A stretch of DNA of 35,076 nucleotides, taken from Gammaproteobacteria bacterium. Lineage in GTDB: Bacteria; Pseudomonadota; Gammaproteobacteria; JACCYU01. Location: the NCBI GenBank assembly GCA_013696315.1, contig JACCYU010000174.1, positions 1 to 35,076 of the forward strand, given 5' to 3'. The notes beneath the pieces are model-generated. The model made no database searches. It saw only the letters and a list, made by a program, of their open reading frames with translations, and had not been told where the DNA came from. Made by a program: the position numbers and the translations under genes. This document shows positions 1 through 35,076 of the stretch, in pieces. How positions within the stretch are numbered: the stretch's first letter is position 1; each line of letters begins with the position of its first letter.

Positions 1-1
1 C

Positions 2-511
2 GCCGAAGAGCAGGCGCGCGCGGCGGACATGGCGCGGCTGGAGGCCGAGCAGGCGCGGGACGAGGCCCGCGAACTCGCGCGCCAGGCGCAAGCGCTGTCG
101 CAACAGGTGCGCGAGCTGGAAGCGCGCGAAACCGAACGCGGTCTGGTGCTGACATTGGGGGATCTGTTGTTCGACACGGGTCAGGCCACCTTGAGCGGCG
201 GCGGCGCGATCGCAGTCGACAAGCTGGCCAAGTTTTTAAAGACCTATCCGGAGCGCAACGTCCTGATCGAGGGCTTCACCGACAGCACGGGCGATGAAGC
301 CTTTAATCAGGATCTGTCCGAACGGCGCGCGCTGGCCGTGCAGGGCACGCTCCTGACCGACGGAATCGATGCGGACCGCATGCGCATTACCGGCTACGGT
401 GAACAGTTTCCAATAGCGAGCAACGACAGCGTCAGTGGGCGCGCACAGAACCGCCGGGTGGAAGTAATCATCTCGGATCCCCAAGGGAGCATTCCCGAAC
501 GTACGGAGTGA
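2..511 (+). CDS. OmpA-family protein, C-terminal part (5' end outside window)
   Basis: The frame is open from the first complete codon at position 2, so the gene begins upstream of the window. The visible part starts with an Ala/Glu/Arg-rich stretch of about 50 residues that looks like coiled coil. An OmpA C-terminal peptidoglycan-binding domain follows, with a beta-strand ending LFDTGQATLS, the helix region LIEGFTDSTGD, then LSERRALAVQ, the conserved ITGYGE, and the closing NRRVEVII. In this family the domain binds diaminopimelate-containing peptidoglycan from the periplasmic side, and proteins of this shape are often outer-membrane lipoproteins with an N-terminal DUF4398 region. That N-terminus cannot be checked here. 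The TGA stop overlaps the GTG start of the next gene, so translation of the two is probably coupled. Confidence 0.85.
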   Translation, partial: AEEQARAADMARLEAEQARDEARELARQAQALSQQVRELEARETERGLVLTLGDLLFDTGQATLSGGGAIAVDKLAKFLKTYPERNVLIEGFTDSTGDEAFNQDLSERRALAVQGTLLTDGIDADRMRITGYGEQFPIASNDSVSGRAQNRRVEVIISDPQGSIPERTE

Positions 512-1275
512 GCCGGCGCGAGATACCGCCGGCTTGTGCCGCAGTGTTTGAGCTGGCCGGTGTCACCAGGCGTTACGGCGAGTCGGTGGCGCTGGCGCGC
601 ATCGATCTGTCGATAGAAAAGGCGCGCACCACAATACTCATCGGCCCCAGCGGCTCGGGCAAATCAACCTTGTTGCGGCTGCTCGTGCGGCTCATCGCGC
701 CGGATACGGGCACGGTGTATTTCGAGGATCAGCCGCTGACCGACGACAACGCTGCTGTCCTGCGCCGGCGGATGGGCTTTGTCGTGCAGGAAGGCGGGCT
801 GTTCCCGCACTTAAGCGCGCACGACAACGTCGCCCTGATGGCGCGCTATCTGCGCTGGGAAGGAGCGCGCATCGAGGCACGCATTGGCGAACTCTCGGCG
901 CTCACGCACTTTCCCACTGACGGCCTGAAGCGCTTTCCGGTGGAGCTCTCCGGCGGCCAGCGCCAGCGCGTGAGTCTGATGCGCGCGCTGATGCTCGATC
1001 CGGGCGTGCTGCTGCTGGACGAACCGCTGGGCGCGCTGGACCCGATGATCCGCTTCGATCTGCAAAACGAACTGCGGGACATCTTCCGGGGTTTAAAAAA
1101 AACCGTGGTGATGGTGACGCACGACCTCAGCGAAGCCGGCTTCTTCGCCGATACCATCGTGCTGCTGCGCGAGGGCCGCATCGTGCAGCGCGGATCGCTG
1201 ACCGAACTGCTGCGCGCGCCGGCCGATGCCTTCGTGGAGCAGTTCATCCGCGCGCAGCGGTCATCGATTGTATGA
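508..1275 (+). CDS. ABC transporter ATP-binding protein, glycine betaine/osmoprotectant type
   Basis: This is a 255-residue ATPase subunit. The Walker A motif GPSGSGKST lies near residue 46, the signature LSGGQRQRVSLMRAL near 148, Walker B LLLDEPLGALDP near 168 and the switch-histidine segment VTHDLSE near 205. It resembles the OpuCA/OsmV/ProV group of quaternary-amine importers but is short and lacks the C-terminal CBS pair found in OpuCA and many relatives. The GTG start at 508 is supported by the four-base overlap with the upstream stop (GTGA). Its own stop overlaps the ATG of the permease gene in the same way, so the three genes are very likely one operon. The protein should work as a cytosolic dimer powering the following permease. 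The substrate cannot be fixed from the ATPase. Confidence 0.9.
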   Translation: MSRREIPPACAAVFELAGVTRRYGESVALARIDLSIEKARTTILIGPSGSGKSTLLRLLVRLIAPDTGTVYFEDQPLTDDNAAVLRRRMGFVVQEGGLFPHLSAHDNVALMARYLRWEGARIEARIGELSALTHFPTDGLKRFPVELSGGQRQRVSLMRALMLDPGVLLLDEPLGALDPMIRFDLQNELRDIFRGLKKTVVMVTHDLSEAGFFADTIVLLREGRIVQRGSLTELLRAPADAFVEQFIRAQRSSIV

Positions 1276-2786
1276 ACGCCGCACCGATGCACAAGTGCGC
1301 GGCCGTGACCCTGTTGCTTGCCTGCACTGTGTTCGCGGCGGCGCCTCTGCGCGCTGAAATTTGCGTCGGCTCCAAGCAGTTCACCGAGTCGGTCATTCTG
1401 GGCGAAATAGTCGCGCAGTCGATCGGCCACGCGGCGATGACGGTCACGCATCGAGCGGAACTGGGCGGCACGCGCACCTTGTGGGGCGCGCTGCTCGCCG
1501 GTGACATCGATATATATCCTGAATACACCGGCACCATCGTGCAGGAGATCCTGGGTCACCGCGCGCTGACCGACGCCAAAGCGATACGCGCGGCGCTGGC
1601 GGAGTATGACGTGCGTATGAGTGCGCCGCTGGGTTTTAACAATACCTACGCCGTCGGTATGCGCCGGGTGCGCGCGGAGCAACTGAATATCCGCAAACTC
1701 TCCGATCTCGTCTCGCACCCGAAACTGCGGTTGGGTTTCAGCAGCGAATTCATGGACCGCGCCGACGGCTGGCCGGGTCTGGCAAGGCATTACGGGCTGC
1801 CGCAAACGGATGTTCGCGGTCTGGATCATGATTTAGCGTATCGTGGTCTGGAGGCTGGCGAAATCGACGCCACCGATCTTTACGCCACCGACGCGGAGAT
1901 CCGTTATTACGATCTGGTCGTGCTCGAAGACGACCGCCATTACTTTCCCGCTTACGACGCGGTATGGTTGTACCGTGCGGCCCTGGCCACGGAGGCGCCG
2001 CGTTCTTTAGCCGCGCTCAAGCGGCTGGAAGGGCGCGTATCCCAGGGCAAGATGACGGCCATGAACGCGCGGGTCAAGCTGGATGGCGTGCCGGCTGCCA
2101 TGGTCGCGGCGGATTTTATCAAGCGCGAGTTCGGGTTCAAGGCACGGTTTGACCTCCCCAGCGCTACGGACGATTTTTTTCGCTACACGCGCGAGCATCT
2201 GCTGCTGGTGCTGAGTTCGCTGACGGCGGCGGTGTTTGTCGCCGTTCCGCTCGGCATCGTCGCCGCGCGAAACCCCCGTTTCGGCCAGGTAATCTTGAGC
2301 ATCACCGGCATCATCCAGACCATCCCCGCCCTGGCGCTGCTGGTGTTCATGATTCCGTTGCTTGGCATCGGCGGTGCGCCCGCGATCGTGGCGCTGTTTC
2401 TCTACAGCCTGCTGCCGATTGTGCGCAATACGTACACCGGCTTACGCGGCATCCCGCCGCAGCTCACCGAGTCGGCCGTGGCGCTGGGACTGCCCGGCTT
2501 GAGCCGCTTGCGGCTGGTGGAATTGCCGCTGGCGTTGCCGACCATTCTGGCCGGCATCAAGACCTCGGCCGTGATCAACATCGGCACCGCCACCCTGGGC
2601 GCGCTGATCGGCGCCGGCGGCTACGGTCAGCCGATACTGACCGGCATACGGCTGGACGACATCGGCCTCATTCTGCAGGGCGCCATACCGGCAGCAATGC
2701 TGGCACTGCTGGTGCAGGGGGCGTTTGAACTGGGCGAGCGCTATCTGGCGCCAAAAGGCCTGTCCGCCCGGGGCGCTGACCTATGA
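1272..2786 (+). CDS. Fused substrate-binding protein and permease of an osmoprotectant-type ABC importer
   Basis: This is a 504-residue fusion. Residues 1-28 are a signal-like hydrophobic N-terminus ending near PLRA. Residues 29 to about 295 form an OpuBC/OsmF-type binding domain, with VGSKQFTES at its start and the typical YPEYTGT segment near residue 80. From about residue 310 to the end there is an MetI-like permease domain with several membrane helices and a cytoplasmic EAA-type loop (TESAVALGLPGLSRLRLVELP). The binding domain precedes the permease. Relatives such as OpuABC and EgtUBC carry it after the permease. Glycine betaine, choline, carnitine or a similar betaine such as ergothioneine are the plausible substrates from family knowledge, but I cannot choose among them. 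The ATG at 1272 overlaps the ATPase stop. Confidence 0.88.
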   Translation: MNAAPMHKCAAVTLLLACTVFAAAPLRAEICVGSKQFTESVILGEIVAQSIGHAAMTVTHRAELGGTRTLWGALLAGDIDIYPEYTGTIVQEILGHRALTDAKAIRAALAEYDVRMSAPLGFNNTYAVGMRRVRAEQLNIRKLSDLVSHPKLRLGFSSEFMDRADGWPGLARHYGLPQTDVRGLDHDLAYRGLEAGEIDATDLYATDAEIRYYDLVVLEDDRHYFPAYDAVWLYRAALATEAPRSLAALKRLEGRVSQGKMTAMNARVKLDGVPAAMVAADFIKREFGFKARFDLPSATDDFFRYTREHLLLVLSSLTAAVFVAVPLGIVAARNPRFGQVILSITGIIQTIPALALLVFMIPLLGIGGAPAIVALFLYSLLPIVRNTYTGLRGIPPQLTESAVALGLPGLSRLRLVELPLALPTILAGIKTSAVINIGTATLGALIGAGGYGQPILTGIRLDDIGLILQGAIPAAMLALLVQGAFELGERYLAPKGLSARGADL

Positions 2787-2848
2787 CATTCGATCGCAAC
2801 GGTGACAACACCTGGAGCGACACACAAATAAAATCGGAGGGGCACGGC

Positions 2849-2914
2849 ATGTCAGAATCCAGGGTTGACGAACCCCCTTGCCCGGTCGTTTTTTCGAACT
2901 CGCCACAGTTATGA
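2849..2914 (+). CDS. Possible 21-codon leader ORF overlapping the DMT transporter start
   Basis: An ATG at 2849 sits 8 bases after a strong ribosome binding site (GGAGG, 2836-2840). The frame runs 21 codons and ends at TGA 2912-2914, which overlaps the ATG of the next gene at 2911 (ATGA). The peptide begins MSESRVDEPPCP and has no hydrophobic segment. The downstream gene has only a weak binding site of its own, so this short ORF may serve to couple translation or act as a regulatory leader. The start, binding site and overlap are seen directly. The coupling role is inference. Confidence 0.45.
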   Translation: MSESRVDEPPCPVVFSNSPQL

Positions 2915-3345
2915 ATCACATTACCTGGGCATTGATCGGTATGGTGGCTTACTCGCTTACCACTTTGCTGGTGAAGCTTGCGACCCGGAGCGGACAGTTT
3001 TCCAGTTTCCTCGTTCTTGCCATTGCGTGCGTCATCACTCTGACAAGCACAGTGTGCATCGTCCTCGTCCGAGGCGATTTGCAACAGGTGAGCGCGAAAG
3101 ACTTCCTGAGTGCGAGTGCATGGTTTGCGTATCCTACTGGGATTGCTCTCACCGTGGCAGTGACTTCCTTATTCCGCGCGCTGTCGCTGGGCCCGGCCAG
3201 CATCGTTGTCCCAATTTATGGGATGTTTATCGTTGGCGGGTCGATTCTGGGGATTATTTTTTTGCACGAGCCGCTCACGACACGCAAGCTCGTTGGCATC
3301 AGCCTGGCCGCTATCAGCATTTACCTCCTAGCTAAAACCTCATGA
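2911..3345 (+). CDS. Half-size DMT/EamA-family transporter
   Basis: This is a 144-residue membrane protein with about five hydrophobic helices, near residues 3-25, 31-53, 68-90, 95-118 and 122-143. The end of helix 3 and start of helix 4 (SLGPASIVVPIYG) and the ending HEPLTTRKLVGISLAAISI match the second half of EamA-domain drug/metabolite transporters. Full-length EamA proteins carry two such halves, while one-domain members are thought to form dimers. The substrate is unknown. I chose ATG 2911 over an in-frame TTG at 2878 because the protein then begins at the first helix and the ATG overlaps the stop of the short upstream ORF. It lies 124 bases after the ABC permease on the same strand. 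Confidence 0.75.
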   Translation: MNHITWALIGMVAYSLTTLLVKLATRSGQFSSFLVLAIACVITLTSTVCIVLVRGDLQQVSAKDFLSASAWFAYPTGIALTVAVTSLFRALSLGPASIVVPIYGMFIVGGSILGIIFLHEPLTTRKLVGISLAAISIYLLAKTS

Positions 3346-3399
3346 TGCATTAGAACGAATCTTTATGCAGTTATCGTAGGTCGCAAACGCGTTTGTTAT

Positions 3400-3990
3400 A
3401 TGCCACACGGCTCAGGTATTACATCGACAGCTCGGATAACGCCGGACGCAGAGGCGTTGCCGGACTATCTGCGTGACGGTCTTCGCATTGTCGTCATCGG
3501 CCTGAATCCGTCGATAATCTCAGCCCGCGCAGGATTTTTCTTCGCCAGTCCGCGTAATCGGTTCTGGCGGGCGTTGAATGCTTCGGGGCTGGTACCGGAG
3601 CCTTTGATCCCGGGTGTCGCCGCGCAGGAGGTGCTGTTTCGGCGCTGCGGCATCGGCTTCACGGATGTGGTCAAGCGCGCGACGCGTGGCGGCGTCGAGC
3701 TTCGGGCGGACGATTATCGACAAGGCGCGCTGCTGCTGACTGAAAAACTAATTCGCTATCGGCCGCGCGTGGCGTGGTTTCACGGCAAGGTCGCGTACGC
3801 CCAGTTTCTCAAATACACCATCGGCTCGAAGTCGCCGCCCATCGACTGGGGCATGCAGCCGGCATGTGTGAGTGAATCGCGCGTGTTCGTGACGCCCAAT
3901 CCCAGCCCCGCGAAAGCAGCCTTCTCGCTGTCTTTGCTGACCGAGTGGTATCGAGCGCTCGCGCAAGCGGTGCCGTGTTCCGCCAATTGA
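3400..3990 (+). CDS. mug: Mug/TDG-type mismatch-specific uracil/thymine DNA glycosylase
   Basis: This 196-residue protein belongs to uracil-DNA glycosylase family 2. The first active-site motif is GLNPS (residues 34-38, where Mug has GINPG) and keeps the Asn that positions the catalytic water. SPRNRFWRALNASG follows, as in E. coli Mug. The second motif near residue 167 is TPNPSPAKAAFS, where Mug has an NPSG-type loop that inserts into the helix. The enzyme should excise U or T from G mismatches and etheno-C adducts. It is somewhat longer than E. coli Mug at its N-terminus. Both active-site loops differ slightly from the E. coli sequence, so substrate preference may differ. It runs convergently to the next gene, with 28 bases between them. 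Confidence 0.85.
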   Translation: MPHGSGITSTARITPDAEALPDYLRDGLRIVVIGLNPSIISARAGFFFASPRNRFWRALNASGLVPEPLIPGVAAQEVLFRRCGIGFTDVVKRATRGGVELRADDYRQGALLLTEKLIRYRPRVAWFHGKVAYAQFLKYTIGSKSPPIDWGMQPACVSESRVFVTPNPSPAKAAFSLSLLTEWYRALAQAVPCSAN

Positions 3991-4018
3991 GTTGCGCAGG
4001 CACGAATACAGCCATGAG

Positions 4019-4495
4019 CTACCTTTGCAGACTATCCAGAAACGTGCTGTTGGTGCTTTCGGCCGCGCCGTTGAGCAACTGAACATTCTCTATGGCGACT
4101 TTCTGGAAAGTAAGCGCGTCGATTATCTGGCCGGGCATCAGCCTGTATTTGTTGAAGATGGCGCCAGCCAGCGCTACCCTGTTTTCCGGCGTTATCGCGT
4201 CCGCATCGCCGGGACTTCCGCAACAGAACACATAAGGTTGCCAGCCGGAATCCATGGCATTGTGCAAACGTGTAAGGGCATTTCTCTCTTCAAGCGTGAA
4301 CTCCATGTCTTCACGGAATCTGTAACCCGGTTTCTCCGTGGGTTGCGGCATTTTGCTTATCACTTCATTGTTATCTTCGACGGTGACGTGCGCGGGTTGC
4401 GGGTAATCTTCGAGTATGGCCCGCCGATAGGGTTGCGCACCGATGGCTGACGCGTAAAAACAGACCGCGATAGTTGCGATTCCGGTGAGTCTCAT
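4019..4495 (-). CDS. Unrecognised secreted protein, 158 residues
   Basis: The frame is open further upstream, but ATG 4495 is the convincing start because AGGAGG stands a few bases before it and the protein then opens with a clear signal peptide (MRLTGIATIAVCFYASAIGA, cleavage likely before QPYRR). The mature part is hydrophilic, with a Glu-rich stretch (REDMEFTLEERNALTRLHNAM), a PYVFCCGSPGDAD segment with a Cys pair, and a helical C-terminus. I do not recognise a family. Export to the periplasm is inferred from the signal peptide. It is convergent with mug and divergent from the MetX-like gene, so it appears to be transcribed alone. Confidence 0.7.
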   Translation of the reverse strand: MRLTGIATIAVCFYASAIGAQPYRRAILEDYPQPAHVTVEDNNEVISKMPQPTEKPGYRFREDMEFTLEERNALTRLHNAMDSGWQPYVFCCGSPGDADAITPENRVALAGAIFNKYRLMPGQIIDALTFQKVAIENVQLLNGAAESTNSTFLDSLQR

Positions 4496-4624
4496 GGGTT
4501 GTCCTCCTGCCTGGTTTTGGCGGGTCGTGATACGCGGGATAACAGATCGTATTTGCACTTCAATAGGAACTGACTTCAAACTGGAGGTTCATACGAATCT
4601 TCAAACGTCATTACCAGGTAATTC

Positions 4625-5743
4625 ATGGCCGTATCCTTAGCCGCGCTGCCCCGCACACTGCCGGCGGCGCGATTTGTCGATCTCTCACAGCCGTTTGCGA
4701 TGCGACGTGGTGGCGTGCTGCCGCGCGTGCGCGTTGCCTATGAGACCTGGGGCCGGTCAAATGCCGCGCGTGATAATGCCGTGTTGCTGTTTACGGGCCT
4801 TTCGCCCAGCGCGCATGCGGCGTCCAGTCGTGATGATCCCGCGCCCGGGTGGTGGGAATACATGGTGGGCCCTGGCAAGCCGATCGACACCGATCGCTTC
4901 TTCGTGGTGTGTGTCAACTCGTTAGGCAGCTGCTTCGGTTCCACCGGGCCCGCGTCTATCGATCCAGTTTCCGGCAAGCCATACGGCGTTAATTTTCCGG
5001 AACTCACTATAGAGGACATCGCCGCGGCCGGCCACGAGGTGATGCGCGCGCTAGCGATCGAGCGCCCGCACGCCGTCGTCGGCGCCTCGCTCGGCGGCAT
5101 GACGGCGCTGGCCTACACGATGTCGCGTGCGCCGGATGTGGAAAAGCTGGTGATTATCTCGGCGGCCGCGCGCGCCACCGCCTTCGCCATCGCGATACGT
5201 TCATTGCAACGGGAAATCATCTGCTCGGACCCGGCCTGGGCTGGCGGTCATTACGCGCCGGATCAGCAGCCGCTGATGGGTATGCGGCTGGCGCGCAAGC
5301 TCGGGATGATTTCTTATCGATCCGCGCAGGAATGGCAGCAGCGGTTTGGCCACCACGAAGTGATTACACACGGTGAGCAGCCATTCGGCATTCTGTACGA
5401 GATCGAATCCTATCTGGACTACAACGCGCGCAAGTTCGTGGGCGGCTTCGACGCCAACTGCTATCTGTACCTGTCGCGCAGCATGGATCTGTTTGACCTG
5501 GCCGCGCACGGTAGCTCGCTTAAGGCCGCGTTAAGTAAAATTCAGGCGCGACGCGCGACCATCATCGGCGTGACAAGCGATGTGCTGTTTCCGTTCGATC
5601 AGCAGCAGGAGCTGGCCGATTCCATGCGTGACACCGCGCGGGACGTGCGCCTGATCCGGCTGGACGCCGTCAACGGCCACGATTCGTTTCTGATCGATCG
5701 TGATCGATTTGCGCCGGTGGTGCGGAATATTTTCTCGGGGTGA
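4625..5743 (+). CDS. MetX-family O-acyltransferase, probably serine O-succinyltransferase
   Basis: This is a 372-residue alpha/beta-hydrolase fold acyltransferase. The nucleophile Ser155 lies in GASLGGM, the acid Asp319 in VTSDVLFP and the base His352 in NGHDSFL. The family covers homoserine O-acetyl- and O-succinyltransferases (MetX) and serine O-succinyltransferases. Several stretches fit what I remember of the Xanthomonas serine succinyltransferase better than homoserine enzymes: NSLGSCFGSTGPASIDP instead of NVLGGC.GTTGP, IRSLQREII, RKLGMISYRSAQEW and FDQQQELAD. It would then activate serine for cysteine synthesis in place of CysE. The specificity call rests on remembered sequences and is moderate; membership of the MetX family is near certain. 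It is convergent with gltA, and the 158 bases between them show no obvious terminator. Confidence 0.8.
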   Translation: MAVSLAALPRTLPAARFVDLSQPFAMRRGGVLPRVRVAYETWGRSNAARDNAVLLFTGLSPSAHAASSRDDPAPGWWEYMVGPGKPIDTDRFFVVCVNSLGSCFGSTGPASIDPVSGKPYGVNFPELTIEDIAAAGHEVMRALAIERPHAVVGASLGGMTALAYTMSRAPDVEKLVIISAAARATAFAIAIRSLQREIICSDPAWAGGHYAPDQQPLMGMRLARKLGMISYRSAQEWQQRFGHHEVITHGEQPFGILYEIESYLDYNARKFVGGFDANCYLYLSRSMDLFDLAAHGSSLKAALSKIQARRATIIGVTSDVLFPFDQQQELADSMRDTARDVRLIRLDAVNGHDSFLIDRDRFAPVVRNIFSG

Positions 5744-5901
5744 GTCGGGCCCATTCGATAGACTCAGGGGCACAGCGAATAAAGCTCCGCGCCGGCGAAC
5801 GACCCGCAAGGTTGGGGGGCTAGATCACTGCGCCACGGATGGCTCGCCATGACCAGCGATCGATATGTCGCTGCAATCTACCTCTACGCGGCCTTGCAGG
5901 A

Positions 5902-7221
5902 CTACCTCTTTTTTCGTTCGCCGATCGGTGTGTAGTCGCGGCGCTGATGACCCGTGTAGAGTTGCCGCGGCCGGCCGATGCGCGCCTGCGGATCGCCCAT
6001 CATCTCCATCCAGTGCGACAGCCAGCCTACCGTGCGCGCCAGCGCGAAGATGACTGTGAACATATTCAGCGGAATGCCCATCGCGCGCAGGATGATGCCC
6101 GAGTAGAAGTCCACGTTCGGGTACAATTTGCGTTCCACGAAATAGTCATCCTGCAGCGCGATACGCTCCAGTTCCATGGCGACATCGAACACTCGCTGGT
6201 TGGGATTGTCATCGCCCAGTTCGGCCAGTATTGCGTGACAGCTCTCGCGGATGATCGTGGCGCGTGGATCGTAGTTCTTGTATATGCGGTGACCAAAGCC
6301 CATCAGCCGGAAGCGGTCGTCCTTGTCCTTGGCGCGGTCGATGTAGTGCTTTACGTCTTGATCGGATTTGACGATGCGGTCAAGCATTCTGATCACGGCT
6401 TCGTTGGCGCCGCCATGCGCGGGGCCCCACAATGAACCGATACCCGCCGACAGCGCGGCGAACGGACTCGCTTCCGAGCTACCGGTCAGCCGCACCGTGG
6501 ATGTCGAGGCGTTTTGTTCGTGATCCGCGTGCAGAATCAGGATCAGGTCAAGCGCGCGCACCATGACGGGGTTGGGTTCATAAGGCCGCGCTGGGACGGG
6601 TAAGCCGTACATCATGCATAAAAAGTTGCGCGTGTAATCGAGCTGGTAGTTCGGGTACATGAACGGCTGACCGATCGAATACTTGTAACACCAGGCGGCG
6701 ATGGTCGGCATCTTGGCGATCAATCGGTGCGCGGACTGCTCGCGCACTTTGGGGTCGTGCACGTCCATAGTGCTGTGGTAAAAGGCCGCGAGCGCGCCGA
6801 CGGTGCCGACCATGATCGCCATGGGGTGCGCTTCGTGACGAAAGCCCTTGAAGAATCCCCGCATCGCCTCGTCCAGCATGGTGTGGTTGCTGATGCTTGC
6901 CTGGTACTGTTGCAGCTGTTCTGGCGTCGGCAGCTCGCCGTAAAGCAACAGATAACACACTTCGGGATAGCTGCTGTGTTTGGCCAGTTGTTCGATCGGA
7001 TAGCCGCGATAGCGCAGAATGCCCTCGTCGCCGTCGATAAAGGTGATCTGACTCTCGCAGCTGGCGGTGGACATGAAGCCCGGGTCGAAGGTGAAATAAC
7101 CCAGCTCGCTGTAAAGCTTGCGTATATCGATCCCGGCAGGGCCATCGGCGCCTTTTACCACGGGCAGCTCTACCTGCTTGCCGGTCGCGTTGTCGGTTAC
7201 GGTTACAGTGTCTTCGGCCAT
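5902..7221 (-). CDS. gltA: Citrate synthase
   Basis: This 439-residue type II citrate synthase condenses oxaloacetate and acetyl-CoA, the entry to the TCA cycle. The two active-site histidines are visible: His269 in WGPAHGGAN and His311 in [26 protein letters not shown] precedes them, and the catalytic Asp is in [10 protein letters not shown]. The C-terminus carries the [11 protein letters not shown] segment. The open frame extends 16 codons further upstream, but ATG 7221 follows an AAGGGGGG binding site and gives the usual N-terminus. The stop lies after a Lys/Arg-rich tail. It is transcribed alone on the minus strand, with 236 bases to mobA upstream holding no gene I can support. Confidence 0.97.
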
Positions 7222-7457
7222 AGTCGCCCCCCTTCGGCACAGGAAAATACAGCAGGGATAAATGATCAAAATGCTTACGCTCCCGGATGCCGCGCGCCAC
7301 GGTTTTCAGCAGACGTTGGCAGGTTCGTATCGGGGCGCGGCGGGCGGTGCGCGCGCTAGTGCGGACGACGTAGCTTAACATCACCCGCCGCCGCATCAAC
7401 AACTCTGCGGCACTGCAATATAGCAAACGTTGCGGACACAATAAACCTAGTCGAGTC

Positions 7458-8060
7458 TCACGTCGCCAGCCGCGCCTCCAGCGCGGCGTGTTCCTCCGGC
7501 GTATTGACGTTCAGGAACGCATCCGGGCAATCGGTAAAGTCGGCGGTCGCCACGCGGTGCAGGCGATACCAGCGATCGATCTTGCGCTCGCCCGTTTGCA
7601 GATAGTCGTAAAGGCTAAGCAGCAAGGCGCGTTTGAGCATCGAGAATACCGGTTGTAAGCGAAGCGAATCGCGGGCCACGGCGATCTCGGCGTCGTCGCG
7701 CGAAAGCGCCGCCCACAGGCGCGCGCCCAGATCGTGCGGCAACAGCGGACTGTCGCAGGGTGCGGTAACGGCATAGCGGGTGTCGATTTGCGACAACGCG
7801 CTCGCGATGCCCGCCAGCGGCCCCTGAAAATCTTGCGTCCTGTCCGCTATCACCGGCCAGCCATAGCGCCCGTAGCGCTCCAGATTGCGATTGGCGTTGA
7901 TGACGACGGCGCCGACCTGTGGTTCGAAGCGCGCGAGCACCCGTTCGATCATCGGGAGCCCGCTAATCTCGATGAGTCCCTTGTCCTTGCCGCCCATGCG
8001 GGTGGCGCGTCCGCCCGCCAGAATGACGCCGGTGATGTCGTCGCGGGGGTACGGGGGCAT
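7458..8060 (-). CDS. mobA: Molybdenum cofactor guanylyltransferase MobA
   Basis: This 200-residue nucleotidyltransferase attaches GMP to molybdopterin to make the MGD cofactor of DMSO-reductase-type enzymes. The N-terminal GTP-binding signature GVILAGGRATRMGGKDKGL covers residues 11-29. Further conserved pieces are INANRNLERYG, GPLAGIASAL and APCDSPLLP (metal-binding Asp). It ends NVNTPEEHAALEARL, as in most MobA proteins. It lies 161 bases downstream of ndh on the same strand and apart from the moaB/moaE/moeA group 6 kb away. The ATG at 8060 has only a poor binding site. No mobB follows. Confidence 0.93.
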   Translation of the reverse strand: MPPYPRDDITGVILAGGRATRMGGKDKGLIEISGLPMIERVLARFEPQVGAVVINANRNLERYGRYGWPVIADRTQDFQGPLAGIASALSQIDTRYAVTAPCDSPLLPHDLGARLWAALSRDDAEIAVARDSLRLQPVFSMLKRALLLSLYDYLQTGERKIDRWYRLHRVATADFTDCPDAFLNVNTPEEHAALEARLAT

Positions 8061-8221
8061 TATCCGGGCACTGGGTTGGAGCCCGCGTTGTTTCGGCGTT
8101 CCTGCATAAACTCGTCGTTAGATACGTCGCGCATCGGGGTAAGCACAAGCGCGAATCAATCGATCGCTGATGGTGCGGGCATTACCCGCGGCGCGCCGTA
8201 TGGGTGCTGGCTCAGCTGCGG

Positions 8222-9547
8222 TCAATGCAGCTTCAGTTGCGGCTTGCCAGAGCGGATCAGCCAGTGCCCGATGGTCGATACGACCACCCAGCCCGCTCCG
8301 TGCAGCGCCCACAGGTGCATCTTGTAAAGCATCAGATATGCCATGCGCGCCAGCCAGCCTTCGATCATCACGTTGCCGGCCTCTTTGCCCCTGAGGTTTC
8401 CCATCAGGGTGCCCACCGTTTCGAAGCGGCTTAGATTGATCAGCGAGCCGTAATCCTTGTAAACGTACTCCGCTAACGGTTTGCTTTCCAGACGACGCTG
8501 AATCGACTTGGCCAGTAGTGAAGCCTGCTGATGCGCCGCCTGCGCGCGCGGCGGCACCGTATCGTCCCGTCCCGGACGCGGACAGCTCGCGCAATCGCCG
8601 AAGGCAAAAATCGAATCGTCGCGGGTAGTCTGCAGGGTTGTCCTGACCACAAGCTGATTGATCTTGTTGGTTTCGAGATCGTCCAGGCTGGCAAGAAAAT
8701 CGGGGGCGCGGATGCCGGCCGCCCATACCTTTGTTCTGGCCTTCACGTATCTGCCGCTGTCCATGTGAAACCCGCCCTCGTCGGCGCTAACGATGCGGTC
8801 GCCGAGCACCAACTCGATGCCGATCGAGCCCAACACCTCCGCGACGTTTGCCGAGATCTTGGGCGGCAGCGCGGGCAGCACGCGGTCGGCCGCCTCGATC
8901 AGGGTAAACTTGATCTCGTCATCGGCGGGCGGGCGCTCCAGCGCGTGGGTACCCATGATGCTCAGCGCGCGGCGCAGCTCGGCGGCCAGTTCCACGCCGG
9001 TGGCTCCGGCCCCGGCGATGGCGATGTTGATACGGTCCTCGACCGACGCCTCGCGCCTGCTCGCGACGCGAAAATAGCGGTTGAGCAGGTGACGATGAAA
9101 ATCGTCCGCCTGAGGACGCCGGTCAAGGAAGAAGCAGTGCTCGCGCACACCCGGCGTGTCGAAATCGTTGGTTGTACTACCCACCGCGAACACCAGCGTA
9201 TCGTAGCTCAGTATGCGTTCGGGCACACTCTCGCTACCGTCTTCGTCCAAGATCGGCGCCATTGTGAGTTCGCGTCCCGCCCGGTCCAGGCCATTGACCG
9301 TACCAAGCCGAAAGCGAAAATGATGGTTGCGGGCATGCGAGAGATAATTGAGCTCGTCCTCGCTGGAATTCAGGGTGCCGGCGGCGACCTCGTGCAATAG
9401 CGGCTTCCACAGATGCGTGGTGGCGATATCGATCAGGGTAATCTCCGCCGTGCCGCGCTTGCCGAGCTTGTTGCCCAGCATGGTGGCGAGTTCCAGCCCG
9501 CCTGCGCCGCCACCTACGATAACGATACGGTGCGCGTCGGATGTCAT
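8222..9547 (-). CDS. ndh: Type II NADH:quinone oxidoreductase (NDH-2)
   Basis: This 441-residue flavoprotein moves electrons from NADH to quinone without pumping protons. An FAD-binding dinucleotide fold opens the protein (IVIVGGGAGGLELATMLG, residues 8-25). A second fold for NADH follows around residue 170 (IAIAGAGATGVELAAELRRAL). AFGDCASCP near residue 320 is the FAD-contacting motif, and AHQQASLLAKSIQRRL is the usual quinone-side helix. The C-terminal 60 residues hold amphipathic and hydrophobic helices (LARMAYLMLYKMHLWALHG, WVVVSTIGHWLIRSGK) that attach it to the inner face of the membrane. It is divergent from the DUF1244 gene. It can reoxidise NADH produced by the fatty-acid genes in this window. 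Confidence 0.94.
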   Translation of the reverse strand: MTSDAHRIVIVGGGAGGLELATMLGNKLGKRGTAEITLIDIATTHLWKPLLHEVAAGTLNSSEDELNYLSHARNHHFRFRLGTVNGLDRAGRELTMAPILDEDGSESVPERILSYDTLVFAVGSTTNDFDTPGVREHCFFLDRRPQADDFHRHLLNRYFRVASRREASVEDRINIAIAGAGATGVELAAELRRALSIMGTHALERPPADDEIKFTLIEAADRVLPALPPKISANVAEVLGSIGIELVLGDRIVSADEGGFHMDSGRYVKARTKVWAAGIRAPDFLASLDDLETNKINQLVVRTTLQTTRDDSIFAFGDCASCPRPGRDDTVPPRAQAAHQQASLLAKSIQRRLESKPLAEYVYKDYGSLINLSRFETVGTLMGNLRGKEAGNVMIEGWLARMAYLMLYKMHLWALHGAGWVVVSTIGHWLIRSGKPQLKLH

Positions 9548-9612
9548 GGTTTCATTTTTTGCTCACATACAGAGCTCGCGGATTATACGTGGCATGCTGC
9601 GGTACCAACCCC

Positions 9613-9618
9613 TATAAT
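9613..9618 (+). promoter_or_regulatory. Possible -10 element for the DUF1244 gene
   Basis: A perfect TATAAT lies in the ndh/DUF1244 divergent gap, about 100 bases before the DUF1244 start. At 17-base spacing the only -35 is TGGCAT, which is poor. The hexamer is seen; promoter activity is a guess. Confidence 0.3.
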
Positions 9619-9717
9619 ATCGAGGGTTAAGCCCCGATGCGTAAACCTCGAAGAATAATCACCAACAGATAAACCTTAAAGGACAAACCCCAAAGCATAA
9701 ACCATCTGGAGGCCACC

Positions 9718-10029
9718 ATGAAAACCAGTTTGAACATCGACCCTGGCGACCGCACCGAAATCGAGGCGGCGGTTTTCCGCCGGCTGATTGAACACCTGCG
9801 CGCCCGTCCGGAGGTTCAGAATATCGACTTAATGAATCTCGCGGATTTCTGCCGCAATTGTCTCGCCAAATGGTATCGCGCCGCCGCGCAGGACAAAGGT
9901 ATCGAGATGGAATATGCCCAGGCCCGCGAGCTCGTCTACGGTATGGCTTACGACGAGTACAAGGCGAAATACCAGCGCGAGGCAACGGCCAAGCAGCAGG
10001 CCGATTTCGAGGCGCGGCAGCGCGACTAA
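9718..10029 (+). CDS. DUF1244 family protein
   Basis: This small cytosolic protein of 103 residues has no signal peptide. The central LMNLADFCRNCLAKWYRAAA with its two Cys residues, followed by YGMAYDEYKAKYQ, is the hallmark of DUF1244, a conserved proteobacterial family without an assigned function as far as I know. The start is supported by a GGAGG binding site 8 bases before the ATG. It probably shares a transcript with the methyltransferase gene 50 bases downstream. Confidence 0.85.
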   Translation: MKTSLNIDPGDRTEIEAAVFRRLIEHLRARPEVQNIDLMNLADFCRNCLAKWYRAAAQDKGIEMEYAQARELVYGMAYDEYKAKYQREATAKQQADFEARQRD

Positions 10030-10079
10030 GGCATAACACGGCGCAAACTACACGCCAACAACCAGGAGGAATCATAGTA

Positions 10080-10772
10080 ATGCTGAATTTGGGCAATCGA
10101 TACAACCGGACCCGCTATAATCTGTCCGCGCGCGGGCACCGCGAACGCGGGCTTGCCGCCGAGGTCATGGCGCGGCAGTTGCCACCAGACCAGGTCCGCG
10201 CGGTGCAGGAAAGACATAGCGGCGTCATCTCCAAGGGCGAGGTCCACAGGAAATGGCTGGATGTCGAGTATCACATGCGAAGGGCTGTGCGAGACGCCAC
10301 GACGCTTGGCCTTGAAGAATCCCAGCCACTAAACATTCTGGATATCGGTTGTGGCGCCGGCTATTTTATTGCTGTGGCCAGGCATCTGGGCCATAACATA
10401 ACCGGGCTCGACATGTCCGATAACGAGGTATTCAACGACTTCGTTGCGTTGATGACCATACCGCGAGTCGTCCACTGTATAACCCCTTACACACCGTTGC
10501 CCGATTTCGCCAGCCCATTTAACCTCATAACGGGGTTTCAAGTTCGGTTTAACTGGAAAACCAAACGAGAAAGATGGACCCATGAAGAATGGTCCTATTT
10601 CCTCAATGATTGCAGGTCCAGGCTAGCAACGGGAGGCCGGATGAGGTTGCAACTAAATTCGGGCAAGGATGCACGCTATAGGTACTTGCCCGAGGAAACT
10701 GTCACGCGCTTGCGGGAAGTGCCGGGAGCCACGATTCCAGCGGACAAGAGAACCATTACGGTGGCGGCTTAA
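10080..10772 (+). CDS. Class I SAM-dependent methyltransferase, target unknown
   Basis: This is a 230-residue protein. The glycine-rich SAM-binding motif I, ILDIGCGAGYFIAVARHLG, lies near residues 85-103, followed by the acidic end of strand 2 (ITGLDMSDNE). An N-terminal helical region of about 80 residues rich in Arg precedes it. The later motif GGRMRLQLNSG fits strand 5. The open frame runs upstream through the DUF1244 gene, but AGGAGGA at 10063-10069 marks ATG 10080 as the start. The second half is less GC-rich than its neighbours, with TAT, TTT and AAA codons used more freely, which may hint at a different origin. I cannot assign a substrate. It follows the DUF1244 gene by 50 bases. Confidence 0.75.
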   Translation: MLNLGNRYNRTRYNLSARGHRERGLAAEVMARQLPPDQVRAVQERHSGVISKGEVHRKWLDVEYHMRRAVRDATTLGLEESQPLNILDIGCGAGYFIAVARHLGHNITGLDMSDNEVFNDFVALMTIPRVVHCITPYTPLPDFASPFNLITGFQVRFNWKTKRERWTHEEWSYFLNDCRSRLATGGRMRLQLNSGKDARYRYLPEETVTRLREVPGATIPADKRTITVAA

Positions 10773-10805
10773 GCTGCGATAGATCTGCCCGTACACGGCG
10801 GCGTT

Positions 10806-10827
10806 AACCTCTGCGTGAACAGAGGTT
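10806..10827 (+). other. Perfect 8-bp inverted repeat downstream of the methyltransferase
   Basis: AACCTCTG at 10806-10813 and CAGAGGTT at 10820-10827 form a perfect stem with a six-base loop, 34 bases after the methyltransferase stop. It is not followed by a T run, so it is not a clear intrinsic terminator. It could be a processing or 3'-end stabilising hairpin. The rest of the 230-base gap to the YihY gene shows nothing I can name. Confidence 0.4.
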
Positions 10828-11002
10828 CTCCAACTGATGGTGGACATAACAATGTGCCGTCCGGCGCTAGCTCGTGCCTGATCCGCCACGCTATGGCCGT
10901 TGCGTCTGTGTCATTGCCGGGATGTCTCTACGCTAACAAACCCAATGATCAGCAGGAGACCTTAATAAATATGGGTGCGCCTGTTTCTGCCGGACGGCTG
11001 TC

Positions 11003-12385
11003 ATGATCGACATGCATCAGCTGAGAAATTGCTACCAGCGGCTGGTGTGGAATACCGATACGGACGACGTGCCATGGTGGCAGGGGCTTGGCGTAAAAGC
11101 CGTGCGGCTGGTGCATGTGCTGGTGCGCGACATGGTCGATGGTCAGCTGACCCTGCGCGCGATGAGTCTGGTGTTCACGACCCTGCTGTCCATCGTGCCG
11201 CTGCTGGCGGTGAGTTTCTCGGTGCTCAAGGCGTTCGGCATGCACAACGAGCTGCAGCCGCTGCTGCGGAATTTTCTCGCGCCGCTCGGTCCGCGAGGCG
11301 CGGATATCAGCAATCAGATTATCGATTTCGTGGACAACATCGAGGTCGGCGTGCTGGGCGCGGTGGGCATTGCGTTTCTTTTCTATACGACCATCACGCT
11401 GATCCAGAAGGTCGAAGAGGCTTTCAATTACATCTGGCACATCGAGCGCTCGCGCACCCTGGCGCAGCAGTTCAGCAGTTATTTGAGCGTCATCATGGTG
11501 GTGCCGGTGCTGGTCATCGCCGCACTGGGCGTAACCGCGTCGTTGACCAGCAGCACGATCGTACAGGCGATCGTGGCCGTCGAGCCACTGGGCAGCCTGT
11601 ACGAGTTCGCCAGCCGGCTGGTGCCGTATCTGCTGATCATCGCGGCGTTCGTGTTTATTTATATATTCATCCCCAATACGCGCGTGCGGCCGATGGCGGC
11701 CATTACAGGCGGCGTGGTGGCGGGCGTGCTATGGCAGACCACCGGCTGGATCTTCGCGCAATTCATCGCCAAATCGGCGAGCTACGCCGCAATTAATTCG
11801 GGTTTCGCGATCCTTGTCGTGCTGATGATCTGGATTTACTGGAACTGGCTGATCCTGCTGGTCGGCGCCAGTATCGTGTTTTACCAGCAACATGCGGAGT
11901 ATCTGATGGCCGGGCGCAAGCAAATCCAGCCCAGCAACCGCGTACAGGAGGAACTGGCGCTGATGGTGATGGCGCTCATTGGCCAACGTTGGTATCAGCA
12001 GCGGCCTTGCTGGAGCGCGGACGAACTCGTCGAGCACCTGCATATGCCGTTCCCGGTCATCCAGGAGACGCTGAACGTGCTGGAGGAGGGCGGCTTGTTG
12101 TGCCAGACCACGGATACGCCATCGCTGTGGCTGCCTGCGTTACCACTGGAAACTACACCGATCAAGCAGGTCTTGGATGTGGTGCGAGACGCCAGCGACG
12201 GTGGTGACCTGGCGCCCCGGCGCGCGCCCGATCTGCGCGCCACGCGTGACATCGTGGCGGAAGTCGAACACGCGGTGACCGAAACATTACATGGGCGCAC
12301 GCTCAAGGATCTGGTCGCGGACAGCGAAAAATCGGCCGCGCGCCTGAACGCGATCGCGCCCGAATCCGCGGAATCCGCAAATTGA
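11003..12385 (+). CDS. YihY/UPF0761 family inner-membrane protein with cytosolic C-terminal extension
   Basis: This is a 460-residue protein. Residues 40-290 carry about six membrane helices with features of the YihY family (once mis-annotated as RNase BN): LRAMSLVFTTLLSIVPLLA, a central FLFYTTITLIQKVEEAFNYIW, a FIYIFIPNTRVRP loop and the end YWNWLILLVGASIVFYQQ. The exact function of the family is not established. From about residue 310 a soluble tail follows. The first part (EELALMVMALIGQRW, then LVEHLHMPFPVIQETLNVLEEGGLL) has the helix-helix-wing pattern of a winged-helix fold. The last 60 residues are charged and probably loose. The ATG at 11003 lacks a strong binding site; ATG 11012 is an alternative. 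Confidence 0.85.
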   Translation: MIDMHQLRNCYQRLVWNTDTDDVPWWQGLGVKAVRLVHVLVRDMVDGQLTLRAMSLVFTTLLSIVPLLAVSFSVLKAFGMHNELQPLLRNFLAPLGPRGADISNQIIDFVDNIEVGVLGAVGIAFLFYTTITLIQKVEEAFNYIWHIERSRTLAQQFSSYLSVIMVVPVLVIAALGVTASLTSSTIVQAIVAVEPLGSLYEFASRLVPYLLIIAAFVFIYIFIPNTRVRPMAAITGGVVAGVLWQTTGWIFAQFIAKSASYAAINSGFAILVVLMIWIYWNWLILLVGASIVFYQQHAEYLMAGRKQIQPSNRVQEELALMVMALIGQRWYQQRPCWSADELVEHLHMPFPVIQETLNVLEEGGLLCQTTDTPSLWLPALPLETTPIKQVLDVVRDASDGGDLAPRRAPDLRATRDIVAEVEHAVTETLHGRTLKDLVADSEKSAARLNAIAPESAESAN

Positions 12386-12428
12386 TGGGCATCCACCCAA
12401 GTTGCTTTAGCCAGCCCCTCGGTAGCGC

Positions 12429-13157
12429 ATGCCGCGAGCGGTGAGGCTCGTGTTGTCGATCGGTATGTCACTGCTCGCCGCTGGTGTGCTGCTGGAGGGC
12501 GGTTTAATCGGGCTGCGGGTCAGTGAAGCCCTGACCGGGGCGGAGGATTCGAAAGCTTTTCAGCTGCTTCAGTCGCCGGCCGCGGCGCGGATTCTGATGG
12601 TCGGCGACGACGCCGGGGTCGGCTCCGGGGTCGCCTTGTCGTCCGCATCCGTTGCGGGGCGGATCGCGCAGCGGTATCCGTGTGTCAGCATTGTCAACCG
12701 CGCGCGTGACGGCGCCACCGTGCGGGATGTCGCGGCGCAGATCGATGGGACCGGCGACACGCATTTCGATCTGCTGCTGGTGTTGGCGGGTGCGAACGAC
12801 GTGCTGCGTTTTGTCAGTGATGAGGAAACGGCGCGCGCCGCCAGGGCGATGCTGGCAATAGCCGGAGCGCGTGCCAGGCATGTCGTATTTCTGAACTCAT
12901 CCCGGCTTGAGAGCCGCTTGCTGCCGCCGCCACTGGGCCCATGGTATCAACGGCGCGCATTGGAAAAAGCCCGCGTGCTGAGTCAGGTGTCAAGGGCGGC
13001 CGGCGTCGAGTATGTGGATGCGCCTATGGATGGATCCGCACTAACGGCCGCAAACGTATGGTGGCCGGCGCGTCTGCACGCGGACGACGACACTTATGCG
13101 CGGTGGTTTCGGTTGCTCATGGGCAAGTCGCGAGTCGCGCCCCTTCTTCAGTGCTGA
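12429..13157 (+). CDS. SGNH/GDSL-hydrolase-like protein with altered catalytic residues
   Basis: This is a 242-residue protein with an N-terminal membrane or signal helix (residues 5-30). Block I reads ILMVGDDAGVGSG (residues 55-67), so the usual GDS nucleophile is an Asp at position 61. Block II keeps the Gly (NRARDGAT) and block III keeps the Gly-x-Asn-Asp pattern (LAGAND). In block V His217 is present (PARLHADDDTYARWF), but the residue three before it, normally the catalytic Asp, is Ala214. Two of the three catalytic residues therefore differ, which suggests an inactive or repurposed fold. The family placement is mine and is moderately sure. It lies 43 bases after the YihY gene and may be co-transcribed. 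It is convergent with the M48 protease. Confidence 0.65.
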   Translation: MPRAVRLVLSIGMSLLAAGVLLEGGLIGLRVSEALTGAEDSKAFQLLQSPAAARILMVGDDAGVGSGVALSSASVAGRIAQRYPCVSIVNRARDGATVRDVAAQIDGTGDTHFDLLLVLAGANDVLRFVSDEETARAARAMLAIAGARARHVVFLNSSRLESRLLPPPLGPWYQRRALEKARVLSQVSRAAGVEYVDAPMDGSALTAANVWWPARLHADDDTYARWFRLLMGKSRVAPLLQC

Positions 13158-13186
13158 TCAACTGGGATTGTTTCTCGCACCATCCA

Positions 13187-13972
13187 TCATCCGCAGGCCG
13201 GCGTTTCACCACGGGCCTGGGCCTGGCTGTAGAGCTTCAGCGCATCTGGCATGCGTTCGGTGAGGTTTTCGATGCGCGTCTCGTGCGACGGATGCGTGGA
13301 CATGAATTCCGGTGGTTGCTCGCCCCCACCTGCCTTGGCCATGTTCTGCCACAGTGGCACGCTCTGGCGCGGATCGAAGCCGGCGCTCGCCATCAGGTCC
13401 AGCCCCAGCAGATCGGCCTCGCTTTCCTGCGAGCGGCCGTATGGGAGCAGAATGCCGACCTGCGCGCCCAGGCCCAGCAGCCCGAGTAACTGCGCCGGCT
13501 CTCCGCCCGAACTGGCGGCGTAGATCTGTGCGGCCGTCAGCCCGGCCTGCGTGACCACAGCCGCCGACATGCGGGCATTGCCGTGCTCCGCCAGCACATG
13601 CGCGACTTCGTGGCCAATTACGGTAGCGAGCTGATCCTGGCTCTCCGCGACTTCCAGCAGGCCGGTGTAAACGCCGATTTTGCCGCCGGGCAGCGCGAAG
13701 GCATTGACGGCCTTGTCCTCGAACACCTGCACTTCCCAGACCTGATCGGAGTCCAGCGCGCCCGTGATCGCATCGGCGACACACTCTACGTACTGGTTCA
13801 CTTGAGGGTCGGATTCCGACGGCGTTTCCTGCTTCATCTGCTGGAAGGCGCTGGCGCCCATCTCGCTCATCTGATCGTCCGGAAACAGTTGCAACTGTTT
13901 GTGGCCCAGCGGCGAGGTGGCGCAGGCCGTGAGCCAGGCCGTTATAAACGTAATCAGGCAACCGCGTATCAT
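13187..13972 (-). CDS. M48-family zinc metalloprotease, outer-membrane lipoprotein type (LoiP/YcaL-like)
   Basis: This is a 261-residue lipoprotein. The signal peptide ends in a lipobox LTAC with the acylated Cys at residue 17. The zinc site is HEVAH at 121-125 and the third ligand is probably Glu183 in SQESEADLLGLDLM. FALPGGKIGVYTGLL before the helix and the late STHPSHETRIENL are typical of periplasmic M48 peptidases such as LoiP and BepA. The residue after the Cys is Ala, which fits outer-membrane sorting. There is no TPR region, so it is closer to LoiP/YcaL than BepA. The start is supported by AAGGAG nine bases before the ATG. Likely role: envelope protein quality control. Confidence 0.92.
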   Translation of the reverse strand: MIRGCLITFITAWLTACATSPLGHKQLQLFPDDQMSEMGASAFQQMKQETPSESDPQVNQYVECVADAITGALDSDQVWEVQVFEDKAVNAFALPGGKIGVYTGLLEVAESQDQLATVIGHEVAHVLAEHGNARMSAAVVTQAGLTAAQIYAASSGGEPAQLLGLLGLGAQVGILLPYGRSQESEADLLGLDLMASAGFDPRQSVPLWQNMAKAGGGEQPPEFMSTHPSHETRIENLTERMPDALKLYSQAQARGETPACG

Positions 13973-14012
13973 CGTACAATTCTCCTTTCGGCGACAGCTT
14001 GGTATTGCATGA

Positions 14013-14534
14013 TCAGCACTCCCGCAGCCGCGGCATCAATTCCACCAGGTTACAGGGCCGGGTGCGGTAATCGAGCTGATGCACGATCAATCGATCCCAG
14101 CCGTCCGCGCAAGCGCCCGATGATCCGGGCAGGCAGAAGATATACGTGCCGTTCGCTACTCCCGCGATGGCACGCGACTGCAGGGTGGACGTGCCGATGG
14201 TCTCGAAAGATAGCACCCGGAACATCTCGCCGAAGCCGTCGATTTCTTTGTCTAGCAAGGGTCGTACCGCTTCGGGCGTGCCGTCACGCCCGGTGATGCC
14301 GGTGCCGCCGGTCGTGAGAATCACCTGCGGGCCATCTTCCGCGATCCATCGGGACAGCGTCGCGCGAATGCCGTATTTGTCGTCCGGCACGATGGCCTTT
14401 TCATGCAGACGGTGGCCGCTATCCGTGAGGCGCGCCGCCAGCAGCTTGCCCGACTTGTCCGTATCCTCGACGCGGCTGTCCGAGACGGTCAACACGGCGA
14501 TATTCAGGGCAATGAAAGCCCGCGCATCCGCCAT
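14013..14534 (-). CDS. moaB: Molybdenum cofactor biosynthesis protein MoaB (MogA-like fold)
   Basis: This 173-residue protein has the MoaB/Mog fold. IAVLTVSDSR opens it and the molybdopterin-binding loop ILTTGGTGITGRDGTPEAV lies near residues 72-90. FEMFRVLSFETIGTSTLQSRA-type helices follow (read here from GEMFRVLSFE), then IFCLPGSSGACADGWDRLI. MoaB/MogA proteins adenylate molybdopterin before MoeA inserts molybdate. Length and motifs match MoaB. It is divergent from moaE and sits 2 kb from moeA, so the locus is a partial cofactor cluster. Confidence 0.93.
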   Translation of the reverse strand: MADARAFIALNIAVLTVSDSRVEDTDKSGKLLAARLTDSGHRLHEKAIVPDDKYGIRATLSRWIAEDGPQVILTTGGTGITGRDGTPEAVRPLLDKEIDGFGEMFRVLSFETIGTSTLQSRAIAGVANGTYIFCLPGSSGACADGWDRLIVHQLDYRTRPCNLVELMPRLREC

Positions 14535-14662
14535 CGCGATCAGTCCCGCGCCATAACCTGGTTTGCGTGCGCCATGACGATGAGCATAGCATTAACATTT
14601 GGATTCAAATAGCGGCGGCGCGGCGCCATCGATCCTATCCCGATTCGCCATGCCCTAGAAAT

Positions 14663-15097
14663 ATGAATATAGAAATTCGTCAAGCCCCTTTCGATCCGTG
14701 GGGTGCTGTCGCGCGCCATCAACTCTCGATGGAACAGGCGGGCAAATTCGGCGCCACCGCCGTGTTCGTCGGCAGCATGCGGGACTTCAACGAAGGCGCT
14801 CGTGTGACCTGGATGACCCTGGAACACTACGCGGCCATGACCGAAAAGCACCTGGCGCACCTCGCCGAACGGGCTATGGCGCGTTGGGACATAATCGACG
14901 TGCTGATTATCCATCGGGTCGGCGACGTGTATCCCGGCGATCCCATCGTGCTGGTCGCCACCTGGTCCGCGCACCGCGCCGCGGCTTATGACGCCAACCG
15001 CTTCATCATGGAAGAGCTGAAATCCACGGCGCCATTCTGGAAAAAGGAGACGCTGCGCGAGGGCAGCCGCTGGGTGGAGAGGAACACGCCGGGTTAG
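14663..15097 (+). CDS. moaE: Molybdopterin synthase catalytic subunit MoaE
   Basis: This is a 144-residue protein. GATAVFVGSMRDFNEGARV is the family's opening GAxxxFxGxVR motif. LEHYAAMTEKHL, then IIHRVGDVYPGDPIVLVAT and FIMEELKSTAPFWKKE contain the conserved Lys residues of the active site that receives sulfur from MoaD. The enzyme converts cPMP to molybdopterin. ATG 14663 gives the usual N-terminus; the frame is open 32 codons further, but those residues are not family-like. The binding site is weak. moaD, normally its direct neighbour, is not next to it. Confidence 0.93.
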   Translation: MNIEIRQAPFDPWGAVARHQLSMEQAGKFGATAVFVGSMRDFNEGARVTWMTLEHYAAMTEKHLAHLAERAMARWDIIDVLIIHRVGDVYPGDPIVLVATWSAHRAAAYDANRFIMEELKSTAPFWKKETLREGSRWVERNTPG

Positions 15098-15129
15098 GCA
15101 ATTGCGATTTCTGGAGGGCCCGCCCGGAC

Positions 15130-16410
15130 TCACACGAAATTCGAAAACGGCAGCACCTCGACCTCAGTGCCCGGTTCGATGTTGCCGCTTTCCATCGGCA
15201 AAAAGATAAAGCAATTGGCCGCGGCCATCGACGTCAAAACCCCGGAGCCCTGTGCGCCGGTCTTATGCACGGTTAGCTGCCCCTGGTGGTCGCGTTCCAT
15301 CATACCGCGCTGATATTCGACCCGTCCCGGGCGCTTTTTGAGTTTTGAACCGCACCGGATTTTGAGCGTCAGCGGCGGTGGCGGCGGTGCGCCCATGAGT
15401 TGCTGCAGGGCCGGCTGCACGAATACGTAAAACGTCACCATCACCGACACCGGGTTGCCGGGCAGCCCGAAAAACCAGGCTCCGGCATCATTATCGCCAA
15501 TGCGCCCGAAGGCGAGCGGCCGCCCCGGTTTCATGGCGATCTTCCAGAAACCGATCTGGCCCAGTTTGTCCAGGGTGCGCTTGACGAAATCGGCCTCTCC
15601 CATGGATACGCCCCCCGACGTGATCACCACGTCGGCGAGCCGCACGGCCTGCGCGAAGGCTTCTTCCAGGGCAAGCGGGTCATCGCGAACGACGCCCATA
15701 TCGATGATCTCCGCGCCCAGGCGTGTGAGCATCCCGTGCAAGGTGTAGCGGTTGCTGTCATACACGTCGCCCATCGTCAGCGGCTCGCCGATAGATTTGA
15801 GTTCGTCGCCGGTGGAGAAAAACGCGACGCGCAGGCGTCGCCGGGCCTTGACCTCGGCGATGCCCAGCGACGCCAGCAGACCCAGATGCGCCGGCAACAG
15901 TCGCTGGCCCACGGCGAGTACGCGCTCGTCGCGCGCGATATCCTCGCCCGCCGCGCGCACGTTCTGGCCGGGCTCGTTATCGGCGCCGATGCGGATAAAT
16001 TCGCCCCGGACTTCCGCGCGTTCGACGATCACCACGCTGTCCGCGCCGGCCGGCACGGGCGCGCCGGTCATGATGCGGACGCAGTCGCCTTCACCGCATT
16101 CACCTTGAAATGGCCGGCCGGCGAAGGCCGTGCCGATGATCGCCAGGCTACGCGCGCTGTCTGCCGGAATGTCCGCGCCCCGAATGGCGAAACCGTCCAT
16201 GGCCGAGTTGGTGTGGCCGGGCACGTCGATTTTCGAGTAAACGTCTTCGGCCAGTACGCGGCCCAGTGCGTCGCGCAAGTGTGCCTGCTCGAAACCGTCC
16301 ACCGGTCTCAGCTGCGTACGCACGCGCCTGACGGCCTCATCGACGGGCAGGGAATCGGGATCGTAATCGTCCTGACAGCTTACGGAAGTCTCAATGCGGT
16401 TCTGGCTCAT
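15130..16410 (-). CDS. moeA: Molybdopterin molybdotransferase MoeA
   Basis: This 426-residue enzyme inserts molybdate into adenylated molybdopterin. Seen in order: domain III near HTNSAMDGFAIRG (about residue 70), RIMTGAPVPAGADSVV, the Mog-like domain with FFSTGDEL, YDSNRYTLHGML, ITSGGVSMGEADFVK and FFGLPGNPVSVMVTF, and the beta-rich C-terminal domain ending GTEVEVLPF. A GTG at 16419 is an alternative start three codons earlier. I prefer ATG 16410 because the binding-site-like GGGTGA is better placed for it. It is convergent with moaE, with 32 bases between. Confidence 0.94.
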   Translation of the reverse strand: MSQNRIETSVSCQDDYDPDSLPVDEAVRRVRTQLRPVDGFEQAHLRDALGRVLAEDVYSKIDVPGHTNSAMDGFAIRGADIPADSARSLAIIGTAFAGRPFQGECGEGDCVRIMTGAPVPAGADSVVIVERAEVRGEFIRIGADNEPGQNVRAAGEDIARDERVLAVGQRLLPAHLGLLASLGIAEVKARRRLRVAFFSTGDELKSIGEPLTMGDVYDSNRYTLHGMLTRLGAEIIDMGVVRDDPLALEEAFAQAVRLADVVITSGGVSMGEADFVKRTLDKLGQIGFWKIAMKPGRPLAFGRIGDNDAGAWFFGLPGNPVSVMVTFYVFVQPALQQLMGAPPPPPLTLKIRCGSKLKKRPGRVEYQRGMMERDHQGQLTVHKTGAQGSGVLTSMAAANCFIFLPMESGNIEPGTEVEVLPFSNFV

Positions 16411-16558
16411 ACGCGTCACCCGGTGAGAGCGAAAGATCGCTATTCAACGTGAATTGTAGAGCGTTTTGGCAACCGTGTGTTCCAGACAAGACAAATGCCC
16501 ACCTGCGCCCGCCACTCTGATGTTAGCCAGCCCGGAGCCGTTGGCGTTACACTACTAA

Positions 16559-16726
16559 TTATGTCGGAGCTGGATCACGCTCCTTGGCTGGTTGGCGCAG
16601 AACTATAATGTCGCGAGCGACTTCCAATCGATTATGGCGTTTGTGGCCGTCATCGTCGTCACGGCCGGCGTGGTCTGGATTAACCGCATCGCTTTCATCC
16701 TCATTGACAAGCTGGGAGAACTTTAA
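16559..16726 (+). pseudogene. Short membrane-peptide frame without a clear start, possible gene remnant
   Basis: This lies in the 480-base gap between moeA and fadE. The frame is open from the codon after an in-frame TAA at 16556 and ends at TAA 16724-16726. It encodes a Trp- and Leu-rich start (SWITLLGWLAQNY) and then a strong membrane helix (FVAVIVVTAGVVWINRIAFIL) with a charged end, IDKLGEL. No well-placed start with a ribosome binding site exists; the internal ATG at 16634 would leave only 30 residues. It reads like the C-terminus of a membrane protein, but I cannot name the family. The rest of the gap before it, 16411-16558, holds nothing I recognise. Confidence 0.35.
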
Positions 16727-16816
16727 ATGGAGTGAGTGCCAGTAGCAGCACTGGTGGTTTTCCTCATCGGGATCGGCCTGATTCTCCGCGAGATTGCCGC
16801 GCATAACAAGAATTAG
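16727..16816 (+). pseudogene. Possible 29-codon membrane peptide interrupted by TGA at codon 3
   Basis: ATG 16727 directly follows the TAA of the previous frame and has a GGGAG binding site 8 bases before it. The third codon is TGA (16733-16735). After it the frame continues as VPVAALVVFLIGIGLILRE and ends AAHNKN at TAG 16814-16816, a typical one-helix peptide. TGG to TGA would be a single-base change. Restarting at GTG 16736 is possible but its binding site would be too close. It could be a dead gene, a sequencing error or a rearranged remnant. There is no visible basis for selenocysteine. Confidence 0.35.
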
Positions 16817-16890
16817 CGCCGCGCGCGCGACAGGCGCGTAATCACAATAAAGACCGCTTTTGGCACGCCGAGTCGGCGAGGGAGTGGCAT

Positions 16891-19368
16891 ATGGGGTGGG
16901 TAATCTGGATCGCTGTGATCGCCTCCGGGCTGTTCGCGCTGGCGCGTATCCGCGCGAGTTTGAAGATATGGACTGGCGCGCTGGCGGTTGTGCTCATCGT
17001 GCTGGGCTGGAGCGGTTATCTCGCGTTCCCGCCTGGCGTCGTCCTATGGGGTTTGTGGCTGATTGTGGCCCTGATGAACTTTCCGGGCCCACGGCGCAGT
17101 GCGTTAAGCGCGCCGCTGCTCGATTACGTGCGGCGCGTGTTGCCGCCCATGTCGCAGACCGAGAAGACCGCCATTCAGGCAGGCGGCGTGTGGTGGGACG
17201 CCGAGCTGTTTCAGGGCAATCCGCAATGGAGCAGATTGCTGAACACGCCGGCGCCACGACTCACCGAGGAAGAACAGACATTCATCGACGGTCCGGTGGA
17301 AACGCTGTGCCGAATGCTCGACGACTGGCAGATCACGCACGAATTGAACGATCTTCCGCCTGCTGTCTGGGCGTTTCTTAAAGCGAATCGTATCTTCGGC
17401 ATGATTATCCCGAAATCGTACGGCGGGCACGGCTTCTCCGCGCTGGCGCATTCCACCGTGGTGATGAAAATCACCAGCCGCAGCTGCGCGGCCGCGGTCA
17501 CGGTGATGGTGCCCAACTCGCTGGGTCCTGCAGAGTTACTGCTGCATTACGGCACGGACAAGCAGAAGAATCATTATCTACCGCGTCTGGCGCGGGGTGA
17601 GGAAATTCCGTGTTTCGCCTTGACGGCGCCCACGGCCGGTTCGGATGCCGGCGCGATCCCGGATTTCGGCGTCATCTGCCGAGGCGAATACCAAGGCCAA
17701 ATCGTGCTCGGTCTGCGCCTCACCTGGGACAAGCGCTATATCACCCTGGCGCCGGTTGCCTCCGTGCTGGGGCTCGCGTTCAAGGCCGTCGATCCCGATC
17801 ACCTGCTGGGAGACGCGGAGGAACTGGGCATCACCTGCGCACTGATTCCGACCGATACACCGGGTGTGAATATCGGCCGGCGTCACAACCCGCTGGACAC
17901 CGCATTCCAGAATGGTCCGACTTCCGGGCGCGACGTTTTCATACCGATGGACTGGATCATCGGCGGTCAGGCGCAAGTCGGGCGCGGCTGGGCGATGCTG
18001 ATGGAGTGTCTGTCGGTGGGTCGCGGTATCTCGTTGCCAGCGCTGGGCACGGGTCTTGGCAAGCACGCCAGCCGCTATGCGGGCGCATACGCCGCCGTGC
18101 GCAAACAGTTCGGACTTCCGATCGGCCACTTCGAAGGCGTGGAGGAAGTGCTGGCGCGCATCGGCGGACTGACCTACATGATGGACGCCGCGCGCCTGCT
18201 CACCGCTGCGGCGATCGATGCCGGTGAAAGGCCGTCGGTGGTGTCGGCGATCGTCAAGTATCACAACACCGAGGCCATGCGCCAGGTGATCAACGACGCC
18301 ATGGACATTCACGGTGGGCGCGGCATTTGTCTGGGCGCGCGCAATTATCTCGCCTCCGGCTACAAGTCTACACCAGTCAGCATCACTGTGGAGGGCGCGA
18401 ATATCCTCACGCGCGGCCTGATCATCTTCGGGCAGGGCGCGCTGCGCTGTCATCCTTATCTGGTGCGCGAGATGGACGCGGCCTGCGATCCGGATCGCGA
18501 GGCGGGCTTGGCCGCGTTCGATCTGGCGTTGTTCTCGCATCTGGGTTATGGCGTGCGCAACGCCGCGCGCGCGCTGCTTTACGGGCTGACCGGGGGCCGG
18601 CTCTCGCCGGCGCCGGTGGCTGCGCCGACCGCGCGTTACTATCAACACGCGGCGCGTATGAGCGCGGCCTTTGCCGTAATCGCGGATGTGGCCATGCTGC
18701 TGATGGGCGGCGCGCTCAAGCGCAAGGAAAAACTGTCCGGGCGTTTCGCCGATGCGCTCGGCTGCCTGTTTCTCTTATCCGCCGCGCTCAAGCGTTTCGA
18801 GGATACCGGCAGGCCGCGGGCGGACCTGCCGCTGGTGGAATGGGTCGCCCAGTATTGTCTCTATCGCGTACAGGACGCGCTGGACGGCGTGCTGCGCAAT
18901 TTTCCGTCGCGCGTGCTCGGCGTGTTGCTGCGTGTGCTGGTGTTTCCGCTGGGGCGACGATTTCGTTATCCGGCCGATCCGCTGGGCACCGAAATCGCCA
19001 ATCTGCTGCTGACACCGTCCGCTGCCCGCGATCGCCTGACCGCGGGCATTCATATCTCGTCGGATTCCAAAGATGCGGCGGGGCGCGTCGAATACGCGCT
19101 GCAACAAACGACGGCTATCGCGCCCGTGGAACACAAACTGCGCGCCGCGCTCATCAAACCACCGTCGTATGGCTACGGCGACGAATGGCTTCATGCGGCC
19201 GTTGTGAGTGGCATCATCACCACCGCCGAGGCCGCGCAGTATCGCACCGCGCAGCAGGCTGTCATGGACGCTATTCAGGTGGACGATTTTCCGCAGACCC
19301 TGGGCGCAGATGCGCAAACGCTGGCGCAAGCGTCACGTCCGGCATATTCGGAGCAGGCACGGTCATGA
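16891..19368 (+). CDS. fadE: Acyl-CoA dehydrogenase, FadE type
   Basis: This 825-residue enzyme is close to the size of E. coli FadE. The N-terminus has two or three membrane helices (residues 4-65), which attach it to the membrane. An acyl-CoA dehydrogenase core follows: the helical N-terminal domain, a middle domain with CFALTAPTAGSDAG, and the C-terminal helical domain. The base Glu501 lies in TVEGANILTRG, followed by the FadE-type FGQGALRCHPY. A FadE-specific C-terminal domain of about 300 residues (DUF1974) ends the protein. It makes trans-2-enoyl-CoA from saturated acyl-CoA with FAD. The start is supported by GGGAG seven bases before the ATG. Its stop overlaps the next start (ATGA), and it opens the beta-oxidation operon. 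Confidence 0.96.
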   Translation: MGWVIWIAVIASGLFALARIRASLKIWTGALAVVLIVLGWSGYLAFPPGVVLWGLWLIVALMNFPGPRRSALSAPLLDYVRRVLPPMSQTEKTAIQAGGVWWDAELFQGNPQWSRLLNTPAPRLTEEEQTFIDGPVETLCRMLDDWQITHELNDLPPAVWAFLKANRIFGMIIPKSYGGHGFSALAHSTVVMKITSRSCAAAVTVMVPNSLGPAELLLHYGTDKQKNHYLPRLARGEEIPCFALTAPTAGSDAGAIPDFGVICRGEYQGQIVLGLRLTWDKRYITLAPVASVLGLAFKAVDPDHLLGDAEELGITCALIPTDTPGVNIGRRHNPLDTAFQNGPTSGRDVFIPMDWIIGGQAQVGRGWAMLMECLSVGRGISLPALGTGLGKHASRYAGAYAAVRKQFGLPIGHFEGVEEVLARIGGLTYMMDAARLLTAAAIDAGERPSVVSAIVKYHNTEAMRQVINDAMDIHGGRGICLGARNYLASGYKSTPVSITVEGANILTRGLIIFGQGALRCHPYLVREMDAACDPDREAGLAAFDLALFSHLGYGVRNAARALLYGLTGGRLSPAPVAAPTARYYQHAARMSAAFAVIADVAMLLMGGALKRKEKLSGRFADALGCLFLLSAALKRFEDTGRPRADLPLVEWVAQYCLYRVQDALDGVLRNFPSRVLGVLLRVLVFPLGRRFRYPADPLGTEIANLLLTPSAARDRLTAGIHISSDSKDAAGRVEYALQQTTAIAPVEHKLRAALIKPPSYGYGDEWLHAAVVSGIITTAEAAQYRTAQQAVMDAIQVDDFPQTLGADAQTLAQASRPAYSEQARS

Positions 19369-21740
19369 AAGATTACACACGCCAAATCCGCCGCGCCGCG
19401 GTGCTGGGCGCCGGCGTCATGGGCGCGCAGATCGCCGCGCATCTGGCCAACGCCGGCGTGCCGGTATATTTGTTCGACCTGCCGGCCGATGGCGACGACA
19501 AGAACACCATCGCCAGAAAAGGCGTGCTGGCTCTGCTCAAGCTCAAGCCCGCGCCACTGGCCAACACCGCCACGGCTGCCGCCATCGAGCCCGCCAATTA
19601 CGAACAGCATCTAGCGCGGCTTGCCCACTGCGATCTAGTAATCGAGGCTATCGCGGAAAAGCTGGAATGGAAGCACGATCTGTATCGAAAGATCGCGCCC
19701 TGCTTAAATGAAAACGCGTTACTCGCGACCAACACGTCGGGCATCGCCATCGCGACGCTCGCGGAATCCCTGCCGGATTCTTTGCGCGCGCGATTTTGCG
19801 GCGTGCATTTTTTCAATCCGCCGCGCTACATGCCTCTGGTGGAGCTGATCGCGCACAAAAGCACGGGCGACGCAACGCTCGACGTGCTCGAAGGCTTTCT
19901 TACGACGACACTGGGCAAGGGCGTGGTGCGCGCCAATGACACACCCGGCTTCATCGCCAACCGGGTGGGCGTGTTCGCCATGCTGGCGGTAATTCATCAC
20001 GCCGAGCGCTTAAATCTGCCATTCGATCTGGTCGATAAATTAACCGGCGCGGGCATCGGTCGCCGCAAGAGCGCGACCTTCCGCACCGCGGACGTGGTCG
20101 GCCTGGATACGTTCGCGCACGTGGTTCGCGGCCTGGCGGCAGTTACGCCGGACGATCCATGGGCGGCGTGTTACCGGGTGCCGGCCTGGGTGGACAAACT
20201 GATCGAAAAAGGCGCGCTGGGCCAGAAAACAGGCGTCGGTGTTTACGCCAGGGCCGGCCGCGATATCCAGGTGCTCGATCTTGAAAATAAGACGTATCGC
20301 AGAGTGCGGTCGGCGCTGGACGATCGCGTACGCAATATGCTCGAAGAGCGAGACCCCGCGCGGAAATTTCAGGCGCTGCTCGCACTCGATCACCCCCAGG
20401 CAGACTTTCTGCTCGCCATTCATCGCGATCTGTTTCACTTCTGCGCCGTACACGTAGCGGAGATCGCGCCTACCGCGCGGGATATCGATGTCGCCATGCG
20501 CTGGGGTTATGGCTGGCAGCTTGGGCCCTTCGAGATGTGGCAGGCGGCCGGCTGGCGCGAGGTGAGGCAGTACATTCAGGATGGTATCGCAGCGGCCCAC
20601 ACCTTGAGTGCCGCGCCGTTGCCGGACTGGGTTACTGACCCTGCGCGGACGGCGGTCCACGACGCGCACGGCTCGTGGTCCGCGTCCGAAGGTGACGCGA
20701 CGCCGTCGGTGAGTTACCCGGTTTATCGCCGCCAGGTATTCCGTCAGCGCGTGCTGGGGGAACCGGAACCGCGCTGGGAGACGGCGTACGAGACCGACGC
20801 AGTGCGCCTGTGGCACATGGGCGACGACTTGGCCGTGCTGGGCTTCAAGACACGGCTGCATGTCATCGGCGCGACAGTGCTGGAAGGCGTACAGGCGACG
20901 CTAGCCATCGCCGAGCGCGATTTCAAGGCGCTGGTGCTGTGGCAGACCGAGCCGCCGTTCTGTGCCGGCGCCAATCTGCGCGAATTGACTGAGGCAGCTC
21001 TTGCGGGCCGCTTCGATGACATCGAGGCGCTGGTGGAGGAATTTCAGCGCGCCAGCCTCGCGCTGCGTCATTCGATGATCCCGACCGTGGCTGCTTGTCA
21101 GGGTCTGGCGCTGGGCGGCGGCTGCGAATTCCTGCTGCACTGCGACCGCACGGTCGCGGCGCTGGAAAGCTACATTGGCCTCGTCGAGGTCGGCGTGGGC
21201 CTGATTCCCGGCGGCGGCGGTTGCAAGGAAATGGCGATGCGCGCGGCGGACGCGGCGCAGGGTGGCGATCTGCTGCCGTTTCTAGCCCGTTACTTCGAGC
21301 GGGCGGCCAAGGCGATGGTCGCCGCCAGCGCCGCCGAGGCGCGCGACTGGAATTACCTGCGCTCGGCCGACAAGATAATTTTGAATCCGTACGAATTGCT
21401 GCACGTCGCGAAGTCCGAAGCGCTGGCGCTATACGAGTCCGTATATCGTCCGCCACTGCCGCGCAACGATATCCCCGTGGCCGGCGCGCCCGGCATCGCT
21501 ACCTTGCAGGCACAACTGGTGAACATGCTGGAAGGCGGCTTCATCTCGCCGCACGACTACGAGATCGTGCGGCGGTTGGCGTACGTAATGTGCGGCGGGG
21601 AAGTGACCGCGGGCACAAGGGTCAGCGAGCAATGGCTGCTCAAGCTCGAACGCACGGCGTTCATGGAGCTGCTGCGGATGGAAAAGACGCAGCAACGCAT
21701 TTTGCATACGCTTCGGACTGGGAAGCCGCTGCGGAATTAG
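19365..21740 (+). CDS. 3-hydroxyacyl-CoA dehydrogenase / enoyl-CoA hydratase fusion, domains in reverse order to FadB
   Basis: This is a 791-residue fusion. The NAD-binding site GAGVMG (residues 15-20) opens the dehydrogenase half, with catalytic His148 in VHFFNPPRYMPLVELI. The dehydrogenase C-terminal domains extend to about residue 430. The enoyl-CoA hydratase half begins near residue 480. Both catalytic Glu residues are present, in LALGGGCEF (near 582) and GLVEVGVGLIPGGGG, and the CoA-binding PPFCAGANLRE is intact. E. coli FadB and FadJ have the hydratase first, so this belongs to the separate reversed-order family. It should hydrate enoyl-CoA and oxidise L-3-hydroxyacyl-CoA. The long open frame before 19365 is an antiphase shadow of fadE; the ATG overlaps the fadE stop. 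Confidence 0.93.
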   Translation: MKDYTRQIRRAAVLGAGVMGAQIAAHLANAGVPVYLFDLPADGDDKNTIARKGVLALLKLKPAPLANTATAAAIEPANYEQHLARLAHCDLVIEAIAEKLEWKHDLYRKIAPCLNENALLATNTSGIAIATLAESLPDSLRARFCGVHFFNPPRYMPLVELIAHKSTGDATLDVLEGFLTTTLGKGVVRANDTPGFIANRVGVFAMLAVIHHAERLNLPFDLVDKLTGAGIGRRKSATFRTADVVGLDTFAHVVRGLAAVTPDDPWAACYRVPAWVDKLIEKGALGQKTGVGVYARAGRDIQVLDLENKTYRRVRSALDDRVRNMLEERDPARKFQALLALDHPQADFLLAIHRDLFHFCAVHVAEIAPTARDIDVAMRWGYGWQLGPFEMWQAAGWREVRQYIQDGIAAAHTLSAAPLPDWVTDPARTAVHDAHGSWSASEGDATPSVSYPVYRRQVFRQRVLGEPEPRWETAYETDAVRLWHMGDDLAVLGFKTRLHVIGATVLEGVQATLAIAERDFKALVLWQTEPPFCAGANLRELTEAALAGRFDDIEALVEEFQRASLALRHSMIPTVAACQGLALGGGCEFLLHCDRTVAALESYIGLVEVGVGLIPGGGGCKEMAMRAADAAQGGDLLPFLARYFERAAKAMVAASAAEARDWNYLRSADKIILNPYELLHVAKSEALALYESVYRPPLPRNDIPVAGAPGIATLQAQLVNMLEGGFISPHDYEIVRRLAYVMCGGEVTAGTRVSEQWLLKLERTAFMELLRMEKTQQRILHTLRTGKPLRN

Positions 21741-21757
21741 ATTTCACAGGCACTTCC

Positions 21758-22216
21758 ATGCGCCGATTAGCTTATCTGACACTTCTAACATCCGCTTGTA
21801 CGATGGGGACCACCTTCGACGCGCGGAATGAATCATATGTTGACACGGGGGATGAACCATTTGTTTTTGTATCACTTTGCTCTTTAATTACTGATCCAGA
21901 TAAATTCCACAAGAAGAATGTTCGCCTAATCGCGGTACTTGACTTGCAGGCTGAGGGCGACAAGCTGTGTTTGCATAAGGAAGACGTGAAATATGGGGCT
22001 ACTTCAAAACTACCTTTCGGTCAGCATTGACTCTAAACAACGTGAGGCGACGTACGAGAGCCTCTTAAAATATGAACAAGGACTAATGTCGTGATGGATG
22101 GTGCTTTTCACAAAGATGGTTACGGTGGTGTCTTTGCGGGTTCAATAAGGGGCGTTCGACAGATTCGTGGGTGGGGGTCTACGGAACGTTGGCGCCTGAG
22201 ATTACATTATCGGTAG
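21758..22216 (+). pseudogene. Small gene broken by two opposite frameshifts
   Basis: An ATG at 21758 opens a short hydrophobic, possibly lipoprotein-like N-terminus (LTLLTSACTMG), followed by FVFVSLCSLITDPDKFHKKN and LCLHKEDVKYG. This frame stops at 22028. The homologous-looking sequence seems to carry on in the next frame from about 22014 (SIDSKQREATYESLLKYEQG, to TGA 22092) and then again in the first frame from about 22088 (VVMDGAFHKDGYGGVFAGSI) to TAG 22216. The pattern of a short SLITDP segment, then a GAF-type ending on AGSI, resembles small secreted proteins of unknown function. The stretch is clearly lower in GC than the fad genes on both sides. I read it as a recently decayed insertion into the operon; assembly errors are the alternative. 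Confidence 0.55.
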
Positions 22217-22265
22217 CAACTGGATGGACGTATTTTGCCGGAGCTAGATTTTTGGGAAGCATGCG

Positions 22266-23468
22266 ATGAATAAGCAAACCCAGGATGCCTACGTCGTTAA
22301 TGCACTGCGCACGCCGGTAGGCAAGGCGTCTCGTGGAATGTTCGCGACGACGCGGCCGGACGATTTACTCGCGCACGTCATTCGCGGTCTGCTGGCGCGC
22401 TATCCGCAACTGGACAAGCGCCTGATCGGCGATGTCATCGTCGGCTGCGCGATGCCCGAGGCCGAGCAGGGCATGAACGTTGCGCGCATCGCGCTGTTGC
22501 TGGCGGGGCTGCCGGATTCAGTGCCGGGGGTTACGGTCAACCGTTTCTGTGCGTCGGGCCTGCAGGCAGTCGCCATGGCGGCGGATCGTATTCGTCTGGG
22601 CGAGGCGGACATCATGCTTGCGGCGGGTACCGAGAGCATGAGCCTGATACCCATGATGGGTAACAAGATCGCCTTCAATCCGCGCCTGTTCGCTGGTGAC
22701 AGCGACGTCGGCATCGCCTACGGCATGGGCACCACCGCCGAGAAGGTCGCCGTGCGCTGGAAGATCAGCCGCGAGGCACAGGATGAATTTGCCCTGGAGA
22801 GTCACAAGCGCGCGCTGGCCGCCATTGGGACCGGCGAATTCAGCGACGAGATCCTGCCATACGAGGTGACACGCGCGCTTCCCGATATGGCGCAAGGCGT
22901 GGTTAGCATCCAGCGCCGTGAAGTGGACATCGACGAAGGTCCGCGCGCGGATTCCACCATCGAAGGCCTGGCCGCGCTGCGCCCGCTGTTCGCCGTGCAC
23001 GGCAGCGTCACGGCCGGTAACAGCTCTCAGATGAGCGATGGCGCCGCGGCGGTGCTGCTGGCGAGCCAACGCGGCCTGAAGATGCTTGAAACTTCGCCCG
23101 TGGCGCGTTTTCTGGGTTACGCGGTCGCCGGGGTTGCGCCGGAGGTGATGGGCATCGGTCCGATCGAGGCGATCCCGAAGGCGCTGAAGCTGACCGGTAT
23201 CAACCAGAATGCGCTGGACTGGATCGAACTCAACGAAGCGTTCGCGGCGCAAAGTCTTGCCGTGATCGGCGAACTGGATCTGGATCGCGCGAAGGTCAAT
23301 CCACTGGGCGGCGCGATCGCGCTGGGACATCCGCTGGGCGCGACCGGCGCGATCCGCACCGCCACCCTGATCCACGGACTCAAGCGCCATGGACTAAAAT
23401 ATGGAATGGTGACCATGTGTGTAGGCACCGGCATGGGCGCGGCCGGCGTATTCGAGGCCATCATGTAA
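22266..23468 (+). CDS. fadA: Acetyl-CoA C-acyltransferase (thiolase)
   Basis: This 400-residue thiolase performs the last step of beta-oxidation, splitting 3-ketoacyl-CoA with CoA. The acylated Cys is in [11 protein letters not shown] (near residue 95). [21 protein letters not shown] with the catalytic His, and the proton-donor Cys in [14 protein letters not shown] are all intact. The start is supported by GGGAAG shortly before the ATG. It lies 49 bases after the decayed gene and 43 bases before the acyl-CoA ligase, within the fad cassette. Whether it favours long or short chains cannot be read from the sequence. Confidence 0.95.
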
Positions 23469-23511
23469 CATCACGCTGGTCAACGATTGGTATGGCGGAA
23501 GTACTAAGGTT

Positions 23512-25209
23512 ATGGAAAAGGTATGGCTCAAGTCGTATCCCGCTGGTGTGGCCGCCGAGGTTGACGTCAGTGAATTTGGATCGGTCGCCGAGCTGATCGA
23601 AAAGAGTTGCCAGCGGCACGGGAAGCGCCCCGCCTTCAGCAACATGGGCGCGACCTTGACTTACGTCGATATCGATCGTCTTTCCGCACGGTTCGCGGCA
23701 TATCTCCAGCAGGATTTGAAGCTGGCAAGAGGCACGCGCGTGGCGGTGATGCTGCCGAATCTGTTGCAGCATCCGGTGGCGACGTTCGGCATTCTGCGCG
23801 CCGGACTGGTGGTGGTGAACGTCAATCCGCTTTGCAGCGCGCGCGAGTTGCAGCACATGCTCGGAGACTCCGGCGCGACCGCTATCGTTATTCTCGAAAA
23901 CTTCGCGCATGTGCTGGCGAAGGTACGGCCAGCCACCGTGATCGAGCATGTGATCGTTACACGCATGGGCGATTTGCTGCCGTTTCCGAAATCGGTGCTG
24001 GTCGATTTCGTGGTCGATAGGATCAAGCGACTGGTGCCGCCTTACCAGCTTGCCGGCGCGGTCAATTTTGTGCGCGCACTCAAAGCGGGCAGGCGGCTGT
24101 CGCTGATGAAACCTCCGCTGCAACCTCAGGACACGGCTTTTCTGCAATACACCGGCGGCACCACCGGCCTGTGCAAGGGCGCGGTGCTAAGTCACGGCAA
24201 CATGGTCGCCAACACGCAGCAGGCCGCCATGTGGTTCAGAACGGTGCTGGAAGAGGGCGGGGAATCGGTGATCACCGCACTGCCGCTTTATCATATCTTC
24301 GCGCTGACGGCCAACTGTCTGTTGTTCGTCAAGATCGGCGGTCACAACCATCTGGTGACCAATCCACGCGACATGCCCGGCTTCGTGAAACTGCTGCGCG
24401 GACTGAAGTTCACTTTCATCACCGGCGTGAATACGCTTTACAACGGCCTGCTCCATACGCCGGGCTTCGAGCGTATCGATTTCTCGCATCTCAAACTCGC
24501 GATCGGCGGCGGCATGGCGGTGCAGGCCGCGGTGGCGGAACGCTGGCAAAAGGCCACCAGCGTGGTGCTGCTGGAAGGCTACGGCCTCACGGAGACCGCG
24601 CCGGTGGTGTGCATAAATCCGGTGGATCTCAAGCAGTTCAGCGGATTCATCGGGCTGCCGGTGCCGTCGACCGAGGTGTCGGTGTGCGACGAGTCCGGTA
24701 TCGAAGTCGCGTCGGGCGAGGCCGGCGAGCTGTGCGTGCGCGGCCCGCAGGTGATGCAGTGCTACTGGAACCGACCCGAAGAGACTGCGAGGGCGATCAG
24801 CGCGGACGGCTGGTTTCACACGGGCGACATCGCCACCATCGACGCACGCGGATTCGTGCGCATCGTCGATCGCAAGAAGGATATGATTCTCGTGTCCGGC
24901 TTCAACGTCTACCCTAATGAGGTCGAGGCGGCGGTGGCCGCGCATCCCGGTGTGCTGGAAGTCGGCGTGATCGGTGTGGCGGACGACGCCTGCGGCGAGG
25001 CGGTCAAGGCCGTGGTCGTGAAAAAGGATCAAGGTCTGACGGCCGAGGCCCTGCGTGTGCATTGCAAGGAGCAGCTGAGCGCCTACAAAGTGCCGAAATT
25101 CATCGAGTTCCGTGCCGAGCTGCCCAAGACCACGGTGGGCAAGATACTGCGGCGCAGCCTGCGGGACGAGCAGGTGGACACGCAGTCGCGCGTGGCGGAA
25201 CACGCGTGA
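23512..25209 (+). CDS. fadD: Long-chain fatty acid-CoA ligase
   Basis: This 565-residue AMP-forming acyl-CoA synthetase activates fatty acids for the preceding enzymes. The phosphate-binding loop is YTGGTTGLCKGAVLSH near residue 213. The later motifs are LLEGYGLTETAPVVCINP, WFHTGDIATIDARGFVRIVDRKKDMI (hinge Asp/Arg region) and the catalytic Lys in TTVGKILRRSLRDE close to the C-terminus. The length matches E. coli FadD (561). ATG 23512 gives the family N-terminus (MEKVWLKSYPAGV). As last gene of the cassette it completes a full pathway from free acid to acetyl-CoA. Confidence 0.95.
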   Translation: MEKVWLKSYPAGVAAEVDVSEFGSVAELIEKSCQRHGKRPAFSNMGATLTYVDIDRLSARFAAYLQQDLKLARGTRVAVMLPNLLQHPVATFGILRAGLVVVNVNPLCSARELQHMLGDSGATAIVILENFAHVLAKVRPATVIEHVIVTRMGDLLPFPKSVLVDFVVDRIKRLVPPYQLAGAVNFVRALKAGRRLSLMKPPLQPQDTAFLQYTGGTTGLCKGAVLSHGNMVANTQQAAMWFRTVLEEGGESVITALPLYHIFALTANCLLFVKIGGHNHLVTNPRDMPGFVKLLRGLKFTFITGVNTLYNGLLHTPGFERIDFSHLKLAIGGGMAVQAAVAERWQKATSVVLLEGYGLTETAPVVCINPVDLKQFSGFIGLPVPSTEVSVCDESGIEVASGEAGELCVRGPQVMQCYWNRPEETARAISADGWFHTGDIATIDARGFVRIVDRKKDMILVSGFNVYPNEVEAAVAAHPGVLEVGVIGVADDACGEAVKAVVVKKDQGLTAEALRVHCKEQLSAYKVPKFIEFRAELPKTTVGKILRRSLRDEQVDTQSRVAEHA

Positions 25210-25383
25210 GCGCCCCATTGCCCGACGCGTCGCTTTGTCGATCATTGGGGATAGCTCGCGTCAGCCTGAACTCGGCAGGCCGCACGGCGCAAACAGGCGT
25301 GATACCGCCGCCACACGCGTAGTTTCGGAACAAAGCGCCATGTCGTCAGTCCGACCCTGATATCACTGCCGGAGATTCGCCCC

Positions 25384-25956
25384 ATGCGGATTTCTCACCG
25401 ACTTGCCATAAATCTCCTTATAATCCTTGCCGTTTTTGCACTGACATATCCGTTCGCGACCAGTGCGCTTGACGTTTACAAGTGGACTGACGGCGACGGC
25501 GTAGTGCATTACAGCGAGTCGCGCCCGCGTGCCGGCGCGGGCGATGTCGCCTCGCTCAAGACTTTTGAAATCGCTAACGAGCGCAGTCCTGGCGATGCCG
25601 AGGCGAGTCGTTACCGATCCATGCTGGACGTGGCCGAGCGGCTGGAGCAAAGCCGCTTGGCAAGGGAGCGGACGCGCGCGATACGCGATGCGCGTCAGGA
25701 TCAACTCCCTGCAGGGACGCCGCGTTACGCCGAGGATAACATGAGCTACCGGGGCATTTACCCTTACGCGTCAGGCTACTACCGCCCGCATTATCCGCAT
25801 CACCCTCAGTTGTACCTGCCCCGGTCCAACTACGATCACTCGCCCTGGCCGCTCAATCGCGGAAGCTTTGTCCCGGATGTCCGGCAGCGCGCTGATTCGT
25901 ATAACCCCGCCGCCCGCGCCCGCGCGCAAGGCGGCGAGGCGATTCGAGCACCGTAG
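25384..25956 (+). CDS. DUF4124-domain secreted protein
   Basis: This is a 190-residue protein. The first 29 residues are a signal peptide (hydrophobic LLIILAVFALTYPF, cleavage likely after TSA). DVYKWTDGDGVVHYSESRP directly after it is the DUF4124 signature, a small domain common at the N-terminus of periplasmic proteobacterial proteins with no settled function. A charged helical stretch follows, and the C-terminal third is rich in Tyr, Pro and His (YYRPHYPHHPQ) and is likely unstructured. The start has a GGAG site nine bases upstream. It stands alone between fadD and kup. Confidence 0.8.
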   Translation: MRISHRLAINLLIILAVFALTYPFATSALDVYKWTDGDGVVHYSESRPRAGAGDVASLKTFEIANERSPGDAEASRYRSMLDVAERLEQSRLARERTRAIRDARQDQLPAGTPRYAEDNMSYRGIYPYASGYYRPHYPHHPQLYLPRSNYDHSPWPLNRGSFVPDVRQRADSYNPAARARAQGGEAIRAP

Positions 25957-26063
25957 ATCTTAGTGACTTCGCACCGTCGCCCTGGCAGAGATACGCGGCG
26001 ACCGATCTCGATATAGCACCTGAGGCCCCGCATCGTACTTGCGCATCGTGGCGCCGCCACTTA

Positions 26064-26091
26064 CCTTATGCGCTAGTTACTTCGCATAAGG
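26064..26091 (+). promoter_or_regulatory. Perfect 9-bp inverted repeat covering the kup ribosome binding site
   Basis: CCTTATGCG at 26064-26072 and CGCATAAGG at 26083-26091 are exact reverse complements with a ten-base loop. The right arm supplies most of the AAGGA (26088-26092) that serves the GTG start at 26103. In RNA the stem would hide the ribosome binding site; in DNA the same sequence could be an operator. The geometry is seen; the regulatory role is inference. Confidence 0.55.
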
Positions 26092-26102
26092 ACAGAACAG
26101 TC

Positions 26103-28025
26103 GTGGCAGAGGCCCGTCTCTCCGCTTCCGCGAGCGTGAACGGAAATAATGTCGATGACGGGCACGTTCCGGACAAGCGCTGGGCGCTGCTCACGTTGGG
26201 CGCGCTGGGCATCGTCTTTGGCGACATCGGCACCAGCCCGCTGTACGCAGTGCGCGAGGCGTTCCACGGTCAGCATGTCATCGCCGCCACGGCGCCCAAC
26301 ATTCTGGGCGTGTTGTCACTGATTTTCTGGGCGCTTGTAATCATCATCTCGATTAAGTATCTGCTGTTTGTGATGCGCGCGAACAACGAGGGCGAGGGCG
26401 GCATTATCGCGCTGGTTGCGTTGATCAATCCCCAAGCCGAATCAAAGCGCGGCTACTACTTGCTTGTGCTTGCAGGGTTGTTCGGCGCGGCGTTGCTGTA
26501 TGGAGATGGCACCATCACGCCGGCGATCTCCGTGCTCAGTGCGATCGAAGGGCTTAAAGTCGCCACTCCTGCGTTCGAGCCGTATGTCGTGCCAATTACG
26601 GTCGTGATCCTCATCGGCCTGTTCATGGTGCAGAAACGCGGCACGGCCGACGTCGGCAAGGTGTTCGGACCGATAATCCTGATCTGGTTCGTTACCCTGG
26701 GCGCGCTGGGTCTCATTATGATCGTGGCTGAGCCCGGTGTACTGGCCGCGATCAATCCGTACTACGGCGGTTATTTCTTGTTCAACAACGGGCTGGCGGG
26801 CTACCTCGTGCTGGGTACCGTGTTTCTCGTAGTCACCGGAGGTGAGGCGCTGTACGCGGATATGGGCCATTTTGGCCTGCGGCCAATCCAGTTGGGCTGG
26901 TTTTTCGTCGTGCTTCCCGGGCTGCTGCTCAATTACTTCGGGCAGGGCGCGCTGTTGCTGCAACTTCCCGCAAGCCCTAACCCGTTTTATCAGATGGCGC
27001 CGTCGTGGTCGCTTTATCCGCTGGTGATACTGGCGACTTTTGCCACCGTGATCGCGTCGCAGGCGGTGATTACCGGAGTATTCTCGCTCACGCGTCAGGC
27101 GATACAGCTCGGCCAGTTGCCGCGCATGCGCATCACGCAGACCTCGAGCGAGGAATTCGGCCAGATTTATATTCCGGTGATGAACTGGCTGCTGATGTTC
27201 GCGACCATCGCGCTGGTGGTTGGCTTTCAGTCCTCCGGCAATTTGGCGGCGGCTTACGGCGTGGCAGTTTCCACGGACATGGTGATCACCTCCCTGCTGG
27301 CGTATTTCGTCGCCCGCCGCTGGGGCTGGCATCCGGTATTGCTGGGGGCCTTCATCACGGTATTGCTGGTGGTGGATCTGGCCTTCTTCGGCGCGAACAT
27401 GCTGAAGGTGCCGGACGGGGGCTGGTATGCGCTCGCCGTGGGAGGGCTGGTGTTCTTCGTAATGGTGACCTGGCGGCAAGGGCATGACGTGGTGCTCTCG
27501 CGTCTGCGCGGGGAGACTGAGCTGCTGATGCTGTTTCTGTCGCGGATCGCGCGCGATCCACCGCCACGGGTGCCGGGCGCCGCCGTGTTCATGACCAACA
27601 GCGGCGAATGCACACCGCCGATACTGCTGCATCATCTTGAGCACAATCAGGTGTTGCACGAGAAGGTGTTGCTGCTGACGGTACAGACGGAGCGCATACC
27701 CTGGGTCAAATCCGCCCAGAGGCTTGATGTCAAGGCGTTCGGGCAGGGTTTTTACCGGGTGATCGTGCGCGTAGGCTTCAAACAGAACTGCAATCTGCCC
27801 GTGGCGCTGAGCATGGCCGAGCGTCTGGATTTGCACATCGACCTCGACAAGACCACGTTTTACATCGGCAGCGAGACGCTGGTGCCGAGCGACGAAGTGC
27901 CCGGCATGCTGCTGTGGCGCGAGCGCCTGTTTGCGTTCCTGTCGCGCAACGCCGCGCGGCGCACGGATTTTTACGACATCCCATCCGAGCGCGTGGTGGT
28001 GATGGGCATACAGGTGGATCTGTAG
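26103..28025 (+). CDS. kup: Kup low-affinity potassium uptake protein
   Basis: This 640-residue proton/potassium symporter has about twelve membrane helices up to roughly residue 460 and a cytosolic C-terminal domain after that. The N-terminal helix has the family signature LGALGIVFGDIGTSPLYAVREAF, read in pieces as GIVFGDIGTSPLY. NNEGEGGIIAL and LYGDGTITPAISVLSAIEGL follow, then GGEALYADMGHFG and FPRMRITQTSSEEFGQIYIP-type loops (here LPRMRITQTSSEEFGQIY). The start is GTG with AAGGA ten bases before it. The gene is monocistronic. See the inverted repeat on its ribosome binding site. Confidence 0.95.
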   Translation: MAEARLSASASVNGNNVDDGHVPDKRWALLTLGALGIVFGDIGTSPLYAVREAFHGQHVIAATAPNILGVLSLIFWALVIIISIKYLLFVMRANNEGEGGIIALVALINPQAESKRGYYLLVLAGLFGAALLYGDGTITPAISVLSAIEGLKVATPAFEPYVVPITVVILIGLFMVQKRGTADVGKVFGPIILIWFVTLGALGLIMIVAEPGVLAAINPYYGGYFLFNNGLAGYLVLGTVFLVVTGGEALYADMGHFGLRPIQLGWFFVVLPGLLLNYFGQGALLLQLPASPNPFYQMAPSWSLYPLVILATFATVIASQAVITGVFSLTRQAIQLGQLPRMRITQTSSEEFGQIYIPVMNWLLMFATIALVVGFQSSGNLAAAYGVAVSTDMVITSLLAYFVARRWGWHPVLLGAFITVLLVVDLAFFGANMLKVPDGGWYALAVGGLVFFVMVTWRQGHDVVLSRLRGETELLMLFLSRIARDPPPRVPGAAVFMTNSGECTPPILLHHLEHNQVLHEKVLLLTVQTERIPWVKSAQRLDVKAFGQGFYRVIVRVGFKQNCNLPVALSMAERLDLHIDLDKTTFYIGSETLVPSDEVPGMLLWRERLFAFLSRNAARRTDFYDIPSERVVVMGIQVDL

Positions 28026-28278
28026 ACAGGGCTGGTTTACGACAAGCGCCAGAAAAGGTGAAAGCAGAACCATCCCCGCTCACTAGAGCACCTACTGTTC
28101 CTAAGATCCTGGCTAAACTGTCATGTGAATTGCGACAAAAAATCTCGTAGATACTGCAAATACTAATAGTCCGTAATTCAATTATCGTCCACGGAGAATG
28201 ATGTGTGGAGAAGACCCAAGCCGTGGCTGTGTTATTGCGCGACACCAACACAAGCCTCAGATAGCGCCCAATATAGAT

Positions 28279-28701
28279 TCAGAATGGCTGGACGATGACC
28301 AGAATGACAATGGCGGCGAGAAACAATACCGGGACTTCATTGAACCAGCGATACCAGACATGACTCCGCGAGTTGTCCCCAAGCTGAAAACCTCGTACCA
28401 GCTTTGCACACCAGATGTGATAGCCACCGAGCAGAACTACCAGGCTGAGTTTGACGTGCATCCAGGCGGCTGATTGATAAATCGGCCATTCGCCAACAAG
28501 CAGCCACAACCCGAATGCGATAGTAAGAATGGCGCTGGGCGTCATTATTCCCCAGAACAGCTTGCGCTCCATAATGACAAACCGATCCAGGCTTTTCTGG
28601 TCGTCGCTCATGGCGTGGTAGACGAACAACCGCGGCAAATAAAAAAGGCCCGCGAACCACGTCACCATGAATATGATGTGAAAAGCCTTTACCCAGAGCA
28701 T
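28279..28701 (-). CDS. hemJ: HemJ-type protoporphyrinogen IX oxidase
   Basis: This 140-residue membrane protein has four hydrophobic helices. The start MLWVKAFHIIFMVTWFAGL holds the conserved His8, and FYLPRLFVYHAM with its Arg and His is the family mark. KLFWGIMTPSAILTI and WMHVKLSLVVLLGGYHIWC follow. HemJ converts protoporphyrinogen IX to protoporphyrin IX late in heme synthesis. An upstream GTG at 28728 is in frame, but ATG 28701 gives the usual N-terminus. It lies 114 bases downstream of bfr on the same strand, and hemJ next to argC is familiar from other gammaproteobacteria. Confidence 0.9.
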   Translation of the reverse strand: MLWVKAFHIIFMVTWFAGLFYLPRLFVYHAMSDDQKSLDRFVIMERKLFWGIMTPSAILTIAFGLWLLVGEWPIYQSAAWMHVKLSLVVLLGGYHIWCAKLVRGFQLGDNSRSHVWYRWFNEVPVLFLAAIVILVIVQPF

Positions 28702-28815
28702 GGCTAACACGGACGCGGCTGCATCCACCTACGATGCTGACAATGGCTACGTTAGAAGCGACCTTGAAGCAGCGTTAGTGCGACCTTTAGTCAGCTCGAT
28801 GGCGGTTGCTATTCG

Positions 28816-29280
28816 CTACATCATTGATTGCAAATAATTTTCAACGCCCACCCGACCGATCAGGTCCAGTTGGGTTTCCAGCCAGTCGATGTGATCTTCT
28901 TCATCGTCCAGTATGAACTGAAACAATTCTCGAGACACAAAGTCGCTGACTGACTCGCAATAGGCAATGGCCTCCCGTAGCACCGGGCACGCCTCATGTT
29001 CGAGCAGCAGGTCGCATTCAATCATCTCGCGCGGGTGCTCGCCGATTTTGAGTTTCCCAAGATCCTGCAGGTTAGGTAAGCCCTCGAGAAACAGAATTCG
29101 ATGGATCAGCTTGTCGGCATGCTTCATTTCGTCCACCGATTCGCTGTACTCCTTCTCATTCAGTTTTTCTAATCCCCAGTTTTTATACATGCGCGCATGT
29201 AGGAAGTACTGATTGATTGCCGTCAGCTCGTTTGCAAGCGCCTGATTTAAATAATTAATAACTTTCTTATCGCCTTTCAT
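28816..29280 (-). CDS. bfr: Bacterioferritin
   Basis: This 154-residue heme-containing iron-storage protein assembles into 24-subunit shells. Di-iron ligands Glu18 ([13 protein letters not shown]), Glu51 and His54 are present, as is the heme-ligating Met52 in [11 protein letters not shown]. The later [20 protein letters not shown] and [17 protein letters not shown] carry the remaining ligands, so both ferroxidase and heme sites look intact. The start has AAAGG close before the ATG. Together with bfd upstream it forms the store-and-release pair. Confidence 0.96.
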
Positions 29281-29290
29281 TGACCTTTCT

Positions 29291-29361
29291 CCGATGCTAA
29301 TTCATTGTAAAGCGGGAGCAGCGAAACGCGCGCGGCTCATAGGTCAACACAATAGCATCGG
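29291..29361 (-). promoter_or_regulatory. Inverted repeat upstream of bfr
   Basis: CCGATGCTA (29291-29299) and TAGCATCGG (29353-29361) are exact reverse complements, 53 bases apart, just before the bfr start. The inner arm abuts the ribosome binding site. The outer arm overlaps the proposed -10, which makes a DNA-binding role as likely as an RNA stem. Confidence 0.35.
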
Positions 29362-29377
29362 ATACTTTAAACTTCAA
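29349..29377 (-). promoter_or_regulatory. Candidate bfr promoter
   Basis: On the minus strand TTGAAG (29377-29372) and TATTGT (29354-29349) are separated by exactly 17 bases, about 70 bases before the bfr ATG. Each hexamer matches four of six consensus bases. Only sequence likeness supports this. Confidence 0.35.
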
Positions 29378-29492
29378 GCTAAGTTATTGATTTACTGCAT
29401 TAATTGGAAAAACGAATAAGAGGGATTTATATTGACGCGGCGACTTGCGAAGCAGGCGGAAATTCAAACTGATACATGTAGGACATGAGCAT

Positions 29493-29714
29493 TTATGACT
29501 GAGCCGGCAGCAGAGCATCCGCTTCGATCGTCGCACTCTGCCGTTTTCCGTCCATGGCATTTTCGGTCAGAATGTTGCGCGCGCACTGTCCGCAGCGCCC
29601 ACAGTGGCTTGCGACGCCGAGCCGATTGCGCAATTCACGCAAGGTGCACGCACCTTGGCGGATCTCCGCCCGGATCTGGTGGTCCGTTACTGCACTACAG
29701 AGACAGACATACAT
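29493..29714 (-). CDS. bfd: Bacterioferritin-associated ferredoxin
   Basis: This 73-residue [2Fe-2S] protein has ligands Cys4 and Cys6 (MYVCLCSAVTD) and Cys38 and Cys41 (HCGRCGQC), the spacing of the BFD family. It has an extra Cys44 and Cys23. It passes electrons to the Bfr heme so that stored iron can be released. The C-terminal third is a short charged tail. It sits 212 bases upstream of bfr on the same strand, and a Fur-box-like site overlaps its promoter. That fits induction at low iron, as in other bacteria. Confidence 0.92.
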   Translation of the reverse strand: MYVCLCSAVTDHQIRAEIRQGACTLRELRNRLGVASHCGRCGQCARNILTENAMDGKRQSATIEADALLPAQS

Positions 29715-29743
29715 CGCGCTGACTCACTTATCGTGACTATTCG

Positions 29744-29776
29744 ATTTAAATATTAACGAGAATGATTGTCAATAGT
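29744..29776 (-). promoter_or_regulatory. Candidate bfd promoter overlapped by a Fur-box-like sequence
   Basis: A perfect -35 TTGACA (minus strand, 29772-29767) and a weak -10 TTAAAT (29749-29744) are 17 bases apart, 30 to 60 bases before bfd. The plus-strand stretch 29758-29776 matches the 19-base Fur consensus (GATAATGATAATCATTATC) at 13 of 19 positions by my count, and covers the -35. Repression by Fur-iron is therefore likely. Confidence 0.5.
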
Positions 29777-29788
29777 TATGTCAGTAAT

Positions 29789-29919
29789 CGCCTATGGCAA
29801 TGTTGATGGGCAGCACAAATCGATGAACATTCAGTTCTTTTCAATTTATTATTCGTTATGTCATCATTTTAAAGCCAGTTGGCTAATCGAGTTATTGGCG
29901 GACGTTATGGCCATAGGCG
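29789..29919. repeat. 10-bp inverted repeat pair upstream of argC
   Basis: CGCCTATGGC (29789-29798) and GCCATAGGCG (29910-29919) are exact reverse complements, with 111 bases of AT-rich DNA between them, in the bfd/argC divergent gap. No function is apparent. Confidence 0.35.
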
Positions 29920-29965
29920 CGCAAAGAAAGTGATGGCTTACAGTTTTGGCCCCGCGAGTGCTTGA

Positions 29966-30997
29966 ATGATTAAGGCTGCAATTGTCGGAGCGACAGGCTA
30001 TACGGGCGCAGAATTGATGCGCTTACTGCTGCCGCATCCGCAGGTTACGCTGGTAACGGTGACTTCGCGTAGCGCCGCGGGTAAGCGTGTAGGCGAGCTG
30101 TTTTACAACTTGCGCGGCCGGACGGAGTTATCGTTTGCTGAGTTTTCGCTCAAAGCACTTGCGGAATGCGACGTCGTGTTTTTTGCGGCGCCCAATGGGA
30201 CAGCTATGGAGTACGCGCCACTCTTGCTTGGCGCAGACGTAAAAGTTATTGATCTGGCAGCGGATTTTCGCTTGCGTGATGCCGATTCGTGGAAGCGGTG
30301 GTACGGACGCTCGCATTCGTGTCCCGAGTTACTTGAGCATGCAGTCTATGGATTGCCGGAAGTAAATCGCGATGCGATTCGTTCGGCAAGGCTGCTCGCC
30401 AATCCCGGCTGTTACCCAACCGCCGTGTTGCTCGGGTTTTTGCCATTGATCGAGGCAGGCGTGGTCGATCCTGATTACTTGATTGCGGACGCCAAGTCCG
30501 GTGTCAGCGGCGCCGGCCGCAAAGCCAGTATCGGCAGTCTATTCTGTGAGGCAGATGAAAACTTCAGCGCTTATGGTGCTGATGGCCATCGGCATTCGCC
30601 GGAGATTGCGCAAATGCTGGCACTCCGTGCTCGCCGGGAGGTGTCATTGACGTTTGTGCCTCATTTGACGCCAATGATTAGAGGCATCCACGCCACCTTG
30701 TACGCAAGGTTAACTGTAGATGAAGTCGACCTACAGGACATTTTTCAACGGCGCTACGCTGGCGAGCCGTTTGTTGATGTTATGCCTGCGGGCAGCCATC
30801 CTCAAACGCGCAGTGTGCGGGGCTCTAATCAGTGTAAAATTGCGGTACATCGTCCGGGCGGAGGAAGCATCGTGCTGGTGCTGTCGGTGATCGATAACCT
30901 GGTGAAAGGCGCCGCGGGACAGGCGGTGCAGAATATGAATCTGATGTTTGGCCTCGATGAAGCCCTTGGGCTCGCCGAAATTGCATGTCTTGTATAG
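29966..30997 (+). CDS. argC: N-acetyl-gamma-glutamyl-phosphate reductase
   Basis: This 343-residue NADPH-dependent enzyme carries out the third step of arginine synthesis. The nucleotide-binding loop [20 protein letters not shown] opens it. The catalytic Cys149 lies in [13 protein letters not shown]. The later [23 protein letters not shown] and the [20 protein letters not shown] segment are typical of long-form ArgC. The length matches the E. coli enzyme. The binding site before the ATG is weak. The other arg genes are not in this window. It is followed by erpA after 88 bases. Confidence 0.96.
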
Positions 30998-31085
30998 CGC
31001 GTGCAACGGAACCATCCTGCGTGGGGCGCGTCTTGGATATCGAGACGACGCTATTTAACTTTCGAATGATAATTGAGGTACAGCT

Positions 31086-31466
31086 ATGAATACTGCGGAA
31101 GAACAGGGCGTGATCGATGCGGCGGCTTCTGTCATTCCGACGCCAATCAACTTCACAGATGCCGCGGCTCAGAAAGTAAAAGAGTTGATTGATGAAGAAA
31201 GCAACGATCAGCTTAAGCTGCGCGTATTCATTAGTGGCGGCGGCTGTTCAGGGTTTCAGTATGGCTTTACGTTTGACGAAACCGTACAGGAAGGAGATAC
31301 ACATGTTGAAAAAGGCGGCGTGACTTTACTGGTTGATCCTATGAGTTTTCAATATCTTGTGGGGGCGGAGATCGATTACACGGAAGGGCTTGAGGGTGCG
31401 CAATTTGTAATCCGCAATCCCAACGCGACCACCACCTGTGGGTGCGGATCATCGTTCTCGGCTTGA
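31086..31466 (+). CDS. erpA: Iron-sulfur cluster insertion protein ErpA
   Basis: This 126-residue A-type carrier has its three cluster-binding cysteines: Cys54 in [13 protein letters not shown], and Cys118 and Cys120 in [31 protein letters not shown] is the conserved middle part. It delivers Fe-S clusters to apo-enzymes, including those of isoprenoid synthesis. The N-terminal 20 residues are an extension before the fold begins. The start has GAGG eight bases before the ATG. It is convergent with the M23 peptidase gene; the 57 bases between show no clear terminator. Confidence 0.95.
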
Positions 31467-31523
31467 AGGGAAACGACCTGTTTCGCGCAATCTGAGTTTT
31501 CAACTATTTTGAGGGAAGATCGC

Positions 31524-33065
31524 TCAGAATTTGTTCGCTTGCATAGCAAGGCGTCCCTGACGCGTGTAACCACCCAGCCGGGCCTGCATTGAGGCGGTAA
31601 CCTGCTGAAAGCGAGCTTTTTCTGTTTCAGGCAAGGGTTTGGCGGTCGGTAGCGCGACTGTCAGCGGATCCTGGTGCTCTCCGTTGATCCGAAATTCGTA
31701 ATGCAGATGAGGACCAGTCGCAAGGCCGGTCGAGCCGATGTAGCCTATAGTCTGTCCCTGCGCGACCCGTTGTCCGACACTAGTCCCGCTGGCAAAAGCC
31801 GACATGTGACCGTAAAGCGTGGTGTAGAGGCTGCCATGCCTGAGGATGATCGTGTTTCCGTAACCGCTGATGTAGCCCCGTTCCTCTAGCACCGCATCAC
31901 CGGTCGCTTTGATGGGCGTGCCAGTAGATGCAGCATAATCCACGCCCCGATGCGCACGGATCGTATTAAGAATCGGATGTCTTCGATTCAGGTCGAAGTG
32001 TGAGCTGATTCGGGCGACATCCACCGGTGTGCGCAGGAAAGGCCGGCGTACGCTCCGGCCTTCCGGCGTGTAAAAACCGGTATGCCCATTGGAATCGGTG
32101 TAACGTATCGCCCTGAAAACGCGACCCTGGCTGGTGAATTCCGCGGCAACGATGTTGCCTGAGCCCACCGCTTGACCCTGGCGATAATGCTCATCATGCA
32201 CTACGGTGAATGTGTCACCTCTGCGAATGTCCAGAGCAAAGTCGATATCCCAGCCGAACAGTCCGGCCAGTTTCATGATCATTAAATCGGATAGACCGGC
32301 GTCATTTCCGTCCACGTATAGCGATCGGGATATGACACCGGAGGTGACGACGCGGCGCGGTTCCATTGCGCGATCATGTAGTTTCGCTTGCAGGTTGCCT
32401 TCGCTGGTTTTGATTACGCTAAGGCGCGTCGCGTAATCAGGGTCGAAAATGAGCTCTTCCATGCCGCGGTCGCCAATGCGCACGCGCAGCTTCTGGCCCG
32501 GATAGATTGAATCCAGGACTTCCGCTTCGCCGCCAAGGCGCATGATGCCATCCAATTCGTCGTAAATGTCCAAACGACTGAATATCGACGATAACGTATC
32601 TCCGATAGCGACCGTGATTCCATGCCATTCCCCGTTTGCCCTGCTCCGAGGTCTGGCGGCTGGACGAGCACCCGATATCGTTGTTTGCTGTTCAATGCCC
32701 GATTGCAAATCGCGCTTCGAAAACTCTCGATCGGGAGGGATCGACGAGGCGCCTGGAAGCGCCAATGGCAAATTGATGTGCGGCGCCGCCCGCGCGTTGT
32801 CGTACGCGAATGCCGTTGCCTGTACCTGATCCTGCTGCGGTACCATGAATCGGCCGCTGTTAGCCTTGGCAATTACAGCGCCGAGTACGAGCACGCTGAT
32901 TATAGGAATTAGCGATGGGCCGCGGAACGGATACGGCGTTACGCCATAGTCTGCAGCGAAAACGCGTAGTGCACTGCGTTTATAGTCAGCTTTTATGTAT
33001 GATCCGCGAGTCACTGGAATTCCAACGTTTTTTCGATGCAGGGAAGATAACGTCACCATGCCCAT
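31524..33065 (-). CDS. M23-family peptidoglycan DD-metallopeptidase (MepM-like)
   Basis: This is a 513-residue membrane-anchored peptidase. A single membrane helix (SLIPIISVLVLGAVIA) lies near residues 51-66. After a linker there is a LysM-like segment (ITVAIGDTLSSIFSRLDI to IYPGQKLRVRI) and an OapA-type middle domain. The C-terminal M23 domain carries the zinc site: His372 and Asp376 in HRGVDYA, and His453 and His455 in GPHLHYEF. It should cut peptide cross-links to allow cell-wall growth. The order with argC, erpA and tyrS is known from other gammaproteobacteria. The start is uncertain: ATG 33065 and ATG 33059 are both possible, and neither has a good binding site. Confidence 0.92.
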   Translation of the reverse strand: MGMVTLSSLHRKNVGIPVTRGSYIKADYKRSALRVFAADYGVTPYPFRGPSLIPIISVLVLGAVIAKANSGRFMVPQQDQVQATAFAYDNARAAPHINLPLALPGASSIPPDREFSKRDLQSGIEQQTTISGARPAARPRSRANGEWHGITVAIGDTLSSIFSRLDIYDELDGIMRLGGEAEVLDSIYPGQKLRVRIGDRGMEELIFDPDYATRLSVIKTSEGNLQAKLHDRAMEPRRVVTSGVISRSLYVDGNDAGLSDLMIMKLAGLFGWDIDFALDIRRGDTFTVVHDEHYRQGQAVGSGNIVAAEFTSQGRVFRAIRYTDSNGHTGFYTPEGRSVRRPFLRTPVDVARISSHFDLNRRHPILNTIRAHRGVDYAASTGTPIKATGDAVLEERGYISGYGNTIILRHGSLYTTLYGHMSAFASGTSVGQRVAQGQTIGYIGSTGLATGPHLHYEFRINGEHQDPLTVALPTAKPLPETEKARFQQVTASMQARLGGYTRQGRLAMQANKF

Positions 33066-33104
33066 CGGTCAATTTGTCTATAGGGCGATTAGCCATGTTC
33101 CAAC

Positions 33105-33142
33105 GACGCACGGTCGGTTTTCAGGTGACGCACGGTCGGTTT
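33105..33142 (+). repeat. Two direct repeats of 16 bases in front of tyrS
   Basis: GACGCACGGTCGGTTT occurs at 33105-33120 and again, unchanged, at 33127-33142. The unit spacing is 22 bases, about two turns of the helix, and the second copy ends 23 bases before the tyrS ATG. It lies in the shared upstream region of tyrS and the M23 gene. It may be a binding site for a regulator or a small tandem duplication. Confidence 0.6.
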
Positions 33143-33165
33143 ACAAGTTCTTTTTGCGTTAGCTC

Positions 33166-34371
33166 ATGATCTCGGTTACTGACCAGCTTGCGGTAATTCG
33201 GCGCGGCAGCGATGAGATTCTCGTTTATGCTGAACTTGTTGAAAAGCTCAGGCTGAACAGGCCGCTGCGGATTAAGGCGGGTTTCGATCCTACCGCGCCC
33301 GATCTGCATATTGGTCACGCGGTATTACTCTATAAGCTGCGCCAGTTTCAGGAATTGGGGCACGATGTCATATTTTTGATTGGCGATTTCACCGGCATGA
33401 TCGGTGACCCCTCCGCAAGGAGCGCGATTCGAAAGCCGCTGAGCCGCGATGAAGTCATGGCTAACGCAGCGACTTATCAAGCTCAGGTTCACAAAATACT
33501 GGACCCGGAACGAACCCGTCTGACGTTCAATTCAGCATGGATGAACCAGATGAGCGCGGGTGATCTCATACAGTTGGCGGCCAGACACACCGTCGCAAGA
33601 ATGCTGGAGCGCGACGATTTTCACAAGCGCTATGTCGGTGGCCAACCGATTGCGATCCATGAGTTTATCTACCCCTTGGTGCAAGGATACGACTCGGTGG
33701 CGTTAAGCGCCGACGTTGAATTAGGTGGTAGCGATCAGAAATTCAACCTGCTGGTCGGCCGCGAACTACAAAAGCAATACGGACAGGTCCCGCAGGTCGT
33801 CATAACAATGCCTCTCCTCGAAGGGCTCGACGGCATGCAGAAAATGAGCAAGTCGCTAGGCAACGCAATCGCAATCACTGCGCCTGCCAACGAGATGTTT
33901 GGCAAGCTGATGTCGATTTCTGACGAACTCATGTGGCGCTACATGGAATTGCTCAACATTGCGCCCATCACCGCTGTCGAGTCGCGGAAGCGCGAAGTGG
34001 CCGATGGCGCGAACCCGCGCGACATCAAATTGCAGTTCGCGCAGGAGATTGTGCAGCGGTTTCACGACCGCGCGTCCGCGGAGGCGGCGATGCGGGAGTT
34101 TATTGCTCGTTTTAAACACGGGGCGTTGCCCGCCGATATGCCCGCGATACAGGTTGCCGTGGGCGGTGACGGATTGCCGATCGCCAACGTGTTAAAGCAG
34201 GCAGGGTTGGTAGCCAGTACGTCCGAGGGGCTGCGCATGATCGATCAGGGCGCTGTTCGAGTACAGGGAGAGCGGATAGTAAGCAGAGACTACAAGGTGG
34301 TTTCGGGCGCCACGCTTGTACTTCAGGTGGGCAAGCGACGGTTCGCGCGTGTAACCACGACCTTGCAGTGA
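33166..34371 (+). CDS. tyrS: Tyrosyl-tRNA synthetase
   Basis: This is a 401-residue class I synthetase. HIGH lies at residues 48-51 ([11 protein letters not shown]) and KMSKS at 226-230. [14 protein letters not shown] and the tyrosine-binding [22 protein letters not shown] are intact. A C-terminal S4 RNA-binding domain is seen from about residue 340 ([20 protein letters not shown]). The short HIGH and standard KMSKS, and the placement before an rRNA operon, resemble the TyrZ form known from Pseudomonas. The next feature is the 16S promoter, 55 bases after the stop. Confidence 0.96.
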
Positions 34372-34426
34372 AAGCCGGGGGGATTCATTTCTATACTGTC
34401 ATGTATCTACTGTCGCGATAAACTGC

Positions 34427-34454
34427 TTGACGCGCATCGTTTATGACCTATAAT
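34427..34454 (+). promoter_or_regulatory. rRNA operon promoter
   Basis: TTGACG (34427-34432) and a perfect TATAAT (34449-34454) are 16 bases apart. A GC-rich discriminator (CGCGCCC) follows, as in stringently controlled rRNA promoters. Transcription should begin near 34461, giving a leader of about 275 bases. Confidence 0.75.
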
Positions 34455-34481
34455 CGCGCCCTCTTGAAGATCGCGTCAATA

Positions 34482-34523
34482 TTTAGTCCGCTGCCCTTTC
34501 GAACTAAAAAAATGTGGACTAAA
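34482..34523 (+). other. rRNA leader inverted repeat
   Basis: TTTAGTCC (34482-34489) and GGACTAAA (34516-34523) form a perfect 8-bp stem with a 26-base loop near the 5' end of the transcribed leader. A structural or processing role in pre-rRNA is plausible. Confidence 0.4.
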
Positions 34524-34563
34524 CTGTCCCATTAGAAGCATTACTTGATGGCATTAGCGATTC

Positions 34564-34595
34564 GCCGAACCACTGTTCGGCTGTGTTCTTTTACA
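34564..34595 (+). promoter_or_regulatory. boxB-like hairpin and boxA-like antitermination element
   Basis: A perfect 7-bp hairpin, GCCGAAC / GTTCGGC with loop CACT (34564-34581), is followed by TGTTCTTTTACA (34584-34595), close to the boxA consensus TGCTCTTTAACA. The order matches the Nus-dependent antitermination sites of rRNA leaders. Confidence 0.65.
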
Positions 34596-34712
34596 ATTTG
34601 TCAGGTAGTTTGTGCGGGTGCTTGCGTTTGTGTCGGATATTGAAAGACATTGACGTAAGTCACCCAAAAGCTCGTAAGAGCATTTGGACCCGACTTTGTC
34701 AGTTAGTGCTTT

Positions 34713-34728
34713 TACAGCGCAAGCTGTA
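34713..34728 (+). other. Hairpin just before 16S rRNA
   Basis: TACAGC and GCTGTA enclose a GCAA tetraloop (34713-34728), ending 8 bases before the mature 16S start. It is probably part of the precursor processing structure. Confidence 0.45.
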
Positions 34729-34736
34729 GCAGCTTT

Positions 34737-35076
<340 letters not shown>

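Follow-up and report, generated by a model that had tools for sequence, protein, structure and literature searches.

A gammaproteobacterial SGNH/GDSL-hydrolase homologue with altered catalytic residues is probably an esterase in decay

The window analyzed here, a stretch of 35,076 nucleotides from a gammaproteobacterial draft genome (G000), encodes a homologue of SGNH/GDSL hydrolases in which both the nucleophilic serine and the triad aspartate are replaced. This raises the question of whether the protein is an enzyme with altered chemistry, a non-catalytic protein kept for another role, or a gene that is being lost. We consider it probable that the gene is that of a decaying esterase, one that no longer catalyzes and that the cell can do without.

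The locus and its family assignment

The gene lies between two neighbors that it shares with the corresponding locus of G002, a genome from another genus of the same family; the same neighbors occur in G001, the only congener compared. The relevant features are as follows.

11003–12385, plus strand: YihY/BrkB-family membrane protein (PF03631, E 1.4e-48), common to G001 and G002
12429–13157, plus strand: SGNH/GDSL-hydrolase homologue with altered catalytic residues; complete ORF of 242 aa, ATG to TGA, with a PF13472 match
12438–12494, plus strand: most hydrophobic 19-residue stretch, residues 4–22 (Kyte-Doolittle mean 2.12)
12609–12611, plus strand: Asp61, codon GAC, where the catalytic Ser would stand (G002 has AGC, two bases apart)
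12711–12713, plus strand: Gly95, the oxyanion Gly of block II, retained; invariant alignment column
12795–12797, plus strand: Asn123, the oxyanion Asn of block III, retained (Lys in G002)
13065–13157, plus strand: 3' end of the gene, 93 bp from codon 213 to the stop; present in G001 as a relic of 86 bp (L013:2691-2776)
13068–13070, plus strand: Ala214, codon GCG, where the triad Asp would stand (G002 has GAC, and the relic in G001 has TGG)
13077–13079, plus strand: His217, the catalytic His, retained; invariant alignment column
13187–13972, minus strand: M48-family peptidase, common to G001 (94%) and G002 (75%)

The original prediction had proposed an SGNH fold, which profile searches bear out: PF13472 matches residues 63–224 with 57.7 bits (cut-off 32.9; E 2.8e-15), and PF00657 scores barely above its cut-off (23.8 versus 23.6 bits). 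Judged by these sequence scores, the family assignment is not due to chance. Searching solved structures with the SGNH profile yielded CrmE10 (7C23) and AlinE4 (7C82) as best matches; phmmer searches of PDB sequences with the window and G002 proteins gave nothing convincing, and no NCBIfam family matched the window protein at E ≤ 1. AlphaFold2 gave a poor model from the single sequence (pLDDT 45.6, pTM 0.40). Foldseek matches it at E ≤ 0.001 to 5jd3 (E 4.3e-6) and, at E 7.3e-6, to 4jj6. These two top matches, LAE5 and Axe2, are also matched by the SGNH profile and are followed by TesA entries, though the TM is about 0.4. The model, which is too poor to place side chains, lends weak support to the SGNH fold only. 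In line with the earlier proposal of a membrane-anchored protein, the N-terminus is hydrophobic, and residues 4–22 probably form a signal peptide or membrane anchor.

The location next to a YihY protein, which had been regarded as unusual, reflects local synteny: the YihY and M48 genes flank the gene in G002 as well, and there is no sign of joint function. The gap between the YihY gene and the SGNH gene measures 43 bp in the window (12386–12428) versus 319 bp in G002. In a consensus scan of positions 12300–13250, promoter-like sites were absent (0.1 expected) and terminator-like sites numbered three (0.8 in shuffles), which says nothing either way. Molybdenum cofactor genes are located close by (7458–8060 and 14013–16419), encoding a MobA-like NTP transferase, a molybdopterin-binding protein that we take to be of the MoaB type, MoaE, and MoeA. 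The window also contains a gene for a DUF1244 protein (9718–10029, E 6.5e-35) and, on the minus strand, one for an M23 peptidase with a Csd3_N2 domain (31524–33065), which adjoins a tyrosyl-tRNA-synthetase-like gene.

Catalytic residues in the window protein and its homologues

Blocks I, III, and V of the window protein read VGDDAGVGSG, GAND, and WWPARLHADDD. The residues named in the original prediction are correct at every position: Asp61, Ala214 three residues before His217, the oxyanion Gly and Asn, and His217 itself. Because the PF13472 match starts only at residue 63, the register of block I was taken from the syntenic ortholog in G002 (L002:1486-2229), the closest full-length ortholog identified (222 aligned columns, 46% identical). 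The two proteins align without gaps in block I (GDSTAVGTG in G002, GDDAGVGSG in the window) and from Pro213 onward (PDYLHPSSDGY and PARLHADDDTY, respectively). In this alignment, no Ser or Asp stands in for the triad residues, and the Asp residues nearest to the lost acid are 219–221, just past His217.

We aligned the window protein (P0001) with 12 further rows: the proteins of G002 (P0002), of genome G107 (P0003), and of a Comamonas antarctica plasmid (P0004), and L003, L004, L018–L023, and L032. Ser at position 61 and Asp at position 214 are found in 12/12 of the other rows and differ in the window protein only, which upholds the proposed loss of both the nucleophile and the triad acid. His217 is present in all 13 rows, and Asn123 in 11 of the 12 others, the exception being G002 with Lys. 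Outside the alignment, three ORFs (L024–L026) read GDS and DGFHP; three weak matches to the window protein (L005–L007) were likewise left outside. Without the serine, no acyl-enzyme can form by the classical route, and the window protein is therefore most likely catalytically dead; from its residues, classical catalysis with Ser and Asp both altered appears very unlikely.

An enzyme that is still active through altered chemistry, with Asp61 as nucleophile, His217, and one of Asp219–221 as the acid, is highly improbable, although an Asp occupies exactly the nucleophile position, the protein retains Gly95, Asn123, and His217, and Asp219 and Asp220 also occur in the G001 relic. Asp serves as nucleophile in the haloalkane dehalogenases, which take an aspartyl-ester route but have the unrelated alpha/beta-hydrolase fold. 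By this analogy, Ser would have changed to Asp, the acid would have moved from 214 to 219–221, and an aspartyl ester would be formed and hydrolyzed, a sequence of events that we find hardly credible. An Asp at the nucleophile position occurs in 0/12 aligned rows and 0/3 of the further ORFs, Pro218, Gly222, and other conserved positions are lost too, and the gene is deleted in the congener.

Conservation of Asp61 across orthologs had been proposed as a sign of repurposing. In this small test, such conservation finds no support: the G002 ortholog has Ser, and the gene is deleted in G001. Conserved repurposing across the family is rejected, since G002 retains both Ser and Asp, in the motifs GDS and DxxH (DYLH). 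Block III of the G002 ortholog reads GAKD, with the oxyanion Asn changed to Lys while Ser and Asp remain; each of the three family members compared departs from the canonical SGNH set in a different way. Other family copies were considered as possible stand-ins for the ortholog: PF13472 matches number six in G000 (window gene included), five in G001 (one below the cut-off), and six in G002. By our own motif reading of four of the five other G000 loci, three have GDS and DxxHP and one has GASD and DGFHP. We also read FGASD in place of FGDS, with Ser kept, in another GDSL-type protein of the genus (L043 in G000:C13 and L037 in G001:C153).

The genomes searched comprised draws of 56 relatives, 369 members of the class, and 398 members of the phylum, each including the window's own genome. 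The G002 protein matches 5/369 genomes at E ≤ 1e-10 and 9/398 at E ≤ 1e-8, and the Comamonas protein matches 4/369 at 1e-12 and 2/398 at 1e-14; within these draws, close relatives thus prove scarce. A genome-contig scan with the protein alone gave one locus, L008, which was rejected, as we read the matching frame as dehydrogenase-like, not SGNH. Among 72,556 plasmid records, five match the G002 protein and one the window protein, with most of the query covered only in the Comamonas record, and viral contigs contained no match to the G002 protein. Within the taxonomic order of G107, the G107 protein matched one of 47 genomes, G107 itself.

Deletion in the congener and pace of change

G001 contains no match to the window protein, although its M48 neighbor is 94% identical. 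Only 136 bp separate the YihY gene from the M48 gene in G001, versus 801 bp in the window, and this short gap holds the relic of the 3' end, which aligns with a local score of 67 (≤ 17.5 in 200 shuffles); a gap of 7 bases in the alignment puts it out of frame. The gene has therefore been deleted in G001. Homology between the 5' side of this gap and the gap 5' of the window gene is no more than suggestive, with 133/2000 shuffles scoring as well.

The relic also bears on the order of the losses. Codon 214 has G in the third position in both members of the genus, and no Asp codon ends in this way, so the triad Asp appears to have gone earlier than their split. A neutral three-tip model, with tips of 0.12–0.21 substitutions per site, gives an ancestral C or T at this position 0.4–2.8%, a value that selection for Asp until the split would raise. 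This suggests that the triad Asp was already lost in the ancestor of the genus, which may have had a Glu codon there. Codon 222 points in the same direction: it is ACT in the window and ATT in G001, whereas G002 has GGC, for Gly. The relic retains Pro at position 218, so that this residue was lost later in the window lineage. The codon for Ser61 is absent from the relic, and the nucleophile may have been lost before or after the split.

A sequencing or assembly error had to be weighed as well, given a draft assembly of 280 contigs with 1.66% contamination. Its probability is minute, and we reject it: each of the two triad codons is two bases from its G002 counterpart, 21 conserved positions are lost in all while the frame has no frameshift, and codon 214 is non-Asp in the separate G001 assembly too.

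Compared with its ortholog, the window gene has evolved faster. Among positions conserved in three other close homologues, the window protein has lost 21/66 and the G002 protein 10/55, and their branch lengths are 0.86 and 0.51. Between window and G002, dN/dS is 0.41 for the gene and 0.10–0.21 for the four neighboring genes compared, ratios that are rough at dS values of 1.30 for the gene (near saturation) and 0.81–1.36 over five genes. This faster evolution supports decay, as do the loss of Ser61 and Asp214 in the window protein only, the intact GDS and DYLH motifs of the G002 ortholog in the same neighborhood, and the congener's retention of no more than a 3' relic.

Some features speak against decay. 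Uniform decay would not favor the active site, yet the losses in the window protein are clustered along the sequence (p 0.018), with 9/18 in blocks I and V (p 0.052) and 0/10 in blocks II and III; the losses in G002 are not clustered (p 0.89), and 1/10 falls in blocks I and V (p 0.89). As the block limits and the tests were chosen after viewing the alignment, this is modest evidence. The core is well preserved, with 40/60 residues identical to G002 over positions 61–120. Nor is the window protein the most deviant row: in a leave-one-out comparison at near-invariant columns it deviates at 4/17, versus 6/20 for the distant row L003, none of the latter in the triad. Finally, all 242 codons stand in an unbroken frame. 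Synonymous distances between window and G001 in five neighboring genes are 0.31–0.43, taken as approximately 0.17 per lineage. In neutral simulations at 0.17 substitutions per site, 102/1500 and 113/1500 copies (two runs) remained without early stops, and 0/1500 and 1/1500 (two assumed indel rates) were also free of frameshifting indels. Constraint on the frame has thus probably persisted during at least part of the period since the split from G001.

A rival reading is a pseudoenzyme retained in the genus, with an SGNH fold that no longer catalyzes and that selection keeps because it binds a ligand or partner, either at the membrane or in the periplasm. The open frame against neutral expectation, the clustering of losses, and a dN/dS below 1 are in its favor, and, with the triad Asp probably gone before the split from G001, the protein outlasted that loss. 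We nevertheless regard this reading as rather unlikely. The gene is deleted in the only congener compared, Asp61 is found in a single genome, conserved residues are also lost beyond blocks I and V (Gly158, Asn159, and others), and the dN/dS value rests on a dS near saturation.

Decay would have started from a normal SGNH (GDSL-2) esterase, either exported or anchored in the membrane. As the relic suggests, the triad Asp would have been lost first, in the window's genus, and nearly all of the gene would then have been deleted in the sister species. In the window lineage, Ser is now Asp, whether it changed before or after the split, and more of the conserved active-site residues have been altered. 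The window gene would now be under relaxed constraint and dispensable, its frame open only since decay has not yet broken it.

Comparison with known SGNH proteins

The locus offers a small, clear case of GDSL esterase loss, with both triad residues in the sister genus, a relic in the congener, and an altered open copy in the window. For annotators, it is a warning against inferring an esterase from a PF13472 score above the cut-off. Should selection be what keeps the frame open, the protein would be a bacterial SGNH pseudoenzyme.

With the enzymes of PF13472 (Lipase_GDSL_2; for example TesA, CrmE10, and AlinE4), the window protein shares the block order, Gly95, Asn123, and His217, but it has Asp for the Ser nucleophile and Ala for the triad Asp. 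A GDSL-type esterase/lipase of Comamonas antarctica (WP_175506392.1) and the G107 homologue group with the window and G002 proteins in a midpoint-rooted tree (98/97). Both are similar to the window protein in length and likewise have a hydrophobic N-terminus, but they read GDSTGVGTG, GGND, and DGLHPS and lie in other neighborhoods. The CE2-type SGNH esterases keep the Ser nucleophile, unlike the window protein. They resemble it in block V, where, according to PMC9487903, many of these catalytic-dyad enzymes are without the Asp.

Loss of activity after changes at these positions is documented in PMC7294632: S29A, D178A, and H181A variants of CrmE10 are each without activity, and AlinE4 with Ala for Ser, Asp, or His retains nearly none. 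Among the matches listed, the open-licence literature includes no description of a bacterial SGNH protein whose nucleophile position holds Asp, a weak negative. Plants are already known to have GDSL/SGNH pseudoenzymes. In Arabidopsis At1g54030 (ERMO3/MVP1/GOLD36), as described in PMC4757993, the block I Ser is changed to Gly, and the protein is without lipase activity and is described as a pseudoenzyme. Like the window protein, it is a GDSL protein without the block I Ser; unlike it, At1g54030 comes from a plant and has had a cellular role reported for it, whereas the window gene has been lost in its congener. With both residues present in a sister genus and almost the whole gene deleted in a closer relative, the window protein looks like an enzyme that one lineage is discarding, not like a novel type of protein.
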